Assembly (NCBI RefSeq): GCF_021233435.1
Contig: NZ_CP089468.1
Coordinates: 2,046,001 to 2,110,000, forward strand
Length of the DNA: 64,000 bases
Source: Halobacterium noricense
Lineage (GTDB): Archaea > Halobacteriota > Halobacteria > Halobacteriales > Halobacteriaceae
Direction: 5' to 3'
Below the pieces are notes generated by a model. The model had not been told where the DNA came from and did not search any database. It saw nothing but the letters and a program-made list of their open reading frames with translations. Position numbers and translations under genes: made by a program. Shown here one piece after another: positions 1 to 64,000 of this stretch (positions within the stretch are counted from its first letter, which is position 1; the number at the start of each line of letters is the position of its first letter).

Positions 1-11
1 CTGTTCGAGAA

Positions 12-560
12 CTAGTGGAAGCCGCGGCCGACGTCGTCCTCCTCGACGAGGTCGTCGAGTTCCGAATCGAGTAGTTCCTCGGCGTCCGCGAACTCCTCCT
101 TGAGGTCGTCCATCGCGTCCGGCCGGCCGTACGGGTCGTACTCCATCGGCCCGAACGCCGGACTCTCCAGGGCGTCCATCACGTCGTCGAAGAAGTCCCC
201 GGGCGTCGTCGGCGCGTCCGCGTGCGCCTGCACGACCTGCTCCAGTTTGCTCGCGCGGTCCTCGGCTTCGTCCTCGTCCTCGACGGGCTGCTGGACGGCG
301 AACCGGCCGCTGTCGTCGTCCGGGAGGTAGTCCGCCAGCCCGTCGTCGACCTTCCGCGCGACTCGCGTCCCCACGCCGCGCACCTCGAAGGGGTTCTTCG
401 CGTACGTTTTCAGGTGATAGACTCCCCGCGACGGGTGGCCGAGGTAGAAGTCCTCGCCGACGCCGGACTCGCGGTCGCCGGCGAGCGCGCGCCACCCCTC
501 GGGGTCGGCGTTCGACTCCACGACGTTCGAGACGATGTCCTCCCAATCCCGTACTCTCAT
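12..560 (-). CDS. Conserved haloarchaeal hypothetical protein
   Basis: A 182-residue acidic soluble protein with no signal peptide, no membrane segment and no domain I recognise. The middle (about residues 38-80) carries a run of the kind 'FYLGHPSRGVYHLKTYAKNP', which reads like a folded, conserved core. The C-terminal third is mostly Asp/Glu and probably disordered. The ATG start follows a plausible upstream region, and the stop lies 11 bases from the window edge, so the gene is complete. It is divergent from the L21e operon, with a hairpin-rich spacer between them. Function unknown. Confidence 0.75.
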   Translation of the reverse strand: MRVRDWEDIVSNVVESNADPEGWRALAGDRESGVGEDFYLGHPSRGVYHLKTYAKNPFEVRGVGTRVARKVDDGLADYLPDDDSGRFAVQQPVEDEDEAEDRASKLEQVVQAHADAPTTPGDFFDDVMDALESPAFGPMEYDPYGRPDAMDDLKEEFADAEELLDSELDDLVEEDDVGRGFH

Positions 561-645
561 TACGCGAGACTAACGCACTAGTGGACTTGAGTGCGTCGGC
601 GGCGTACGCGCTCGCGGTTTTGAGGAGTCGGGTACGCTGCTTCGT

Positions 646-757
646 GGCTCACAGTGTTCCCGCTCGCATTACCGTGGCCTCCCGTCGGTCGAGCACGCGC
701 CTCGCGCATCGCTGCGCTCCGCGCTCGCATTACCGTGGCCTCACTTCGTTCGGCCAC
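646..757 (-). repeat. Hairpin repeat element with 11-nt loops (copy A)
   Basis: Read on the minus strand this is a chain of stem-loops. The first has a 6-bp stem (735-740 with 752-757) closing the 11-nt loop GAACGAAGTGA. The second has loop GACCGACGGGA (680-690), flanked by half-stems that no longer match fully (674-679, 691-696). A third loop-like unit, GAACACTGTGA, lies at 649-659. A 21-bp direct repeat occurs at 661-681 and 722-742. The same loops and the same following string TAATGCGAGCG recur at 50.2 kb. The element separates two divergent genes and lies just upstream of the L21e TATA box. Confidence 0.7.
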
Positions 758-770
758 CACGTAACGTGCG

Positions 771-778
771 TTTTATAA
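771..778 (+). promoter_or_regulatory. TATA box of the L21e operon
   Basis: TTTTATAA lies 29 bases before the L21e ATG at 808. Archaeal transcription normally starts about 25 bases after the box, so the transcript should have only a few leader bases. It would serve the L21e-RpoF pair, and possibly genes further down. Confidence 0.6.
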
Positions 779-807
779 CCGCGACGGGAGTAATCGGGCG
801 TACGACT

Positions 808-1101
808 ATGCCGAGCTCCAACGGACCCCTCAACAGCACCCGCGAGAAGCTCTCGAACGACCCCCGCGACCGCGGCACGTCCCCGCCCCAGCGCGCAATC
901 GCCGAGTACGACGAAGGGCAGAAAGTCCACCTCAAGACCGACCCGAGCACGGCGAACGGTCGCTTCCACCCGCGATTCGACGGCCTCACCGGCGAAGTCC
1001 TCGGGAAGCAGGGCGACGCGTTCAAGGTCGAAATCAACGACAACGGTAAGGACAAGGTCGTCATCGCGGCGGCAGCGCACCTCCGCGCACAGCAGGACTA
1101 G
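808..1101 (+). CDS. rpl21e: 50S ribosomal protein L21e
   Basis: A 97-residue archaeal/eukaryotic-type large-subunit protein. The N-terminal pattern ([15 protein letters not shown], then a basic, proline-rich stretch) and the later '[16 protein letters not shown]' are typical of L21e, which folds as an SH3-like barrel. An in-frame codon at 766 would add 14 residues, but it lies upstream of the TATA box, so the ATG at 808 is chosen. It heads the usual archaeal order L21e-RpoF-DUF655-KsgA. Its stop is one base from the RpoF start, so the two are probably translationally coupled. Confidence 0.97.
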
Positions 1102-1102
1102 C

Positions 1103-1462
1103 ATGACCATCTTCAAGGAAACGCTCGACGAGGAGTTCCTCACTGTCTCCGAGGCGAAGGAGCTGCTGACCGACGTCGAAGCCGAGCGCGCCGCCGAGGA
1201 GGACCGCGAACTCCGCTTCGAGCTGGCGCGAGCGGTCGAGCACGTCAACCGGTTCGCCATCCTCGAACCGGAGGAGTCCCGCGAACTCGTCGAGGACCTG
1301 CTCGCCCTCGAACACGTCAGCGACGAGTCCGTCGCGTACAAGATTGCCGACCTGCTCCCGCGAACCCGTACGGAACTGCGTGCGGTGTTCGCGCAGGAAC
1401 GCTACGCGCTTTCGGGCGACGAACTCGACGACATTCTCGACGTCGTCGCGAAATACGCCTAA
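1103..1462 (+). CDS. rpoF: RNA polymerase subunit F (Rpb4-like)
   Basis: A 119-residue all-helical acidic protein. Archaeal RpoF pairs with RpoE to form the stalk of RNA polymerase, which takes part in open-complex formation and binds the emerging RNA. The N-terminal 'TVSEAKELL' and the C-terminal helical half ending 'GDELDDILDVVAKYA', which resembles an HRDC fold, match the family. The size is usual for archaea. It starts one base after L21e and precedes DUF655, the conserved archaeal arrangement. Confidence 0.95.
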   Translation: MTIFKETLDEEFLTVSEAKELLTDVEAERAAEEDRELRFELARAVEHVNRFAILEPEESRELVEDLLALEHVSDESVAYKIADLLPRTRTELRAVFAQERYALSGDELDDILDVVAKYA

Positions 1463-1513
1463 CTCGGGTCGAGTGGCCGACCGTTTAAGTGTCGGCTGGG
1501 CGTAGCAGTTCGT

Positions 1514-2083
1514 ATGAGTGAATCGTCTTCGACCGAGGACGAAGAGTACGCTGTCGTCCTCGACTTCCTCGCGCACGGCCGCTCGAACGGCGGCCGCGGC
1601 TACGGCGACGGCGCGCTCGCGTACGCCGTCTCTACTGACCGGTTCGTCCTCTACGAACTGAGCCTCGAAGCGGACGCGGACATCTCGATTCTGGACCGCG
1701 TGCGCATCCGCCCCGACTTCGAGGCGGGCATCGAGCGCGGGCACGTCGTCGACTACGACGACCTCTCGGACGGCGCGCGCTCCGAACTCGACTACGTCGT
1801 CGAGGACGTCGTCGAAGCCAACGAGCAGCGCTTCGTGGACTTCTACAACGAAGCCCAGCCCATCTCCCTGCGCCTCCACCAGTTGAACCTCCTGCCGGGC
1901 ATCGGCGACAAGCTCCGGGACAACGTCCTCGACGAGCGCAAGCGCAACGGTCCCTTCGAGAGCTTCGAGGACGTCGAGGAGCGCGTCGACGGCCTCCACA
2001 ACCCCGAGGAGATCATCGTCGAGCGCATCCTCGACGAGATGCGCGAGGACGACCTGAAGTACCAGAACTTCGTGCAGGCGTAG
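1514..2083 (+). CDS. DUF655 family nucleic-acid-binding protein
   Basis: A 189-residue protein of the archaeal DUF655 family, nearly always found between rpoF and ksgA. The first half contains a predicted OB-like beta region ('RVRIRPDFEAGIERGHVVDYDDL'-type strands). The second half carries a helix-hairpin-helix motif, LLPGIGDKLRDNVLDERK, at about residues 122-139. HhH motifs bind DNA or RNA backbone, and the gene context suggests an RNA role tied to ribosome or RNAP function. Its exact role is not established. A TATA-like GTTTAAGT sits about 25-30 bases before the ATG, so it may have its own promoter. Confidence 0.9.
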   Translation: MSESSSTEDEEYAVVLDFLAHGRSNGGRGYGDGALAYAVSTDRFVLYELSLEADADISILDRVRIRPDFEAGIERGHVVDYDDLSDGARSELDYVVEDVVEANEQRFVDFYNEAQPISLRLHQLNLLPGIGDKLRDNVLDERKRNGPFESFEDVEERVDGLHNPEEIIVERILDEMREDDLKYQNFVQA

Positions 2084-2135
2084 CACGGGCGCACAGAAGG
2101 TAGCCTTTAGGGAACGGCGGAGGATACTCCGGGTA

Positions 2136-2975
2136 ATGAGTGATTCGCGGGACCCGGACGCGCTGATTCGGCGCGCCGGCCGGCCCGACCCCGAGCGCGA
2201 CCAGCACTTCCTCGTCGACGACCGCGTCCTCGACCGGATTCCGACGTACGCGGAGTCGTTCGACCGGTCGCACGTGCTCGAAATCGGTGCGGGGACGGGC
2301 GCACTCACCGATAGGCTGCTAGAGCACGCCGACCACGTCACGACGGTCGAACGCGACCGCGGGTACGCCCAGTTCCTCCGCGAGGAGTTTAGCGAGGAAA
2401 TCGCGGCCGACCGCCTCACCGTCGTGCAGGGCGACGCCCTCGACGTGGAGTTCCCCGAGTACACTTGCTGCATCTCGAATCTCCCCTACGGCGTCTCCAG
2501 CGAAGTCACGTTCCGGCTGCTGCCCGAGCACGAGCCCGCCGTCCTGATGTACCAACTGGAGTTCGCCGAGCGGATGGCCGCCGAACCCGGCACGAGCGAC
2601 TACGGCCGGCTGTCGGTCGCCACCCAGCATTACGCGCACGTCGAACTCGTCGAGACCGTCCCCCCAGAAGCGTTCGAGCCACAGCCGCGCGTCGAGAGCG
2701 CGGTGGTACGGTTGACGCCCCGCGAGCCCGACTACGAGGTCGCCGACGAGCAGTTCTTCTTCGGCTTCGTGAAGGCGCTGTTCACGCAGCGCCGCAAAAC
2801 CGTGCGCAACGCCATCCGGAACACCGGCCACATCTCGGGGCTGGACGACCCGGACGCGGTCGTTGACGCCGTCGAGGAGGCCGTGCTCTCGAAGCGGCCC
2901 GGCGACCTCGCGCCGGGGACGTTCGCGGCGCTGGCGAACGTCGCGCTCGGCATCCAGGAGGGTGGCACACCGTGA
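2136..2975 (+). CDS. ksgA: 16S rRNA dimethyladenosine transferase KsgA/Dim1
   Basis: A 279-residue Rossmann methyltransferase that dimethylates two adjacent adenosines in the helix at the 3' end of 16S rRNA during small-subunit maturation. Motif I, EIGAGTGALTDRLLEH (residues 49-64), binds S-adenosylmethionine. The catalytic NLPY motif is at residues 115-118. A TATA-like CTTTAGGG lies about 25 bases before the ATG. Its last bases overlap the start of the MscS gene (GTGA-type overlap), so the two may be co-translated. Confidence 0.95.
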   Translation: MSDSRDPDALIRRAGRPDPERDQHFLVDDRVLDRIPTYAESFDRSHVLEIGAGTGALTDRLLEHADHVTTVERDRGYAQFLREEFSEEIAADRLTVVQGDALDVEFPEYTCCISNLPYGVSSEVTFRLLPEHEPAVLMYQLEFAERMAAEPGTSDYGRLSVATQHYAHVELVETVPPEAFEPQPRVESAVVRLTPREPDYEVADEQFFFGFVKALFTQRRKTVRNAIRNTGHISGLDDPDAVVDAVEEAVLSKRPGDLAPGTFAALANVALGIQEGGTP

Positions 2976-4189
2976 GCGCGCCGGAGTTCGTGGACGTCGC
3001 GGTAAACGACCTCTCGACCGCTCAGCGGGTGGTCGTGACCGCAGTCTCGATGGCCGCGCTCGTCGCCGCCATCCTGTTCTCGCGGCGCGAGTCCACGCGT
3101 CGGGAGTCGCGGCTGTCGACGGTCGTCGCTGCTGTCGGCGCGCTCGCCGTGGTCGTCGCGGCGACCGTCCTCGTGGTCGTCGCGTGGGACGCGGAGACGA
3201 TTGCGTGGGCAGCCGTCGCGAGCTTCCAAGTGCAGGCGACGATGCTCGTCCGCACGTTTCTCACCGTGATGTTCCTCGTCGGCGTGTACGCCGGCACGGG
3301 GGTCATCCACCGCGCAGTCAGCCGGTTCGTCAAGCGCACGGAGGGCGTCAGCGACCACCAGGCCGAAATCACCTACCGCATCATCCAGATTTCGGTGTAC
3401 GTCGTCGCGCTGGTCGTCGTCCTCAACCTCTGGGGCATCAAGCTCGGTGGCCTGCTCATCGGGGCGGGGTTCGCCGGCATCGTGCTCGGGATGGCCGCCC
3501 GGCAGACGCTGGGCGCGGTCATCGCGGGGCTCGTGTTGATGTTCTCGCGGCCGTTCGAAATTGGGGACTGGGTGAAAATCGGCGACAAGGACGGCATCGT
3601 CACGGACATCACCATCGTGAACACGCGGCTGCAGACGTTCGACGGCGAGTACGTGATGTTACCCAACGACCTTGTGGGGTCAGACGAGGTCGTGAACCGG
3701 TCGCGGAAGGGCCGGCTGCGCATCCACGTGGAAGTCGGCATCGACTACACCGCGGACGTCGACGAGGCGATGGACCTCGCGAAGGAGGCGATGAACGACG
3801 TCGACGACATCCTCACGGTGCCGCGGCCACAGGTCGTGTTGAAGGAGTTCGGGGATTCGGCAGTCGTCCTCGACCTCCGATTTTGGATAGACAAGCCGAG
3901 CGCGCGGCGGATGTGGCGCGCGCAGACCGCGGTCATCTCCGCGGTGAAGTCGGCGTTCGACGAGGCGGGCGTGAAGATTCCGTTCCCGCAGCGGGAGGTC
4001 TCCGGGCGCGCCGAGACCGGCGGGTTCCGGGTGCGCGAGCAGCCGACCGTGGAGACGACCGAGCCCGAGGAAGCCGACCAGCACGGGTCGGCAGTTCGGA
4101 AGGACACCGCGGACGGCGACGCCGAAGACGCAGATAAAGATGCCGACGACGCGGACGACGCCGAGGAGGGTGACGAGACGGATGAGTGA
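2972..4189 (+). CDS. MscS-family mechanosensitive ion channel
   Basis: A 405-residue channel protein with five predicted membrane segments (about residues 18-37, 50-71, 92-108, 138-154 and 158-190). The last is the Gly/Ala-rich pore helix ending in 'GAVIAGLVLMFSRPFEIGDW', the hallmark of MscS, followed by the cytoplasmic beta domain ('DGIVTDITIVNTRLQT'). The C-terminal about 45 residues form a very acidic Asp/Ala tail, likely disordered. Such channels release solutes on osmotic down-shock. The GTG start overlaps the ksgA stop, and the stop overlaps the next ATG. Confidence 0.92.
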   Translation: MSAPEFVDVAVNDLSTAQRVVVTAVSMAALVAAILFSRRESTRRESRLSTVVAAVGALAVVVAATVLVVVAWDAETIAWAAVASFQVQATMLVRTFLTVMFLVGVYAGTGVIHRAVSRFVKRTEGVSDHQAEITYRIIQISVYVVALVVVLNLWGIKLGGLLIGAGFAGIVLGMAARQTLGAVIAGLVLMFSRPFEIGDWVKIGDKDGIVTDITIVNTRLQTFDGEYVMLPNDLVGSDEVVNRSRKGRLRIHVEVGIDYTADVDEAMDLAKEAMNDVDDILTVPRPQVVLKEFGDSAVVLDLRFWIDKPSARRMWRAQTAVISAVKSAFDEAGVKIPFPQREVSGRAETGGFRVREQPTVETTEPEEADQHGSAVRKDTADGDAEDADKDADDADDAEEGDETDE

Positions 4190-4763
4190 CGACCTCGCTA
4201 GCCGTCGCGGCACGGAGACGACAGTCTACCAGCCCGCGGAGGACTCGCTGCTGCTCGCGGAGGCCGCGGTGGCGGAGGTCGACTCGCGGGCGCGCGTTCT
4301 CGAAGTCGGTACTGGGTCTGGGTACGTGGCAGCAACGGTCGCCGACGAGGTCGGCGCGAGCGTGGTCGGATCGGACCTGAACCCGTACGCGTGCGCGCAG
4401 GCCCACGACCGCGGCGTGCCGGTGGTTCGAGCGGACCTCGTCTCGCCGTTCCGCGACGACGTCTTCGACGTGGTGTTGTTCAACCCGCCGTACCTGCCGC
4501 GGGACGAGGACGCCGCGCGAGACGACTGGATGGAGGTCGCGCTCTCGGGTGGAGAGACGGGCCGCGAGGTCGTGGAGCCGTTCCTCGACGACGTGGGCCG
4601 CGTGCTCGCTCCGGACGGCTTCGTTCTGTTGCTCGTGAGCACGCTGACGGGCGTCGAGGAAGTCGTGGAGTACGCCGGCGACCGCGGGTTCTCGGCGGCG
4701 GCGGTCCGCGAGGAGTCGCACTCCTTCGAGACGCTGACCGTCCTCAAGCTCTGGAATAACTGA
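4182..4763 (+). CDS. HemK2/MTQ2-type protein glutamine methyltransferase
   Basis: A 193-residue S-adenosylmethionine-dependent methyltransferase. It has motif I 'EVGTGSGYVA' (residues 41-50) and the NPPY motif at residues 101-104, which marks enzymes that methylate an amide nitrogen. The archaeal/eukaryotic HemK2 group methylates the GGQ glutamine of the class I release factor aRF1. The ATG at 4182 overlaps the MscS stop by 8 bases (ATGAGTGA). An earlier in-frame ATG at 4140 lies inside mscS and would add a basic, unrelated extension. Confidence 0.88.
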   Translation: MSDDLASRRGTETTVYQPAEDSLLLAEAAVAEVDSRARVLEVGTGSGYVAATVADEVGASVVGSDLNPYACAQAHDRGVPVVRADLVSPFRDDVFDVVLFNPPYLPRDEDAARDDWMEVALSGGETGREVVEPFLDDVGRVLAPDGFVLLLVSTLTGVEEVVEYAGDRGFSAAAVREESHSFETLTVLKLWNN

Positions 4764-4817
4764 AGGGCATATCTCTCGACAGCAAATATTAAACAGGGGC
4801 ATTCCGTAGCGTCGGGC

Positions 4818-5807
4818 ATGAATCGAATCGCGACGACACCCGGCCTGTTTCCCCTCCCCGACGACGCCAAAGAGACGTTGTCGGACCTGAAGGGGCACCA
4901 GAAGCACGACCTCGTCAGTGGCGACGAGGGCCCCGAAATCGAAGCCGCCTACGACGAGGTCCGCGAGGAACTCGTCGACCTCCAGCGCGACGCCGGCCTC
5001 GACCGCGTGGTCGAAGGCCAGGCCCGTTGGGACGACATGTTGGCCCACCCCTTGACTGTCCACGAGAACGTCGAGACGGGCGGCATCGTCCGCTACTACG
5101 ACAACAACAACTTCTACCGCGACCCCATCGTGGCGGGCGAACTCACGTTCTCCGGCGACCTCGCCGCAGACCTCGAAACCGCGAGTGAACTCACCGACGA
5201 CCTGCAGGCCGTCGTCCCCGGCCCGTACTCGCTGTCGGAGCTCGCGACCGACGAGTACTACGGCGACGACGAGCAGTTCCTCGCTGCCGTCGCGGACTTC
5301 CTCGCGGGCGAAGTCGAAGCGTTCCCGGAGGTCGAGACCGTCTTCGTCCTCGAACCGTCGCTGGTGACGAACCCGCCCGAGGAGGGCGAGGACGAGCGCG
5401 CCAGCGAGGCCATCGACACCGTCGCCGACGCCGCGGACGCCGACGTCGTCGCACACACCTACTGGGGAGCCCTCGAAGAGAAAGTCCACGCCCACCTCCT
5501 CGACGCCGGCGTCGACGCCATCGGCTACGACTTCGTCACGAACCACGAGGACAACCTCTACAACGTCACCGAGTACGGCACCAAGGACTCGGTCGCGCTA
5601 GGTGTCGTCGACGGCCAGAACACGCTGGTGGAGTCCCCGGAGACGATTCGGGACCGTGTGGACTGGTTCCGCGACTCCGTGCCGGACGCCATCGAGTTCG
5701 ACGACGCGTACGTCACCGCGAACACGGGGCTGTTCTACCTGCCCGTGAACCGCTTCGAGCAGAAACTGCAGGCGCTCGCCGACGCCACCCGCGAGGTGAC
5801 AGCATGA
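4818..5807 (+). CDS. MetE-like methionine synthase, first (N-terminal-like) component
   Basis: A 329-residue TIM-barrel protein of the cobalamin-independent methionine synthase superfamily. I see no cysteine in it, so it lacks the catalytic zinc ligands of MetE. It probably acts with, or structurally supports, the second gene, which has them. Motifs such as 'VVPGPYSLSELATDEYYG' and 'HAHLLDAGVDAIGYDF' follow the MetE/UROD pattern. A strong TATA-like AAATATTAAA lies just over 20 bases before the ATG. Its stop overlaps the next start by 4 bases (ATGA). Whether it binds folate or another methyl donor cannot be told from sequence. Confidence 0.85.
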   Translation: MNRIATTPGLFPLPDDAKETLSDLKGHQKHDLVSGDEGPEIEAAYDEVREELVDLQRDAGLDRVVEGQARWDDMLAHPLTVHENVETGGIVRYYDNNNFYRDPIVAGELTFSGDLAADLETASELTDDLQAVVPGPYSLSELATDEYYGDDEQFLAAVADFLAGEVEAFPEVETVFVLEPSLVTNPPEEGEDERASEAIDTVADAADADVVAHTYWGALEEKVHAHLLDAGVDAIGYDFVTNHEDNLYNVTEYGTKDSVALGVVDGQNTLVESPETIRDRVDWFRDSVPDAIEFDDAYVTANTGLFYLPVNRFEQKLQALADATREVTA

Positions 5808-6910
5808 GCTCGAACCGCGAGCAGTTCCGCCCCGACGGTCACGACAACGACCACTTCCTGCTGACGACCGTCGTCGGCTCGTACCCGAAGCCGAAGTGGC
5901 TCGACCGTGCGAACGACCTCTACGAGGAAAGCGTTGCGACGGAGTCGCAACGAGACGAAGGCGGTGAAACCGCCGGAGTAGCCGACTTCGGCGACGAGGA
6001 ACTCGCCGAAGCCGAGGACGACGCCGCCCGGCTCATCACCGAAGAACACGAGCGCGCCGGCCTCGACGTGGTCGTGGACGGCGAGATGCGGCGCAACGAG
6101 ATGGTGGAGTTCTTCGCCGACCGCATCGAGGGCTACGAGTTCAACGGCCCGGTCAAAGTCTGGGGGCACAACTACTTCGACAAGCCCAGCGTCGTCAGCG
6201 ACGTCGCCTACGACGAGACGTGGCTCGTCGACGAGTACGAGTTCACCGCCAGCGTCGCCGACAGCCCGGTGAAGGTTCCGATTACGGGGCCGTACACGCT
6301 CGCGTCCTGGAGCTTCAACGAGGCCTACGACGGCGACGACGAACTCGCCTACGACCTCGCGGACCTCGTCAACGAGGAAATCGAGAAGCTCGTCGACGCC
6401 GGCGCGCGCTACATCCAAATCGACGAGCCCGCGCTCGCGACGACCCCGGACGACCACGCCATCGTCGACGAGTGCCTCGAACGCATCGCCGCCGGCATCC
6501 CCGACGACGTCCGCATCGGGCTGCACGTCTGCTACGGCGACTACTCGCGCATCTACCCCGAGATTCTGGAGTTCCCCGTCGACGAGTTCGACCTCGAACT
6601 CGCGAACGGCGACTACGAGCAACTGGACGTGTTCATGGACCCTGACTTCTCGAAAGACCTCGCGCTCGGCGTCATCGACGCCCACGTCGCCGAGGTCGAG
6701 TCCGTCGAAGAAATCGAGGCGAACATCCGGAAGGGCCTGGAGGTCGTCCCGCCGGAGCGGCTCACTGTCAGCCCCGACTGCGGTGTGAAACTGCTCCCCC
6801 GAGAGGTCGCCTACGGGAAGATGGCGAACCTCGTGGAAGCCGCGCGCAACGTCGAAGCCGACCTCGACGACGGTAGCATCGACGTCCCGGCCGCGCCCGC
6901 CGACGACTGA
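5804..6910 (+). CDS. Methionine synthase, catalytic MetE C-terminal component
   Basis: A 368-residue protein matching the C-terminal half of MetE, which transfers a methyl group to homocysteine. The zinc ligands are visible: H241 and C243 in 'IGLHVCYGD', and C326 in 'VSPDCGVKL'. 'VVGSYPKPKWL' near residues 23-33 and 'QIDEPAL' at 205-211 are family signatures. Residues about 43-59 look like an added loop, encoded by two perfect hairpins (5932-5974) that relatives appear to lack. It is co-translated with the first component (4-base overlap). Confidence 0.93.
   Translation: MSSNREQFRPDGHDNDHFLLTTVVGSYPKPKWLDRANDLYEESVATESQRDEGGETAGVADFGDEELAEAEDDAARLITEEHERAGLDVVVDGEMRRNEMVEFFADRIEGYEFNGPVKVWGHNYFDKPSVVSDVAYDETWLVDEYEFTASVADSPVKVPITGPYTLASWSFNEAYDGDDELAYDLADLVNEEIEKLVDAGARYIQIDEPALATTPDDHAIVDECLERIAAGIPDDVRIGLHVCYGDYSRIYPEILEFPVDEFDLELANGDYEQLDVFMDPDFSKDLALGVIDAHVAEVESVEEIEANIRKGLEVVPPERLTVSPDCGVKLLPREVAYGKMANLVEAARNVEADLDDGSIDVPAAPADD
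5932..5974. repeat. Two triloop hairpins in frame within the methionine synthase gene
   Basis: Two perfect inverted repeats sit next to each other. One has 9-bp arms (5932-5940, 5944-5952) around GGA. The other has 6-bp arms (5960-5965, 5969-5974) around GAA. Together they encode residues about 43-57, in a poorly conserved surface loop. The same kind of hairpin fills intergenic arrays at 16.1 and 42.9 kb, which suggests a short element inserted without breaking the reading frame. Confidence 0.65.
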
Positions 6911-6980
6911 GCGCTCCCACCTGTTTCTCTCCGCGTTCGGCGACAACTTTGATGGCCGCTTGCGCCGAACCCGCGAGTGA

Positions 6981-7634
6981 ATGTCGAGTAGTCCCCGAGT
7001 TGTCGTCGCCGGTGGCGGTCGCGTCGGCGTGCAGACGGCTGCGAGCCTCCGCGAACGCGGTCATACGGTCATCCTCGTCGAAGGGGACGAAGCCCGCGCC
7101 GCAGCGGTCACCGACGAGAACGTCGCGACCGTCGTCAACGGCGACGCGACGCAGCCGTCGGTGCTCGAACAGGCTGACCTCGACGAGGCGCACGCGGTCG
7201 CCGCGGTGACCGGCGACCCCGGGACGAACCTCGCAGTCTGTCTGGTCGCCCAGCGCCTCGCCACGGACGTCTTCACCCTCGCACGCATCGACGACGAGAC
7301 CCAGACGGAGTACACGGAGTACGTCGACGCCGCGGTGCTCCCCCAGCAGCCGACCGCGAACCGGGTCGTCGACCTGCTCGTCGGCGGCGGCGTGCGGACG
7401 TTCTCGGGGGCCGACGGCGGCTTCGCCCTCCTCGAACTCGGCGTCGCCGAGGACGCCACCGTCGCTGGCCACACGCTCGACGAGGTCGGGCTCCCGGAGG
7501 GCTGTCAGGTGGTCGGCTCCTCCACCCACGGCCAGCTCGCCGAGCCCGCCCTCGAATTCCAGCCCGGGGACCGCTACCTCGTCGCCGCCGACACCGGCAC
7601 CGTCGACGAACTGCGCGCGCTCTTCCGGGAGTGA
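6981..7634 (+). CDS. TrkA-type K+ channel/transporter regulator (KTN protein)
   Basis: A 217-residue cytoplasmic protein with an N-terminal Rossmann RCK/TrkA_N domain, whose dinucleotide-binding loop is 'VVAGGGRVGVQTAASL' (residues 8-23). A TrkA_C domain follows at about residues 140-217 ('FALLELGVAEDATVAGHTLDEVGL'). Such proteins bind NAD(H), ATP or ADP and gate K+ uptake or, when paired with other transporters, those carriers. No Trk/Ktr membrane subunit is nearby. The next gene downstream, 63 bases away, is an APC permease, so it may regulate that instead. Confidence 0.9.
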   Translation: MSSSPRVVVAGGGRVGVQTAASLRERGHTVILVEGDEARAAAVTDENVATVVNGDATQPSVLEQADLDEAHAVAAVTGDPGTNLAVCLVAQRLATDVFTLARIDDETQTEYTEYVDAAVLPQQPTANRVVDLLVGGGVRTFSGADGGFALLELGVAEDATVAGHTLDEVGLPEGCQVVGSSTHGQLAEPALEFQPGDRYLVAADTGTVDELRALFRE

Positions 7635-7697
7635 TTCGATGACGGACGCGCTGCCCGCGTCGCCGCGTCGACCGCCACTCGTCTCGCAGAGCATCGA

Positions 7698-9155
7698 ATG
7701 AGCGCGGACCACGCCGACCAGACCGGCGAACTCGGACTGCTCGCCGCGACCGCCATCGGCGCCGGCACGATGATCGCCGCCGGCGTGTTCGTGCTCTCCG
7801 GGCTGGCCGTCGCGAACGTCGGCGCGGTCGCGGTCGTCGCGTTCGTGCTCGCGGCGCTGGTCGGCTCCGTCACCGCGCTGGCGTACGCCGAGTTCGCCAC
7901 CGTCTACCCCGAGAACGGCGGCGCGTACACGTACGTCTCCCACGCCCTCGAAGGCGAGTGGCCGTACCTCGTCGGCTGGGCGATGAGTCTCGGCTACCCC
8001 GCCAGCGCGGCGTTCTACATGGTGAGCTTCTCCCGGTGGACCGAGCGATTCCTCTACGGCATCTTCGGCGTCCCCGCGTGGCTGCCCGGCTGGACGCTCG
8101 GGCTCGCGGTGTTCGTCGGCATCGTCGCGCTGAACGTCCTCGGCACGAAGGAGACCGGCGTCTTCCAAATCGCCGTCACGGTTCTCAAGGTCGCGCTCAT
8201 CGTGGTGTTCCTCTACGGCGGCCTGCGAGCGTGGCAGACCGACGTGGTCGTCGCCTCGTTCGCCGACCACGCCACCGCGTTCGGGGAGACGCTGTCGACG
8301 GCCGCGCTCGTGTTCATCACGTTCTTCGGGTTCGAGGCAATCGCCACCAACGCCGGCGAAATCCGGGACCCCGAGCGGACCGTCCCGCGCGCCATCTTCC
8401 TCAGCATCGGCATCGTCGTCACGCTGTACGTGCTCGTCGTGCTGTCGGTCGTGCTCGCCGTCAACGACGCCGCGTTCGTGGAGTTCCTCGTCGCGAACAC
8501 GGACCTGGCGGCCGCCGCAAACGTGCGCGCGTTCCTCGCCGCCAACGGCGACCTCGTGATGGGACAGGCCGCGTGGTACTTCCTCGGCCGCATCGGGTTC
8601 TACGTCGTCGTCGCGGGCGCGCTGTTCTCGATGGTCTCCGCGACGAACGCCACCGTCATGGCGGGCTCGCGCGTCGAGCAAGCGATGGCGCGCCGCGACC
8701 AACTCCCCGGCGGGCTCGCAGACCGTCACCACCGCTTCGGCACGCCGTACCGCGCGGTCCTGCTCACGGGCGCGTTCGGTGCCGTGTTCTTCCTCGCGTT
8801 CGGCGTCCTGTTCGCCCAGTCGTCGCCGCTGCCCGCCGGCGCACCGCTGGTCGGTGCGCTCGGCGTCGAGGCGCTCGCGCACTTCGCGGACTTCATGCTG
8901 CTCGCCGGGCTGGTCGGTGTCAACGTCGCCCTCGTCTACTCGCGGCGCAAACGGCCGGACGTCGAGCGGCGCTTCCGCGTGCCGCTGGTGCCGTGGCTCC
9001 CGGCGATCGGCGCACTCAGTACGCTCGTGCTCCTCGTGAACGTCCGCGTCGAGAGCCTCGTGCTCGGCGTGCTCGCGGTCGCCGTCGGCGTCGTACTCCA
9101 GCAACTCGGCGTGACGAAGGGGAAACAGCGTAGCGAGCACCGCGGCTACGAGTGA
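7698..9155 (+). CDS. APC-family amino acid/polyamine permease
   Basis: A 485-residue membrane protein with about 12 hydrophobic segments. The first helix carries the APC signature 'GAGTMIAAGVFVLSGLA' (residues about 22-38), where the unwound Gly-rich segment binds the substrate's alpha-amino and carboxyl groups. The later 'FFGFEAIATNAGEIRDPERTVPRAI' fits the same superfamily. There is no C-terminal UspA or TrkA_C fusion, unlike many haloarchaeal relatives. Its partner may be the KTN protein just upstream. Substrate unknown. Confidence 0.92.
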   Translation: MSADHADQTGELGLLAATAIGAGTMIAAGVFVLSGLAVANVGAVAVVAFVLAALVGSVTALAYAEFATVYPENGGAYTYVSHALEGEWPYLVGWAMSLGYPASAAFYMVSFSRWTERFLYGIFGVPAWLPGWTLGLAVFVGIVALNVLGTKETGVFQIAVTVLKVALIVVFLYGGLRAWQTDVVVASFADHATAFGETLSTAALVFITFFGFEAIATNAGEIRDPERTVPRAIFLSIGIVVTLYVLVVLSVVLAVNDAAFVEFLVANTDLAAAANVRAFLAANGDLVMGQAAWYFLGRIGFYVVVAGALFSMVSATNATVMAGSRVEQAMARRDQLPGGLADRHHRFGTPYRAVLLTGAFGAVFFLAFGVLFAQSSPLPAGAPLVGALGVEALAHFADFMLLAGLVGVNVALVYSRRKRPDVERRFRVPLVPWLPAIGALSTLVLLVNVRVESLVLGVLAVAVGVVLQQLGVTKGKQRSEHRGYE

Positions 9156-9192
9156 GGCGTCGCGGAAAAGACGGCAGTAGAGACGGCCGGAG

Positions 9193-9675
9193 TTAGTGGT
9201 CGCCGGCGTCTTCGTAGACCCACGTCGCCGCGTCGAGTTCGTAGTCGACGAGTTCGTCCTCGTCGAAGAACAGCGCGATTTCGCGCTCGTTCGCGCCGGG
9301 GTCTTCGTGGTCGCTGCCGTGGATGATGTTCTGCCCGAGGTCGTTACCGTAGTCACCGCGGATGGTGCCCGGGGCCGCTTCCTGCGGGTCCGTGGCACCC
9401 ATCATGCGACGGACCTGGCGGGTGGCGTCCGCGCCCTCCCAGACCATCGCGAACACGGGGCCCGAGGTGATGAACTCCACGAGACCCTCGAAGAACGGCT
9501 TCCCTTCGTGTTCGCCGTAGTGCTCGTGGGCGAGCTCCTCGCTAATCTGCATGAATTTCCCGCCAACCATCTTCAGGCCCTTGGCTTCGAGCCGCGAGAC
9601 GACGTCGCCGATGAGGCTGCGCTGGACGCCGTCGGGCTTGACCATCACGAAGGTTCGCTCGTCGTGGTGGCTCAT
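9193..9675 (-). CDS. ndk: Nucleoside diphosphate kinase
   Basis: A 160-residue enzyme that transfers the gamma-phosphate of ATP to other nucleoside diphosphates through a phospho-histidine. The active site 'NIIHGSDH' is visible with catalytic H119, along with the N-terminal '[16 protein letters not shown]' strand-helix. It differs from bacterial Ndk by the acidic additions usual in halophiles. It is the last gene of the minus-strand set L7Ae-S28e-L24e-Ndk and starts one base after the L24e stop. Confidence 0.97.
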
Positions 9676-9861
9676 CTATTCTTCGACCTCTGCCTCTTCC
9701 TCGGTCCACTCGACGTCGCGCGGTTCGCGACCGAGGTCCGCGTTCTTCTCGCACTTCGCGGAGCAGAAGTGAGTTGTGCTGCCGTCGTTGTGGACGAACA
9801 TCGTCCCCGTACCGGGTTCGATGTCGTCGCCACAGTAGTCACAGGTGCGTGTCTGGACCAT
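9676..9861 (-). CDS. rpl24e: 50S ribosomal protein L24e
   Basis: A 61-residue zinc-ribbon ribosomal protein. The ligands are C7 and C10 in 'CDYCG' and C33 and C37 in 'FCSAKCEK'. The ATG at 9861 overlaps the S28e stop by one base (TAATG), so it is translated from the S28e message. An in-frame extension upstream to 9990 only reads through S28e in another frame and is rejected. Order S28e-L24e-Ndk is standard in archaea. Confidence 0.96.
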
Positions 9862-10088
9862 TACCGACCACCGATGGAGTCCGCCTCGCGGGCCGTCTCC
9901 TTGAGCTGGAGGACGTCGCCCACGCGGACGGGACCGAGGACGTTTCGCGTGATGATGCGTCCCTGGTTGGAGCCCTCTTGAATGCGGCACTTCACCTGCA
10001 TCGCCTCGCCGTGCATCCCGGTCTTCCCGACGACCTCGATGACTTCGGCGGGCGTGGAGCCCTCTTCTTCAGTTTCCTCTGCACTCAT
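9861..10088 (-). CDS. rps28e: 30S ribosomal protein S28e
   Basis: A 75-residue OB-fold small-subunit protein. The core '[20 protein letters not shown]' and the C-terminal '[18 protein letters not shown]' are unmistakable. An acidic Glu-rich N-terminus (about 10 residues) is a halophilic addition. It lies 6 bases after L7Ae and overlaps L24e by one base. Confidence 0.97.
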
Positions 10089-10094
10089 GGGTGG

Positions 10095-10457
10095 TTACTG
10101 GAGGTCCTCGACTTTCGTCGCGATGTCCTCGACGTCGTCTTCGGCGTCGCCGGCGTCCACGACGGCCGCGGCGGCGCTTCCGACTTCGAGCCCGGCTGCG
10201 TTGCCGAGTTCGTCCTGCGTCTCGACGAACACGACCTGAATGCCCTTCTCTTCGGCGAGCTCGGGGAGGTGCATGACGATTTCTTCGGGGGAGACGTCCT
10301 CGGCGACGAACACGAGGTCCGCGTTGCCGCGTTCGACGGCTTTGGTCGTCTCGTTGGTACCCTTCTTGACTGTACCCGTGTCACGAGCCACTTCGAGCGC
10401 TTCGAGGGCTCGTTCCTGGAGGTCTGCTGGAACGTCGTAGTCTACGTACACTGGCAT
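10095..10457 (-). CDS. rpl7ae: 50S ribosomal protein L7Ae (kink-turn binding)
   Basis: A 120-residue RNA-binding protein. In archaea it is part of the ribosome, of C/D and H/ACA guide RNPs, and of RNase P, always binding kink-turns. '[20 protein letters not shown]' (about residues 31-50) is the RNA-contact segment. The ATG at 10457 is chosen over one 21 bases upstream because it gives the family N-terminus [10 protein letters not shown]. An unusually long leader appears to precede it. Archaeal L7Ae is known in some species to regulate its own mRNA through a leader kink-turn; here that is only a possibility. Confidence 0.97.
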
Positions 10458-10473
10458 GTATTGTTCACCTAGT

Positions 10474-10546
10474 TCCACGGACGGGCTTGCGCTCCCCTGC
10501 CGGTGCGGAATCCCTGACGGCTAGGAGCATCATCGACCCCCGTGGA
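10474..10546 (-). promoter_or_regulatory. Possible structured leader of the L7Ae mRNA
   Basis: The nearest TATA-like box on the minus strand (GCTTTTAACTG, around 10572-10582) would start transcription near 10550, giving a leader of about 90 nt where most haloarchaeal mRNAs have none. Within it, TCCACGG (10540-10546, read on minus) pairs perfectly with CCGTGGA (10474-10480), enclosing a smaller GCTCC/GGAGC stem. I could not identify a convincing kink-turn. Confidence 0.35.
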
Positions 10547-10678
10547 CTGTATCCTACATCTGGGGGCCCCTCAGTTAAAAGCGCTTTCAAAGTGTATCGC
10601 CGTGCGAAGCCGGCGCAGGGCCGTCGCCGGGTCCCGCAGGACGAAACGCCCTTCCCGCGGCTCGCCGAAACACGACCG

Positions 10679-12913
10679 ATGGTCGTCGAGGCCGCGCGGA
10701 CGCTGTACGACGAGGCCCAGTCCGTGAACGAGCGCCGCGTACTCGTCCTCACGGGCGACCGCGAGGCGTGCCTGTCGGCAGCCGACCGCGTCCTCGACGC
10801 ACTCCCGATTCCGCTGACGGGGACGACGCTCGTCTCCACGCGCGACGCGCTCGCCTGCGAGCAGGTCGGCCCGCGGAACGCCGACGAACTCCTCGGCACG
10901 ACCCGGGACGCCGTCGTCTTCGGCGCACACGGGGAGTGCCGGCCGAACGCGCTCGGGCGCGTCGTCGGCGCCGTCGACGGCGGCGGCCTCCTGCTCGTGC
11001 TCGCACCGCCGCTGGACGAGTGGCCGGCGCGCCGCGACGCCTTCGACGAGGGGCTGGCGGTGCCGCCGTTCGACGTCGAGGACGTCGCCGGTCGCTTCCG
11101 TCACCGGCTCGTCGAGACGCTCCGAACGCACCCCGGCATCGCTATCTACGACGTCGACGCCGACACACTCGAACGTGATGGCCTGACCAAGCCCGCACCG
11201 CGAATCGCCGACTCGAAGCCCGAGCCGCCGGCCGACCGCGCGTTCCCCCGCGAGGCGTACGAAGCGTGTCTCACGGGCGACCAGATGGACGCGCTCGCGG
11301 CGTTCGAGGAACTTCGCGACCCGCCGGCTGCCGTCGTCGCGGAAGCCGACCGCGGCCGCGGGAAGTCCAGCACGGCCGGCCTCGCCGCCGCCTGTCTCGC
11401 CCGCGACGGCCTCGACGTCCTCGTCACCGCGCCGGGCCGCCGCAGCGCCAGCGAACTGTTCGCGAGGGCGCGCGAACTGCTCCGCGACTTCGACGCGCTG
11501 GTCGCTGCCGACGAGACAATCGAGACTGATTCGGGCGGCCGTATCCGGTTCGTGAAACCGCCCGAAGCCGCTGACTTGCCTGGGGACCCGGACGCCGTCT
11601 TCGCCGACGAAGCCGCCGCGATTCCGGTGCGCCTGCTCGAATCGCTGCTGGACTGCGAGCGCCTGGCGTTCACCACGACCGTCCACGGCTACGAGGGGGC
11701 GGGCCGCGGCTTCGACGTGCGCTTCCGCGACCGGCTCGCCGACACCGACCACGAGGTCACCGACGTGACGCTCGCGGAGCCGATTCGGTACGCGGCCGGC
11801 GACCCCGTCGAAGTCTGGGCGTTCCGCGCGCTCCTCCTCGACGCCCGGCCTGCCGTCGACCCGCTCGTCGAGGACGCGACCACGGAGAGCGTCACCTACG
11901 AGGCGCTCACTCCCGACGACCGCCTCGCGGACGAGAACCTGCTCCGGGAAGTGTTCGGCCTGCTCGTGTACGCCCACTACCGCACCGAACCGAACGATCT
12001 CGCGCGCCTGCTCGACGCCCCGAACCTCGCGGTTCGCGCGCTCGTCCACGACGGCCACGTCGTATCCGTCGCGCTGCTCGCACGCGAGGGGGGCCTCGAT
12101 TCGGACCTCCGCGCGGCCATGTACGAGGGCGAGCGCGTGAAGGGGAACATGATTCCGGACGTGCTCACCAGCCAGCTCCGCGACGAGGACGCCGCGATTC
12201 CCGTGGGCTACCGCGTGATGCGCATCGCCACACACCACGCCGCGCGCTCCCGCGGGCTGGGCTCGCGGCTGCTCGGCGAACTCCGCGCGGAGTCCGAGCG
12301 CGAGGCCGACTGGCTCGGGGTCGGCTACGGCGCGACGCCCGACCTGCTGTCGTTCTGGCGCGCGAACGGCTACTCGACGGTCCACCTCTCGACCACCCGC
12401 AACGACACCAGCGGCGAGTACTCCGCGGTGATGCTCGACCCGCTCTCCCAGTCCGGCGAGCGCCTCCACGACCGGCACGCCGGCTGGTTCGCGGACCGCA
12501 TCCCGGACGTGCTCGCGGACTCGCTGCGCGACCTCGACCCGGACGTCGCGCGCGCCGCGCTCCGCGCCTGCGAGGCCGACCAGACGCTGGCGCTCGCGGA
12601 CTCGTCGTGGCGCGTCGTCGCCGGTGCCGCCCACGGCCCCGGAATGTACAGCGTCGACCCCGCGCCGTTCCGCCGGCTCGCCCGCCACCACCTCGTCGCC
12701 GGCGACGCCGACCGCCTTGTGGCCCGCGAAGAGCGCCTGCTCGTCACGAAACTCCTGCAAGCGCGCCCGTGGGACGCCGTCGCCGACAGTCTCGACTTCC
12801 ATTCCACGAGTCAGGCGATGCGCGCGCTCGGCGACGCGCTCCGCCCGCTCGTCGACGCCTACGGGACGACGGCCGCACGCGCGGAACTCGCGCGCTTCGC
12901 CGACGAAGACTAA
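10679..12913 (+). CDS. tmcA: tRNA(Met) cytidine acetyltransferase TmcA
   Basis: A 744-residue RNA-modifying enzyme that makes N4-acetylcytidine in tRNA, and in several archaea in rRNA, using acetyl-CoA and ATP. It has an N-terminal DUF1726 domain, an RNA-helicase-like ATPase with Walker A 'ADRGRGKSST' at about residues 223-232, and a GNAT acetyltransferase domain with the acetyl-CoA loop 'ARSRGLGSRLLG' near residue 523, followed by the tRNA-binding C-terminus. The ATG at 10679 gives the usual start 'VVEAARTLYDEAQSVNERR'. An open frame reaches back to 10487, but its extra 64 residues are basic and non-family. Confidence 0.93.
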   Translation: MVVEAARTLYDEAQSVNERRVLVLTGDREACLSAADRVLDALPIPLTGTTLVSTRDALACEQVGPRNADELLGTTRDAVVFGAHGECRPNALGRVVGAVDGGGLLLVLAPPLDEWPARRDAFDEGLAVPPFDVEDVAGRFRHRLVETLRTHPGIAIYDVDADTLERDGLTKPAPRIADSKPEPPADRAFPREAYEACLTGDQMDALAAFEELRDPPAAVVAEADRGRGKSSTAGLAAACLARDGLDVLVTAPGRRSASELFARARELLRDFDALVAADETIETDSGGRIRFVKPPEAADLPGDPDAVFADEAAAIPVRLLESLLDCERLAFTTTVHGYEGAGRGFDVRFRDRLADTDHEVTDVTLAEPIRYAAGDPVEVWAFRALLLDARPAVDPLVEDATTESVTYEALTPDDRLADENLLREVFGLLVYAHYRTEPNDLARLLDAPNLAVRALVHDGHVVSVALLAREGGLDSDLRAAMYEGERVKGNMIPDVLTSQLRDEDAAIPVGYRVMRIATHHAARSRGLGSRLLGELRAESEREADWLGVGYGATPDLLSFWRANGYSTVHLSTTRNDTSGEYSAVMLDPLSQSGERLHDRHAGWFADRIPDVLADSLRDLDPDVARAALRACEADQTLALADSSWRVVAGAAHGPGMYSVDPAPFRRLARHHLVAGDADRLVAREERLLVTKLLQARPWDAVADSLDFHSTSQAMRALGDALRPLVDAYGTTAARAELARFADED

Positions 12914-12928
12914 CGACCCGCCGGCGTC

Positions 12929-13108
12929 GTGGGGAGCGTCCTCCCGCTGCTCCCGAGTGGCCTGCTCTCGCTGGCCGGTGTGCTCGTCTACTGGTGGACG
13001 ACCGGCGAGCCCGGATTTCTGTTGCTCGCCGTGCTCGCGTCCGCAGGAATACAGGTCGTGCTCACGACGACCGTGTTCGCGGTCGTCGCGTGGCTCCAGT
13101 TCGCCTAG
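12929..13108 (+). CDS. Small two-helix membrane protein after tmcA
   Basis: A 59-residue protein from a GTG at 12929 in the same frame as tmcA, beginning five codons after its stop. It is almost wholly hydrophobic, with two predicted membrane helices (about residues 4-21 and 29-56) joined by a short 'WWTTGEPG' turn. Codon use looks like that of its neighbours. The stop TAG shares the palindrome CTAG with the stop of gltX on the other strand. The GTG is inferred from position; no clear ribosome-binding site is present. Function unknown, but probably a real haloarchaeal small membrane protein. Confidence 0.7.
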   Translation: MGSVLPLLPSGLLSLAGVLVYWWTTGEPGFLLLAVLASAGIQVVLTTTVFAVVAWLQFA

Positions 13109-14910
13109 GGGTGCGCGTAGTACGCGACCGATTCGTCGGCGTCGTGGCGGTCACAGCGCGCGAACCCGACGCGCACGAACTGCACGACGTCGTCCGGGTC
13201 GACGTCTGCGAACCCGGGTTCGGCGTAGCCCGTGACGTCGCCGTCCATCGTCCGCAGGCGGACGCGAACGTTGTCGTCGGCGGGCACCCAGTGGACGACG
13301 TCGACGTGCTCCTCGCGGACGATGTCGATGTCCGCGTCGAGGAACTCGAAGCGCTCGCCGTCGTAGCGCACGGGGCCGTACCCCTTCAGCCAGACGCGCT
13401 CGCCGACCGCCGGCAGGTCGTCCCCCTCGATTAGCACGCCGTCCGCGACGGGGATGTCGCGTTCACCGCGGTCCTCGTGCTCGGGGTGGACGGGCGGGTT
13501 CGCGCTGTCCGGGCCGCCGTCGACGGGCACCTGGATGGCGGCGTACTCCTCGTCGGCGTCCTCGGCGCGCGCCGCGAAGTCGTCGCGAACGAGGAACTGG
13601 CGGGGGGCCTCGTCGTCGACGCGGTCGCGGTTGTTCGAGTAGATGGCGGACATCGAGAGGTCGACGTTGCTCGTGGACGTCCCCAACTCGACCATCGCGT
13701 CCACGATGGCTTCCCCGCGGATGCCGCGGCGCTGGACGCTCGGGAGCGTTGGCGCGCGCGGGTCGTCCCAGCCGTCGAGTTCGCCCGCGTCGATGAGTTC
13801 GCGGATGGTCGACGTTGACATCTTCACGTCGTAGGCGTCGACCTGCACGTGGCCCCAGTGGATGACCTCGGGGTACGTCCAGTCGAAGTAGTCGTAGACG
13901 AACTGCTGGCGCTTCGCGGAGTCCTGGAGGTCGATGCCGCGGATGATGTGCGTGACCCCGGTGAGGTGGTCGTCCACGCCGGACTGGAAGTCGAGCATCG
14001 GCCAGCAGCGGTACTGTTCGGCCTCATCGCGCGGGTGTGGGGTGTCGATGATGCGGAACGCCACCCAGTCGCGGAGCGCGGGGTTCTTGTGCTCGATGTC
14101 GGTCTTCACGCGGAGCACCATCTCGCCGGAGTCGTACTCACCATCGACCATCGCCTCGAACTCCTCGTGGACGGTGTCGGCGTCCTTCTCGCGGTGCGGG
14201 CACGCCTCCCCGTTGTTCTTCAGTTCGGAGAATTCGCCGGCGGGACAGCTACACGTGTACGCGCCGCCCAAATCGATGAGGTCGCGGGCGTGCTCGTAGT
14301 ACGTCTCCAGGCGGTCGCTGGCGCGGTACACTTCGGCGGGCTCGAAGCCCAGATACTCGATTTCCTCGAGAATCTCGTCGTACGCCCACAGCAGCGGGCG
14401 CTTGGTCTCGGGGTCGGTGTCGTCGAAGCGCACGATGAACTCGCCGTCGTACTCCTCGGCGTACGTCCCGATGACCGCGGGCATGCGGGCGTGGCCGATG
14501 TGCCACGGCCCGTTCGGGTTCGGCGCACACCGCATCCGAATCTCGTCGTAGTCGGCGGCGTCCTCGCGAGCCTGCGAGCGAGGGCTCGTGGAGCTCGGCT
14601 TCACGGCGTTCGGGAGGTCGGGCAGCACCTCGTCCTCGCCTTCGTCCTCTGCTTCGAGTTCCTCGACGCGCTCGGGCGCGAGCTCGGCGAGGCGCTCCCG
14701 CTTCCCGTCGCGGTCCATCGCGTTCACCTCGTCGATGACGGGCGCGATGATGCCGGGTATCTCGTCGCCGTGCTCCCGGAACTCCGGATTCTCGCCCATC
14801 AGCGGCCCCATGATAGCGCCGACCTGAGCGTCGCTGTCGTGTTTGAGCGCGTTGTACAGCGCCGCCGTCTCGGCTTCGCGGCGCACGCGCTCGGTGAGCT
14901 CGTCGTCCAT
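13105..14910 (-). CDS. gltX: Glutamyl-tRNA synthetase (archaeal, class I)
   Basis: A 601-residue enzyme that charges tRNA-Glu. In archaea it usually also charges tRNA-Gln, which GatDE then amidates. The HIGH motif is at residues 137-140 ('NPNGPWHIGHARM') and the KMSKS-like 'VKMSTSTI' starts at K363. The N-terminal about 100 residues are the helical archaeal extension. Residues about 104-123, just before the catalytic domain, read 'KPSSTSPRSQAREDAADYDE'. This looks longer than usual and is encoded by an inverted-repeat-rich stretch near 14560-14605. It is convergent with tmcA and its follower. Confidence 0.95.
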   Translation of the reverse strand: MDDELTERVRREAETAALYNALKHDSDAQVGAIMGPLMGENPEFREHGDEIPGIIAPVIDEVNAMDRDGKRERLAELAPERVEELEAEDEGEDEVLPDLPNAVKPSSTSPRSQAREDAADYDEIRMRCAPNPNGPWHIGHARMPAVIGTYAEEYDGEFIVRFDDTDPETKRPLLWAYDEILEEIEYLGFEPAEVYRASDRLETYYEHARDLIDLGGAYTCSCPAGEFSELKNNGEACPHREKDADTVHEEFEAMVDGEYDSGEMVLRVKTDIEHKNPALRDWVAFRIIDTPHPRDEAEQYRCWPMLDFQSGVDDHLTGVTHIIRGIDLQDSAKRQQFVYDYFDWTYPEVIHWGHVQVDAYDVKMSTSTIRELIDAGELDGWDDPRAPTLPSVQRRGIRGEAIVDAMVELGTSTSNVDLSMSAIYSNNRDRVDDEAPRQFLVRDDFAARAEDADEEYAAIQVPVDGGPDSANPPVHPEHEDRGERDIPVADGVLIEGDDLPAVGERVWLKGYGPVRYDGERFEFLDADIDIVREEHVDVVHWVPADDNVRVRLRTMDGDVTGYAEPGFADVDPDDVVQFVRVGFARCDRHDADESVAYYAHP

Positions 14911-15024
14911 TACGTGGCCGTTCGCCCGAGGCCGGCAAATCCGTTGGGATTCGCGCCGACGCGGGTCCGCCTCCGCGAGGCACGTGGGCCGTCGCGGTGA
15001 CGCGCTCCCGATGTGTTTATGCGT

Positions 15025-15038
15025 GGTTAGGTCGGCCT
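15025..15038. promoter_or_regulatory. DtxR/Idr-like iron box upstream of a TrxR-like gene
   Basis: A perfect palindrome TTAGG-TCGG-CCTAA sits 5-10 bases after a TATA-like GTTTAT (15013-15018), so it overlaps the expected transcription start. It fits the motif known for DtxR-family iron repressors, including the Halobacterium Idr proteins as I recall them. The nearest gene in the right direction is the flavoprotein at 15126. Confidence 0.55.
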
Positions 15039-15125
15039 AAAACACGTGCAACAGCGCGACCGAACTGGACTCCCGGCACGCGGCGCCGCCGTCGAACGAC
15101 GAGCCAGCGCCAGCGGGGACGACGC

Positions 15126-16031
15126 ATGACTTCGTCCGACACCAGCGACGCGGCCGCGGAGTGGGACGTCGCCGTCGTCGGCGGCGGGCCGGCGGGCTGC
15201 TCAGCTGGCGTCTTCGCCGCCCGCGAGGGCCTCGACACGGTCGTCTTCGACTGCGGGCGCTCGTCGCTCCAGCAGTGCGCACACTTGGAGAACTACCTCG
15301 GGTTCCCCGCGGGCATCGACGTCGAGACGTTCTACGCGCTCGCCCACGACCACGCCGAAGAAGCGGGCTGTGAACTCGTCCCCGAATTCGTCGAATCGGT
15401 CGCGCACGCCGACGACGGCGGCTTCATTCTCGAGCCGCAGTCCGGCGAACCCGTGCGAGCGACTCGCGTCGTCGCTGCCACTCGCTACGACGCCGACTAT
15501 CTCCAGCCGCTGGACGCGGACGGCGAGATGTACGAAACCCACGAGCACGGCGGCGAGGAACAGGAGTACTTCGACCGAACCTACGCCGACGACGACGGCC
15601 GAACGCCGATTGACGGCCTCTACGTCGCCTCACCAGTAGAGGAGTGGTCGACGCAGGCCATCGCGGCAGCGGGCTTCGGCGCGCTCGTCGGCCGCCACGT
15701 CGTCGGAGACGCGCGCCGCGAACAGGGGTATCCCGAGGGACTGGCCGAGCGCGTCGACTGGCTCCGACAGGAGCGCGCTCGCGACGAGGAGTGGGCCGAC
15801 CCCGACCGCTGGCGCGAGTACTTCGACGAACACGTCCCGGAGGACCACGACCTCGCGGACGACGAACTAATCGAACTCCGTGAGGCGGAGGTCGACGACC
15901 GCCTCGGCAGGTACGTCGACGACGAAGAAATCGACCGCCGCCGGCAGGAAGCCCACGACCGAATCCTCGAACACCTCGACGACGACCGCATCCGCGCCTA
16001 CCTCGACCGGGCGGACGACGACGCTCCGTAG
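15126..16031 (+). CDS. Thioredoxin-reductase-like flavoprotein lacking CxxC and NADPH domain
   Basis: A 301-residue protein with an FAD-binding Rossmann motif 'VAVVGGGPAGCSAGVFAARE' (residues 15-34) and the TrxR-like 'HLENYLGFPAGI'. The disulfide CxxC and the second (NADPH) Rossmann motif are missing. The chain passes from the FAD-domain strand 'ATRVVAATRYDAD' almost directly to 'IDGLYVASPVEEWSTQAIAAAGFGA'. The last about 100 residues form an acidic helical extension not found in the shorter relative at 38.7 kb. The ATG at 15126 fits the FAD domain; upstream residues would be basic and unrelated. The iron-box-like palindrome suggests iron control. Confidence 0.8.
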   Translation: MTSSDTSDAAAEWDVAVVGGGPAGCSAGVFAAREGLDTVVFDCGRSSLQQCAHLENYLGFPAGIDVETFYALAHDHAEEAGCELVPEFVESVAHADDGGFILEPQSGEPVRATRVVAATRYDADYLQPLDADGEMYETHEHGGEEQEYFDRTYADDDGRTPIDGLYVASPVEEWSTQAIAAAGFGALVGRHVVGDARREQGYPEGLAERVDWLRQERARDEEWADPDRWREYFDEHVPEDHDLADDELIELREAEVDDRLGRYVDDEEIDRRRQEAHDRILEHLDDDRIRAYLDRADDDAP

Positions 16032-16056
16032 CGGCGGCTGTTTGAAGAGTTAGCAT

Positions 16057-16199
16057 ACGCGCGGCGAAGCCGCGCGTTTCACTGCCGGAGCGGGGCGGAG
16101 CCCCGCGGAGGCAGGCCTTTTTAGCGTAGATTTTTTGCGCGAGAGGTTCCCGCAGCGAGCGGCCGGTGGCCGCGAGCGAGGAAACCCGAGCGCAAAAAA
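16057..16199. repeat. Triloop hairpin array and bidirectional terminator region
   Basis: Between two convergent genes lie hairpins with perfect arms and 3-nt loops: 9-bp arms around GAA (16057-16077), 7-bp arms around GGA (16090-16106), and 5-bp arms around GGT (16160-16172). An outer 10-bp repeat, TTTTTTGCGC at 16131-16140 with GCGCAAAAAA at 16190-16199, puts a T-run after each gene on its own strand. That should act as a terminator in both directions. Confidence 0.65.
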
Positions 16200-16205
16200 G
16201 GTACC

Positions 16206-17252
16206 TTAGTAGCCCCGTTCGACGAGGTAGTCCGCGACCTGTTCGAGGCGGTGGTGTGCCTCGTTGTCGGGGAGGACGTCGAGGTGGGCTTTGGCTTCGG
16301 CGACGAGGTCGTCCGCGCACTCGCGGGCGTACTCGATGCTGCCGACCTCGCGGAGCTGTTCGACGGCGTCCTCGATGTCGGCGTCGGTGACGTTCTCGGG
16401 GTCGTCGGCGTCCAGCAGGTCGTCGACGTCGACGCCGTGCTCGCTGGCGTGCAGCGTCACGACGGTCTTCTTGCCTTCGACGAGGTCCGAGCCGCGCTGT
16501 TTGCCGAGCTGCTCGGAGGGGACCGTGAGGTCGAGGACGTCGTCGTGGATCTGGAACGCCTGCCCGGCTTTGACGCCGTAGTCGTACAGCGCTTCGACGG
16601 TGTCGTCGTCGGCGCCCAGCAGGACCGCGGGAATCGACGCCGCCGCGGCGTACAGCACCGCGGTCTTCAACTCCACCATCTCCATGTACTCGTCGGGGAG
16701 GACGTCCGTGCGCGTCTCGAAGTCGACGTCGAGGGCCTGCCCCTCACAGATGTGGGTGCAGGTCTCCGCGAGCGTCTGCATCGCGCCCATGCCGCGCTCG
16801 GGCGGCGCGTCCGTCTGCAGCATGATTTCGAACGCCTTCGAGTAGAGCGTGTCGCCCGCGAGAATCGCGGTCTCGGTGTCGTACTCGCGGTGGACCGCCG
16901 GCACGCCGCGCCGGAGGTCGTCGTCGTCCATGATGTCGTCGTGGATGAGCGTGAACGACTGGATGACCTCGATGGAGACCGCCGCCGACATCACGTCCAC
17001 CTCGCTGCCCGTCAGGTCGGGGAACTCCCGGTAGTCCGTGCTCCCGGGTTCGACGTCTGCCAGCGCCTCCGCGGTCAACAGCAGGACCGCGGGGCGAAGG
17101 CGTTTGCCGCCGGCTTCCAGGAGGTAGCGCGCCGCCTCGTAGAGGCGTTCGGGGCGCTGCGCCGGGAGGTCCTCGTCGATGGCGGCGTTGACCTTCTCGC
17201 GGCGCTCGCGGACCGCGCCGAGCACCGCTTGTTCGCGGGCGTTCTTGGACAT
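16206..17252 (-). CDS. idsA: Geranylgeranyl/farnesyl-type polyprenyl diphosphate synthase
   Basis: A 348-residue trans-prenyltransferase that condenses isopentenyl diphosphate onto allylic diphosphates to make the C15-C25 chains of archaeal lipids. The first Asp-rich motif 'HDDIMDDDDLRRG' starts at D105 and the second, 'QIHDDVLD', at D237. Both bind Mg2+-diphosphate. Product length cannot be fixed from sequence alone. It starts directly after the RNase J stop and, with MVK and IPK further upstream, forms a lipid-precursor block. Confidence 0.93.
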   Translation of the reverse strand: MSKNAREQAVLGAVRERREKVNAAIDEDLPAQRPERLYEAARYLLEAGGKRLRPAVLLLTAEALADVEPGSTDYREFPDLTGSEVDVMSAAVSIEVIQSFTLIHDDIMDDDDLRRGVPAVHREYDTETAILAGDTLYSKAFEIMLQTDAPPERGMGAMQTLAETCTHICEGQALDVDFETRTDVLPDEYMEMVELKTAVLYAAAASIPAVLLGADDDTVEALYDYGVKAGQAFQIHDDVLDLTVPSEQLGKQRGSDLVEGKKTVVTLHASEHGVDVDDLLDADDPENVTDADIEDAVEQLREVGSIEYARECADDLVAEAKAHLDVLPDNEAHHRLEQVADYLVERGY

Positions 17253-18599
17253 CTACTCGACGAGCTGGATGGTGTTGCCGTTCGAGGTCACGTGGAGGTC
17301 GCGACCGACCTTGTACCCCTGACTCTCCGCGAGGCTGACGTACGGTGCGAAGCCCTTCATGTTCTGGTGGGCGGGGATGATGTGCTGGGGCTGGAGCGCC
17401 TGCATCATCTCGTAGTGGCCTTCCTCGCGGAGGTGGCCGGAGACGTGGATGTCGTCGTAGATGCGTGCGCCCTGCATGCGGAGGAGCTGTTCGGACTGAT
17501 AGCGCTGGCCCTCGTTGGTCGGCTCCGGGATGACGCGCGCCGAGAAGATGACCTTGTCACCGTTCTCGATGTCGTACGGCGTCTCGCCGCGGCCCATGCG
17601 GGTGAGCATCGCCCGGGGCTCGCCCTGGTGGCCCGTGACGATGGGGAGGAAGTTCTCCTTGCCCTCGTTCATCACACGCTTGAACGCGCGGTCGACGCTC
17701 TTGCGGTGGCCGAACATCCCGAGGTCGTCCGGGAAGTTCACGCGGCCCATGCGCTCGGCGGTGCCCGAGTACTGCTCCATCGAGCGGCCGAGGAGAATCG
17801 GCTCGCGGCCGATGTCCTTGGCGAACTCGACGAGCGAGGATACGCGGGAGACGTGGCTGGAGAACGTCGTGGCGACGATGCCGCCGTCGTAGTCCTCCAT
17901 GCTCTGTATCGCGTCCTTGAGGTGGCGTCGCGCCACGCTCTCGGAGGGCGTGCGGCCCTTCCGGCCGGCGTTCGTACAGTCCTCGATGTAACAGAGGACG
18001 CCCTCGCCCTCGCGCCCGATCTCGCGGAAGCGGTCCATGTCGATTGGGTCTTCCAGTACCGGGTCGTGGTCGATGCGCTTGTCGAGGCCGTAGACGACCG
18101 AGCCCTCCGGCGTGTGGAGAACGGGGTTGATGGCGTCGATGATGGAGTGTGTGACGTGGACGAATTCGAGTTCGCACTCCTCGCCGATCTGCATCGTCTC
18201 GCCGGACTCCATCTCCACGAGCTCGTTGTCGACGCCGAACTTCTGTTCGCCCTCGATCTGGCCTTTCACGAGTTCGAGCGTGAACGGCGACGCGACGATG
18301 GGCGCGTCGTAGCGGTGGGCGAGCTTGCTGATTGCGCCGATGTGGTCGAGGTGGCCGTGCGTCGGCACGATTGCCTGCACGTCGCCCTCGAGGTCGGACA
18401 TGACGCGGTCGTCCGGGATGGCGCCCATGTCGATGAGGTCGAGGCTGTGCATCTTCTCGGTCTCGACGTTGTCGTGAATCAGGACCTGCGAGAGGTTGAG
18501 GCCCATGTCGAAAATGACAATGTCGTCACCGGCTCGGACGGCAGTCATCTGCCGACCGACTTCTTCGTATCCGCCGATTGTTGCGATTTCGATTTCCAT
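17253..18599 (-). CDS. rnj: Ribonuclease J (archaeal)
   Basis: A 448-residue metallo-beta-lactamase/beta-CASP nuclease; archaeal RNase J is a 5'-3' exoribonuclease. The metal motif 'HGHLDH' is at residues 81-86, and later histidines ('HVTHS', 'SGHLREEGH', 'PAHQNMKG') complete the site. The ATG at 18599 gives the family start [10 protein letters not shown]; the open frame further upstream is basic junk. Nineteen bases before the ATG is a 5-bp CCCCC/GGGGG stem (18618-18622, 18628-18632), which could sit in the leader. Its last codon abuts the prenyl synthase start. Confidence 0.93.
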
Positions 18600-18825
18600 G
18601 GTTTTGAAGCACTGAAACCCCCGGTGAGGGGGAGTCGTGTCTGAAACAGCCGCGCGCTGGCGGCGGCGGCCGCGGCGTCTTACAGCCATCGGCCGCCGCC
18701 GCGTCAACGCACGCGACGCTGCTCTTGGCAGCCCTACGTCCCGCGGTGTTAAAAACAGCGGGGATTGCCGCGGCGTCGAGCCGTCGGCCACAATCGCCTT
18801 GGGGACGGACGACGTGCTCGGTCGT

Positions 18826-19014
18826 ATGCCGGACGCCACCTTCGAGATTTACGAGGACGACATCGGACAGTACCGCTGGCGACTCGTCCACACCAACGGC
18901 AACATCATCGCGGACTCCGGCGAGGGGTACGCCTCGAAACAGAAGGCCCGACAGGGGCTGAACAGCGTCAAGGAGAACGCGCCCGACGCCGACATCGAGG
19001 AAGTCGACGAGTAA
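18826..19014 (+). CDS. DUF1508 (UPF0339) family small protein
   Basis: A 62-residue acidic protein with the single DUF1508 repeat: '[20 protein letters not shown]' followed by '[22 protein letters not shown]'. The family folds as a small beta-sheet plus helix and is common in haloarchaea. Its function is unknown; a stress or redox link has been suggested in bacteria, from memory. The ATG at 18826 is chosen because upstream in-frame codons give a basic sequence. It is inserted on the plus strand inside an otherwise minus-strand block. Confidence 0.88.
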
Positions 19015-19017
19015 GCG

Positions 19018-19755
19018 TCAGCCCTCGATGCGCGTCCCGGCGTCCTCGCCGGCGAGGAACGCCGAGAGGGCGTCGGGGCCGAACACGAACGCGGGCGCGC
19101 CGAGCGCCAGCAGCGCGCGGACTTTCGCGGCCATTCCGCCCGTGACGTCGGTCGTGTCGCTGCCGCCCAGTGCCGCCGCGACGTCCTCGTAGTCCGTGAT
19201 TTCTCGGACTACGTCCCCGGACTCGTCGAGGACGCCGGGGACCGCCGAGCAGAGGCCGACGCGGTCGGCGTCCAGTTCGCCGGCGACGTGCGTGACGAGC
19301 TCGTCGCCGCTGACGATTGTCGCACCTTCCCCAACCTGTGTGAGCACGTCGCCGTGCAGCACCGGCACGAACCCCTCGTCGAGCATCGCCGCGAGCTGCC
19401 CGGTCGGGAACTGGAGGTTGCCGTCGGCGGTCCGGTAGCCGACCGAGAACGGGTGGACGGGGACTGCGGGGACGCCCGCGTCCGCGAGCGCGCTCACGAC
19501 CGCCCTGTTCAGTTCCTCCATCGCGCTCGCGACGTCGCGTGCAGCCGTTGCGTCCTTCGAGCCCTCGGTGCTGGAGATGCCGTGTTCGGCCGCGTGCGGG
19601 TGGCCGAAGCTCCCACCGCCGTGCACCACCACGAGGTCGTCCACGGCAGCGTCGCCGAGTGCGCCCGCGAGGTCCGCGAGGCGGTCGATGGCGACGGTCT
19701 CGGGCTGGTCTTTCTCGGTGACGACGCTGCCACCGAGTTTCACGACGACCGTCAT
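19018..19755 (-). CDS. Isopentenyl phosphate kinase
   Basis: A 245-residue amino-acid-kinase-fold enzyme that phosphorylates isopentenyl phosphate to isopentenyl diphosphate. This is the last step of the archaeal mevalonate variant, shown in Haloferax to run through mevalonate phosphate decarboxylation. K6 in 'VVVKLGGSVVT' and the catalytic H52 in 'HGGGSFGHPHA' are visible. The start overlaps the mevalonate kinase stop by 4 bases, so the two are co-translated. No decarboxylase gene is in the window. Confidence 0.93.
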   Translation of the reverse strand: MTVVVKLGGSVVTEKDQPETVAIDRLADLAGALGDAAVDDLVVVHGGGSFGHPHAAEHGISSTEGSKDATAARDVASAMEELNRAVVSALADAGVPAVPVHPFSVGYRTADGNLQFPTGQLAAMLDEGFVPVLHGDVLTQVGEGATIVSGDELVTHVAGELDADRVGLCSAVPGVLDESGDVVREITDYEDVAAALGGSDTTDVTGGMAAKVRALLALGAPAFVFGPDALSAFLAGEDAGTRIEG

Positions 19756-20738
19756 TCGACGCGCACGCCCTCCGTCGCGAGGTCAGCCTGGAACGACTGC
19801 TCGCACTCTGGAGCCAGCGACAACGCGGTTTCCACGCCGTCCTCCCGGTCGAGTGCGACGATGCAGCCGCCACCGCCCGCGCCGGTGAGCTTCGCACCGA
19901 GCGCGCCACCGTCCCGGGCCGCCCACACGAGGTTGTCCAGCGAGCGCGCGGAGACGCCCAGCGCCGAGAGCAGGCCGTGGTTGAAGTCCATCAGCCGGCC
20001 GAGCGTGTCGAGGTCGCCGTCCGCGAGCGCCTGCTCGCCCTCCCGCACGAGGTCGCCGATGGCTCCGACGGTGTCGGCCGCGAAGTCGTACTCGTCGCGG
20101 AGGTCGCGCACGCCCGCCACGAGTTCGCCGGTATCGTGGCTCGCACCGTCGTAGCCGACGACGAACGGCAGGTCGGGCGCGTCGATGGCCCGGCAGTCGT
20201 CGCCCTCCACGCGGACCGCGCCGCCCATCGCCGAACAGAACGTGTCCGCGCGCGAAGCCTGCCCGTCCTGGACCTCGTGCTCGACGCGGTACGCGCGCTC
20301 GGCGACCTCCTCGGGCGCGAGTTCGACGCCGAGCTCGCGCGTCGCGGCGTCGATGCCCGCGACGACGACCGCCGCGCTCGACCCCAGTCCCGCGCCGAGC
20401 GGAATCTCGCTCTCGATTTCCACGTCGAAGCCCGCGACCGGTTGGCCGGCAGCGTCCCGCGCTTGCTCTAGCGATTCCTCGACGTATCCCATCGCCGCCT
20501 CGATGAGCGGCGTCGGCACGTCCACGTCGGGCTGTTCGTCGCTCCCGGAGCCGTACTCCACCGTGAACCCGTCCAGCGAGAGGTCGTCCGCGGACACCCG
20601 CACGCGGTCGTCGTCGCGGGCCGTCACGGTCACGCGCGCCCGTCGCTCGATAGCGCAGGGCACCGCGGGCTCGCCGTAGACGACGGCGTGCTCGCCGAAG
20701 AGGTAGACCTTCCCCGGCGCGCTCGAAGTCGTAGTCAT
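19752..20738 (-). CDS. mvk: Mevalonate kinase
   Basis: A 328-residue GHMP kinase that makes 5-phosphomevalonate from mevalonate and ATP. The N-terminal 'SAPGKVYLFGEHAVVYGEPA' (residues 6-25) and the phosphate loop 'PLGAGLGSSAAVV' (113-125) are diagnostic. The C-terminal GHMP motif 'GAKLTGAGGGGCIVAL' closes the active site. The ATG at 20738 is chosen; a much longer open frame upstream is antisense to the VOC gene. It is followed by isopentenyl phosphate kinase with a 4-base overlap. Confidence 0.95.
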   Translation of the reverse strand: MTTTSSAPGKVYLFGEHAVVYGEPAVPCAIERRARVTVTARDDDRVRVSADDLSLDGFTVEYGSGSDEQPDVDVPTPLIEAAMGYVEESLEQARDAAGQPVAGFDVEIESEIPLGAGLGSSAAVVVAGIDAATRELGVELAPEEVAERAYRVEHEVQDGQASRADTFCSAMGGAVRVEGDDCRAIDAPDLPFVVGYDGASHDTGELVAGVRDLRDEYDFAADTVGAIGDLVREGEQALADGDLDTLGRLMDFNHGLLSALGVSARSLDNLVWAARDGGALGAKLTGAGGGGCIVALDREDGVETALSLAPECEQSFQADLATEGVRVE

Positions 20739-20822
20739 ACCTCCCAGTCGGGGCCACGCCGTTACAGAAGTTCCGGAACGCCCCGCCGCAGGCTTTTGCG
20801 TGCGGCCCCCGAACGAGCGGCT

Positions 20823-21635
20823 ATGCGCCCCGTCATCGACCACGTGCCGTTCGCCGCCAGCGACCTCGACGCCCTCGTCGAGCGATTCGAAGCCGCCGGC
20901 TTCGACCCCACGTACGGTGGCGCGCACCCCGACGCAGGCACGGAGATGGCGGCGCTCGTGCTGCCGGACGGCTCCTACCTCGAACTCGTCGCGCCCACGC
21001 GCGACCAGCCCGACCGCTGGCCCGCGTACTTCGACGCCGCCGACCCCGTCGCCGGCCCCTGCGACTGGTGCGTGGAGACTGGCAGCGTCCACGCCGAGTG
21101 CCAGCGCGTCATCGACCACGACGTCACCGTCCGCGGCCCGATTCACGGCCGCCGCGAGCGCCCGGACGGCACGCTCGTCGAGTGGGACCAGGCGTTCCTC
21201 GGCGGCAACGACAGCCTCCTCCCGTTCGTCGTCAGCGACCGCACGCCCCGCGAGTACCGCGTCCCCGACAGCGACCTCTACGGGTCGCCGGTCTCGGGGA
21301 TTTCGTGGGTCGTCCTCGCGACCGACGACATCGCCAGCGCAATCGAGCGCTTCCAGCGACTCTACCGGCTCCCCGAACCGGACCACGACTACGACGACAC
21401 GTACGGCGACCTCGCGCGCTTCCCCGGACAAGATATCGTGCTCTGCGAGCCCACGAGCGGGCGGGTCCGGGAGCGACTCGACCGGCTCGGTCCCGGTCCC
21501 GTCTCCGTGCTCTTGAGCGCGGACATCGACGACGCGCGCCACCGCCACCCTCTCGACGGTGGTCGCGAGTGGTTCGGGCGGCGCGTGCGCTTCGTCGACG
21601 GGCTCGACGGCTACCTCGGCGTCGTCTCGATATAG
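20823..21635 (+). CDS. VOC/glyoxalase-like superfamily protein
   Basis: A 270-residue protein with two halves that each begin with a VOC-type strand: 'VIDHVPFAASDLDALVERF' near the N-terminus and 'ISWVVLATDDIASAIERFQR' at about residue 159. The 'Glyoxalase-like domain' family covers many haloarchaeal proteins of unknown substrate. A metal-ligand His (residue 6 or 7) and Glu are plausible, but the reaction is not known. It is divergent from mevalonate kinase and convergent with S2. It interrupts the otherwise continuous minus-strand block. Confidence 0.82.
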   Translation: MRPVIDHVPFAASDLDALVERFEAAGFDPTYGGAHPDAGTEMAALVLPDGSYLELVAPTRDQPDRWPAYFDAADPVAGPCDWCVETGSVHAECQRVIDHDVTVRGPIHGRRERPDGTLVEWDQAFLGGNDSLLPFVVSDRTPREYRVPDSDLYGSPVSGISWVVLATDDIASAIERFQRLYRLPEPDHDYDDTYGDLARFPGQDIVLCEPTSGRVRERLDRLGPGPVSVLLSADIDDARHRHPLDGGREWFGRRVRFVDGLDGYLGVVSI

Positions 21636-21684
21636 CCGTCGCTGGCCGGTCTATTAACTGAAAAGTACGAAAGCGGAAGCCGGG

Positions 21685-22428
21685 TTAGAGGCCGTCCTCG
21701 AAGTCTTCGAGGGAGTACGTCGGTTCGGCACCGCGGCGGTCGAGCGTCTCGTTGGCGAGCAGCCAGTAGACGACCGACAGCGCGCGCCGCCCCTTGTTGT
21801 TCGTCGGGACGACGAGGTCGACGTTGCTCGTCTGGTTGTTGGAGTCGCACATCGCAATCACGGGGATGCCGACCGTGATGGCTTCCTTGACGGCCTGCGC
21901 GTCACCGATGGGGTCAGTGACGACGAGGACGTCCGGCTCGATGTAGCCGTCGTACTGCGGGTTCGTCAGCGTACCCGGGATGAACCGTCCCGTCCGGGCG
22001 CGTGCGCCGACCGCTTCCGCGAACTTCTCCGCGGGGAAGCGGCCGTACTGGCGCGACGACGTGACCAGAATCTGCTCCGGGTCGTAGTTCGCCAGGAAGT
22101 CGGCGGCCGTCCGGATGCGCTCGTCCGTCTTCGAGACGTCGAGCACGTAGAGGCCGTCCGTGCGGACGCGGTGGATGAACCGGTCCATGTCGTTGGTCTT
22201 CTGCTGGGTACCGATGTGGACACCAGCGCCGAGGTAGTCCTCGACGGGGATGAGCAGGTCGGCCTCCTCGTCGGACATGACGTCCTCCGTGACCGCCGCT
22301 CCCGGCTCCTCTTCGGTGGGCTGTTCGTCTGTCTGGGCGTCGCTCTCGGCGCCCTCGGCGGCAGGCTCGGCTGCCTGCTCCGCGGCGTCCTCGAGGTCGG
22401 CCTCTGTGTCGGATTCGTTCTCGCTCAT
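21685..22428 (-). CDS. rps2: 30S ribosomal protein S2
   Basis: A 247-residue archaeal S2 with a long acidic Glu/Ala-rich N-terminal extension (about 60 residues) before the conserved '[20 protein letters not shown]'. Later '[19 protein letters not shown]' and '[12 protein letters not shown]' are standard. Its start overlaps the enolase stop by 4 bases. It is the last ribosomal gene of the S13-to-S2 block. Confidence 0.97.
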
Positions 22429-23621
22429 GCTTCGTCCGCGATGCGGATGAGTTCGTTCAGCTTGGCAGTTCGCTCGCCGCCGACCGTCCCCGTCTTGATG
22501 AACGGGGCGTCGGTCGCCACGGCGAGGTGTGCGATGGTCGTGTCCTCGGTCTCGCCGCTGCGGTGGGAGACCACGGCCTCGTAGCCGTTCCGGGACGCCA
22601 GCTCGATGGCGTCGAACGCATCGGAGAGCGTCCCGATCTGGTTGGGCTTCACGAGGATGCTGTTGGCCGCGCCGACCTCGATGCCGTCGCGGAGTCGCTC
22701 GACGTTCGTCACGAAGAGGTCGTCCCCGCAGACGAGCGTGTCGTCGCCGACGCGCTCGGTCAGCGCCGAGAACGCCGCGAAGTCGTTCTCGTCGAGGGGG
22801 TCCTCGACGTACGCGAGGTCGTACTCCTCGACGAGGTCGACGACGTACTCGATTTGCTCCTCCGTGGAGCGAACCTCGTCGCCGTAGACGTACTCCTCGG
22901 ACTCGTAGCGCTCGGCGGCCGCCATGTCGAGGCCGAACTGGACGTCGAAGCCGAACTCCTCGGCGACGTCGCTGGTGGCCTCGTCGACGATTTCGAAGGC
23001 GATGGCGTCGTCAATGGACGGTGCCCACGCACCCTCGTCGCCTTTCGCGGCGGCCTCGCCGCGCTCTTCGAGGAGTTCGCCCACGCGCTCGTGGACGGCG
23101 GCGTTCGCGAACACGGCCTGCCGGACGCTCGGCGCGCCGACGGGGGCCGCGAGGAACTCCTGAATCGCGGTCGCGTCGGCGGCGTGTTCGCCGCCGCCGA
23201 CGACGTTCCCGAGCGGCACGGGGAAGTTCCGACCGCGGAAGGCGCCGCCGAGATGCTGGTACAGCTGCACACCGAGCACGTCCGCGGCGGCCTTCGCGGC
23301 CGCCATACTGACGGCGACCGCGCTGTTCGCCCCGACGTCGGAGAAGTCCTCCGTGCCGTCGGCGGCGTGCAGTGCGGCGTCGACGCCGCGCTGGTCGCCG
23401 GCGAACTCCCGTCCTTCGAGGCGCGGCGCGACGTGTTCGCGCGCTGCCGCAATCGCCTCCTCGACGGGGAGTTCGACGGCCTCGTGTTCGCCCGTGCTCG
23501 CGCCGGATGGCGCTGCCGCACGGCCGAACCCGCCGTCCGCGGTCACGACCTCGGCTTCCACGGTCTTGTTGCCGCGGGAGTCCAGAATCGGCCGGAATCG
23601 GACGGACTCGATGCGCGTCAT
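22425..23621 (-). CDS. eno: Enolase
   Basis: A 398-residue glycolytic/gluconeogenic enzyme interconverting 2-phosphoglycerate and phosphoenolpyruvate. The N-terminal '[19 protein letters not shown]', the metal-binding '[11 protein letters not shown]' and '[11 protein letters not shown]', and the C-terminal '[18 protein letters not shown]' with catalytic H/R are all present. The ATG at 23621 fits the family start [11 protein letters not shown]. Location between RpoK and S2 is conserved across archaea. Confidence 0.97.
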
Positions 23622-23622
23622 C

Positions 23623-23802
23623 TCAGTTGTCCCTCCGGACAGTGAACGGGAGCGCGTCCGCGTCGTACTCCTCGGCCGCGATGAGAATGGGCTCGGTCTG
23701 GTCGGTATCGACCAGCACGGGCGCCCCGTACGACACCTGCAGCGCTCGCGCACCGATGATGCGGGCCTTCTCGTACCGATTGAAGTGTTGTGTGTCGCTC
23801 AT
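23623..23802 (-). CDS. rpoK: RNA polymerase subunit K (Rpb6-like)
   Basis: A 59-residue subunit, homologue of eukaryotic Rpb6 and bacterial omega, which helps hold the largest subunit together. The core '[20 protein letters not shown]' (residues 7-26) is diagnostic, and the C-terminal '[11 protein letters not shown]' is typical. The ATG at 23802 overlaps the RpoN stop by one base, and the stop ends one base before the enolase start. Short length is normal for this subunit. Confidence 0.95.
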
Positions 23803-24002
23803 TACTGGTAGGGCGAGACGACGTCCACGAGGTCCTGGTGGGAGACCATCATGCGTCGACAGCAGTGCCGGTCCACGCCGAGGTCGTCCAGCACGTCCGC
23901 TGGGTCCTCGTCGCCGTCGTGGGTCTCGGCGCGTGCCTTGAACTCTTCCCAGTACTCACCGACGACGTTACCGCACGTGAAACACCGGACTGGTACCATC
24001 AT
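23802..24002 (-). CDS. rpoN: RNA polymerase subunit N (Rpb10-like)
   Basis: A 66-residue zinc-binding subunit. The unusual zinc site, 'CFTCG' near the N-terminus and 'CCRRM' at about residues 47-51, is exactly that of Rpb10/RpoN. The gene begins with two ATG codons; either could be used, and the first is given here. It sits between S9 and RpoK in the conserved order. Confidence 0.97.
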
Positions 24003-24014
24003 GATTTGGTCACC

Positions 24015-24413
24015 TCAGCGGTAGGACTTCTGGTAGCGGGCACGAGCGCCCGGACCGCCCCACTTCTTGGACTCGGACTGCCGGACGTCGTTGACCAGCA
24101 GACTGCGGTCGAACTCACGGTACGCGTCCCGGAGCTCCGCGTCGCTGTAATGCTCGACCAACCCGCGCGCGATGGCGGTGCGGACGGCGTCAGCCTGGCC
24201 CGCGAAGCCGCCACCCGAGACGTCGATGTCGACGTCGACGTCGTCTCGGAGGTCTTTGCCCGCGATGCGGAACGGCTCCAGCATCTTCAGGCGCGACATC
24301 TCCGGGTCGACGAGTTCGACGGGCGTGGAGTTGATTCGGACACGACCCTCGCCGTCGCTCACGGTCGCGCGAGCGACGGCCGTCTTCTTCTTACCGGACG
24401 TGTTGGTTACCAT
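24015..24413 (-). CDS. rps9: 30S ribosomal protein S9
   Basis: A 132-residue S9. '[22 protein letters not shown]' near the N-terminus and the basic C-terminal tail ending '[14 protein letters not shown]' reach the P site tRNA in the ribosome. The start overlaps L13 by 7 bases, so the two are co-translated, as in most organisms. Confidence 0.97.
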
Positions 24414-24844
24414 GTGACGTTAGCACCTAGTTCCTTGGAGACCTCGCCGACGGTGACGAAGCGAATCGTCGAGAGTCGGTCTAGCGACGTTCCCTCGATG
24501 ACTTCGCTGTCCTCGTCGAACGGGTTACCGACGTACACGCGGACGTTCTCGAACGCCTCACGGCCGTCCTGCTGCTTGTACGGCAGCATGCCACGGATGG
24601 CGCGCTTGAAGACGCCGTCCGGGCGTTTCGGGTAGTACGGACCGCTGTCGGAGCCCAGCTCCGCGCGTTTGTTGTACGTCTCGAAGATGTCCTCCTTGGT
24701 GCCGGTGATGACTGCCTGCTCGGCGTTGACGACGGCGATCGTCTCGCCGTCGAGGGCGCGTTCGGCGACGTTGCTCGCCACGCGACCCATGATGCAGTCC
24801 CGCGCGTCGACGACCACGTCGGCGTCGAATTCTGCGAGACTCAT
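24407..24844 (-). CDS. rpl13: 50S ribosomal protein L13
   Basis: A 145-residue L13 with '[21 protein letters not shown]' near the N-terminus and '[20 protein letters not shown]' centrally. Overlaps S9 by 7 bases and L18e by 4 bases, so all three probably share one message. Confidence 0.97.
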
Positions 24845-25194
24845 CGAATCACCCGCACGTCGGACCCTTCGGGGTTCTGTTCGACTGCCTGTTCCAGATG
24901 GACGGCCTCGCCGTCGGCGTGCTCGATTTTCGTCTTCGCGCTGCCGGAGAAATCCACGGCAGCGACGGTGACGGACTTTCGAAGCGCGCCGGACCCCAGC
25001 ACCTTGCCGGGGACGACGACGGTCTCGTCCTCGTTCGCGTAACGTTCGATACGACTCAGGTTCACCTCGGCGTGCGTGCGGCGCGGCTTCTCCAGCCGGC
25101 CAGCGACGTCGTGCCAGACGTCCGTGCCCGAATCTCGGGCGACGGACTTCAGTTCGGCGATGAGACTGCTGAGTCTCGGACTTGTCTTACTCAT
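24841..25194 (-). CDS. rpl18e: 50S ribosomal protein L18e
   Basis: A 117-residue archaeal/eukaryotic protein related to the C-terminal part of bacterial L15. '[20 protein letters not shown]' and '[21 protein letters not shown]' are diagnostic. A tRNA-Leu gene lies 33 bases upstream on the same strand, so it may be processed from the same precursor. Confidence 0.96.
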
Positions 25195-25227
25195 GCTCGT
25201 ACTCCTGGAAAGTTGTGAGAAGTCGAG

Positions 25228-25312
25228 TGCAGGGAGCAGGATTTGAACCTGCGAACCCCTACAGGACAGCGCCCTGAACGCTGCGCCTTTGACCTAACTT
25301 GGCTATCCCTGC
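25228..25312 (-). tRNA. tRNA-Leu (anticodon CAG)
   Basis: An 85-nt class II tRNA. Acceptor stem GCAGGGA pairs with TCCCTGC, with discriminator A at 25228. Anticodon stem CAGCG/CGCTG carries the loop TTCAGGG, anticodon CAG. The long variable arm and the GGTTCAAATCC T-arm fit tRNA-Leu. No CCA is encoded. It lies between RpoD and L18e within the ribosomal block. Confidence 0.93.
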
Positions 25313-25442
25313 ACGGCCGCGATGGCGCTTCGCTTCTCCGTAGCTCCCGACCCTTCTTACCGATTTCGATTGCCGGGCCCGAGGCTCCCGGGGCAGGAGT
25401 GGGCGTCGGCGCGGTAGTGTGGGTCGGAGCAATCATGTTATG

Positions 25443-26186
25443 TTATAGTTGGACTGCCTGTTCGAGTTCGTCCGCGCGGTCGACCAGGGAGTCGACTGCT
25501 CGGAGAACTAGCTCTGTCACGGGCATCGAGCCGTCGGATTCGACGTGGAAGACGAACGCGCCGGGGACGTCCTCGACTTCGAGCTCCTTGCCGGGATACC
25601 GGTTCGTGAGGTCGTTGTCGAAGTCGTCCGTCGGCACGAGCTCGCCGTCCTCCTCGATGACGCCCCGGAGCATCCGGGGTTCCTCCTCGGCGTACTCGTC
25701 GGCGTCGCCGACGACGTTCACGCGCTGGAGGTGTCGGTAACCGACCGCGACGCCGCCTTGGTGTTTGGCGTGGTCGCGGCCGTAGCCGAGTTCCGCGTCG
25801 GCTTCGAGTTCGAGGCGCTGGTCGTCTTTGAGCTCGATGATGGGGATGTTCTCGTCGGCGGCCGCCACTTCGGGGTCCTGACAGACCAGGTCCCCGGAGT
25901 ACGCCGTCCCCGGGCCCTCGACGTCGAGCGCGAGCGTGACCGTGTCACCCTCGGCGAAGTCCTCGGGCGTCGTCAACGGGACGAGGCCGAGACGCAGCGC
26001 GAGCTGTTCGTCGAACATCACGCTGGAGTTCTCGACGAACCGGACGGTGTCGATGGACAGCGTCGGAACGTCGGCGATGATCGCTCGCCGAATGCCGTTC
26101 GCGAACGCCGGCGTGATGTTGCGAACGACGAACCGGGCTTCCCGGTCGTCGCGGTCGATGAATTCGACGTCGAAGTCCGTGCTCAT
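25443..26186 (-). CDS. rpoD: RNA polymerase subunit D (Rpb3/alpha-like)
   Basis: A 247-residue assembly-platform subunit, partner of RpoL. The N-terminal '[20 protein letters not shown]' and '[18 protein letters not shown]' are alpha/Rpb3 signatures. No cysteine-rich Fe-S domain is seen, as expected for haloarchaea, where the cluster motif is lost. It follows S11 by 3 bases. Confidence 0.96.
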
Positions 26187-26189
26187 GGC

Positions 26190-26573
26190 TTAGTACCCGC
26201 TGTTCTTCGGCGGACGCGTCCCGTCGTGGGGGACGGGCGTCACGTCCTCGATGCGGCCGATTTCGAGACCGGCGCGAGCGAGCGCTCGGATGGCAGCCTG
26301 CGCGCCCGGACCCGGGCTGCGCTGGAGGTTGCCACCGGGGCCGCGCACGCGAACGTGCACCTTGTCGATGCCCTGGTCTAAGACGTCTTCGGCGAGCTGT
26401 TCGGCCATCTGCATCGCGGCGTACGGCGACGCCTCGTCACGGTTCTGCTTCACCACGGTACCGCCACTCGACTTTGCGAGCGTCTCTGCGCCCGTCTCGT
26501 CGGTGACCGTCATGATGGTGTTGTTGAACGAGGCGTGGATGTGCGCGATGCCCCATTTGGTGTCGTCAGCCAT
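26190..26573 (-). CDS. rps11: 30S ribosomal protein S11
   Basis: A 127-residue S11. '[20 protein letters not shown]' and the C-terminal '[16 protein letters not shown]' are near-invariant archaeal features. It lies in the S13-S4-S11-RpoD order and 6 bases after S4. Confidence 0.98.
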
Positions 26574-26579
26574 ATTGTG

Positions 26580-27092
26580 TTACTCCTGTGCACCGGCGCG
26601 AGCCGGGTGCAGTTCGTCTGTGAGGTCGCTTCGTTCGTCGAACGCGATGGCGTCCTCCTCGGAGACGTCGACCTTGTAGGAGGGCTCCGTGACGCGGCTC
26701 CCGTCGACCGTGATGTGGCCGTGGGAGATGAACTGTCGGGCCTGACCGACAGTGTTCGCGAGGCCCTCGCGGTAGACGACCGTCTGCAGGCGGCGTTCGA
26801 GGACGTCCGTCACGTCGAGCGACAGGACGTCGTCGAGCGCCTCCTGGTTGGAGAGCACGCCGATGCGCTGCAGGCGCGAGACGAACTCCTCGCCGCTGGT
26901 GGCCTCCGTACGGCCGAGCAGGCGGCGCGCCTCGCGGCGGAAGTTGCGCAGTTCGGACTGCGCGCGCCAGAGTTCCTCTTTGTTCTTCAGGCCGTACCGG
27001 GAGACGAGGTCGCTCTCCTCGGAGATGCGTTCGCCCTGATACGGGTGATTCGGCGTCTCGTAGAACTTGGTGTTCTCACCTGGGAGCGCCAT
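26580..27092 (-). CDS. rps4: 30S ribosomal protein S4
   Basis: A 170-residue S4, an early-binding 16S rRNA protein. The S4 RNA-binding domain '[20 protein letters not shown]' with '[15 protein letters not shown]' is at about residues 105-140. The start overlaps the S13 stop by one base. Confidence 0.97.
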
Positions 27093-27601
27093 TATTCTTC
27101 CTCACCCGCTGCTTCTTCTGCTGCCTGTTCTTCCTTGATAGCCTCGACGTTGACGCCGATGGTACCTTCCGTACGACCGGTGGACTTGGTGCGCTGACCG
27201 CGGACCTTCTGTCCGCGCTCGTGTCGGATGCCCTTGTAGGACCGAATCATCTGCATCCGATTGATGTCCTGGTCGCGCGTCAGGTTGACGTCGTTGCCGG
27301 TGACGTGCTGGGTCTCGCCGGAGTAAAAGTCGTTCCGACGGTTCGCGAGCCACTCCGGAGCGTGGTCTGCGAACTCGTTGACGGCCGCCTTGATGTCGTC
27401 GATGACATCGTCTTCGAGGCGACCAATCGTCGCGGTGCGGTCGACGTCCGCGTTCTCCGCGACGACTCGCGCGACTCGTCGGCCGACGCCGTCGAGTTCC
27501 GCGAGCGCACGCTCGACGGACTTGGTACCGTCGAGGTCTGTCTGCCCGATACGGACGAAGTACTGAATGTCCTCGTCCGCGTCTTGTTCTTCCGAACTCA
27601 T
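27092..27601 (-). CDS. rps13: 30S ribosomal protein S13
   Basis: A 169-residue S13 of the subunit head. '[20 protein letters not shown]' and '[10 protein letters not shown]'-type basic C-terminal motifs ('[20 protein letters not shown]') are diagnostic. A Glu/Ala-rich acidic C-terminal tail of about 20 residues is a halophilic addition. The ATG at 27601 is chosen because upstream in-frame sequence reads through the tRNA-Ser gene. Confidence 0.97.
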
Positions 27602-27623
27602 GTTTTGATGTGTTGTGGAAAGG

Positions 27624-27706
27624 CGTCGTGGCGGGGATTTGAACCCCGGAGGCTTGCGCCACAGAGTTAGCAACCCTGCGCCTTGACCAGGCTAGGCTAC
27701 CACGAC
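27624..27706 (-). tRNA. tRNA-Ser (anticodon GCT)
   Basis: An 83-nt class II tRNA. Acceptor stem GTCGTGG/CCACGAC with discriminator G (27624), anticodon stem CAGGG/CTCTG with one G-U pair and loop TTGCTAA, anticodon GCT for AGC/AGU codons. The long variable arm and GGTTCAAATCC T-arm are present. No CCA is encoded. It leads the S13 operon by 22 bases. Confidence 0.93.
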
Positions 27707-27866
27707 ACGCTTTCGGGTGTATCTTCGCCCTCTCGGACTCGGGACCCGACGCCCCTACAGTGACTGCGTTCTTGAGAAATCGCGGCCCGTACTTAAACAT
27801 CACGAAAGGGCGTGGGTCGCGGACGACACGCGCTCCCATGCCGTGCGCCGAAAATCCGGTCTGCGG

Positions 27867-28856
27867 TCAGTTCGCCGACTCGGTCCCGCCGTCAGCGTAC
27901 ACCTCGACGTAGTCGTCGTTGACCTCCCAGCCGCCGTCACCGTTCTCGACCATGTACTCGCCGTAGTACGGCACCCGGTTCTCGACGGTCTCTCGGAACG
28001 CCTCCCGAATCTCGGCCTTCGACATCTCGCCCATCGACCGCAGGTCGTCGTTGCGGTTCAGGCACCCCTTCAGGTAGCCTTCGTGTGTCACGCGCACGCG
28101 GTGGCAGTTCGCGCAGAACTCCTCGTTGCCGACGGGGTCGACGATTTCGACCATTCCTCCATTCACCCAGTACCGCCGCCGGTCGTGCATTTCGCGGTGC
28201 TCGACGCGGTCCGCGCGCTCTTCGAGCCAGTTGTGGACGTCGTCGATGTCGACGGCCCACTCCGGGTGGCCCGCGATTTCGGGCATGTACTCGATGAGCT
28301 GGAGCTGGAGCGCGTCGTTCTCCGCGACGTGGTCGACCATCTCCGGCACGTAGCCCGCCGTCTTCCGGAACACGACCATGTTCAGTTTCACCGGGTCGAG
28401 GCCCGCGTCCACGGCCGCCCGCACGCCCTCCAAGACCCTCTCGTAGGCCCCGCTCTTCGTGAGCGCCTGAAAGTCCTCGGCGTCGAGGGCGTCCTGCGAG
28501 ACGTTCACGCGTTCGAGGCCCGCGTCCACGAGGTCATCCGCGCGCCCGGGCAGGAACGTGCCGTTGGTCGTCATCGACACTTCCATCGACTCGGGCGTGC
28601 GCCGAATTATCTCCTCCAGGTCGTCGCGCAGCATCGGCTCACCGCCGGTGAGCTTCACCTTCTCGACGCCGAACTCCTCGACGACTTCGAGGAAGCGGAC
28701 GACGTCGTCGGCGCTCATCTCGTGGTCCCGTGCGTCCATCGGGCCGCGCGTGTCCCCCAGTCCCTCGTTGTGACAGTAGACACAGTCGAAGTTACAGCGG
28801 TCCGTGAGGGAGACCCGGACGCCGGAGACCTCGCGCCCGAACGAGTCCGAGAGCAT
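27867..28856 (-). CDS. moaA: GTP 3',8-cyclase MoaA (molybdopterin synthesis)
   Basis: A 329-residue radical-SAM enzyme that starts molybdenum-cofactor synthesis by rearranging GTP. The radical-SAM cluster motif is C21, C25, C28 ('[10 protein letters not shown]'). The second MoaA-specific cluster is C248, C251 and C265 (CX2CX13C). The ATG at 28856 is taken because it gives the short N-terminus '[20 protein letters not shown]'. A longer frame upstream lacks family similarity. A TATA-like TTTAAGCG lies near 28885. It is divergent from the Mrp gene. Confidence 0.95.
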
Positions 28857-29008
28857 GCCAGAACGTGGCACGTACAGACGCTTAAACTCGTGGGTGCAAG
28901 CGGCGATTTCGTAACCCTGAGTGGTTACGCTCGGGGTGTGGTGTGCGGTCTCGGCCGCACGTTCGTTCGACACAACCCTTATCGGCGCACCACCTCCTAC
29001 TCGCGGGC

Positions 29009-30106
29009 ATGAACGAAGACGACGTGCTGGACCTCCTCCGCGACGTCGAGGACCCCTCCCTCGACGACGATAGCGAGGCGCAAAGCGCCTCGGACCATGC
29101 GAGCGGGCAAAGCCAGCGAGCAGACATCGTCTCCCTCGGCCTCGTCAACGACCTCGACGTCGACGGCGACAAAGTCACCCTCTCACTCGCGCTCGGTGCG
29201 CCCTACTCGCCGACAGAAACCGACATCGCCGGCCGCGTCCGCGAAGTGCTCGCCGACGCCGGCCTCGAACCCGACCTCACGGCCGCCATCCCCGACCGCA
29301 ACGGCGGCGACGTGCTCCCCGGCGTCAAGAACGTCATCGCGGTCGCCTCCGGCAAGGGCGGCGTCGGCAAGTCCACGGTCGCCGTCAACCTCGCCGCCGG
29401 CCTCTCCGACCGCGGCGCCCGCGTCGGCCTCTTCGATGCCGACATCTACGGCCCCAACGTCCCCCGAATGGTCGACGCCGACGACCACCCACGCGCTACG
29501 GAGAGCGACACCATCGTCCCGCCCGAGCGCCACGGCATGAAACTCATGAGCATGGCGTTCATGGTCGGCGACGACGACCCCGTCATCTGGCGCGGTCCCA
29601 TGGTCCACAAGGTCCTCACGCAGCTCGTCGAGGACGTCGAATGGGGCAACCTCGACTACCTCGTCGTCGACCTCCCGCCGGGCACCGGCGACACCCAACT
29701 CACGATGCTCCAAACGGTCCCCCTCACCGGTGCTGTCGTTGTCACCACCCCACAGGACGTCGCCGTCGACGACGCCCGTAAAGGCCTCCGCATGTTCGGC
29801 CGCCACGACACCACCGTCCTCGGCATCGCCGAGAACATGAGCGGGTTCGTCTGCCCCGACTGCGGCGGCACCCACGACATCTTCGGCAGCGGCGGCGGCC
29901 ACGACTTCGCCGACGAGAACGAACTCCCGTTCCTCGGCTCCATCCCTCTCGACCCCAGCGTCCGACAGGGCGGTGACACGGGGGAGCCCGTCGTTCTCGA
30001 CGACGACAACCAGACCGGCGAAGCGTTCCGCGAGTTCGTCGCCGAAACCGCCGACATGGTTGGGCTCGTCCACCGCCGCAACGCCAGCCGACCCGCCAAA
30101 CACTGA
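29009..30106 (+). CDS. Mrp/NBP35-type iron-sulfur carrier ATPase with DUF59 domain
   Basis: A 365-residue protein with an N-terminal MIP18/DUF59 domain (about residues 1-95) and a ParA-like ATPase with the deviant Walker A '[10 protein letters not shown]' from about residue 114. The CxxC is C282/C285 ('VCPDCGG'). Mrp proteins bind and deliver Fe-S clusters. Inside the DUF59 domain, residues about 22-40 are an unusual Ser/Ala/Gln-rich insert, encoded by hairpins at 29074-29114, where relatives run straight from 'DD' to '[11 protein letters not shown]'. Only 12 bases separate it from the small gene downstream. Confidence 0.93.
29074..29114. repeat. Two AAA-loop hairpins in frame within the mrp gene
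   Basis: An 8-bp perfect stem (29074-29081 with 29085-29092) around AAA, and a 3-bp stem (29106-29108 with 29112-29114), also around AAA. They encode the insert at residues about 22-40 of the Mrp protein. This is the same hairpin style as in metE2 and the DUF447 gene. Confidence 0.65.
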
Positions 30107-30118
30107 CAACTCAGGACG

Positions 30119-30334
30119 ATGTCTGACTACGACGACGCCGAGAAACGTGACGTGCTTCGCGCTGTCGCGGACGACCTCCGCGAGGAAGACTCCGAGGAGG
30201 CCGAACGCATCGCCGCTATCGTCCATCGCGTCAGCGACATCTACGACGAAGACGAGGACGTCGACGCCCAACACGTCTATCTGAACATGCGGAACATCCT
30301 CCAAATTTCCGAGCAGGGCGGTATCGAGCGCTAG
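30119..30334 (+). CDS. Small acidic haloarchaeal hypothetical protein
   Basis: A 71-residue, wholly helical-looking acidic protein, 12 bases after mrp and likely in its operon. It contains 'LRAVADDLREEDSEEAERIA' and 'YLNMRNILQISEQGG'. The last few residues, ending GGIER, suggest a structured C-terminus. It has no cysteine, so it is not itself an Fe-S protein. Function unknown. Its stop overlaps by 4 bases with the end of the convergent gene. Confidence 0.78.
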   Translation: MSDYDDAEKRDVLRAVADDLREEDSEEAERIAAIVHRVSDIYDEDEDVDAQHVYLNMRNILQISEQGGIER

Positions 30335-31263
30335 GCCGCCCGCCGCCAGAGGACTGCTCCAATTAGTGTTAGGACGATGAGCGCTGCGCCCGCGCGTCGT
30401 TCCAGTGGCGACAGCGCCTCGTCGTCTACGTACCCTTCACGGTACTGGCGTGCCGTCTCGTTGTTGTAGTCGCTCTCTACAGTTCCCCCAGGGACCTGCT
30501 CGAAGTGGTCGTCCCACGCGTTCGCGGTTTCGTTCGGTTTCGCGATGAACTCCTTCTGGTCGAACTTTCCTTCTGGTTGGCCGGTGTCGTTATACACCAT
30601 CACCTTGCCCGCGATTACGTCATCAGGGTCTTCGTCAAGCTTGAATTTGAAATCGCTCGAATTCCCCGGTTGCGGGGCTCCGATTTCGAATTCGTTGTCG
30701 GTTTCGAAGGTCTCCGTCCGTACGTGGAGTGCGTATGCTCGCTCCCCTGGATTGTGGACAGTGGAAACGAGTTCTGTCGAATCACTGCTTCGAACGACTC
30801 GTACATCACTAACATACGGAGTGGGGATTTCAGGACTTGATGCGTTTAGGTGGTGTGTGAAATTGAATGTGAACCTCTGCCCACTCACAACTACACGTAC
30901 TGAGTGATTATCTTGAGTGGTATCGAGGTACTTAGTCACATCTCTTGACACGGATTTTGATTCCCCGCTCTCCAAATCTGGCATCTCCGGACTAAACCCA
31001 TCACCGTCAACCCATAAACCAAATTCGCCCGGATATTCTATCTCTCCCTTATTTTTGACCTCTACGCAGACCCGGTTATCCTCCTCCAAGAACCCCACAA
31101 GATATATTATATGTAGATTAAACCTCTCTTCTCTATCAACTACCTTGTATTCCTTTGTCCCTCCACATGGACTCTCCGATTGCTCTGTGGGGAGGGCAGT
31201 AGCAGGTGGGACGGCAGTAAGAGCGAGTACAAGTACAACAAGGAGGATCCTCTTACTATCCAT
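30331..31263 (-). CDS. Secreted/cell-surface protein with Ig-like domains and C-terminal anchor
   Basis: A 310-residue protein with a signal peptide (residues 1-24, 'ILLVVLVLALTAVPPATA'), an extracellular region of two beta-rich halves that look like CARDB-type Ig folds ('NRVCVEVKNKGEIEYPGEFG', 'ELVSTVHNPGERAYALHV'), many Asn-X-Thr/Ser sites, and a C-terminal membrane helix ('AGAALIVLTLIGAVLWRR') ending in arginines. The ATG at 31263 overlaps the upstream stop by 8 bases (ATGGATAG), so it is co-translated with the large PKD protein. Base composition is visibly more A+T-rich than the flanks, hinting at transfer. Confidence 0.75.
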   Translation of the reverse strand: MDSKRILLVVLVLALTAVPPATALPTEQSESPCGGTKEYKVVDREERFNLHIIYLVGFLEEDNRVCVEVKNKGEIEYPGEFGLWVDGDGFSPEMPDLESGESKSVSRDVTKYLDTTQDNHSVRVVVSGQRFTFNFTHHLNASSPEIPTPYVSDVRVVRSSDSTELVSTVHNPGERAYALHVRTETFETDNEFEIGAPQPGNSSDFKFKLDEDPDDVIAGKVMVYNDTGQPEGKFDQKEFIAKPNETANAWDDHFEQVPGGTVESDYNNETARQYREGYVDDEALSPLERRAGAALIVLTLIGAVLWRRAA

Positions 31264-34200
31264 ACTTTTCCTCTGCATTCTTGGTTAATATATCTTCAAT
31301 TTTATCTAGGTTAATAACTCCTTCTTCCGTGTATTCGACTACCCGGTAGGTCTCTCGGCTCTCCATCTCTGGCAACCGCTTCGTGTCTTCCCGTGCGAAG
31401 TACTTCGTGACGGTGACGTTTGCTTGGCCGATCGTCTTGGAAACCGAGTCGCCAGCTCTGAGACTACTGACTCTCGTCGTCTTCGTTCCGGTCTGCTTAC
31501 TTAGGATCCACTGCTCGCTCGGCACAGTTCTCTTGATCCGAATATTTTTGGAACTAGCCGCGCTCTCGGCCATAAATCGGTGGTGTACGATCTTCCACGG
31601 CTGCCACTCGTACGAGGCTGGATCGACTAACGTACGGTTCTCTGCCAAGTACACGTCTCGAGTCGTGGAGCGTTCGTGTTCCACCTCGTACTCGTACTGC
31701 CGCTCGTACTCCGGATTGCGGACGGTTACTTGCCGAATGTCACCTGTGTACTCGTGGGTGTAGCTTCGGGGTCGCGTCGACCAGTACGTTTTCTGCACCG
31801 TCCGACTTCGAGTGACCTCCCTCGTTCGAGTGACAGTGTGAGTCTCTGTCGTCGACACTGTCGTTTGGTACGTCATGCAACCGAACATGCCGCACTTCTC
31901 CCTGAGTTTAATCTCCGACTCCGTCGTCGTGTACGTGTCCTCGTACGTTTCAGTCGTCTCGTACGTCTTAGTTGTCCTGTACCGGAACCGCTTTTCAGTC
32001 CGATACTCGCCGTCCCGCACGCGTTTTTGTCGGGTGTCTCCGGTAAAGGTCCCAGAACCACCCCGATTGAAGCGCCACTCGTTCTCGGTCGTTGTCCACG
32101 TCTGTTTCTCGGTAGTCGTTCCGCTCGCCGACCACTCGGGGTTAGATTCCAAGAAGAACTGTCGGCGTCCACGCTCGTAGAACCGCATCTCATCTACGTC
32201 GTACTCGACTGAATCCGTTTTCACGTACTTCTCTAACTGGAACTCACGCCCTGCTTCGTTCACCTGTTGGACTTCGTACCCAGAGTTCACGAGGTCGTCT
32301 CGAACGTCCTCGTCAACCGTTCTCCGAACGGTGTATTCGGGTCGCTCGACGAGATATGCTACAGATGTCGAGATGTCCGTTATCTCGCTGAACGTGGATG
32401 CATACACCACGGGCTGAGGCACCGTTGTGTTGTACTCCATGTGCGGATGCAGCGTGGGATGCGACGAGAGGTTGATAGCCCCGTTACGGAACGCCTTCGC
32501 TGGAATCTCGATCGTCCACCGATGCCACCGCCCCCAGCCCTCGGGGTCCCGATCGTCCACTTGGCTGAGGTCCTCTTTGATAAGCTCGTGGTCGGTTACG
32601 GACCCGTGTTCCGGACGAACTTCGAATGAGATGTCCTCTTCGTACGTACGCTTCGTTAGGTAGTAGCGCTCAGAGTCCACCGAGACAGTAACAGTCTCGT
32701 TCGGGTAGAACGGACCGTTGTTCTCGATTGTCGGGTTGTCGAGTTCTGGTGCGAACCAATCCAGAAGACCGGATGAATTCGTGCTCTGATGTTGCTTGTC
32801 GACCAGTTGTAGCCGCACAATACTCCCCGAGGAGAGCCCCACCCTAGACTGCTCTTGGTCCGCGTCGACTCCTCGCCAGTGGTACTCTACCGGAGAACCG
32901 TCCGGGTCGAAGGACTTCCGCGCATCAAAAACGATTCCTCTTAGCCGATTGTGTTCCGTTTGCGGGTCAATAGTCTCCATACGGATCTCGGGTGGAGAAA
33001 GTGTGACCGGGATCGAGTCGCTCGTTCGATTGGTGTAGTCATTTACGCGCCATCGAACCTCCGAGAATGCACTAATGTCTGCCATTCTTTTCCTGTATGA
33101 TGATTTTTCAAGAACTAGAAGGCCACCCTCATCAATTGATTTATTTAATTCCGATTCCTGTTTCGCCCCAGTCATCCGCATAAGGGCGTCTATACTCTCC
33201 GGCTCCACACCGTTCAAATCAACTTTCACCCGATACGTCGCCGTATAACGTGATTCGTCGATGCGTGGGTGGTACTGGTCGAGTGGGCCGTCTTGAACGA
33301 AGCCGGCCGACACGACTTCGGGTGGCCCGGGAACCTCGACGTTTCGGATGGCAACGTCGGTTTGTCCGCGGGCGTCGCGAGCCCGGACCGTAATCGTGTG
33401 ATTACCCGGTTCGAGGGATTCGAGATACGTCGTCGTAGTGAGGCTGCCTCCGCTAACGCGACCACCCAGGCTGTCCGTAGTGAGCGTTTCGACCGGCTCG
33501 CCGTCGGCGTGCACCGTGACCGTGTGGAGGTTTTCGTAGTCGTCAGTGGCGTCGATGGTGACGGGAACGACGCTGCTGTTCTCGACTTCGACGGTGGTCA
33601 GTTCGGGTGCAGGGTCAGCAACCACGGTTCGGCTGTTGTCGGAGAACGTGGCGACACCGGCGTCCGTCGCGGCGTAGAGTTCGTGGACGCCCGCGGTGAA
33701 CGAACGAGTGGTGCTGGTGCCGGTCTCGACTCGCCGACCGTCTTGGAGCCACGTGCCGGAGACGCCGTTCGTGAGTTCGTAGTCGGCCGTGAGCTCGCCG
33801 TGGCCCGTCACGACCTGTGGGCCGGCGACGTCGGCGTCGTCGGAATTCTCAGTCGAGTCGCTACCCGCCGACCCGGTGGTCGAGGCTTCGACGACCGTCG
33901 TGGACGTTTCGGCGCTGTCTCGCTGTCCGTCTTCGTCGATTGCGGTGACGGACACGACGTGCGTCCCGGTGGTCGGGAAGCGAACGGTCCGGGTCGTGGT
34001 GTTCGCGTCGCCCGAGGCCGTCTCTGTCGCGACGTGTTCGCCGTCGACGCGCCAGACGAGCCGGTCGAGCGGTGCGCTGCCGGCGCTGGCGTCGGCGGTG
34101 AATCGTGCGGGGTCGCCAGTCGTGGTTTCTGCCGGCCCAGCGAGCGACGCGGTGGGCGAGTCGCCGGGTTCGACGGTGACGTACAGCGTGTCAGTCGACG

Positions 34201-34525
34201 TGGCTCCTTCGTCGTCGGTGACTTCGAGCGTGACGCGGTACGTACCGGTCGCTTCCGCCTGGAAGCGGGTCTGCTGACAGTCCCGACACTGCGGCGTCGT
34301 GGGGTTCGTCGCGTCACCGGATTCGGCCGCGACGGTCCAGCGGTAGCGTTCGACAGTCCCGTCGGGGTCACGGGAACCCCCGGCGTCCAGATAGACCGCC
34401 GTTCCCCGAGTGACGTTTTGGTCGAGGCCCGCGTCGGCGAGCGGGGCCTCGTTCGATGCGGCGATGCCTGGTGTCGCCACCGCGGCGAGAACGAGGCATG
34501 CAGCGAATAGGTACGCTGATTTCAC
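31256..34525 (-). CDS. Large PKD-domain cell-surface protein
   Basis: A 1089-residue secreted protein from a GTG start. A signal peptide (residues 1-22, 'YLFAACLVLAAVATPGIA') precedes a PKD-like domain ('APLADAGLDQNVTRGTAVYL', with 'GSRDPDGTVERYRWTV'), a second at about 118-215, and a further Ig-like domain near 320-400. The C-terminal third is unusual: it is rich in Thr, Arg and Tyr, has runs of short strands such as 'TYTTTESEIKLREKCGMFGC', and no membrane anchor. The following gene supplies one. The A+T-rich second half resembles neither neighbour. Function unknown; an adhesion or surface role is inferred. Confidence 0.8.
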   Translation of the reverse strand: MKSAYLFAACLVLAAVATPGIAASNEAPLADAGLDQNVTRGTAVYLDAGGSRDPDGTVERYRWTVAAESGDATNPTTPQCRDCQQTRFQAEATGTYRVTLEVTDDEGATSTDTLYVTVEPGDSPTASLAGPAETTTGDPARFTADASAGSAPLDRLVWRVDGEHVATETASGDANTTTRTVRFPTTGTHVVSVTAIDEDGQRDSAETSTTVVEASTTGSAGSDSTENSDDADVAGPQVVTGHGELTADYELTNGVSGTWLQDGRRVETGTSTTRSFTAGVHELYAATDAGVATFSDNSRTVVADPAPELTTVEVENSSVVPVTIDATDDYENLHTVTVHADGEPVETLTTDSLGGRVSGGSLTTTTYLESLEPGNHTITVRARDARGQTDVAIRNVEVPGPPEVVSAGFVQDGPLDQYHPRIDESRYTATYRVKVDLNGVEPESIDALMRMTGAKQESELNKSIDEGGLLVLEKSSYRKRMADISAFSEVRWRVNDYTNRTSDSIPVTLSPPEIRMETIDPQTEHNRLRGIVFDARKSFDPDGSPVEYHWRGVDADQEQSRVGLSSGSIVRLQLVDKQHQSTNSSGLLDWFAPELDNPTIENNGPFYPNETVTVSVDSERYYLTKRTYEEDISFEVRPEHGSVTDHELIKEDLSQVDDRDPEGWGRWHRWTIEIPAKAFRNGAINLSSHPTLHPHMEYNTTVPQPVVYASTFSEITDISTSVAYLVERPEYTVRRTVDEDVRDDLVNSGYEVQQVNEAGREFQLEKYVKTDSVEYDVDEMRFYERGRRQFFLESNPEWSASGTTTEKQTWTTTENEWRFNRGGSGTFTGDTRQKRVRDGEYRTEKRFRYRTTKTYETTETYEDTYTTTESEIKLREKCGMFGCMTYQTTVSTTETHTVTRTREVTRSRTVQKTYWSTRPRSYTHEYTGDIRQVTVRNPEYERQYEYEVEHERSTTRDVYLAENRTLVDPASYEWQPWKIVHHRFMAESAASSKNIRIKRTVPSEQWILSKQTGTKTTRVSSLRAGDSVSKTIGQANVTVTKYFAREDTKRLPEMESRETYRVVEYTEEGVINLDKIEDILTKNAEEKYG

Positions 34526-34549
34526 ACTACCTAAAATTGAACCTACTAA

Positions 34550-34561
34550 CTACTATATAAA
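34550..34561 (-). promoter_or_regulatory. TATA box for the PKD-protein operon
   Basis: On the minus strand TTTTATATAG precedes the GTG start at 34525 by about 25 bases, the spacing expected for a leaderless haloarchaeal transcript. The whole 34526-34620 stretch is very A+T-rich. Confidence 0.6.
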
Positions 34562-34747
34562 ATTTCATAGCTAAATTTCAAGTATTATAATTACGGGTCT
34601 CGCCGACTTTCCGGCAGGTTCGCGGGGCTTCCGAGCCGTGTGCGGCATACCTTCATCATCTTTCTATGATAATGGATAGCAAACGATTTAGTGTGGGTCC
34701 GACCAACACCCTACTAACGGTCCGAGCACGGGCCAGAGGGTTACACT

Positions 34748-36631
34748 ATGACTGATGACGAACTCATCTGGCGAGTGGCAGGGGGTTCCGGTGACGGAAT
34801 CGACTCCACGAGTCAGAACTTTGCGAAGGCGTTGATGCGTTCAGGCCTCGACGTCTTCACGCACCGACACTACCCGTCCCGCATCCGCGGCGGCCACACG
34901 TACGTGGAGATTCGTGCGCGGGACGAGAACGTAACGTCACGCGGCGACGGTTACAACTTCCTGCTCGCGCTCGGGGACTCGTTCGCACGCAACCCCAGCG
35001 AGCACGCCGTCTACGGCGACGAGGAAGTGAAGCCGCTCTCCGAGAACCTCGACGACCTCCGCGAGGGCGGGGTCATCGTCTACGACGAGGGCCTCCTCGA
35101 CGTAGAGGACGTCCCGAACTTCGAGGAGCGCGCCGAGGAGAACAACTGGCACGTCTATCCGCTTGACCTCCGGTCGCTCGCCAAGGAGCACGGCCGCGAG
35201 GTCATGCGCAACACCGCCGGCGTGGGTGCGACGGCCGCACTCGTCGACATGGACCTCGACCACATCGAGGACCTGATGTCGGACGCGATGGGCGGCGAGA
35301 TTCTCGAACAGAATCTCGAAGTCCTCCACGACGCCTACGAGCAGGTCAACGAGATGGACCAATCCCACGACCTGACGGTGCCCACGGGCGAACACGACGA
35401 GGAGCAGGTCCTCGTCTCCGGCAGCCACGGCATCGCGTACGCGGCCATCGACGCCGGCTGTCGGTTCATCTCCGGCTACCCGATGACGCCGTGGACGGAC
35501 GTGTTCACCATCATGACGAACCTCCTGCCGGACATGGGCGGCATCTCCGAGCAGGTCGAGGACGAAATCGCGGCGGCGGCGCTCGCGGTCGGCGCGAGCC
35601 ACTCCGGCGTGAAGTCGATGTCCGGGTCCTCGGGCGGTGGCTTCGCGCTGATGAGCGAGCCGCTCGGTCTCGCGGAGATGACCGAGACGCCGCTGGTTCT
35701 GCTCGAAGCGATGCGCGCGGGTCCCTCCACGGGGATGCCGACGAAGCCCGAGCAGGCCGACCTCGAACACATCCTGTACACGAGTCAGGGTGACAGCCAC
35801 CGCGTCGCCTTCGGGCCCAGCGACCCCAAGGAGTGCTACGAGCAGACGCGGACGGCGTTCGAGCTCGCCTACGACTATCAGATCCCGTCCATCGTGGTCT
35901 ACGACCAGAAGCTCTCCGGCGAGTACCGGAACGTGGACGCGTCCTTCTTCGACCGCGACCCGAAGCCGGACCTCGGGAGTACGCTCACCGAGGAGGAGAT
36001 CGCGGAGGCAGCCCACGACGAGACCGGGAAGTTCGAGCGCTACCAGCACGACGTCGAGGACGGCGTCAGTCCGCGCTCGATTCCCGGCCAGTCGGGCGGC
36101 CGCTACCTCGCGTCCGGCAACGAGCACTGGCCGACCGGCCACATCGCCGAAGACCCCGACAACCGCGTCGCGCAGGTCGAACGCCGGCTCCAGAAGCTCG
36201 ACGCCATCCGCGACGACCTCGACGAGTGCGACCAGCAGGTCGTCTACGGCGACGAGGACGCGGACTTCGGGCTCATCGCCTGGGGCAGCCAGCAGGGCAC
36301 CGTCGAGGAAGCCGTCGCACGCATGAACGACAACGGGAACGACGTGAAGGCGCTGGGCGTCAGCGACCTCTCCCCGTTCCCGGTCGAGGGCGTGCGGGAG
36401 TTCATCGAGAGCGTCGACGAAGCCATCGTCGTGGAGATGTCCTCGACGAAGCAGTTCCGCGGGCTCATCCAGAAGGAGCTCGGGAACGTCGACGGCAAGC
36501 TCTCCAGCCTCCTGAAGTACAACGGCAACCCGTTCGAGCCCGCCGAAATCGTCGAAGCGGTCGAGCTCGAACAGGACGGCGGCGGGGAACCGACCGCTCA
36601 GACTACCCTCGAACCTGCGGCAGGTGACTAA
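34748..36631 (+). CDS. porA: Pyruvate (2-oxoacid):ferredoxin oxidoreductase, alpha subunit
   Basis: A 627-residue subunit with a gamma-like N-terminal domain ('WRVAGGSGDGIDSTSQNFAK') fused to the alpha part ('SGSHGIAYAAIDAGCRFISG', then 'YPMTPWTDVFTIM'). With PorB it decarboxylates a 2-oxoacid to acyl-CoA and reduces ferredoxin. Haloarchaea use this in place of pyruvate and 2-oxoglutarate dehydrogenases. Pyruvate is favoured by the subunit sizes I recall for Halobacterium PorAB, but KorAB (2-oxoglutarate) remains possible. Only 3 bases separate it from porB. Confidence 0.9.
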   Translation: MTDDELIWRVAGGSGDGIDSTSQNFAKALMRSGLDVFTHRHYPSRIRGGHTYVEIRARDENVTSRGDGYNFLLALGDSFARNPSEHAVYGDEEVKPLSENLDDLREGGVIVYDEGLLDVEDVPNFEERAEENNWHVYPLDLRSLAKEHGREVMRNTAGVGATAALVDMDLDHIEDLMSDAMGGEILEQNLEVLHDAYEQVNEMDQSHDLTVPTGEHDEEQVLVSGSHGIAYAAIDAGCRFISGYPMTPWTDVFTIMTNLLPDMGGISEQVEDEIAAAALAVGASHSGVKSMSGSSGGGFALMSEPLGLAEMTETPLVLLEAMRAGPSTGMPTKPEQADLEHILYTSQGDSHRVAFGPSDPKECYEQTRTAFELAYDYQIPSIVVYDQKLSGEYRNVDASFFDRDPKPDLGSTLTEEEIAEAAHDETGKFERYQHDVEDGVSPRSIPGQSGGRYLASGNEHWPTGHIAEDPDNRVAQVERRLQKLDAIRDDLDECDQQVVYGDEDADFGLIAWGSQQGTVEEAVARMNDNGNDVKALGVSDLSPFPVEGVREFIESVDEAIVVEMSSTKQFRGLIQKELGNVDGKLSSLLKYNGNPFEPAEIVEAVELEQDGGGEPTAQTTLEPAAGD

Positions 36632-36634
36632 TCC

Positions 36635-37573
36635 ATGAGCAAAGCGTTCAGCGCAATCGAAGAGGAACGGGAGGTCGAACGGGACGAGTTCACGCCCGGC
36701 ATCGAGCCGCAGCCGACGTGGTGTCCTGGCTGTGGTGACTTCGGCGTCTTGAAGGCGCTGAAGGGTGCGATGGCGGAGCTCGGCAAGGATCCCGAGGAAG
36801 TGCTTTTGTGCACCGGTATCGGCTGCTCTGGGAAGCTCAACAGCTACTTCGAGAGCTACGGCTTCCACACGATTCACGGTCGCTCCCTGCCCGTGGCCCG
36901 CGCCGCGAAGCTCGCCAACCACGACCTCGAGGTCGTGGCGGCGGGCGGCGACGGTGACGGCTACGGCATCGGCGGGAACCACTTCATGCACACCGCCCGG
37001 GAGAACCACGACATGACCTACATCGTGTTCAACAACGAGGTCTTCGGCCTCACGAAGGGCCAGACGTCGCCGACGTCGCCGAAGGGCCACAAGTCGAAGA
37101 CCCAGCCTCACGGGAGCGCGAAGGACCCGATTCGACCGCTCTCGATGAGCCTGTCGGCGGGCGCGTCCTACGTCGCCCGCACGGCGGCCGTCAACCCGAA
37201 CCAGGCCCAGGAAATCATCGTGGAAGCCATCGAGCACGACGGCTTCTCTCACGTCGACTTCCTGACCCAGTGCCCGACGTGGAACAAGGACGCCAAGCAG
37301 TACGTCCCCTACGTCGACGTGCAGGACAGCGACGACTACGACTTCGACATCACCGACCGCCGCGAGGCGGCCGATCTGATGCACGAGACCGAAGACGCCC
37401 TCTACGAGGGCACCGTCCTCACCGGGCGTTACTACAAGGACGAGGAGCGCAACTCCTACCAGCAGGAGAAGCAGCAGCGCGGCGACATGCCCGAGGAACC
37501 GCTCGCGGAGCGATACTTCGACGAGGACTACGACTGGGAGCGCTCGCACGACTTCATCGAGCGCCACAAGTAG
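36635..37573 (+). CDS. porB: Pyruvate (2-oxoacid):ferredoxin oxidoreductase, beta subunit
   Basis: A 312-residue thiamine-diphosphate-binding subunit. 'TWCPGCGDFGVL' gives C30 and C33 (with C64 in 'TGIGCSGK') as candidate Fe-S ligands. 'AAGGDGDGYGIGGNHF' (103-118) with 'IVFNNEVFGLTKGQ' is the TPP-Mg2+ motif (GDGD...NN). No separate ferredoxin-like delta subunit is nearby, as usual in halophiles. It forms an operon with porA. Confidence 0.93.
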   Translation: MSKAFSAIEEEREVERDEFTPGIEPQPTWCPGCGDFGVLKALKGAMAELGKDPEEVLLCTGIGCSGKLNSYFESYGFHTIHGRSLPVARAAKLANHDLEVVAAGGDGDGYGIGGNHFMHTARENHDMTYIVFNNEVFGLTKGQTSPTSPKGHKSKTQPHGSAKDPIRPLSMSLSAGASYVARTAAVNPNQAQEIIVEAIEHDGFSHVDFLTQCPTWNKDAKQYVPYVDVQDSDDYDFDITDRREAADLMHETEDALYEGTVLTGRYYKDEERNSYQQEKQQRGDMPEEPLAERYFDEDYDWERSHDFIERHK

Positions 37574-37721
37574 CGTTCCACTCCGGCCCGACTCCGATTT
37601 CTTTCGCGACCTGTCACCGAGCAGCCGACGGCTTCGGCGCGCGACCACGACGCTTCCCGCCCACAGTGGCGCGACTTTCTCATTCGGAAGATATTTTTTC
37701 ACAGGCGCCAAAACGAGGGGC

Positions 37722-38150
37722 GTGAGCACCGAATCGACGGAAGACCGAATCCTCGCCGCGCTCGAGGAGGACGCGCAGGCGTCGTACGCCGACATCGCCG
37801 CCCGCGCGGACGTCTCGAAGCCGACGGTCCGGAAGTACATCGACAAACTCGAAGACGAAGGCGTCATCGTCGGCTACTCCGCGGACGTCGACCCGAAGAA
37901 ACTCTCCGGGCAGTCCATCGCGCTCGTGGGCATCGACGTGGCCTCCGAGCGGTACGTGGAGGCGACGCGCGACCTGAAGGACCTGGAGGCGGTCCACGCG
38001 CTGTACACGTCCAGCGGCGACCACATGCTGATGGCCGAAGTCCGGGCCGCCGACGGCGACGCGCTCGGCGAAGTCATCAGCGACGGGATTCACGGCATCG
38101 ACGGCGTCACCGCCGCCCATCCCTCGTTCCTGCAGGAGCGACTCAAGTAG
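37722..38150 (+). CDS. Lrp/AsnC-family transcription regulator
   Basis: A 142-residue regulator from a GTG start. The winged HTH is at about residues 20-55 ('ASYADIAARADVSKPTVRKY') and a C-terminal ligand-binding RAM domain ends 'GVTAAHPSFLQERLK'. A TATA-like GATATTTTTT (37689-37698) lies about 25 bases upstream, indicating a leaderless mRNA. Lrp proteins sense amino acids or glutamine. Its position after porAB suggests, but does not show, that it controls central carbon or amino acid genes. Confidence 0.9.
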   Translation: MSTESTEDRILAALEEDAQASYADIAARADVSKPTVRKYIDKLEDEGVIVGYSADVDPKKLSGQSIALVGIDVASERYVEATRDLKDLEAVHALYTSSGDHMLMAEVRAADGDALGEVISDGIHGIDGVTAAHPSFLQERLK

Positions 38151-38200
38151 CCGAACGACCCCGCCGCTGGAGTTTTGCACGCGCCCCGCGAACGACGTGT

Positions 38201-38677
38201 ATGGCGACCTTCGAGCGGGAGTTGCGGGTTCACGCGCCGCTTGCCGACGTGTGGGCGTTCCACTCCACTATCGACGGCCTGCGGTCGTTGACGCCGGACT
38301 GGCTCAACCTCCGCGTCGAGGAAATCGAGCGCCCGGACGACGAACCCGAGGCCCACGTCCTCACGGCGGGCACGCGGATTCACGCGTCCGTGCAGCCGTT
38401 CGGCGTCGGGCCGCGGCAGACGTGGGTCTCGCACATCACCGCCCGCGAGGAGGGCGAGGACACCGCGTACTTCGTGGACGTGATGGAGGAGGGACCGTTC
38501 CCCGAGTGGGAGCACACGCACCTGTTCTACGCGGACGGCGACGAGACGCTGATTCGGGACCACGTCGAGTACCGCGCGCCGGTCGGCGGTATCGGCGACG
38601 AGGCGGCGCGTCTCGGGCTCGCGCCGATGTTCTGGTACCGCCACCGCCGGACGCGCGACATCCTGGACGGGCCGTAG
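38201..38677 (+). CDS. SRPBCC (START-like) family protein
   Basis: A 158-residue protein with the SRPBCC fold pattern: an N-terminal 'VHAPLADVWAFHSTIDGLRS' strand-helix typical of polyketide-cyclase/ligand-binding proteins, then 'GEDTAYFVDVMEEGPFPEWE' and 'RDHVEYRAPVGGIGDEAARL'. The pocket would bind a hydrophobic small molecule, but which one is unknown. It lies between Lrp and an FAD-only flavoprotein. Confidence 0.82.
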   Translation: MATFERELRVHAPLADVWAFHSTIDGLRSLTPDWLNLRVEEIERPDDEPEAHVLTAGTRIHASVQPFGVGPRQTWVSHITAREEGEDTAYFVDVMEEGPFPEWEHTHLFYADGDETLIRDHVEYRAPVGGIGDEAARLGLAPMFWYRHRRTRDILDGP

Positions 38678-38708
38678 CTTTAACCGGCGAGCGGGAGAAT
38701 ACTCGACT

Positions 38709-39266
38709 ATGACACACGTCATCGTCGTCGGCGGCGGTCCCGCCGGCCTGAGCGCGGCGCTGTTCACGGCGAAAAACGACCTCGAAACGACCGTCTTCGA
38801 CACCGACGAGACGTGGATGCACAAGGCCCACCTCTTCAACTACCTCGGCATCGACTCCGAGGACGGCACGGCGTTCCTCGAGGACGCCCGCGAGCAGGTC
38901 GACGAGTTCGGCGTCGACCGCCACCAAGGCGAGGAAGTCACGAGCGTCGAGCAGTCCGGCGACGGCTTCGCGGTGACGACCACGGACGGCGAGTACGAGG
39001 CCGACTACGTTATTCTCGCGACGGGCGCGAGCCGCGACCTCGCGGAGGACCTCGGTGCCGCGTTCACCGACGACGACGTCGTCGACGTGGATGTCGACAT
39101 GGAGACGTCCGTGGAGGACGCCTACGCCACGGGCGCGATGGTGCGCGTCGAGGAGTGGCAGGCCGTCATCTCCGCCGGCGACGGCGCTGCGGCCGCGCTC
39201 AACATCCTCTCGAAGGAGAAGGGCGAACACTACCACGACTTCGACACGCCCGCGGACGCCGAGTGA
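38709..39266 (+). CDS. Minimal FAD-only thioredoxin-reductase-like protein
   Basis: A 185-residue flavoprotein. 'IVVGGGPAGLSAALFTAKND' is the FAD Rossmann loop, and 'KAHLFNYLGID' and 'YVILATGASRDLAEDL' follow the TrxR pattern. Where thioredoxin reductase has its NADPH domain and CxxC, this protein goes straight to the final FAD segment ('AYATGAMVRVEEWQAVISAG'). It is the short relative of the protein at 15.1 kb. It presumably needs another electron partner. Confidence 0.82.
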   Translation: MTHVIVVGGGPAGLSAALFTAKNDLETTVFDTDETWMHKAHLFNYLGIDSEDGTAFLEDAREQVDEFGVDRHQGEEVTSVEQSGDGFAVTTTDGEYEADYVILATGASRDLAEDLGAAFTDDDVVDVDVDMETSVEDAYATGAMVRVEEWQAVISAGDGAAAALNILSKEKGEHYHDFDTPADAE

Positions 39267-39403
39267 CCTGTCGGCCACTCGTGCCCGCGCTCACTATCGT
39301 TCGCACGGACGCGGAATAACGGGGACACTTCTGTCCGCGATTGCGGCGTAACAGCGACTCCCGCGAGCGCAATTCCTTTTCCTGCGGCCGGCAACGTCCA
39401 GCC

Positions 39404-39640
39404 GTGAGTGCCGACGACCCCGTCGTGCCGCCGATGGCCGCGGTCGCGGTCGCCGTCGTCGCGCCGTTCGCGTTCCGCGAGCGCCACGAACTCTCCGGCG
39501 TCTCGGGTGCGGACTGGCTGGTCGGGAGCACGCTGCTCGCGCTCGCCGTCTTCGGGCAGGTACCCGGCGTGTTCACCGTCGCGGGCGGCGTCGTGGTGCT
39601 CGTCGGCATCGCGGTCACGACGACGGGCCGTGCGACGTGA
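39404..39640 (+). CDS. Small membrane protein
   Basis: A 78-residue protein from a likely GTG start. Segments of about 18-22 hydrophobic residues lie near residues 7-24, 38-52 and 54-72, giving two or three membrane helices. The bases before the GTG include a TATA-like TTCCTTTTCC, weak for a haloarchaeon. No family recognised. An alternative start upstream at 39341 would add a basic, non-membrane segment. Confidence 0.5.
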   Translation: MSADDPVVPPMAAVAVAVVAPFAFRERHELSGVSGADWLVGSTLLALAVFGQVPGVFTVAGGVVVLVGIAVTTTGRAT

Positions 39641-39724
39641 CCACAGCAGCCGCCCCGTTTCGGCGACCGTCGCTCAGCCACGCGGATTTATGACCCGTGC
39701 CGAACACGAATCACGTACGTAGTG

Positions 39725-40468
39725 ATGGCTGACGAGGCTACTCCACCGCTATCTGACATCGTCGACCGCGTCGACGAGCGCGCGCTCACGCTGACGCTGT
39801 ACAACGTCGACGCGCCGCGGTCCGTGCTGCAGGCCATCCAGTCGTACTTCGCGGTGCAGTCGGTGGACCTGCGGCGCGCCGCCACCGACGACGGCATCCC
39901 GCGGAACTTCGTCGTGCTCCACGACGACAGCGAGTTCGTCGCGGCGTCGTCGTTGCAGTCGCTGTACCGTGTGGTCCAGCCGGACTCCCCGCTCATCGAC
40001 GTCTCCGCCCCCGAGGAAATCGAGTACCCGGAACTGTTCCGCCACATCGACCGGTCAGTATTCACCGACTACGGCCGCGACCGGATGGTCGTCGCGTCCC
40101 GCGAAATCGAGTCGAGCGCCCACCAGCTCGGTGGGACGCTGCACGCGGGCTTCCAGCGGCTGTCGAACCTGCGGCCGCAGTACCGGCTCTACGAACGGCT
40201 CGCGGCCGCAGGCGTCGACACCCACATCTACGGCCGGCCGAACTGGGACGTGCCGACCGACGCCCACACGATTCACGCCTACGAGGACGACGAAATCACG
40301 AACACGTGGTTCGTCGTGCTCGACGCCGACAGCGACGAGGACAAGCGCGCGCTGCTCGCCGAGGAGCGCGACGACGACCAGTTCTACGGCTTCTGGACGT
40401 TCGACGCGGACATCGTCGACACGATTCTCGCCCGGCTCGACGTATTCCCGGCGACCGGGCCCGTGTAG
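39725..40468 (+). CDS. DICT-domain sensory protein
   Basis: A 247-residue protein matching the haloarchaeal DICT domain, a sensory domain found with diguanylate cyclases and two-component proteins. 'LTLTLYNVDAPRSVLQAIQS' near the N-terminus and 'VVLDADSDEDKRALLAEERD' near the C-terminus are typical. There is no output domain, so it would work with another partner. The gene starts ATG right after a GTG in frame; the ATG is chosen. Confidence 0.8.
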   Translation: MADEATPPLSDIVDRVDERALTLTLYNVDAPRSVLQAIQSYFAVQSVDLRRAATDDGIPRNFVVLHDDSEFVAASSLQSLYRVVQPDSPLIDVSAPEEIEYPELFRHIDRSVFTDYGRDRMVVASREIESSAHQLGGTLHAGFQRLSNLRPQYRLYERLAAAGVDTHIYGRPNWDVPTDAHTIHAYEDDEITNTWFVVLDADSDEDKRALLAEERDDDQFYGFWTFDADIVDTILARLDVFPATGPV

Positions 40469-40861
40469 CTACTTCCCATCGAACGCCGCCCGCCACGCCT
40501 TCGGGACCGGGTGGCTCGCTCCGGTGTCCGGGTCGATTGTGACCTGCACGGACTCGGCTTCGACGGCGACGCTGTCCTCGTGGCGAATCTCGTAGGCCAT
40601 CGTGAAACTCGACCCGCCGACGTCCGTGACGTCGATTGCGACCTCGACGGATTCGGCGTGCCGGACGGGCTCGACGAAGTCCACGTCGAGGTGCGCGACG
40701 ACCATCGAGAGGTTCTCCATCGACAGCCCCGCGTGCTCCGCGAGGTACGCGACGCGGGCTTCCTCCAGGTAGGTGACGTAGACGGCGTTGTTCACGTGCC
40801 CGAGCGTGTCGTGGTCCTGGTAGCGCACGTCGACCGTGGTCGTGAACGGGAACTCGGTCAT
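40469..40861 (-). CDS. Acyl-CoA thioesterase (4HBT hotdog fold)
   Basis: A 130-residue hotdog-fold protein. 'VRYQDHDTLGHVNNAVYVTY' (residues 12-31) contains the 4HBT-type active-site Asp and the HVNN signature, with a long helix after it ('LEEARVAYLAEHAG'). It would hydrolyse a CoA thioester, substrate unknown. Convergent with the DICT gene, with which it shares no bases (stop to stop contact). Confidence 0.88.
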   Translation of the reverse strand: MTEFPFTTTVDVRYQDHDTLGHVNNAVYVTYLEEARVAYLAEHAGLSMENLSMVVAHLDVDFVEPVRHAESVEVAIDVTDVGGSSFTMAYEIRHEDSVAVEAESVQVTIDPDTGASHPVPKAWRAAFDGK

Positions 40862-40912
40862 CGTCGGCAGTGTGCCTTCCGGCGGCTTAATGGGCGGGGT
40901 TCGGCCCCCGGG

Positions 40913-42712
40913 TCAGGCCTGCTCGCTGCCGGACTCCGTGACGCGGACGCCCTTCGCGGCGAGGTGACGCATCCGGCTGCGGGCGTCGTCCTCCTCCTCG
41001 GTCCCGCGCGTCGCGAGCACGAACAAAAGCGACTGGCCACCCGGACGCATCGTCCGGCCGGCGCGCTGGGCACCCTGCCGGCGGCTGCCGCCCAGCCCCG
41101 AGGCGACGATGGCGAGTTCGGCGTCCGGCAGGTCGATGCCCTCGTCGCCGATGCGGGAGACGACGAGCGTGTTCAACGCACCCGTGCGGAATCGGTCGAA
41201 CAGCGCCTCCCGTTCGGCGTGGCGGGTCTCCCCGCTGACGAACGGCGCGTCGATGGCCGCCGAGAGCCGTTCGCCCTGTTCGAGGTAGTCCACAAACACG
41301 AGCGCCTGCTTGTCGCCGTGCTGGCGCAGCAGGTGTTGCACCTCCTCGTCTTTCGCGGGGTTCTCGGCGGCGAGCCGGCGGCGCGTGTGCCCGCTCTCGG
41401 CGGCGTACTCGTAGCGTGCGTCGTCGTCGCGCCACGGCACGTACCGAATCTCGACGGTGGGTTCGGCGACGTAGCCCGCGTCGAACAGCGCGTCCCAATC
41501 GGTGCCGATGGGCGGCCCGACGAGCGTGTAGATGTCCTCCTCCTTGTCGTCCTCGCGAACCGGCGTCGCGGTGAGCCCGAGGCGGTGCTTGCTCTGGAGG
41601 TCCGCCGACCGGCGCGCGACCTCCGCGGGGATGTGGTGGACTTCGTCGTAGACGACGAGCCCCCACTCCCGGTCGTCGAAGACGTGGCGGTGGCGGTCCA
41701 TCCCCGCGGTCTGGTAGGTAGCGATGGTGACGGGGCGCACGTGCTTCGTGCCGCCGTGGTACTCCCCGATCTGGTCGCGTTCGAGGTTCGTGTGCGCGAG
41801 CAACTCCTCGCGCCACTGCGCCGCGAGTTCGCGACTCGGCACCAGAATCAGCGTCTCGCCGCCGACGGCTTCGAGCACGCCCATCGCGGCGACGGTCTTC
41901 CCGGAGCCCGGCGGCCCGACGAGCACGCCCGAACTCGCGTCGACGAAGCGCTCCACCCAGTCCTGCTGGTAGTCCCGGAGGCCGAGGTCGAGGTCGACAT
42001 CCAGGGATTCGCCGGTCTCGAGGTCGCGCTCGTCCTGGACGGGGTAGCCGGCCTCGTAGAGCGTGCGCTTCAGTTCCGCGACCTTGTTCTCGGCGACCCA
42101 CGCCTCCGTGTCCGAGATGGGCGCGCGAATCACGTCGTCGGCGAGGTGCTGGTCGGCGACGTTCCCGAGCAGGCTCTCGGTCTTCGCTTCGAGGACGACG
42201 TAGCCGTCCTCGTGCGTGACGAGCCGGAAGCGCGTCGCGCGCGTCCACTGCTCTTCGACCCAGTCCTTCAGCCCGGGGCAGTCCCGCGGGAGCACGCGGT
42301 CCATCGCCGCCAGCAAGTCGTCCAGGCTCTCGAACGGTGCCGCCCACACGTCCTCCTCGCGCACCACGTACCGGTAGCTGCCCGTGCGAGTGGTGTCCGC
42401 GAGGTGCGCGAACCTCGACAACTGGGCGCGCGTGAACTGCGCGGGCTGGTCGACGACGATTTCCCGGCGGTCCGGGAACGGCACGACCCGCTCGCGGTCC
42501 GTCAGTTCCAGCCAGTCCCGCGGATACCACACGACCGGGTCGTTCTCCACGTCCGCGCGCTCCACGTCACCCGATTCAGCGAGTTCGGCGAGGGCGTCGG
42601 CAGCCGCCGCCTGCGTGCAGTCGAGCTCCCGGGCGACCTGCGCGGCGGTCGCGACGGGCCGACCCACGGCTTCGAGGGCGTCGTGGAACGCCTCCTTGGA
42701 GATGTCAGTCAC
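40913..42712 (-). CDS. XPB/Rad25-type DNA repair helicase
   Basis: A 599-residue superfamily 2 helicase of the archaeal XPB type. Walker A 'VGPPGSGKTVAA' (K272), the DEVH box at D356 ('YDEVHH'), motif III 'GLTATPVREDD' and motif VI 'QRAGRTMR' are clear. An N-terminal HTH-like region ('TAAQVARELDCTQAAAADAL') and an XPB damage-recognition-like domain precede the motor. A GTG at 42712 is the chosen start, since upstream residues are basic and have no family match. Some annotators would call the upstream ATG at 42796. Confidence 0.92.
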   Translation of the reverse strand: MTDISKEAFHDALEAVGRPVATAAQVARELDCTQAAAADALAELAESGDVERADVENDPVVWYPRDWLELTDRERVVPFPDRREIVVDQPAQFTRAQLSRFAHLADTTRTGSYRYVVREEDVWAAPFESLDDLLAAMDRVLPRDCPGLKDWVEEQWTRATRFRLVTHEDGYVVLEAKTESLLGNVADQHLADDVIRAPISDTEAWVAENKVAELKRTLYEAGYPVQDERDLETGESLDVDLDLGLRDYQQDWVERFVDASSGVLVGPPGSGKTVAAMGVLEAVGGETLILVPSRELAAQWREELLAHTNLERDQIGEYHGGTKHVRPVTIATYQTAGMDRHRHVFDDREWGLVVYDEVHHIPAEVARRSADLQSKHRLGLTATPVREDDKEEDIYTLVGPPIGTDWDALFDAGYVAEPTVEIRYVPWRDDDARYEYAAESGHTRRRLAAENPAKDEEVQHLLRQHGDKQALVFVDYLEQGERLSAAIDAPFVSGETRHAEREALFDRFRTGALNTLVVSRIGDEGIDLPDAELAIVASGLGGSRRQGAQRAGRTMRPGGQSLLFVLATRGTEEEDDARSRMRHLAAKGVRVTESGSEQA

Positions 42713-42830
42713 TACCCGTGGTAGGGCGCGCGCGGAAAAACGGGTTTCGGGTCTAGGTGTCGGAGTACGTCGGGCATTCGTTGTCTCCTCATACACCTGA
42801 AATCCCCCGACCGGCTACGCTCGCGCGGCT

Positions 42831-43041
42831 CGCTCTTTCGAGAGCGGGCGAACGCGAAGCGTTCGCAGCCCTCGCGAATTGCGACGAGAGACGCGACGCG
42901 TCTCTCGGACCACGCTCCTCGGCCTTCGGCCTGCGGTGCTTGTTCCGGGCGAGCAAGCTCGCCCGGCGTTCACGGAGCGCGTCGCGCTCCGTTCACTAGC
43001 GGGACCTCCGGTCCCGCCCAGTTCGCCTCACTGCGTTCGGC
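42831..43041. repeat. Array of perfect hairpins in the 416-base gap before XPB
   Basis: The gap 42713-43129 contains no gene I can support. Seven adjacent inverted repeats fill its middle: 42831-42846 (6-bp arms, loop TTCG), 42848-42866 (8 bp, GAA), 42885-42907 (10 bp, GAC), 42921-42931 (4 bp, TTC), 42945-42966 (10 bp, AA), 42973-42991 (8 bp, GTC), 42999-43017 (8 bp, TCC). An 11-nt-loop unit of the other family follows at 43025-43041. Arm sequences differ between hairpins, so this is not one duplicated unit. The flanking genes both read on the minus strand. Confidence 0.75.
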
Positions 43042-43129
43042 TCACCGTCGCGCGCGCCGACCGCGCCGGGGCTTTCGAGGAGAACGAATCGAAGAGATCC
43101 GTGTATGCCGAGCGACTCCGAACGTCGCG

Positions 43130-44113
43130 CTACTCCGAATCCCGCTCGAACGCACCGGCGACGAGCAGCGGGAAGACGAGCGTGGCTTCGGCTTCGATTT
43201 GGGTGTAGTTGGTCTCCGTTTCGTCCTTGATCTTCCCCCAGGAGACGGCTTCTTCCGGTGGTGCGCCCGACAGCGAGCCGTCGCCCTCCATGCCGGTGGA
43301 GATGTAGACGGCGTATTCGGCACCGCCGCGGAAGAGGTTCGTCATGATGGCGTGGTGTTTCGGGACGCCGTCGCCGACCGCGATGAGGCCCGTGGTGTCC
43401 GCGAGCAGGCCTTCCTCGATGAGGGAGTCGTAGTCGTCGACGATTTCGATGCCGACGTCGGAGTCGTAGCCCTGCCGGTAGTAGTAGAGGAAGTTCCCGA
43501 TTTCGGCGTCGGTGAGCGCGGGGCAGAACACGGGGACGTCCTGGTCGGCGGCGTTCTTCAGCACGGAATCCTCGTCGTCGAGGGTCTCGCCGAGTTCCTT
43601 CGCGAACGCCGTGGGCGTGCGCACCTTCTCCTCGGCGAAGAAGTCCTCGAAGAAGTCGTAGAGGTACTCTTCGAGCCAGACGTAGCGGTCCGAGGGCACG
43701 AAGATGTTGCCGAGGCGGTTGATGCCCTCATCGCGGAGCGCGGCCTCGTCGGCGTCCCACTCGCCCATCTTGAACGGCTTCGCGGTCTTGATGACGTCCT
43801 CGGTCAGGGAACCCGAGGTGGTGATGATGACGTCGACGTGGCCCTCGCGGACGAGGTGTGCGACGACCTCGCGCAGCCCCGAGGAGATGATGTTCGACGT
43901 GAACGTCAGGTAGACGGTGGCGTCGTCCTCGCGCATGTCCCGAACGATATCGACGCCCTCCGCGAGGTGCGTCGCTTGGAAGCCCGTGGTCGCGTATGCG
44001 TCCAGCATCTCGAAGAAGTCGAAGTCGCCGCGGAAGTCGTACCCGCGGACGTCCTCGGTGTCCAGCTTGCCGTCCGAGCCCGGGAGGACGTTGTCGCGTG
44101 TCTCGTCGGTCAT
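43130..44113 (-). CDS. dys: Deoxyhypusine synthase
   Basis: A 327-residue enzyme that transfers the aminobutyl group of spermidine to a lysine of translation factor aIF5A. The active-site lysine is K294 in 'VSWGKIKD', with 'TSNIISSGLREVVAHL' and 'DVIITTSGSLTEDVIK' forming the NAD site. Haloarchaeal spermidine is scarce, and some have proposed agmatine as substrate (from memory). The array of hairpins lies directly downstream of its stop. Confidence 0.95.
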   Translation of the reverse strand: MTDETRDNVLPGSDGKLDTEDVRGYDFRGDFDFFEMLDAYATTGFQATHLAEGVDIVRDMREDDATVYLTFTSNIISSGLREVVAHLVREGHVDVIITTSGSLTEDVIKTAKPFKMGEWDADEAALRDEGINRLGNIFVPSDRYVWLEEYLYDFFEDFFAEEKVRTPTAFAKELGETLDDEDSVLKNAADQDVPVFCPALTDAEIGNFLYYYRQGYDSDVGIEIVDDYDSLIEEGLLADTTGLIAVGDGVPKHHAIMTNLFRGGAEYAVYISTGMEGDGSLSGAPPEEAVSWGKIKDETETNYTQIEAEATLVFPLLVAGAFERDSE

Positions 44114-44193
44114 GCCACCGGATAGTGGCCGCGCGAATTTGAACGTCCCGACATGCGACGAACTCTACGGACGTGGTGGGCCTCGTAACCAAA

Positions 44194-44445
44194 CTACGCG
44201 TTGCGGTCGACCCACTCACAGAACGCGTCGAAATCACGTGCGCCCGCGCTCTCCGCGATGCCGCGGAGCGTCCCCGTGCGGAGTTCGTCGTGCAGCGGGA
44301 CGGTCACCTGTCGCTGGTCGTCGTCGTTCGTCGGATGCTCGTAGTACAGTTGCACGTGGTCGCCGGTCGTTCGACGCCATTCGAAGCCGCCGTGGTTGAC
44401 GAGGACGCGCACGACCTCGCCACCGGAGAACGTTCGCCGCCCCAT
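44194..44445 (-). CDS. hicA: HicA-type mRNA interferase toxin
   Basis: An 83-residue protein with the double-stranded-RNA-binding-like HicA fold: N-terminal 'SGGEVVRVLVNHGGFEWRRT', the catalytic H30 in 'TTGDHVQLYY', then 'VTVPLHDELRTGTLRGI'. HicA cleaves mRNA when free. The ATG at 44445 gives the canonical N-terminus; a longer upstream frame is basic and out of family. It starts one base after its antitoxin's stop. Confidence 0.88.
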   Translation of the reverse strand: MGRRTFSGGEVVRVLVNHGGFEWRRTTGDHVQLYYEHPTNDDDQRQVTVPLHDELRTGTLRGIAESAGARDFDAFCEWVDRNA

Positions 44446-44446
44446 C

Positions 44447-44716
44447 TCAGTCAAGCACGTCCGGCGGTTCGTCGTTGCCGGTCTCGTTGTCAGCGGGGTC
44501 GACGCCGAGTTCTCGGAGTTCCTCGGAAGTCGGCTCCCGACCGACGTCGTCCTCGTGGAGCGAAACGGCGTCGTCGAGGTTCGCCAGCGCGTCCTCCCGA
44601 GTCTCGCCCTGCGTCGTAACGCCGGTTTCGACGTCCTCGGCGACCCACCAGCCGTCCTCACGCCAGAGGCGAATTTCGTCCTCGTGGGCCTCGCCGTTCC
44701 GCGTGGAACTCGCCAT
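44447..44716 (-). CDS. hicB: HicB-type antitoxin
   Basis: An 89-residue protein with the partial RNase H-like HicB fold: 'EIRLWREDGWWVAEDVETGV' followed by 'TTQGETREDALANLDDAVSL'. It is expected to bind and neutralise HicA. There is no added DNA-binding HTH or ribbon-helix-helix, which is common for this short class. The ATG at 44716 follows an in-frame GTG. The antitoxin comes first in the operon, and a palindrome at 44725-44740 may be its operator. Confidence 0.85.
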   Translation of the reverse strand: MASSTRNGEAHEDEIRLWREDGWWVAEDVETGVTTQGETREDALANLDDAVSLHEDDVGREPTSEELRELGVDPADNETGNDEPPDVLD

Positions 44717-44724
44717 CACGACAA

Positions 44725-44740
44725 GGTTGGCCGACCAACC
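44725..44740. promoter_or_regulatory. Palindromic operator candidate of hicBA
   Basis: GGTTGG-CCGA-CCAACC is a perfect 6-bp inverted repeat between the minus-strand TATA-like CCTTATAC (44741-44748) and the hicB ATG at 44716. Its placement over the expected transcription start fits autorepression. Confidence 0.5.
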
Positions 44741-44788
44741 GTATAAGGATTCGGCGGGGAGACAGTGCGCTACGCAGTTCCACCGTAG

Positions 44789-45418
44789 CTACCACTCGCC
44801 GTCGACGTGCTCGCACACCCGCTGGATGGCCTCGCGTTCGCGCTCGCCGCCGCACTTGCGCGCGACATCCTCGAAGAACCGCAGGCGCTCACGCAGCGTC
44901 TCGGTGTCGTAGGCGGGCACGTCCAGCCGCGACGCCGCAACCGTCGCCTCCACGACTGCGTTGAACCCGCGGTTTATGGTGGGTGGCGACGCCCGGACGA
45001 CTTCGCTCTCGACGGGATGGAGTTCCCAGTGCTCGCGCCGCGTGTCGTCGTCCTCGTCCGTGTCGACGTGTTCGGCTTCGACCTCGACCCACGCGTCCGC
45101 GGCGTCGAGCACAGGAGAGGGCTCTTCACGAATCGAGAGCGCGGCGTCCACGAACACGACGGGGTCGGCGACGAACTGGACGTAGCCGCCGCCCTCGCGG
45201 TGGAAGTTGCGGCGGGTGCGCGTGTTCCCCCACGTCGTCGCCGTCACCGCACCTCCGTCCTCGGGAGCTGCTCGCGGCTCGCGAGCGTCGCCGCTCGCTC
45301 GTTCGGCGCCTGCGGGCGCCTGCACCCCTAGTGCGGCGACGTTCCACAGGTCGTTGGGCCCGCGCGTCGTCACGACCGTCTCCGTCGTCCCGCGCAGCGC
45401 GACGGGCCACTCAGCCAT
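44789..45418 (-). CDS. DUF447 family protein (flavin-reductase-like fold)
   Basis: A 209-residue protein of the archaeal DUF447 family: 'VALRGTTETVVTTRGPNDLW', 'TRTRRNFHREGGGYVQFVAD', and 'INRGFNAVVEATVAASRLDV'. The family is predicted to have a split-barrel flavin-binding fold, but no reaction is known. Residues about 31-52 read as an extra Ala/Gly/Arg-rich loop, encoded by hairpins (45270-45320), between two conserved blocks. It overlaps the upstream gene by 8 bases (ATGGCTGA), so it is co-translated with CofD, Dus and the CitG-like protein. Confidence 0.85.
   Translation of the reverse strand: MAEWPVALRGTTETVVTTRGPNDLWNVAALGVQAPAGAERASGDAREPRAAPEDGGAVTATTWGNTRTRRNFHREGGGYVQFVADPVVFVDAALSIREEPSPVLDAADAWVEVEAEHVDTDEDDDTRREHWELHPVESEVVRASPPTINRGFNAVVEATVAASRLDVPAYDTETLRERLRFFEDVARKCGGEREREAIQRVCEHVDGEW
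45270..45320. repeat. Hairpin cluster in frame within the DUF447 gene
   Basis: Three inverted repeats in a row: 7-bp arms around GCT (45270-45286), 7-bp arms around TCGC (45281-45298, sharing an arm), and 6-bp arms around TGCG (45305-45320). They encode the added loop near residues 31-52 of DUF447. Confidence 0.6.
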
Positions 45419-46247
45419 GGACGGCCACCCCGCGTTCGAGCGCGACGAACACCGCGGCTGCGGTGAGGTCTGCGGTCGTCCCGGGGTTGATGCCGCGCTC
45501 TACGAGGTCGTCCGCGAACTCCTGGACTTCCTCGGTGTCGGCGCGCTGCAGAGAGAGCGCGCGCTCCTGGACCTGGCGGGCGACACCCTCGCCGTGCGCG
45601 GTGACGACGAGCGTGTCGAGCTCCTCGGCGAGCAGCGTGAGGAACGCCGAGGCGGCGCGGTCGGTGAGCGGCCCACGCTCCGCCTCGATGCGGGCGGCCG
45701 CGCGGAAGACGCGCGGGAAGCCCTGTAGCCACTCGCTGGCGTTGGCGTCGTGGTCGGTGCCGAGTTCCATCACGTCTTCGAGCGTGAGGTCGCGCTCGCG
45801 GAGCGCGGGAATCGCGGCCGCGCCGCGGCGCGCGTCCAGCGCGTCGATGCCCTCTGGCGGGTCCGGGACCGCGACCTCGGCGTGCTCGAACGCCCGGTAG
45901 AACGCTTCGGCGTCCGCGACGGTCGTCGCCTCGACGACCTCGGTGACGCCCGCTGGCGAGAGGTCGCCGCGGCTCGCGGCGCGCACGAGCGGCGTCAACA
46001 ACAGCAGGCAGCCGAACTGCGTGTTCGTCCCGCTGCCGTCGGCCATCCCCGCGACGGCTGTCTCGAAGGCGTCGCCGACCGGGCCGTCCTTGGCGGCGTC
46101 GAGGCCGTCGCGCGCACCCACCGCGCCAGCGAGGAACTGCTCGAAGTGGAGGTCCGCGAGGTCGCGCTCGCGGTCGACGTTCCCGGGTTTCGGCGTGCCC
46201 GCGACCTCCACGAGCAGCGCGAGTTCGGCGTGCTCGGCGGGCGTCAC
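45411..46247 (-). CDS. Triphosphoribosyl-dephospho-CoA synthase-like (CitG/COG1767) protein
   Basis: A 278-residue protein of the CitG/MdcB family. 'LLVEVAGTPKPGNVDRERDL' near the N-terminus is the family signature, with 'TNTQFGCLLLLTPLVRAA' and 'VTAHGEGVARQVQERALSLQ' later. Bacterial members make the citrate-lyase prosthetic-group precursor. Archaeal members lack citrate lyase and probably do another nucleotide/phosphoribosyl reaction. A GTG at 46247 is the likely start, overlapping the Dus stop by 4 bases. It is the third gene of the CofD row. Confidence 0.8.
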   Translation of the reverse strand: MTPAEHAELALLVEVAGTPKPGNVDRERDLADLHFEQFLAGAVGARDGLDAAKDGPVGDAFETAVAGMADGSGTNTQFGCLLLLTPLVRAASRGDLSPAGVTEVVEATTVADAEAFYRAFEHAEVAVPDPPEGIDALDARRGAAAIPALRERDLTLEDVMELGTDHDANASEWLQGFPRVFRAAARIEAERGPLTDRAASAFLTLLAEELDTLVVTAHGEGVARQVQERALSLQRADTEEVQEFADDLVERGINPGTTADLTAAAVFVALERGVAVHG

Positions 46248-46975
46248 AGGAACCACTCCTTGACCGCGGCGTACACCGATTGCACGTGCTCGGGGTCGCG
46301 GCTCGGTCGGCCGACGCTGACCGCGTCCGCACCGTACGCGAGATACTCGAAGACGTCCTCCCGATTGCGGACGCCGTTGTTCGCGACGACGAAGCAGTCC
46401 GTCGCCTCGGCGACGTCGCGGACGACGCGCCGCGAATCCATCGCGTCCACGTGGATTGCATCGGCACCGGCGCGCTCGATGGCTTTTGCGAGCGTCGGCA
46501 AGTGGACGCCCTCGACTTCCGCGCGGACTTTCACGGAGACTGCCGCGCCTACGTCGCTGGCCGTCTCGACCTGCTCGCAGAGTCGCTCGATGTCCCGCAG
46601 CAGCGCCTCGCCAGCGCCGACATCGCACATCTCGTCCTGCCGGCAGTGCGCGTTCACTTCGAGTATCGCGTCGTGGTCGGCGCAGACCGCCGCAGCCTCC
46701 CGTAGCGGGTCGAGTTCGACCGCGCGGGCGTTTACGCCCGCGCGGAGGAACGCGTCGTCGAGTTCGGCGAGCTGGTCGTCGACGAACGCGATTGGGTCCG
46801 CAGGGAGGAACTCCTCGCGGTCGCGTTCGACCATCGCACGGGCGGCCTCGCGGGTCGGTTCGTCGATGGCGATGCCGCCGAGGAAGGCTGCGCCGGCGGG
46901 GCGCGCGCAGGCTTCTGCCCACTCGGCGTCAGACTCACCGCTGAGGCTCGCGAGCGCGACGCGCGGCGCGAACAT
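46244..46975 (-). CDS. tRNA-dihydrouridine synthase-like FMN protein
   Basis: A 243-residue TIM-barrel protein of the Dus family. 'VNAHCRQDEMCDVGAGEALL' (about residues 105-124), 'VSVKVRAEV' and 'NNGVRNREDVFEYLAYGADA' match the FMN/phosphate binding pattern. C109 could be the Dus proton donor. It is shorter than bacterial Dus and lacks an obvious tRNA-binding C-terminal helix domain, so the substrate could be something other than tRNA. It overlaps CofD by one base. Confidence 0.82.
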   Translation of the reverse strand: MFAPRVALASLSGESDAEWAEACARPAGAAFLGGIAIDEPTREAARAMVERDREEFLPADPIAFVDDQLAELDDAFLRAGVNARAVELDPLREAAAVCADHDAILEVNAHCRQDEMCDVGAGEALLRDIERLCEQVETASDVGAAVSVKVRAEVEGVHLPTLAKAIERAGADAIHVDAMDSRRVVRDVAEATDCFVVANNGVRNREDVFEYLAYGADAVSVGRPSRDPEHVQSVYAAVKEWFL

Positions 46976-47982
46976 CAGGCCACCTCCCCGCTCGCGCGCT
47001 GGAGTGCCTCACGGCACGCACGAGCGACCCGTTCGGCGTCCGCGTCGTCGTTCATCTCGGTGTCCGTGTGGACGACCGGCCGGTCGAGGCTCGTGCCATC
47101 GGCGTCGTCGAGCACGAACGCGTCCGCGAACGGGTAGGCGTCCGCGACGCCCGCCGTCGACGGGTCGTAGCCGACTGCCGCCATCAGTTTCGCCGCCGGC
47201 CCGGAGAACACCTCGTCCTCGACGAATGGAGAGACGGCGACAACTGTGGACTCGCGGAGCGCCTCGCGCACGCCGTCGAGGGCGAGCATCGGGCCGATGC
47301 TCGTGACGGGGTTCGAGGGGCCGATAATCACGGGGCCGTCCCGGAGCGCGTCGAGGGCGGCGTCTGCGGGTGCGGCGTCCTCCGCGCCCCGGAACGCCAC
47401 GTCCTCGACCGCGGGGTCGCCGTTCTCCGCGACCCAGAATTCCTGAAAGTGAAGTTCGCCGTCGGGCGTGTGGACGATGGTTGCGACCGGGTCGTCGCTC
47501 ATCGGCACGACGTCGGCCCTGAGGTCGAAGGCGTCCGCGAGCGTCCGCGTGACCTCCGTGAGGGAGTTGCCTTCGTCGAGGAGGCTGGTGCGGAGCACGT
47601 GGACCGCGCGGTCGCGGTCGCCGATGAACATGAACTCCGAGGCCGCGGAGAACCGCCGCCAGCGCGCGAGGTCGCGGCCCGTCGTCTGTCGGTCGTCGGG
47701 GAGGTAGCGCGGGCCCGGTTCGATGCCGGCGTTCCGCGAGAGGTCGGCGAGGTAGTCGTGGGTCGTCGCGTCGTCGCCCTCGATGCCCCACCACGTCTCG
47801 CGGTCCAGTACGTCGCCGCCCTCGAAGAGCACGGTGTCGACGTCGGGACAGACGAGCACGCCGCCGAGTTCCACGTCGTCACCGGTGTTCGCGACGACCG
47901 TGAGTTCGGCGGGGTCGAAGACCTCGCGGCCGCCCGCGAGGAGTTTGGGGGTGCCCGTCCCCCCGGCGAGGAACGTCGTCAT
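46975..47982 (-). CDS. cofD: 2-phospho-L-lactate transferase CofD (coenzyme F420)
   Basis: A 335-residue enzyme that joins the phospholactyl (or phosphoenolpyruvyl) moiety to the deazaflavin Fo, in coenzyme F420 synthesis. '[20 protein letters not shown]' at the N-terminus and '[20 protein letters not shown]' are diagnostic; '[17 protein letters not shown]' follows. The ATG at 47982 is chosen; a longer upstream frame is basic. It heads the row CofD-Dus-CitG-like-DUF447 on one message, with successive overlaps of one to eight bases. Confidence 0.95.
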
Positions 47983-48056
47983 GGCTCGTCGTCGGGGCGC
48001 AGTCCGGTAAACCCTTGCGTCACCGGAGTACGAGCGCAGAAGCAGACCGGAGAGAA

Positions 48057-48818
48057 TCAGGCGGAGGTGTTCGCGCGCGCCTCGTCGAGCCACGCGGGCT
48101 CGGAGACGGTCGTCGAGCCGACGTCGACGTACCGCTGGCCGACGGAGACGGACGCTTCGCCGCTGCCCGTGTCGACGGATATCGAGTACCCGAACCGCTT
48201 CACGAGACCGTCGTCGGTGATGTGGACGTTCGCGCTGACGTTCGTGATGTTCTCCGTGTCGAGGTTGGCGAAGCCGGGCGCGGACTCGTTGACGGCGTCG
48301 ACGCCGTTGGCCTCGTAGACGTGCACAGTCGTGCCGTCGACGCTCTCAGTGCCGGTGTGGGAGAATTCGAACAGGCCGACGAACGACGCCAGCTGGCCGC
48401 TCGTGAGCCGGGACGCGTTCGGGCTCTGCTGGGGGACCGTATACTGGGTCTGGTTGCCCGCGGTGACGCGTTGGAACGCCGTGTCGTTGCCATAGCCGAA
48501 CTGCTGGACGTTCTGACTGCCGACCGTCCGGTTGGAGAAGTACGCACCCGAGGCGAGGTCGAGGGCGGTCGAGCCCTCACGGGTGAGCGACTGGTCGCCC
48601 TGCGACTGGGTCGACGTGGTGGTGAGCGTGAACGACCCGGCCTCGCGAACCACGGCCTCGTGGTTCTCCGCGACAGTCGTCCCGTTCAGCGGCGACTCGT
48701 ACACTGGGGCGGCTCCGTCCGCGGTTCCGGGTGCCGTCGTTCCACCGCCTCCGCCGGCGCTACAGCCGGCGAACACGAGGAGGGCTGCGACGGCGACAGC
48801 CGCAATCTGTTTTCGCAT
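48057..48818 (-). CDS. Haloarchaeal lipoprotein (LolA-like region)
   Basis: A 253-residue secreted lipoprotein. The signal peptide ends in the lipobox 'LVFAGC' (C at about residue 19), so the protein should be lipid-anchored. A Gly/Thr-rich linker follows, then a mainly beta domain with many Asn-X-Ser/Thr sites ('[20 protein letters not shown]'). It resembles haloarchaeal lipoproteins of unknown function. The upstream in-frame extension is rejected because it would bury the signal peptide. Confidence 0.75.
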
Positions 48819-48941
48819 GCCACCGGATTCGGCAGGCGAGCGGAAAACCCCTCCGAACGCGGCCACAGTAGCGGACGCAACCGACAGCCCGCAGACGGCC
48901 GGGCCACGGGTTTTTAGGCGAGAACGCCGAACCACGGCCTA

Positions 48942-50168
48942 ATGTCGACCATCAAGGACAGCGTCCACGACCACATCGACGTCGGGGGCGTCGCTGCGGA
49001 CCTGCTCGACACGCCGCCCGTCCAGCGGCTCCGCCGCATCAAGCAGTTGGGCACGGTCGCGCTCGTCTACCCCTCCGCGAACCACACCCGTTTCGAGCAC
49101 TCCTTGGGCGTCTTCCACCTCGCCGACCGCGCGCTCGACCACCTCGACATCGCCGGCCAGCGCGCGGACCGCGTGCGCGCCGCCGCCATCCTCCACGACG
49201 TCGGCCACAGCCCGTACAGCCACAACATCGAGGGCGTCGTCGCCCGCGGCACCGGGAAAGAACACGACGATGTCGACGAACTCGTCACCGAGGGCCGCGT
49301 CGCCGCCGTCCTCGACGACCACGACATCGACCCCGAGGAGGTCGCGGCGCTGATTCGCGGCGACGGCGAACTCGCCCAGTTGGTCGCGGGGGAGTTGGAC
49401 GTGGACCGGATGGACTACCTCGTGCGCGACGCCCACCACACCGGCGTCCCCTACGGCACTATCGACCACGGCCGCCTCGTCCGCGAGTTGACGTTCATCG
49501 ACGGCGACCTCGTGCTCGACGAAGGCAACGTCCAGACCGCCGAATCCCTCCTACTGGCGCGCGCGCTGATGAACCCGACCGTCTACAGCCACCACGTCGC
49601 CCGCATCAGCAAGTCGATGCTGCGCCGCGGCACCGAAGCCCTCCTCGATACCGCGGCAATCGACGCCGAGCAGCTCCGCCGCATGGACGACCACGAACTC
49701 TCCGTCGCGCTGCGCAGCCACGAGCAGAGCCAGCAGTTCGGCCGCCGGCTCGCCGAGCGAGACCTCTACAAGCGCGCCGTCTGGGCGGAGATGGGCGACG
49801 TCAGCGACGACCTGCTCGACGCCAACCACGACGAAGTCCGCGAGTTCGAGGAACAGGTCGCGGCGGACGCCAACGTCGACCCGGACGCCGTCATCCTCGA
49901 CGTGCCCGGGAAGCCGTCGATGCGCGAATCCACGACCGGCGTGCTCGTCGGCGGCGAAGTCCGGCGGCTGGACGAGCAGTCCACGCTCGTGCGCGCGCTC
50001 CAGGTCGCCCAGCGCGAACAGTGGCGTCTCGGCGTCTATACGCCCGAAGCGCACGTCGAAGCCGTCGGGCAGGCCGCCGAGCGCATGCTCGGCCTCGAAA
50101 CAGACGGCGCGCTCATCAGTGACGTGAACACGCCCGGGCGGTACGCGTCGTTGGCAGAGTTCGAATAG
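48942..50168 (+). CDS. HD-domain phosphohydrolase (dNTPase-like)
   Basis: A 408-residue HD-superfamily hydrolase. 'LLDTPPVQRLRRIKQLG' and 'HTRFEHSLGVFHLADRALD' (H53) precede the metal motif 'ILHDVGHSPYSHN' (H85, D86). 'VAGELDVDRMDYLVRDAHHT' supplies the last Asp. The family (SAMHD1/YdhA-like) includes dNTP triphosphohydrolases. Archaeal substrates are untested here. A TATA-like GGTTTTTAGG precedes the ATG by about 25 bases. An 11-nt-loop hairpin element follows directly. Confidence 0.88.
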   Translation: MSTIKDSVHDHIDVGGVAADLLDTPPVQRLRRIKQLGTVALVYPSANHTRFEHSLGVFHLADRALDHLDIAGQRADRVRAAAILHDVGHSPYSHNIEGVVARGTGKEHDDVDELVTEGRVAAVLDDHDIDPEEVAALIRGDGELAQLVAGELDVDRMDYLVRDAHHTGVPYGTIDHGRLVRELTFIDGDLVLDEGNVQTAESLLLARALMNPTVYSHHVARISKSMLRRGTEALLDTAAIDAEQLRRMDDHELSVALRSHEQSQQFGRRLAERDLYKRAVWAEMGDVSDDLLDANHDEVREFEEQVAADANVDPDAVILDVPGKPSMRESTTGVLVGGEVRRLDEQSTLVRALQVAQREQWRLGVYTPEAHVEAVGQAAERMLGLETDGALISDVNTPGRYASLAEFE

Positions 50169-50314
50169 CGTGCTCGAACGCAGTGAGAGCACGTTAATGC
50201 GAGCGCGGAGCGCGTGCTCGACCAACGGGAGAGCACGGAACGACGAACGGTGAACGGAGTGAACCGTGAGCGAAGCGATGCGCGAGTAGCGTGGCCGACT
50301 GAAAAGAGGCCACG
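50169..50314 (+). repeat. Hairpin repeat element with 11-nt loops (copy B)
   Basis: Four stem-loops, each with an exactly 11-nt loop: 7-bp stem and loop GAACGCAGTGA (50169-50193), 7-bp stem and GACCAACGGGA (50213-50237), 5-bp stem and GAACGGAGTGA (50247-50267), 7-bp stem and GACTGAAAAGA (50290-50314). The second arm of the first is followed by TTAATGCGAGCG, as in copy A on the opposite strand. The rest of the gap to 50407 has no gene I can support. Confidence 0.75.
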
Positions 50315-50407
50315 TTAGAGCGAACGGCGACCAGCGGGAGCCGTGAGAAGAGTGCCCGACCCGCCGCGTCGAGTAACCTTCACGGTACCGGAGGTGCACC
50401 TCCCGGT

Positions 50408-51439
50408 ATGGAACTCTCCGGCACCGTCCTCTGGGGCGGGGACTACGAGCCCGTGGAGGGCACGCTCGTCGTCGAGGACGGCGAAGTCGTCCGACTGGAC
50501 GAGGAGTTGACCGACTCCGAGGACATCGTGTTGCCGGCGTTCGTGAACGCCCACACGCACCTCGGGGACTCCATCGCGAAGGAGGCGGGCCGCGGACTCA
50601 CGCTCGAAGAGCTCGTCGCGCCGCCGAACGGCCTGAAACACCAGTTGCTCCGCGAGGCGAGCCGCGGGGAACTCGTCGCAGGGATGCGCCGCAGCCTCCA
50701 GTTCATGCACCAGACCGGCACCACGCGCACGCTCGAATTCCGAGAGGGCGGCGTCGAGGGCGTGCACGCGCTCAGTGAAGCCGCCGAAGGGATTGGCGTC
50801 GACCCGTTCATCTTCGGGCGAGAGACACCGGACGTGCTCGACGCCGCCGACGGGTTCGGGGCGAGCGGCGCGGCGGACGGCGAGTTCGGGCGCGAGCGCA
50901 ACGCCGCCCGGGACGCCGGGAAGCCGTTCGCTATCCACGCCGGCGAGGTGGACTCGCGGGACATCAACCCCGCCATCGACCTCGACCCGAACCTGCTCGT
51001 GCACATGGTCCACGCCGAACCGCTGCACCTCGACCGCGTAGAGGACAACCAGATTCCGGTCGCGGTGTGCCCGCGCTCGAACCTCGTGACGGACGTCGGG
51101 CTGCCGCCCGTCAGCGACCTGCTCGACCGCACGACGGTCGCGCTCGGCACGGACAACGTGATGACGAACAGCCCGTCGATGTTCCGCGAGATGGCGTTCG
51201 CGTCGAAGCTCTTCGACGTCTCCGCCCCCGACGTGCTGCGGATGGCGACCCGCGCGGGAGCCGAAGCAATCGGGGAGAACCACGGCGTCCTCGAAGCCGG
51301 CCGCGAAGCCCGCGTGCTCGTGCTGGACGGCGACTCGGACAACCTCACCGGCGTCCGCGACCCGGTGCGGGCGGTCGTGCGCCGCGCCGGCGCTAGCGAC
51401 GTGAAGCGCGTGGTCACGCCCGAATCGCTGGCGGAGTAG
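50408..51439 (+). CDS. Metal-dependent amidohydrolase (deaminase/chlorohydrolase type)
   Basis: A 343-residue amidohydrolase barrel. Metal ligands visible: H49 and H51 in 'VNAHTHLGD', H177 in 'AIHAGEVD', the His of 'VHMVHAEPLH', and D249 in 'LGTDNVMTN'. 'VAVCPRSNLVTDVGLPPV' is the family's barrel strand. Likely substrates are nucleobases or aminoquinones, but not determinable from sequence. Its start lies 93 bases after the hairpin element. Confidence 0.85.
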   Translation: MELSGTVLWGGDYEPVEGTLVVEDGEVVRLDEELTDSEDIVLPAFVNAHTHLGDSIAKEAGRGLTLEELVAPPNGLKHQLLREASRGELVAGMRRSLQFMHQTGTTRTLEFREGGVEGVHALSEAAEGIGVDPFIFGRETPDVLDAADGFGASGAADGEFGRERNAARDAGKPFAIHAGEVDSRDINPAIDLDPNLLVHMVHAEPLHLDRVEDNQIPVAVCPRSNLVTDVGLPPVSDLLDRTTVALGTDNVMTNSPSMFREMAFASKLFDVSAPDVLRMATRAGAEAIGENHGVLEAGREARVLVLDGDSDNLTGVRDPVRAVVRRAGASDVKRVVTPESLAE

Positions 51440-51497
51440 CCACGGGCCGGGATTCCGCCCCGAAAGTTAAGCCACTCCCCGACAATCGCTAACACAC

Positions 51498-51944
51498 ATG
51501 GGCCGCTACGAGCGCATCCTCGTCCCGACAGACGGCAGCGAGGAGACACGGGAGGCGGTCGAACACGCCATCGACCTCGCCGCCGAACACGACGCGACCA
51601 TCCACGCGTTGTACGTCGTCAACTCCGCGAGCTTCTCCGGACTCCCGATGGAGTCCTCGTGGGAGAGCGTCGCCGCGATGATGAACGAAGAGGGGCTCGC
51701 CGCGCTCGACGAAGTCGAGGGCATCGCCACCGACCGCGGCGTCCCGGTCGAGCGCGCGCTCGTCGACGGCAACCCCAGCCGGGAAATCGTCCGGTACGCC
51801 GAGGACGAGGACTGCGACCTCGTCGTGATGGGGACGCACGGCCGCGGCGGCATCGACCGGCTGCTACTCGGGAGCGTCACGGAGAAAGTCGTCCGGTCGT
51901 CGTCGGTCCCGGTGTTGACGGTGCGCGTCGACAGCGAGGACTAG
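51498..51944 (+). CDS. Universal stress protein (UspA family)
   Basis: A 148-residue single-Usp-domain protein. The N-terminal 'RILVPTDGSEETREAVEHAI' and the ATP-binding loop 'VMGTHGRGGIDRLLLGSVTE' with 'KVVRSSSVPVLTV' are complete, so it should bind ATP. It is convergent with BirA, overlapping its end by 4 bases. Confidence 0.93.
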   Translation: MGRYERILVPTDGSEETREAVEHAIDLAAEHDATIHALYVVNSASFSGLPMESSWESVAAMMNEEGLAALDEVEGIATDRGVPVERALVDGNPSREIVRYAEDEDCDLVVMGTHGRGGIDRLLLGSVTEKVVRSSSVPVLTVRVDSED

Positions 51945-52891
51945 CCGCCGTCCGCGGGCCGGAGGTGCTGGCAGTCCCCGGCGTGGACGACTTCTCTTCC
52001 ATCCGCTGTTTGGACGACGAGCGCGCCGTGCTCGGTCACGTCCACGGCGTCGCCGACCACGTCGCCATCCACGGTTTCGACGCGCACGCGCTGTCCGAGC
52101 GTCGCGGCGCGGTCCCGCCACGCGTCGAGGACCGCGTCGGGGTCGTCGCGGAGTTCGTGGAACCGTTCGAGGACGCGCTGGACGAACGCGCGGCGCTCGA
52201 CGTCACCTGCTTCGGCGCGGACGCTCGTCGCGTCCGACGCCAGCGTCTCGGGGTCGACGTTGACGTTCACGCCGACGCCGACGACCACCCACGAGACGCG
52301 GCTGGCCTCGCCCTCCATCTCCGTGAGCACGCCGGCGAGCTTGTCGCCACCCCGCTCGGCACCTTCACGAGGTACGATGCAGTCGTTGGGCCACTTGATG
52401 GCGGCGTCCGCGCCGGCTTCGCGTGTAGCGTCGGTGACGGCGACTGCGGCCGCGAGCGTCACCAGCGGGACGCGCGCGGGCGGCACGTCCGGCCGGAGCA
52501 CGAGGCTCATCCAGACGCCGCCCGAGGGCGACGACCACTGGCGGCCGCGCCGACCACGCCCGCCGGTCTGTCGGTCCGCGAGCACCACGACGTCGCTGGC
52601 ACCGGATGCAGCGAGTTCCCGCGCGCGGTCGTTCGTGCTCGGGAGCGCATCGTGGTACTCCACGTCGAGCGGCGCGTCCAGCCCGAATTCGACGGCTTCC
52701 GCGCCGTACTCGGGGACGTCCGCGAGCGTGTACCCCTCGGATGCGCTCTCGACCTCGAAGCCGGCGTCGCGGAGCGCTTCGACCTGCTTCCAGACCGCGG
52801 TCCGCGAGATGCCGAGGTCGTCGGCGAGCGCGGGACCCGCGATTGGACCGTCCGCGAGCGCGTCCAGGACTGCGCGGCGCGTCTCGTTCAT
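51941..52891 (-). CDS. birA: BirA biotin-protein ligase with N-terminal HTH
   Basis: A 316-residue bifunctional BirA. The HTH is at residues 1-57 ('LADDLGISRTAVWKQVEALR'), the biotin-AMP loop 'GGRGRRGRQWS' is at 110-120, and the central 'IKWPNDCIV' is the catalytic Lys. It attaches biotin to carrier domains, the likely client being PccA at 55.5 kb, whose biotinyl Lys is K575. The HTH may also make it a biotin-responsive repressor. Confidence 0.93.
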   Translation of the reverse strand: MNETRRAVLDALADGPIAGPALADDLGISRTAVWKQVEALRDAGFEVESASEGYTLADVPEYGAEAVEFGLDAPLDVEYHDALPSTNDRARELAASGASDVVVLADRQTGGRGRRGRQWSSPSGGVWMSLVLRPDVPPARVPLVTLAAAVAVTDATREAGADAAIKWPNDCIVPREGAERGGDKLAGVLTEMEGEASRVSWVVVGVGVNVNVDPETLASDATSVRAEAGDVERRAFVQRVLERFHELRDDPDAVLDAWRDRAATLGQRVRVETVDGDVVGDAVDVTEHGALVVQTADGREVVHAGDCQHLRPADGG

Positions 52892-53060
52892 CGCGCTGGG
52901 CTACCCGCTACGCCAGCAAAAGTCCCGCCATTCGCGGGTAAGACTGAAGAAACGGGCCGATGATGCCGAAAACGGGTGTTTCGAGGGGACTACTGTCCAC
53001 GGATGGTTTTTCCGTGAGTAATTTAGGGATTTTTTATCTCTGTTATCTTCAAATAGATTG

Positions 53061-53067
53061 AATATAT
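53061..53067 (+). promoter_or_regulatory. TATA-like box of the 44-residue peptide gene
   Basis: AATATAT lies 26 bases before the ATG at 53093, so the message should be nearly leaderless. The 200-base gap before it (52892-53092) is A+T-rich towards its end and contains no gene I can support. Confidence 0.55.
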
Positions 53068-53092
53068 CACCGCGGAATGGTGTAGGTAGACG

Positions 53093-53227
53093 ATGACAGA
53101 CAGCAAGTTCACGCAGTTCCTCAAGGACAACCCCCGGATGATTGGCGTGCTGTTCAGCCTGATGGTGTTCCTGTCGAGCACGGGCGCCGCGGCAGCGAAC
53201 TACGGCGCAATTAACTCCGGTCCTTAA
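53093..53227 (+). CDS. Short haloarchaeal membrane peptide (DUF7503-like)
   Basis: A 44-residue peptide. 'KFTQFLKDNPRMIGVLFSLM' followed by 'VFLSSTGAAAANYG' gives a short charged N-terminus, one hydrophobic helix (about residues 17-33) and an Ala-rich tail ending 'AINSGP'. Peptides of this pattern (FLKDNPRM, one TM helix) recur in haloarchaea, and I believe they are called DUF7503; treat this as recollection. The stop TAA shares TTAA with the stop of the convergent CHAT-like gene. It may be secreted, or a membrane target of that gene. Confidence 0.7.
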   Translation: MTDSKFTQFLKDNPRMIGVLFSLMVFLSSTGAAAANYGAINSGP

Positions 53228-55305
53228 TCGGTACGTTCCTCGAAAAGTTCATCACTCCATATCAAGTCACCATCGAACAGAATCGGGACGACACCGTGCT
53301 CGAAGAAATCCCGTAGCTCGCTACCAGCGACTTCGAACGTATCGACGCGACCGGAGTTCAGGTAACGTGTTGTGTTTTCTCGAATATGTGGCGTAAATAA
53401 CGAACCCATAGCAGACGTTGATGTCGGATAACAGCGAATACTAAGCTCGTAACTGTCGTCTAGTTCACTCAACTCCAGAGAGATCGGAATACCGCTTCGG
53501 TTCTGCACTAATTGAAGTGTCCCATCTCCGATGGTGATATACTGATTTCCGAACAGCGTCACGTTCCGCGCGACAGATAGCCCCGCCTGCAGCGAGAACC
53601 CGTTGTTCAAGAGGCGAGCGAGTGCGCGACCGATTCTAACTGCAGGGTCGTTGCTGATGTTCGCGAGCGTGACGATGCCACCGTAGCTCCCACGCTCGAC
53701 GAGAACATCGCCCTGCTCGTAGGACTTACACGCGTTCAGCAGGAACGCGTCGACGTTCACTTCGTCAAGCGTCCGCGCGTCGAACATCCCATCAGCGCAC
53801 TGGAATCCGCCTTTGTCGACGTGCCCGATGTAGTGCAGGAAGTCGATGTTCTTCCGGAAAATCGCCGCGAGTTCGTCGGTAGTCAGGTCGTAGTGGACAG
53901 TGATGTCGAACTCGAAGATGTCCCGCGTGCCGTAGAACTCCTCGACGATGTCCTCCTCGCTCATCTCGTCCTCGTTGCAGACGATGTCGATGCTGATGGA
54001 GTCCTGCTCGCGGGCGGGGCGGTCCAGTCGACGGAGGTACGACTCCACGCGGGTCTTGCTCGCGCCGAGCGGGAACCCCTCCGCAATCCACGCGTGTTCG
54101 ATGGCATCCGTCTCGTCGGGCTTGACGACGTTCGACCAGTCGGTCACCGACTCCCCCCGGGAGGTGCTTCGGACAGCCGCGCCGTTCGCGCGGTAGAACT
54201 CCGTCAGCTCCTCGGGCTCGTCGTGGACGTTGGGCTCTTCGCCCGTGCTAGGTATCCGAACTGTCGCCAGTTCGTTCGCGACGAACGGAATCGCTTCGAC
54301 GTGGTCCGGGTCGGGTTCGATGTCCACGGTGAGCTTCCACTGCGGGACGTGTGGGTTCGTGACCTCGTAGGGGACGTCGAGGTACGCGCGGAGGCGTTCC
54401 GCAGGAGATGCGTCGTAGACATCCACGGGGTCGAACGGAAGCTCGTCCTCGACCACGTTGCGCTCGTGGAGGTTCACCGGGTAGAACCCCTCGGTGCGGG
54501 TGACGCAGTCGAGGAAGAAGACGTGTTTGAGAAGTTTCGAAACCTCCGCCTCGAAGCCGCGCTCCGTGTCGAGGTCGTAGTGGTCGCCACCGACGCCAAG
54601 CACTCGTCTCTCGCCGGGGACGATGTCCGCGCCGAGGTAGTACGCCAGCGAGCTCACGCGGAAGAGGTCACCGTAGTCACGGGGAATCTCGATGGTGACG
54701 CCGGTCTCGGGCAGTTCGAATGCGTCCGGCGCGTCGAAGGCGTCGCCGCGCTCGACGAGCGGCGGGTGGCCGCGGAGCGTCGGGAACGAGCGCTCCGGGG
54801 ACGTGGTCTTCAGTGCCGAGCTGCTGAGCGCAATCGCGCGCATCGCGTCCTCGACGTCGTCGCCGATGGTGATCGTGCCGGCGGGGGATTCGTGGAGCGA
54901 GCGAGCGCCGAGCGCGATCTCCTCGGCGTCTTCGAATCGAACGAATGTGGTGTTCTCGGAGCGACGTACGGTGACGGCGCTGTCGACGACGGCCTGCAGT
55001 TTCATCGGGCCGATGTCGATGTCCAGCGAGTACCAGTTCTCGTCGTAGGCCGCGACCTGTTGGTTGGCCGACTCCCCGACCATCGTCCCGGTGTCGTCCC
55101 ACAGGAAGACGTTCACCAGCCGCGGAATTTCGAGTTCCCCCGCAGTGACGGTGACGGCGCTGTCGACGGGTAGGAGGAACTGCTCGGTGTCCGCCTCGAC
55201 GGGGGCGACGACCCGGTCCGTGTACAGCTCGAACTGGGCGTTCTCGATGGGGTCGCGCACGAGGAGGCCGTCCGGGTCGACCAACGGCTCGAACTCCGGT
55301 CTCAT
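53224..55305 (-). CDS. CHAT/caspase-like cysteine protease
   Basis: A 693-residue cytoplasmic protein with a C-terminal CHAT (caspase-like) domain. The likely catalytic dyad is H495 in 'LHYIGHVDKGGFQC' and C526 in 'FLLNACKSYEQG', followed by the typical 'GIVTLANISNDPAVRIGRAL' helix. The N-terminal about 420 residues are beta-rich, of unknown fold, and could sense a signal or substrate. The ATG at 55305 is chosen because the upstream TTG-initiated extension is basic. It sits between the peptide gene and PccA. Such proteins act in cell-death or defence circuits in bacteria; here that is inference. Confidence 0.72.
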   Translation of the reverse strand: MRPEFEPLVDPDGLLVRDPIENAQFELYTDRVVAPVEADTEQFLLPVDSAVTVTAGELEIPRLVNVFLWDDTGTMVGESANQQVAAYDENWYSLDIDIGPMKLQAVVDSAVTVRRSENTTFVRFEDAEEIALGARSLHESPAGTITIGDDVEDAMRAIALSSSALKTTSPERSFPTLRGHPPLVERGDAFDAPDAFELPETGVTIEIPRDYGDLFRVSSLAYYLGADIVPGERRVLGVGGDHYDLDTERGFEAEVSKLLKHVFFLDCVTRTEGFYPVNLHERNVVEDELPFDPVDVYDASPAERLRAYLDVPYEVTNPHVPQWKLTVDIEPDPDHVEAIPFVANELATVRIPSTGEEPNVHDEPEELTEFYRANGAAVRSTSRGESVTDWSNVVKPDETDAIEHAWIAEGFPLGASKTRVESYLRRLDRPAREQDSISIDIVCNEDEMSEEDIVEEFYGTRDIFEFDITVHYDLTTDELAAIFRKNIDFLHYIGHVDKGGFQCADGMFDARTLDEVNVDAFLLNACKSYEQGDVLVERGSYGGIVTLANISNDPAVRIGRALARLLNNGFSLQAGLSVARNVTLFGNQYITIGDGTLQLVQNRSGIPISLELSELDDSYELSIRCYPTSTSAMGSLFTPHIRENTTRYLNSGRVDTFEVAGSELRDFFEHGVVPILFDGDLIWSDELFEERTD

Positions 55306-55529
55306 CGCTGCACCCGCGCGTGTCGTAGCCGGCGACGTAGCCGTCCGGTCGCGTGCCCGTGTAGCGAGCGCTCGGTCCGGGCTGCTGGCGACGTAACTGC
55401 CCGACTGCGCCAACAATAGGCATTTGATACGTCAGCGAGATTCCGTATCTCGTCGCACGACGACGCCGCCACCCTCGGCATTATGTCACAGAGGGATAGA
55501 ATAGGTAATAAAAATTCGGGCGTCGGTAG

Positions 55530-57359
<1,830 letters not shown>

Positions 57360-57435
57360 TCTTGAGAGACCGTTCTCCGGACGCCCTACTCATACTGTCG
57401 GTTCGAATTCGCGGTGGGCCGCGAGAAGTTTTGCG

Positions 57436-57446
57436 GAACGGAGTGA
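57436..57446 (+). repeat. Lone 11-nt loop of the hairpin family in the pccX-pccA gap
   Basis: GAACGGAGTGA at 57436-57446, with weak stems (TGC before, GCA after). It matches the loop of copy B exactly. The rest of the gap (57360-57597) has no gene I can support. A palindromic GGATTCGAATCC at 57468-57479 resembles a T-arm but has no tRNA around it. Confidence 0.5.
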
Positions 57447-57597
57447 AGCAGAAATGCCCGGCAGGCTGGATTCGAATCCCGCAAGTCGCAGCGCGCGAGC
57501 GTGGCGAGCGCGACCGTCTTGCTCTGGTTCTGAACTGCCCACTACGTGCCGCGACTCGGTTGACAAACGGTCGCACTCGGAGAACGGGAGCCGTCTC

Positions 57598-57858
57598 TCA
57601 GAACCGGTCGCTGCGGCCCGCTGCCGTCCACGGGTCCGTCGGTGCGCCGTCGGGCACGCGGTCGGCGCGCCCGCCGACAGCGTCGAGGCGCCCCGCGAAC
57701 GTCCACTTCTCGCCGTCCCACGACGCGTCGCCGCTCTCGGCGGCCGCGGCTGCGGCTTCGAGGCGCGCGAGGTGCGCGCTCACCGCGGCCGCGATGGCGG
57801 CGGCCTCCGCCTCGGTCGCATCCTCGGAAACTGAGATGTCGCGGTCCGTCACGGCCAT
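57598..57858 (-). CDS. pccX: Small acyl-CoA carboxylase subunit PccX
   Basis: An 86-residue acidic Ala/Glu-rich protein of the haloarchaeal 'acc operon protein' type. '[20 protein letters not shown]' forms a helix, followed by '[19 protein letters not shown]'. In Haloferax mediterranei a similar third subunit (PccX) was reported as needed for propionyl-CoA carboxylase. The ATG at 57858 overlaps the PccB stop (TGATG), so the pair is co-translated. Confidence 0.85.
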
Positions 57859-59408
57859 CACAGCGGGATGTTGCCGTGTTTCTTGTCGGGCGACTCCTCG
57901 CGCTTGCTCGCCAGCATCTCCAGGTCCTGAATCAGGCGTGGGCGCGTCTCCGTCGGCTCGATGACGGCGTCGAGGTAGCCGCGGTCCGCAGCCGTATACG
58001 GATTGGCGAACTCCTCGCGGTACTCGTCGATGAGCTGGTCGCGGAGCTCGTCGGGGTTCTCGGCGTCGTCGAGCTCCTCGCGGTAGAGGACGTTCACCGC
58101 GCCCTTCGGCCCCATCACGGCGATTTCGGCGGTCGGCCACGCGTAGTTGACGTCCGCGCCGAGGTGCTTGGAGGCCATCACGTCGTACGCGCCGCCGTAG
58201 GCCTTCCGCGTGATGACCGTCAGCAGCGGGACGCTGGCCTCCGAGTACGCGTAGAGGAGTTTCGCGCCGTGGCGGATGATGCCGTTGTGCTCCTGGTCGG
58301 TCCCGGGCATGAAGCCGGGGACGTCCACGAACGTGACGATGGGGACGTTGAACGAGTCACAGAACCGGACGAACCGGCTGGCCTTCTCGGAGGCCTCGAT
58401 GTCGAGGGTGCCCGCGCTCACGCGGGGCTGGTTGGCGACCACGCCGACGGAGCGGCCGTCGAGGCGCGCGAACCCGACGACCATGTTCTTCGCGTAGTTC
58501 TCCTGGACCTCGAAGAAGGAGTTCTCGTCGACGACGCTCCCGATGACGTCGGTCATGTCGTAGGGCTTGCGGGGTTCGTCGGGGACGATGGTTTCGAGGG
58601 CGTCGTCGCGGCGCTCGGGGTCGTCGTAGGGCTCGACCCTGGGTGGGTCCTCGACGTTGTTCTGGGGGAGATAGGAGAGCAGGCGCTTGATGTTGTCGAG
58701 AGCTTCCTCCTCGCTGTCGCAGGCGAAGTGCGCGACGCCGGACTCCGAGGAGTGGGTGGTCGCGCCGCCGAGTTCCTCGAAGCCGACCTGTTCGCCGGTG
58801 ACCGTCTCGATGACGTCGGGGCCGGTGATGAACATGTGGCTGGTGTCTTTCACCATGAAGATGAAGTCCGTAATCGCGGGACTGTAGACCGCGCCGCCCG
58901 CGCACGGCCCCATGATGGCCGAAATCTGGGGGACGACACCCGACGCCTTCTCGTTTCGCGTGAAGATTTCCGCGAACCCGCCGAGGGCGTCGACGCCCTC
59001 CTGGATGCGAGCGCCCGCGGAGTCGTTGAGCCCGATGACGGGCGCGCCGACCTCCACGGCCTTGTCCATGACCTTCGTGACCTTCTCGGCGAACACCTCG
59101 CCGAGGCTGCCGCCGAAGACGGTGAAGTCGTGGGCGAACACGAAGACGGTGCGGCCGTTCACCTCGCCGTAGCCCGTGACCACGCCGTCCCCGGGGAGCT
59201 GTTTCTCCTCCATCCCGAAGTTGTGGCTGCGGTGGGTGCGCAGCTGGTCGAACTCGTTGAACGTGCCGTCGTCGAGGAAGTAGTCGATGCGCTCCCGGGC
59301 GGTCATCTTCCCCTTCTCGTGTTGGGACTCGATTCGGTCCTCGCCGCCGCCGAGGAGTGCGCGCTCGGTCTTCTCGCGCAGTTCCTCGATGCGCTCTTCC
59401 ATCGTCAT
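57858..59408 (-). CDS. pccB: Acyl-CoA carboxylase, carboxyltransferase subunit
   Basis: A 516-residue crotonase-fold carboxyltransferase. '[19 protein letters not shown]', '[20 protein letters not shown]' and '[18 protein letters not shown]' are diagnostic of PccB/MmdA. It takes CO2 from the biotin of PccA to make methylmalonyl-CoA (or malonyl-CoA). MmdA of a decarboxylase is less likely because PccX and PccA follow. The ATG at 59408 is used; an ATG two codons later is equally possible. PccX overlaps its end by one base. Confidence 0.94.
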
Positions 59409-59483
59409 CTGATTGTGCCTTCGTTTCCCCACCGGCGGCAAAAGGATTCCGAGACGACCGCAACCCGAAACGGCGGCGCTAGC

Positions 59484-60917
59484 TCACAGAACCGAGCGGG
59501 AACGCCGCAGCCCGAGGAACGACGCGGCGGCGACTGCCGCGGTGACCACCAGGAACACGCGCGTCTGGTCGAAGGTGACCCCGAGCAGCGAGAGCGGGCC
59601 GACAGCGACACCGAGCGCGCCCGCGAGCCCGGAGACGAACGTGAAGATGAGGAACACGGGGATGACGACGCCGACCGCGTACAGCCACGGTGTCGCCAGC
59701 GACCGCGTGAGCGACCCAGCGCCGCGCTGGAGTTCGTCGACGGCGTCCGTGCCGAGCACCCAGCCCGCGAACAGCAGGAAGCCGACGAGCCCGCCGGTCA
59801 ACAGGAGGTCGACGACCGGGCCGGCGACCACGCCGAATATCTCGGCGTCGAGCGCGCAGATACTCCCGGTGACGGCGAACAGGCCGGCGAGCCCGGCGAC
59901 GGCGCGACGCCGCGAGACGCCGTACTCGTCGACGAGGAACGAGACCGGAATCTCTAGCATCGAGATCGAGGAGGAGAGCGCGGCCAGCAGCACGACGCCG
60001 AAGAACACGACGCCGACGACCTGTCCGTAAGGAAGCGCGGCGAACGCGCCCGCGAGGCTGACGAACAGCGCGCCCGGGCCACCGCCGCCCGCGCCGGCAC
60101 CGAGCGCGAACAGGATGGGGAAGACGACGACGCCCGCGAGCACGCCGACGACCGTGTTGAGCACGGCGATGGCGGTGCCGTCGGTGACCAGCGAGCGGTC
60201 CTCGCCGATGTAGGAGGCGTACGTCAGCATCGTCCCGGCACCCAGCGAGAGCGTGAACAGCGCCTGGCCGGCGGCCTGCGGGAGGATGTCGAAGAAGTTC
60301 GCGCGCAGGAAGGCGACGTCCGGCGAGAGGAAGAAGGCGACGCCTTCGGCCGCGCCGTCGAGGGTGACGCCCCACGCCGCGAGCGCGACGAGCAACACGA
60401 CGATGGCGGGCATCATCAGTTTCGTCGCCTTCTCGATGCCCCGTCGGACGCCGCGGAGCACGACGAGCGCGGTGATACCGAGGAAAAGAAGGTGGAACGC
60501 CACAGCTTCGACCCCGTAGCTGATTGCGCCGAAGTGCGCGCCGGGATCGGCGAAGTACGCGCCCGTGAAGCTCTCCGCGAAGTAGCGCAGAATCCACCCG
60601 CCGACGACGCTGTAGAACGAGAGGAGGACGACGCCGGTGACGACGAAGACGTGCCCGAACGCAGACCAGTACTTCGAGTCGGAGAGTTCGGAGAGCGCGC
60701 CGACGGGGTTGCGCCGGGAGCGGCGGCCGATGACGAACTCCGCGAGCAACCCGGGGACGCCGACGAGCAGGACGATGCCGAGGTAGACGAGGAGGAACGC
60801 CGCGCCGCCGTTCTCGCTGGTCATCCACGGGAACCGCCAGAGGTTCCCGAGCCCCACGGCCGACCCGACGGCCGCGAGGATGAACCCGATTCGTGTCTGC
60901 CAGGACTCGCGTGTCAT
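59484..60917 (-). CDS. Sodium-dependent transporter (NSS/SNF family)
   Basis: A 477-residue membrane protein with about 12 helices. 'ILAAVGSAVGLGNLWRFPWM' in the first helix is the LeuT-type Na+/substrate site. 'GAGTMLTYASYIGED' and 'SSISMLEIPVSFLVDEYGVS' continue the family pattern. NSS carriers bring in amino acids with Na+. Its neighbour at 61.1 kb is a paralogue. The ATG at 60917 is selected; upstream residues are basic. Confidence 0.92.
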   Translation of the reverse strand: MTRESWQTRIGFILAAVGSAVGLGNLWRFPWMTSENGGAAFLLVYLGIVLLVGVPGLLAEFVIGRRSRRNPVGALSELSDSKYWSAFGHVFVVTGVVLLSFYSVVGGWILRYFAESFTGAYFADPGAHFGAISYGVEAVAFHLLFLGITALVVLRGVRRGIEKATKLMMPAIVVLLVALAAWGVTLDGAAEGVAFFLSPDVAFLRANFFDILPQAAGQALFTLSLGAGTMLTYASYIGEDRSLVTDGTAIAVLNTVVGVLAGVVVFPILFALGAGAGGGGPGALFVSLAGAFAALPYGQVVGVVFFGVVLLAALSSSISMLEIPVSFLVDEYGVSRRRAVAGLAGLFAVTGSICALDAEIFGVVAGPVVDLLLTGGLVGFLLFAGWVLGTDAVDELQRGAGSLTRSLATPWLYAVGVVIPVFLIFTFVSGLAGALGVAVGPLSLLGVTFDQTRVFLVVTAAVAAASFLGLRRSRSVL

Positions 60918-61057
60918 TAGGTACGCCGTAGCAACCCCCCGCATTTGAGGGTTGCGACTGACGAACCGCCAAACCGTAGAAAACACCGCGGAAAGACGCT
61001 AAAAAACCGTTATAGAACTATGGGTCCGCGCCAAAACCGCCACGGCGGTGACGGTTC

Positions 61058-62401
61058 CTAGAGGCTCGGAATCGGCGGCGCGGCGTAGATGTCCGTGACG
61101 CCCAGATAGAGGGTCACGAACACGCCCACGAGCACGTACGTCCGAATCGACCAGAGCCACGCGGTGGCGAACGTCTCGCCGCCGCTGGTCCCCTTCTTGA
61201 TTTCGTCGACAGCTTCGGGGCCGTACACCCAGCCCACGAAGATGACGCCGAGCAGTACCGACAGCGGGAGCAACACGCTGTACGCGAGCGTGTCGAACCA
61301 GCCGAGCCACGCGGTGTTCCACGCGGAGAGTGTGCCGAGGACGAACAGGCCGCCGGCGAACGCGAACGCGGTTCCGGGGCGGCTGTAGCCGTAGTTGTCC
61401 ACGACGTAGGAGGTGACGACCTCCAGCAGACTGATTGCCGAGGAGAGCGCGGCGATGAGCACGACAAGGAAGAACACCGCGCCGAGCGCCTGCCCCGCGG
61501 CGCCGAGGTCGGCGAACACCTGCGCGACGGCGACGAACAGCGCGCCGGGGCCGCCGCCGGCCGCGGCGTCCGGCACGCCGCCGAACTGCACGAACAGCAG
61601 CGGGATGACGACGAGGCCGGCGAGCAGGCCGACCGCGGTGTTCAGCACGACGACGAGGCTGCCGTCCGCGGGGAGGCTGTCGTCGTCACCGAGATAGGAC
61701 GCGTACGTAATCATCGCGCCCATCCCCAGGGACAGCGAGAAGAACGCCTGGCTCACCGCGAACGGGACGACGCTGCCGAGGTTGTTCGCGAGGTAGTCGA
61801 AGTCCGGGGAGAGGTAGTAGCTGTACGCCGCCGCGGAGCCGTCGAGGGTGAACGCGTAGACGGCGAGCGCGACGAGCATGACGACGATGGACGGCACCAT
61901 CAGCTTCGTCGCCTTCTCGATGCCGTCCTCGACGCCGAACGCGACGATGCCCGCGGTGATGGCCATGAAGACGGCGTGGAAGGCGATGGCCTCCCAACCC
62001 GCGGAGACGGACGCGAAGTAGCCGGCGGCGTCACCGAAGTACGCGCCGGTTGCGCTCCCGAAGACGTACCGGATAACCCAGCCACCGACGACGCTGTAGT
62101 AGGAGAGAATCCACAGGCCCGTGAGCAGGCCGATTGCGCCCACGACCGTCCACGCGGGGTGTTTCAGTCGGTCGAACGCTTCGACGGCGTTGATGTTCGC
62201 GCGCCGCCCGACGACGAACTCCCCGAGGATGGCGGGGAGCCCGATGAGCAGGGCGGCGAGCAGGTAGACGAAGACGAACGCCGCGCCGCCGTTCGTCCCC
62301 GTCTTGAACGGGAACTGCCAGATGTTTCCGAGGCCGACCGCCGACCCGACGGCCGCGAGGATGAAGCCGAGTCTCGTGGCCCAGGTTTCTCGTTCTGTCA
62401 T
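61058..62401 (-). CDS. Sodium-dependent transporter (NSS/SNF family), second copy
   Basis: A 447-residue relative of the preceding gene with the same 'ILAAVGSAVGLGNIWQFPFK' site and 'GMGAMITYASYLGDD'. The copies differ in many residues, so this is an old tandem duplication, perhaps with different substrates. It begins 84 bases before the next gene's end. The 140-base gap to the first copy shows no own features beyond a probable promoter. Confidence 0.92.
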   Translation of the reverse strand: MTERETWATRLGFILAAVGSAVGLGNIWQFPFKTGTNGGAAFVFVYLLAALLIGLPAILGEFVVGRRANINAVEAFDRLKHPAWTVVGAIGLLTGLWILSYYSVVGGWVIRYVFGSATGAYFGDAAGYFASVSAGWEAIAFHAVFMAITAGIVAFGVEDGIEKATKLMVPSIVVMLVALAVYAFTLDGSAAAYSYYLSPDFDYLANNLGSVVPFAVSQAFFSLSLGMGAMITYASYLGDDDSLPADGSLVVVLNTAVGLLAGLVVIPLLFVQFGGVPDAAAGGGPGALFVAVAQVFADLGAAGQALGAVFFLVVLIAALSSAISLLEVVTSYVVDNYGYSRPGTAFAFAGGLFVLGTLSAWNTAWLGWFDTLAYSVLLPLSVLLGVIFVGWVYGPEAVDEIKKGTSGGETFATAWLWSIRTYVLVGVFVTLYLGVTDIYAAPPIPSL

Positions 62402-62485
62402 GGTGTACCACGCCGTATCCGCGCCGCCAGTTAAAAAGCGTACGGTTTGCGAGCGAAGCCCACGCCACAGCCCCGCGAACGAGCG

Positions 62486-62863
62486 TCAGGCCTCGTGGGT
62501 GGCCGCGCGGTACGTCAGGTCGGCCATCGCGACGAAGAGGAGCGTGCCCGCGACGAACGCCAGCGAGTGCAGCGGCGGCATCGAGAGCCCTTCCGCGGCG
62601 ACGACGCTCCCCGGGACGACCCACTGCCCGACGACGTAGAACCACTGGACGAGCGAGCGCTCCCGACCTTGCAGGTCGTAGTGGTCGACGGCGAACCCGA
62701 CGACGACCGCGAGGATGGAGAGCACGCCGAGGTGGGCGTGCGCGCCGACCATCCACCCCGGAAGGTTCGGCCCGCCGGGCATGACGAGGTAGGCGTTCTG
62801 CATCCCGTACAGCATCTGGACTGCGAGGCCGAGGAATCCCGACGTCTTCAGCACGCGTGTCAT
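62486..62863 (-). CDS. Small four-helix membrane protein with His-x-His
   Basis: A 125-residue protein with four predicted helices (about residues 10-28, 42-58, 70-90 and 98-115). The short motif 'GAHAHLGVLSI' (H42, H44) lies at the start of helix 2, suggesting metal or heme binding. A weak resemblance to bacterial styrene-oxide isomerase (GW..AH...G pattern) is from memory only. Function unknown. Confidence 0.6.
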   Translation of the reverse strand: MTRVLKTSGFLGLAVQMLYGMQNAYLVMPGGPNLPGWMVGAHAHLGVLSILAVVVGFAVDHYDLQGRERSLVQWFYVVGQWVVPGSVVAAEGLSMPPLHSLAFVAGTLLFVAMADLTYRAATHEA

Positions 62864-63188
62864 GAGCGTTGCATTTCAGGTAAGACAGATTAACGTTTCT
62901 ATCCGTTGTCACTGGTGGCACAGAACGGCCGCGAGCGCGGCGCGCCAGTTCGAGCGGAAGATTTCACGTACGCGCGCTGGTTCGCCCGTCGCTCCCACGC
63001 CCGCAATCGCGGTCGTGTCGTCCGGCTGCTCGTTTTCTCTGTCCCAACGTCGGGACTAACGCAGCCCCCCGAAACCGTACGACTACAGCAGGGTCGAATC
63101 GCCTCTGCGACCCGACCGCCCGAAAGCGGCAGGGGTGAGTGAGAAGGGTTGGCTTTATGCGAGCCCGCGACAGCCTTTCGAGTGCAAA
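62864..63188. other. 325-base intergenic region upstream of sucC
   Basis: A gap between divergent genes. Apart from the sucC promoter near its right end I see no gene, tRNA or strong hairpin family. Open frames of 65-78 residues in it (for example 62906-63142) are basic and have no family pattern. AT-rich GATTAACGTTTC at 62889-62900 could serve as the promoter of the minus-strand membrane protein. Confidence 0.5.
63153..63159 (+). promoter_or_regulatory. TATA box of the sucC operon
   Basis: CTTTATG lies about 30 bases upstream of the sucC ATG at 63189. It implies a very short or absent leader. Confidence 0.5.
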
Positions 63189-64000
63189 ATGAAGCTCCAC
63201 GAGTATCAGGCGAAGCAGGTCTTCGCCGAGGCGGGCATCCCGACTCCCGGGTCGACGCTCGCCACGTCCGTCGACGAGGTCGTCGAGGCCGCGAGTGACC
63301 TCGGCTACCCCGTCGCGGTGAAGGCCCAGGTACACGTCGGCGGCCGCGGCAAGGCCGGCGGCATCAAGCTCGCCGAGAACGAAACCGAAGCCCGCGAGGC
63401 CGCCGAGTCCATCCTCGGCATGGACCTCAAGGGGTACACGGTCGACAAAGTTCTCGTCGAGGAAGCGGTCGACTTCACGAACGAACTGTACGTCGGCGTC
63501 ACCATGGACCGCGGCGAGGGCAAGCCCGTCGTGATGGTCTCCGAGAAGGGTGGCGTCAACATCGAGGAAGTCGCGGAGGAAGACCCCGAGGCCATCGCCC
63601 GGGAGCACGTCGACCCCGCGTTCGGCCTCCATCCCTTCCAGGCACGGAAGGTCGTCTACGACGCCGGTATCCCCCGCGAGGTCGCGGGCGACGTCGCGTC
63701 CATCCTGACGACCCTCTACGAACTCTACGAGGACCGCGACGGCAGCGACGTCGAGGTCAACCCCCTGATGGTCACCAGCGACGACGAAGTCATCGCGGCC
63801 GACGCCGTGATGAACATCGACGAGGACGCGCTGTTCCGGCAGCCGGAACTCGCGGAGATGGAGGACGAGGCCGCCGAGGACGAACTCGAAGCCAAGGCCA
63901 ACGAGTACGGCTTCGACTACGTGCGCCTCGACGGCAACGTCGGCATCATCGGCAACGGCGCCGGGCTCGTGATGACGACGCTGGACCTCGTGGACTACTA
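63189..64000 (+). CDS. sucC: Succinyl-CoA synthetase, beta subunit (partial, cut by window end)
   Basis: The first 270 codons of the beta subunit, which continues beyond the window. 'KLHEYQAKQVFAEAGIPTPG' and 'AVKAQVHVGGRGKAGGIKLA' are the ATP-grasp N-terminus; 'GSDVEVNPLMVTSDDEVIAA' is the Mg2+-nucleotide region. It makes succinyl-CoA, or runs in reverse, in the TCA cycle. SucD is expected just outside the window. Confidence 0.95.
   Translation, partial: MKLHEYQAKQVFAEAGIPTPGSTLATSVDEVVEAASDLGYPVAVKAQVHVGGRGKAGGIKLAENETEAREAAESILGMDLKGYTVDKVLVEEAVDFTNELYVGVTMDRGEGKPVVMVSEKGGVNIEEVAEEDPEAIAREHVDPAFGLHPFQARKVVYDAGIPREVAGDVASILTTLYELYEDRDGSDVEVNPLMVTSDDEVIAADAVMNIDEDALFRQPELAEMEDEAAEDELEAKANEYGFDYVRLDGNVGIIGNGAGLVMTTLDLVDY

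What the first reader, a model, noticed from the sequence alone, without database searches (positions are those of the whole stretch)
646..757. A dispersed hairpin family with a fixed 11-nt GA...GA loop and compensating stems
Copy A (minus strand, 646-757) and copy B (plus strand, 50169-50314) contain the loops GAACGAAGTGA, GACCGACGGGA, GAACGCAGTGA, GACCAACGGGA, GAACGGAGTGA and GACTGAAAAGA. All are 11 nt and begin and end with GA. The closing stems vary: GTGGCC/GGCCAC in one, GTGCTC/GAGCAC in another. The change in one arm is matched in the other. Three units are followed by TAATGCGAGCG. Covarying stems with a conserved loop imply selection on RNA or single-strand DNA structure. I know of no named family with this signature.
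Basis: seen in the sequence. Interest (0 to 1): 0.72.

Follow-up and report, generated by a model that had tools for sequence, protein, structure and literature searches.

The report
Haloarchaeal GA-capped DNA hairpin repeats
Salt-loving archaea carry dozens to over a hundred scattered short hairpin sequences that keep the same unusually stable folded tip while their letters change quickly in matched pairs; they look like REP-type DNA repeats that act as folded single-stranded DNA, and hairpins with the same tip turn up in distant bacteria.

Summary
The six loops are present and the family is genome-wide: GAACGNAGTGA occurs 77 times against 0 for the reversed control, and a covariance model finds at least 135 matches. 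The "11-nt loop" is not a loop. It reads as a tandem G·A/A·G step, two Watson-Crick pairs and a C(GNA)G triloop, the DNA cap known from d(GCGAAGC) and the phage N4 promoter hairpin. In arrays two modules alternate: H1 (7-10 bp stem) and H2 (exactly 5 bp between two G·A steps). At two orthologous sites in sister species the hairpins sit at the same place with rewritten, compensated stems. RNA in mRNAs is disfavoured: no strand bias to genes, copies in divergent and convergent gaps, G·T pairs not preferred, GNRA loops barely enriched. Best reading: a REP-like DNA hairpin repeat. One subfamily is present or absent at an orthologous site with 7-nt direct repeats; another has amplified in tandem 7.5 times. 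It lacks the GTAG/CGTC tags of known REPs and the palindromes of resident IS605 elements, so its mover is unknown. The cap also occurs in bacterial REP-like hairpins. It is widespread in haloarchaea and at background in the rest of the phylum.

The parts
735..757 (-). Copy A, H1 hairpin: 6-bp stem GTGGCC/GGCCAC, cap GAACGAAGTGA (741-751)
   Evidence: orthologues in sister genomes
704..724 (-). Copy A, H2 hairpin: GCGCG/TGCGC stem (one G·T), cap GAGCGCAGCGA (709-719), outer GA/GA
673..697 (-). Copy A, chimeric H1: arms CGTGCTC and GGCCACG do not fully match, cap GACCGACGGGA (680-690)
50166..50196 (+). Copy B, H1: stem CGTGCTC/GAGCACG extended to 10 pairs with one G·T (TAG/TTA), cap GAACGCAGTGA (50176-50186); begins at the HD gene's stop codon
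50203..50213 (+). Copy B, degenerate H2: GCGC-GGA-GCGC, a C(GNA)G triloop hairpin
   Evidence: homologous H2 intact in sister genomes
50213..50237 (+). Copy B, second H1: stem CGTGCTC/GAGCACG, cap GACCAACGGGA (50220-50230)
50245..50269 (+). Copy B, H2: outer GA/GA, 5-bp stem ACGGT/ACCGT, cap GAACGGAGTGA (50252-50262)
50268..50278 (+). Copy B, bare cap GAGCGAAGCGA without a matched stem
50290..50314 (+). Copy B, third H1: stem CGTGGCC/GGCCACG, cap GACTGAAAAGA (50297-50307; inner C·A mismatch)
50322..50346 (+).
48942..50168 (+). Neighbour: HD-domain protein gene ending at copy B
   Evidence: Pfam PF01966, PF19276
50408..51439 (+). Neighbour: amidohydrolase-family gene downstream of copy B
   Evidence: Pfam PF01979
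811..1101 (+). Neighbour: ribosomal protein L21e gene, divergent from the minus-strand gene at 12-560; copy A lies between them
   Evidence: Pfam PF01157

Best explanation
These are REP-like interspersed palindromic DNA elements. Each unit is a DNA hairpin: a variable Watson-Crick stem, a tandem G·A/A·G step, two Watson-Crick pairs and a C(GNA)G triloop. Shown: the parts, their order, the compensation and the spread. Inferred: the fold forms when the DNA is single-stranded or negatively supercoiled, as in the N4 promoter hairpin, and a structure-reading DNA protein (a transposase or recombinase in trans, or a host structural protein) recognises the shape and not the letters. Copies spread and turn over at the DNA level by insertion, conversion and tandem duplication. 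That is why the shape stays while stem letters are replaced in both arms, and why copy number ranges from 5 to more than 130 among species of one genus. The protein is not identified.
For: Genome-wide and order-wide enrichment. Cap pairs covary; GA and C(GNA)G stay fixed. Orthologous-site compensation. No gene-strand bias; copies in divergent and convergent gaps. G·T not preferred at the inner pair: 1 against 117 Watson-Crick and 5 A·C. C(GNA)G enriched 8.6-fold, GNRA 1.65-fold. [quoted passage not shown] Fixed H1/H2 grammar. Tandem amplification of a 77-bp unit and a presence/absence insert with 7-nt direct repeats.
Against: No mobilising enzyme found: resident Y1 transposases lack GA caps at their ends. 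RNA energies also fold the array well, z -4.9. Most copies show no clean target-site duplication; the HD-gene site is ambiguous. No experiment shows extrusion in vivo, and haloarchaeal salt may oppose it.
Confidence: 0.58

Rival explanations
1. Structured RNA: the hairpins act in transcripts, as 3'-end stabilisers, terminators or protein-binding sites in UTRs or small RNAs.
For: RNA folding of copy B gives the expected multi-hairpin structure, -75.2 kcal/mol, z -4.9, none of 200 shuffles as good; copy B starts at a stop codon in sense orientation; convergent gaps are over-represented (11 of 84).
Against: Co-directional gaps: sense 7, antisense 7, mixed 2; nine occupied gaps are divergent. G·U-type pairs are not preferred. 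GNRA loops are barely enriched. No Rfam match.
Confidence: 0.2
2. Mutational by-product: nascent strands fold back at imperfect palindromes and template-switching perfects the arms, so compensation needs no selection.
For: Orthologous changes are all two-sided with none one-sided; fast turnover of stems beside conserved flanks; tandem amplification.
Against: Such correction should also turn the G·A steps into Watson-Crick pairs; instead both G·A steps are invariant and the triloop keeps GNA with C-G closure. H2 always has 5 bp between G·A steps. It may still supply the two-sided changes under the best explanation.
Confidence: 0.12
3. The units are miniature ends of resident IS200/IS605 elements (PATEs), moved by their TnpA.
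For: Two hairpins on the same strand, as at IS605 ends; Y1 transposases are present; haloarchaea are rich in PATEs (PMC3119063).
Against: Palindromes beside the four full-length resident TnpA genes have TTCA loops and no GA caps lie there. PATEs are described as making no target duplications.
Confidence: 0.08

Closest known systems
REP elements, GTAG and CGTC superfamilies (Di Nocera et al. 2013, PMC3733652)
   Same: Short, intergenic, dispersed, hairpin-forming, with variable stems, in large and uneven numbers between related species. A Bradyrhizobium hit (L163) with CGTC and CCCA ends carries the GA/GNA cap.
   Different: No conserved GTAG or CGTC tag or CCA tail in the haloarchaeal units; regular H1-H2 same-strand alternation; the paper does not mention GNA loops or G·A pairs.
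REPINs (Bertels and Rainey 2011, PMC3116915)
   Same: Two-part hairpin units, compensatory changes, tandem clusters.
   Different: REPINs are two inverted REPs forming one hairpin and are linked to RAYT genes; here two hairpins lie in the same orientation and no RAYT link was found.
Phage N4 early-promoter hairpin and d(GCGAAGC) mini-hairpin
   Same: C(GNA)G triloop with a sheared G·A pair; C:G closure and loop G and A needed for extrusion (PMC4496689; PMC6479982).
   Different: No N4-type polymerase or promoter role was looked for or implied; here the cap stands on tandem G·A steps.
PATEs and SMRs of Haloquadratum (PMC3119063)
   Same: Haloarchaeal, transposase-free, palindromic; SMR-A elements insert into other elements' palindromes, as the 52-bp insert here does.
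   Different: Different palindromes and lengths, 7-nt direct repeats here, hairpin caps not described there.

Membership tests
REP element (general sense) | Short palindromic repeat, dispersed, mainly extragenic, in high copy number | tested here: met
REP, GTAG superfamily | Conserved GTAG tetranucleotide at one end | tested here: not met
   TAG precedes H1 at the HD-gene site and a few others, but most H1 units are preceded by GCCG, AGCG or similar
REP, CGTC superfamily | CGTC at the 5' end and a CCA tail | tested here: not met
   absent from the haloarchaeal units; present only in bacterial hits such as L163
REPIN/RAYT system | Associated Y1 (RAYT) gene flanked by the repeats | tested here: not met
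   four full-length Y1 genes lie without GA caps around them; one short Y1-like fragment lies near caps by a tRNA-Phe gene
PATE / IS605-derived element | Palindromes related to those of resident IS605-type elements | tested here: not met
   resident palindromes have TTCA loops
C(GNA)G DNA hairpin (N4 type) | C-G closing pair with G and A as first and third loop bases | tested here: met
   4-8 pair C-G in 63/69, GNA in 47/69; enrichment 8.6-fold
C(GNA)G DNA hairpin (N4 type) | Hairpin extrusion at physiological supercoiling | not testable with these tools
   needs chemical probing
Kink-turn RNA | Tandem G·A next to a 3-nt bulge | tested here: not met
   the G·A step is symmetric, with no bulge; no Rfam hit at either copy

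The most novel reading that the evidence does not exclude
One DNA fold, tandem G·A steps under a C(GNA)G cap, is selected again and again in dispersed hairpin repeats of archaea and bacteria because some widespread DNA machinery reads the extruded hairpin's shape; the haloarchaeal H1/H2 arrays are an archaeal case and REP families of several bacterial phyla are others.
Probability: 0.3. Interest if true: 0.82.

Novelty: new variant of a known kind. Interest (0 to 1): 0.62.

Why it matters
It gives haloarchaea a REP-like repeat class defined by DNA shape and not by sequence, which sequence clustering and perfect-inverted-repeat surveys overlook: a 2026 survey of 118,019 genomes required arms of at least 10 bp and spacers of at most 8 (PMC13155455). 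Compensation at orthologous sites makes selection on extruded or single-stranded DNA directly testable. The same cap in distant bacterial hairpins may offer a handle on the unknown mover of transposase-less REPs.

Tried and rejected
Rfam: only two tRNAs in the window. Exact loop strings in 5.39 million papers: titles list no paper on such a repeat; the hits look like primers and other oligonucleotides, which I did not open one by one. RAYT or IS605 link: none found. Energy folding to separate RNA from DNA: not decisive. Target-site duplication at the HD-gene site: occupied genomes show TCGAGTA on both sides and G011/G001 show one copy, but outgroups G003 and G005 also have two similar copies, so insertion cannot be told from deletion. 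A2 pair statistics are biased because I selected matched stems; I rely on A1 and the stem-blind count. All-hairpin counts including coding DNA were swamped by background.

Full report
WHAT IS THERE. The window lies in a 3.32 Mb, 3-contig genome that I take to be haloarchaeal: named haloarchaea share the motif and its gene content fits (my inference). Copy A sits between a divergent pair: an unnamed gene (12-560, minus, no Pfam hit) and ribosomal protein L21e (811-1101, plus). Copy B fills the gap between an HD-domain gene and an amidohydrolase gene, both plus. All six loops are present. Within the window, 11-nt GA..GA interiors with stems of 5 bp or more occur 11 times against 0-4 in shuffles, and no other loop length stands out.

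IT IS A GENOME-WIDE FAMILY. GAACGNAGTGA alone occurs 77 times (37 forward, 40 reverse) against 0 for the reversed pattern, with all four bases at N. I sampled 864 kb of the genome, called genes (85% coding) and asked without a preset motif which hairpins stand out between genes. Part of this sample was chosen around known hits; in the unbiased part GA..GA was still the top 11-nt class (13), and in the whole sample it was the largest single class (69), with C(GNA)G triloops next. A covariance model finds 135 matches in the own genome (only 150 candidates were scored, so a lower bound), 5 to 128 in the 12 other genomes of the genus, 6 to 78 in most other haloarchaeal families searched, and 0 and 2 in two outliers. 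The loop is at background in most of the rest of the phylum.

ANATOMY. In the 69 sampled intergenic units with stems of at least 5 bp, positions 3-9 of the 'loop' pair in 65 (G-C 25, A-T 23, C-G 17), positions 4-8 pair in 66 (C-G in 63), and positions 5-7 are GNA in 47. The 11 nt are therefore G·A/A·G, two Watson-Crick pairs and a triloop. The same pattern in coding sequence (39 units) shows far less inner pairing (11 with both pairs, 5 with G5/A7). C(GNA)G hairpins are enriched 8.6-fold over shuffles, GNA without the C-G closing pair 1.2-fold and GNRA tetraloops 1.65-fold. The minority triloops are ANC, ACT and GNC. From memory, unverified here, ANC and GNC are also documented DNA triloop closures (Chou and co-workers); a library search found no text for them. 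That the G·A steps are of the sheared kind is inference from known DNA and RNA structures.

TWO MODULES. H1 has a 7-10 bp stem, commonly starting CGTG. A linker of 6-10 nt, usually ending in GA, leads to H2, which always has exactly 5 bp between two tandem G·A steps: 28 of 28 units with an outer GA/GA have a 5-bp stem. Copy B is a run of three H1s with H2s or H2 remnants. At L260:18907-19486 a 77-bp H1-H2 unit is repeated 7.5 times at 100% identity.

ORTHOLOGOUS COVARIATION. Seven of 13 genomes of the genus carry an array directly after the HD gene, and seven carry one upstream of L21e. Flanks are conserved, but the stems read CGTGCTC, CGTGGC, CGTGGCC, CGTGACC and CATGGTC after the HD gene, and GTGGCC, CGCGGGT, CGTGGGT and CGTGACC before L21e, nearly always with matching partner arms. 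Over 13 orthologous H1 units 96.6% of cells pair (shuffled 77.0, sd 2.3), 24 cells changed on both sides, none on one side only, and the covariation score is 0.587 against 0.178 (0 of 500 shuffles as high; slid controls at most 0.134). One G004 unit with a 1-bp shorter stem was left out, and the two loci are pooled. G and A of both G·A steps never vary.

RNA OR DNA. In 36 occupied gaps, clusters in co-directional gaps are sense 7, antisense 7, mixed 2; 9 lie in divergent gaps and 11 in convergent gaps. In a stem-blind set of 131 caps the 3-9 pair is Watson-Crick 117, G·T 1, A·C 5; selection on RNA would be expected to let G·U pass between the A-U and G-C forms, both common. The closing stem pair does show 6 G·T in 78. 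RNA energies fold the array well (z -4.9) and DNA energies less so (z -2.5); I do not treat either as decisive. The cap matches the N4 promoter hairpin, where the C:G closing pair and the G and A of the loop are needed for extrusion at physiological supercoiling (PMC4496689), and d(GCGAAGC) (cited in PMC6479982). I therefore favour DNA.

MOVEMENT. A second subfamily is a 52-bp insert with two hairpins: GCGAACG-N-CGTTCGC (a C(GNA)G hairpin on one or the other strand) and CGGAAGAC-GAACGNAGTGA-GTCTTCCG. It sits inside another inverted repeat (GCCCCTTTCAGTCC...GGACTGAAAGGGGC), and most full copies are flanked by GGACTGA on both sides. One orthologous site is filled in G002 and empty in G004, G010 and G012. 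That is insertion with a 7-nt duplication, or conversion from another copy. Resident Y1 transposases have TTCA-loop palindromes and no GA caps nearby, so no mover is identified.

BEYOND HALOARCHAEA. Several lie in long REP-like hairpins: Bradyrhizobium with CGTC...CCCA, Parcubacteria, Kerfeldbacteria, Methanosarcina, a deltaproteobacterium. In those genomes GARCGNAGYGA usually exceeds its reversed control, for example 347 against 26 in an Accumulibacter genome and 63 against 4 in a Parcubacteria genome, though a few show little excess. Inner-pair covariation is significant in an Acidobacteria genome (p 5e-9, first 100 listed matches) and in Methanosarcina (p 0.001). These genomes were chosen because they contain the motif, and copies are related, so this shows occurrence, not frequency.

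VERDICT. A real, widespread, structure-conserved DNA hairpin repeat: a REP-like variant without REP tags. The reading protein and the way it spreads are open.

Noticed in passing
L260:18907-19486 (G000:C1 near 2168907-2169486): A 77-bp H1-H2 unit repeated 7.5 times at 100% identity in a divergent gap; a recent tandem amplification.
   Followed up: partly
L036:3503, L046:2806, L277 and other loci: A 52-bp two-hairpin insert flanked by GGACTGA repeats inside another repeated palindrome; filled in G002 and empty in three sister genomes at one orthologous site.
   Followed up: partly
L031:6330 and about 15 similar sites in five genomes: The host element of that insert: a large inverted repeat GCCCCTTTCAGTCC...GGACTGAAAGGGGC with an inner CCGGTTGG/CAGCCGG hairpin, dispersed and unnamed here.
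   Followed up: no
L035:2000-3300, L044:12940-12990, L158, L190: Hairpins with core GTCGCGCGCAGCGAACGNAGTGAGCGAGCACGTC and variable, matched outer stems, flanked by T-arm-like GGTTCGAATC sequences or close to a tRNA-Phe gene and a repeat of its 3' end.
   Followed up: partly
L008, L020, L022, L033:18945: A GA-cap hairpin followed by a conserved TTTTTAGCGTAGATTTTT stretch at several sites; possible small transcript or terminator family.
   Followed up: no
L036:3310, L043:1689, L043:3408, L044:15781, L065:3923: A near-identical hairpin GGGAGAC-GAGCACTGCGA-GTCTCCC with an ACT triloop instead of GNA, in at least five places.
   Followed up: no
intergenic sample L031-L070 plus window: UUCG-like tetraloop hairpins are also enriched, 16 against 3.8 in shuffles; cause not examined.
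   Followed up: no
window 673-697: One H1 in copy A has arms of two different H1 types (CGTGCTC and GGCCACG), as if two units had recombined.
   Followed up: no

Follow-up and report, generated by a model that had tools for sequence, protein, structure and literature searches.

Several described systems pair a caspase-fold protease with a second protein. In Craspase (the TPR-CHAT protein Csx29 with Csx30) and in the type III SAVED-CHAT systems, the gene of the protease is accompanied by that of a small partner of its own. Securin is the dedicated binding chaperone or inhibitor of separase, gingipains are bacterial secreted proteases with pro-domains, and in the bacterial gasdermin-protease pairs a caspase-like protease lies beside a membrane effector. 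The window studied here, a stretch of 64,000 nucleotides of Halobacterium noricense DNA, contains a gene for a putative protease that faces the gene of a 44-amino-acid peptide. The peptide is a member of the Pfam family DUF7503 (PF24335), the function of which is unknown in Pfam. As in Craspase and SAVED-CHAT, the protease is predicted to be a CHAT-type caspase-fold His/Cys enzyme, but no CRISPR, SAVED or TPR part was seen in its model, which has an N-terminal beta-sandwich instead, and its partners are Gly-Pro-tailed proteins of 40-200 amino acids found class-wide in Halobacteria. The clan-CD fold is common to separase, whereas the partner shows neither visible sequence likeness to securin nor a link to the cell cycle, and inhibition would here be an analogy. 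A gingipain is the best structural match, but no export signal was noticed in the window protease. The bacterial gasdermin-protease pairs likewise place a caspase-like protease beside what could here be a membrane effector; however, at 44 amino acids the window peptide is much too small to be a gasdermin, and its helix is dispensable.

The convergent gene pair and its protease

Both open reading frames of the pair proved to be genuine at the positions originally predicted, with stop codons that overlap in TTAA. The features are as follows.

53048 to 53066, plus strand: conserved palindromic promoter-like 19-bp element TTCAAATAGATTGAATATA, upstream of the peptide
53093 to 53227, plus strand: partner peptide (DUF7503, PF24335), an ORF of 44 amino acids with a Pfam match
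53138 to 53197, plus strand: hydrophobic helix of the peptide, residues 16-35, maximum Kyte-Doolittle value 1.85 over 19 residues
53198 to 53224, plus strand: C-terminal tail of the peptide, NYGAINSGP, residues 36-44, homologous to the Haloplanus tandem repeat unit
53224 to 53227, no strand: TTAA, overlapping stop codons of the convergent genes, both TAA
53224 to 55305, minus strand: putative CHAT-like caspase-fold protease, 693 amino acids, ATG at 55305, fold from the model
53494 to 54105, minus strand: predicted catalytic domain, residues ~401-604, from structural matches to gingipain, SAVED-CHAT and separase
53728 to 53730, minus strand: Cys526, predicted catalytic, invariant in 46/46 sequences
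53821 to 53823, minus strand: His495, predicted catalytic, invariant in 46/46 sequences
54250 to 54864, minus strand: alpha/beta region, residues 148-352; some structural alignments begin at residue 210-215
54865 to 55305, minus strand: N-terminal beta-sandwich, residues 1-147, from a model of residues 1-325 (pLDDT 93.4)

The peptide matched Pfam DUF7503 with an E-value of 3.5e-19 and 68.6 bits, against a curated cut-off of 27. The type of stop-codon overlap seen in the window (gap 3) recurs in 43 of the 152 distinct peptide-protease pairs. The palindromic element ends 27 nt before the start codon of the peptide, has no second copy in the window even when 3 mismatches are allowed, and is conserved at this place in much of the genus.

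The window protease gave no match at E<=1 to Pfam and NCBIfam families, CHAT (PF12770) included, nor to PDB sequences at the same threshold. Three paralogs with 35-36% identity are encoded in its own genome, and one of them (35% identical) barely passes the Pfam CHAT cut-off with 24.5 against 24 bits. An AlphaFold2 model based on an alignment of the window protein with 45 relatives from haloarchaea (46 sequences) reached a mean pLDDT of 87.8. Compared with known structures by Foldseek and VIA-align, the model matched over residues of about 322-601, with gingipain R (RgpB) on top (Z 20.9, rmsd 2.7 over 244 residues), followed by gingipain K (Z 18.7), SAVED-CHAT (Z 17.9, rmsd 2.5 over 169 residues), separase (Z 17.9) and the TPR-CHAT protein of Craspase (Z 13.9). 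H495 and C526 are invariant in the 46 aligned sequences and were present in 30/31 sequences of an earlier set. Because of the structural matches and this invariant dyad, we consider the caspase/gingipain/separase (clan CD) fold of the modelled protein well supported. The caspase-type fold and the His/Cys dyad of the original prediction are thereby borne out, and the protein is most simply described as a putative cytoplasmic clan-CD cysteine protease of a haloarchaeal CHAT-like family.

For the N-terminal part, whose earlier suggested role as a sensor is a guess, structure prediction yielded a beta-sandwich of about 140 residues (1-147), while the structural matches obtained with residues 1-325 were weak, the best being the periplasmic domain of YidC at a Z of 7.9, within the ambiguous range of the tool. 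Residues from about 210 onward may, judging from the model, form a pseudo-protease half as in separase and TPR-CHAT. No TPR or SAVED part was visible in the model, and none was matched among the Pfam and NCBIfam families.

Occurrence of the pair in Halobacteria

In a family-level survey of 26 genomes, DUF7503 was found above the cut-off in 22 and the protease in 22. The class survey covered 194 Halobacteria genomes, of which 164 (54 of 65 genera) carried DUF7503 and 179 (58 of 65 genera) matched the protease profile. DUF7503 was absent from all 15 protease-less genomes, and the peptide was therefore found without the protease in none of the 194; the reverse, a protease but no DUF7503, was seen in 15 genomes, three of them Haloplanus. 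The hypergeometric P of this co-occurrence is 1.7e-14, ignoring phylogeny. As to orientation, 87 of the 88 sampled class-survey loci were tail-to-tail pairs: 30/30 of the DUF7503 loci drawn from the top scores of the class list, and 57/58 of those taken by hand, and thus not at random, down the rest of the printed list. At the sole exception (L149), both genes lie on one strand, with the protease about 1.4 kb upstream. Two more loci were copies of an orphan peptide with no protease within 7 kb. The co-occurrence and the arrangement agree with the original claim of a two-part unit, which is conserved class-wide; a peptide widespread without the CHAT gene was not what the survey found.

Seen from the protease, the best 80 named loci, all in Halobacteria, comprised 74 that face DUF7503, two that face a Haloplanus repeat protein and four that face neither. 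The pair was also present in nine Haloferax loci outside H. volcanii. In the set of 183 distinct full-length proteases, compiled before some later loci were joined, 152 face DUF7503, nine a repeat protein and three another GP-ended ORF, two of these being divergent DUF7503-like. The remaining 19, the own-genome paralogs and several tandem proteases included, are without a recognisable partner, and they cluster on the tree (6 changes against a shuffled mean of 18; FastTree, with 49 of 180 inner branches weak). Outside Halobacteria, weaker relatives of the protease turned up in a single further family of the phylum, in four genomes. Three of these have no facing GP ORF, and the fourth has a doubtful one that overlaps. 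In the titles and abstract openings of the open-access literature that was searched, no description of the pair came up, and neither DUF7503 nor a haloarchaeal CHAT domain gave a match.

Some loci depart from the usual arrangement. The DUF7503 peptide gene is duplicated in tandem beside one protease in G018 (L019/L031, C1:486534-486796). The divergent pair of G011:C5 (L033/L169) consists of a protease that matches in separate pieces and a facing divergent DUF7503 peptide. Genome G023 (L036, L153, L154, L160-L162) encodes five orphan DUF7503 peptides that are nearly identical, only one of them differing, by a single residue; they end in GCGSLGP and have no protease gene within their 7-kb loci. 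The stretch common to these copies can be as short as 171 bp, made up of the ORF and about 34 bp before it, with 88-95% DNA identity, and they look as if they had been moved as single-gene cassettes.

The Gly-Pro tail and its carriers

The helix of the peptide is replaced by copies of the tail in most Haloplanus, and this natural experiment singles out what appears to be the active part of the partner. The 12 Haloplanus genomes have one protease each. Its partner is an ordinary helix-bearing peptide, such as MSESDSGTVATYLKNNPRMMGVLFTMLLLLSQAGTVAAGNSGAISGP, in three of them and a repeat form in eight, seven of which are fully readable with 4-14 copies; the eighth is masked (N) inside and ends in VSGP repeats, and the contig of the twelfth genome is too short. 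A further Haloplanus MAG (L216) has a partner with two tail copies. The fully read repeat forms have a start similar to that of the ordinary peptide and no hydrophobic stretch, followed by A[DA]GNxxxISGP copies, and overall the repeat unit follows the pattern ADGNxxx[IV]SGP in 2-14 copies. The unit resembles the tails of DUF7503 relatives (AAGNNVGISGP, AAGNHVGISGP) and varies between species (GGGI, SGGI, SSGI, GSGI, GGAV). Maximum Kyte-Doolittle values are about -0.25 for a 4- and a 7-copy form and -0.09 for the 2-copy form, and the three Haloplanus genomes of the class survey with repeat forms gave no DUF7503 match. In the seven arrays the variable codon columns are 45 synonymous against 2 non-synonymous, and at L258 the 13 copies encode the identical 11 residues with 13 different DNA sequences. 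The tail copies are under purifying selection. Since the arrays without a helix keep their residues while their codons drift, the tail appears to be the functional piece of the partner and the helix a replaceable carrier. Helix and array forms are intermingled on the FastTree tree (3 changes, provisional owing to weak branches), which suggests repeated switching between them.

A final GP is found in 181 of the 189 distinct DUF7503 ORFs and is lacking in eight; as background, 1.4% of ORFs of at least 30 codons in the examined loci end in GP, true partners included. The ORF facing the protease of G169, roughly 40 residues if the GTG start is assumed, ends in TYSGP with no recognised DUF7503 match. 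A second, divergent protease subfamily, which faces unrelated peptides and is matched from about model position 25-50 onward, lies near a regulator gene that we take to be tbsP (in 15 of 16 examined loci). In these 16 loci, hand-picked from the match list, the facing ORF ends in GP in 12. In nine of these the tails resemble AKRVSTYGGP and their codons differ synonymously, and a hydrophobic stretch is present in three of the 12; the soluble partners gave no DUF7503 match with our own model. Taken by sequence, the conserved unit appears to be a Gly-Pro-ended tail on interchangeable carriers.

Within DUF7503 the tail changes quickly. Its pN/pS is about 0.5-0.85 against 0.04-0.06 for the core, where the binning of pairs by core identity has lowered the core values and the use of GP-ending peptides only makes the GP row zero by construction. 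Diversifying selection on the tail was not detected, as pN/pS was not above 1. Over 144 pairs, tail similarity followed protease similarity with an r of 0.34, compared with 0.19 for the helix core. Co-variation of single tail columns with the protease was weak (best partial r 0.14), with a slight excess in residues 605-693.

Possible roles of the partner and gene context

The analysis shows that the genes are paired, that the modelled protease has the fold and the dyad, that the helix can be lost and that the tail copies are under purifying selection; binding, the sign of its effect and the contact site are inferred. We propose that the facing small protein is the dedicated ligand of the protease, docking by its Gly-Pro tail and controlling where and when the enzyme is active, and we give this reading about an even chance of being correct. 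The working part of the ligand would be its C-terminal tail, about 9-11 residues with Gly-Pro at the end, borne by a membrane helix (the usual case and that of the window), by a soluble chain of 2-14 copies (Haloplanus) or by a short soluble stretch (second subfamily). Docking of the tail on the protease would set the place and time of activity, and clustering in the membrane or tandem copies would supply avidity. We lean towards a tether or pseudo-substrate that restrains the protease as securin does separase, since the tail looks like a bound product or pseudo-substrate and the number of copies would set the dosage. Some observations count against the ligand model. By positive-inside reasoning, the membrane form would expose its tail outside the cell, which would conflict with the protease and the Haloplanus forms, where no export signal was noticed. 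In addition, 19 of 183 proteases are partnerless, 8 of 189 peptides lack GP, G023 has orphan peptides, and the fast-changing DUF7503 tail also fits a loosely constrained linker. The mechanism can be tested directly with short synthetic peptides.

Two other readings come close to restraint, namely activation by proximity and a substrate that is cut. In the first, rather unlikely but the better of the two, the peptide would activate by gathering protease molecules, through clustering in the membrane or tandem copies. Helix and tandem array being interchangeable carriers within one genus, the multivalency of 2-14 copies, and a peptide never seen without the protease in the surveyed genomes while the reverse occurs, all point this way. 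Repeat numbers down to two and single soluble tails, however, offer little valency, and the inactivity of the protease on its own is presumed.

It is unlikely that the small protein is instead a substrate, its tail or each repeat being cut into short signal peptides as in tandem-repeat pheromone precursors. The tandem arrays of a single identical unit, the Ala-rich, signal-peptidase-like stretch before the tail and the KR that precedes the last 7 residues in 8 of 9 soluble tbsP-side partners would suit such processing. On the other hand, the Haloplanus repeat forms have no helix able to export them, DUF7503 has no common cleavable residue near the tail, and cleavage upstream leaves the invariance of the final GP unexplained. 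An exported pheromone is a weak rival, because the tested repeat partners lack a hydrophobic stretch.

A cut after the Arg/Lys that almost always precedes the helix (NPR|M) was weighed separately and rejected as the general mechanism, the motif being absent from the Haloplanus repeat partners; some peptides also have Q or W at this position, which further disfavours it.

The ligand reading also fits better than an independent toxin, because the peptide never occurs without the protease among the 194 genomes while the protease without the peptide exists. It is highly improbable that the peptide is a membrane toxin or pore-former which the protease switches, in the manner of gasdermins or type I toxins. 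A single hydrophobic helix in 44 amino acids would suit it, and the tandem copy in G018 and the dispersed copies in G023 recall type I toxins, but the helix is dispensable in most Haloplanus and absent in other partners. The pore-forming or membrane-active partner considered in the original prediction is not supported, given the loss of the helix and multiplication of the tail in Haloplanus and the soluble partners elsewhere. That the convergent overlap is without functional link, the peptide being conserved as a bystander or serving as an antisense or terminator element, is scarcely credible. The 3' ends do overlap or lie very close together (median gap 8), but the core is under coding constraint (pN/pS 0.04-0.06 with pairs binned by core identity), the pairing holds across 54 genera and the repeats are conserved at the protein level only.

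Extracts of Haloferax volcanii are reported to have very high caspase-like activity with a preference for aspartate, and archaeal genomes were said to be without clear homologues (PMC3615174). The present survey places in 179 of 194 Halobacteria genomes a caspase-fold family that has its own partner and an invariant dyad. In H. volcanii itself DUF7503 and DUF7504 were matched, and the evidence for the protease comes from the nine other Haloferax loci. Because of DUF7503 in H. volcanii and the pair in these loci, the family is a testable candidate for the source of the unassigned activity; the aspartate preference is predicted by none of the present data. We regard it as speculative, and rather improbable, that Halobacteria use an unrecognised proteolytic signalling, with a caspase-fold enzyme addressed by Gly-Pro tails on a helix or a tandem array, and that this accounts for the H. 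volcanii activity.

A role in defence or cell death, as suggested originally, found no backing. PADLOC gave no match at E<=0.01 for the protease, the peptide, a DUF7504 protein or a second protease, no relative of the protease was found on viral contigs, and the window neighbours, which we take from their sequences to be a biotin ligase, a biotin carboxylase and a carboxyltransferase, are of housekeeping type. A DUF7504 (PF24336) gene is present in 26 of 58 loci examined, mostly directly upstream of the protease and in the same direction. The link is only partial, because DUF7504 is a large family with 2-16 matches per genome; none is annotated next to the window pair. A HalX-type response-regulator-like gene lies near the pair in 9 of the 58 loci. 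Together, the DUF7504 and HalX-type neighbours (L099-L152) hint at a signalling module.

A gene for a Cdc6/Orc1-like ATPase was also seen near the protease in 9 of the 58 loci (L095, L096, L098, L101, L107, L114, L126, L132, L142), mostly directly upstream and on the protease strand.
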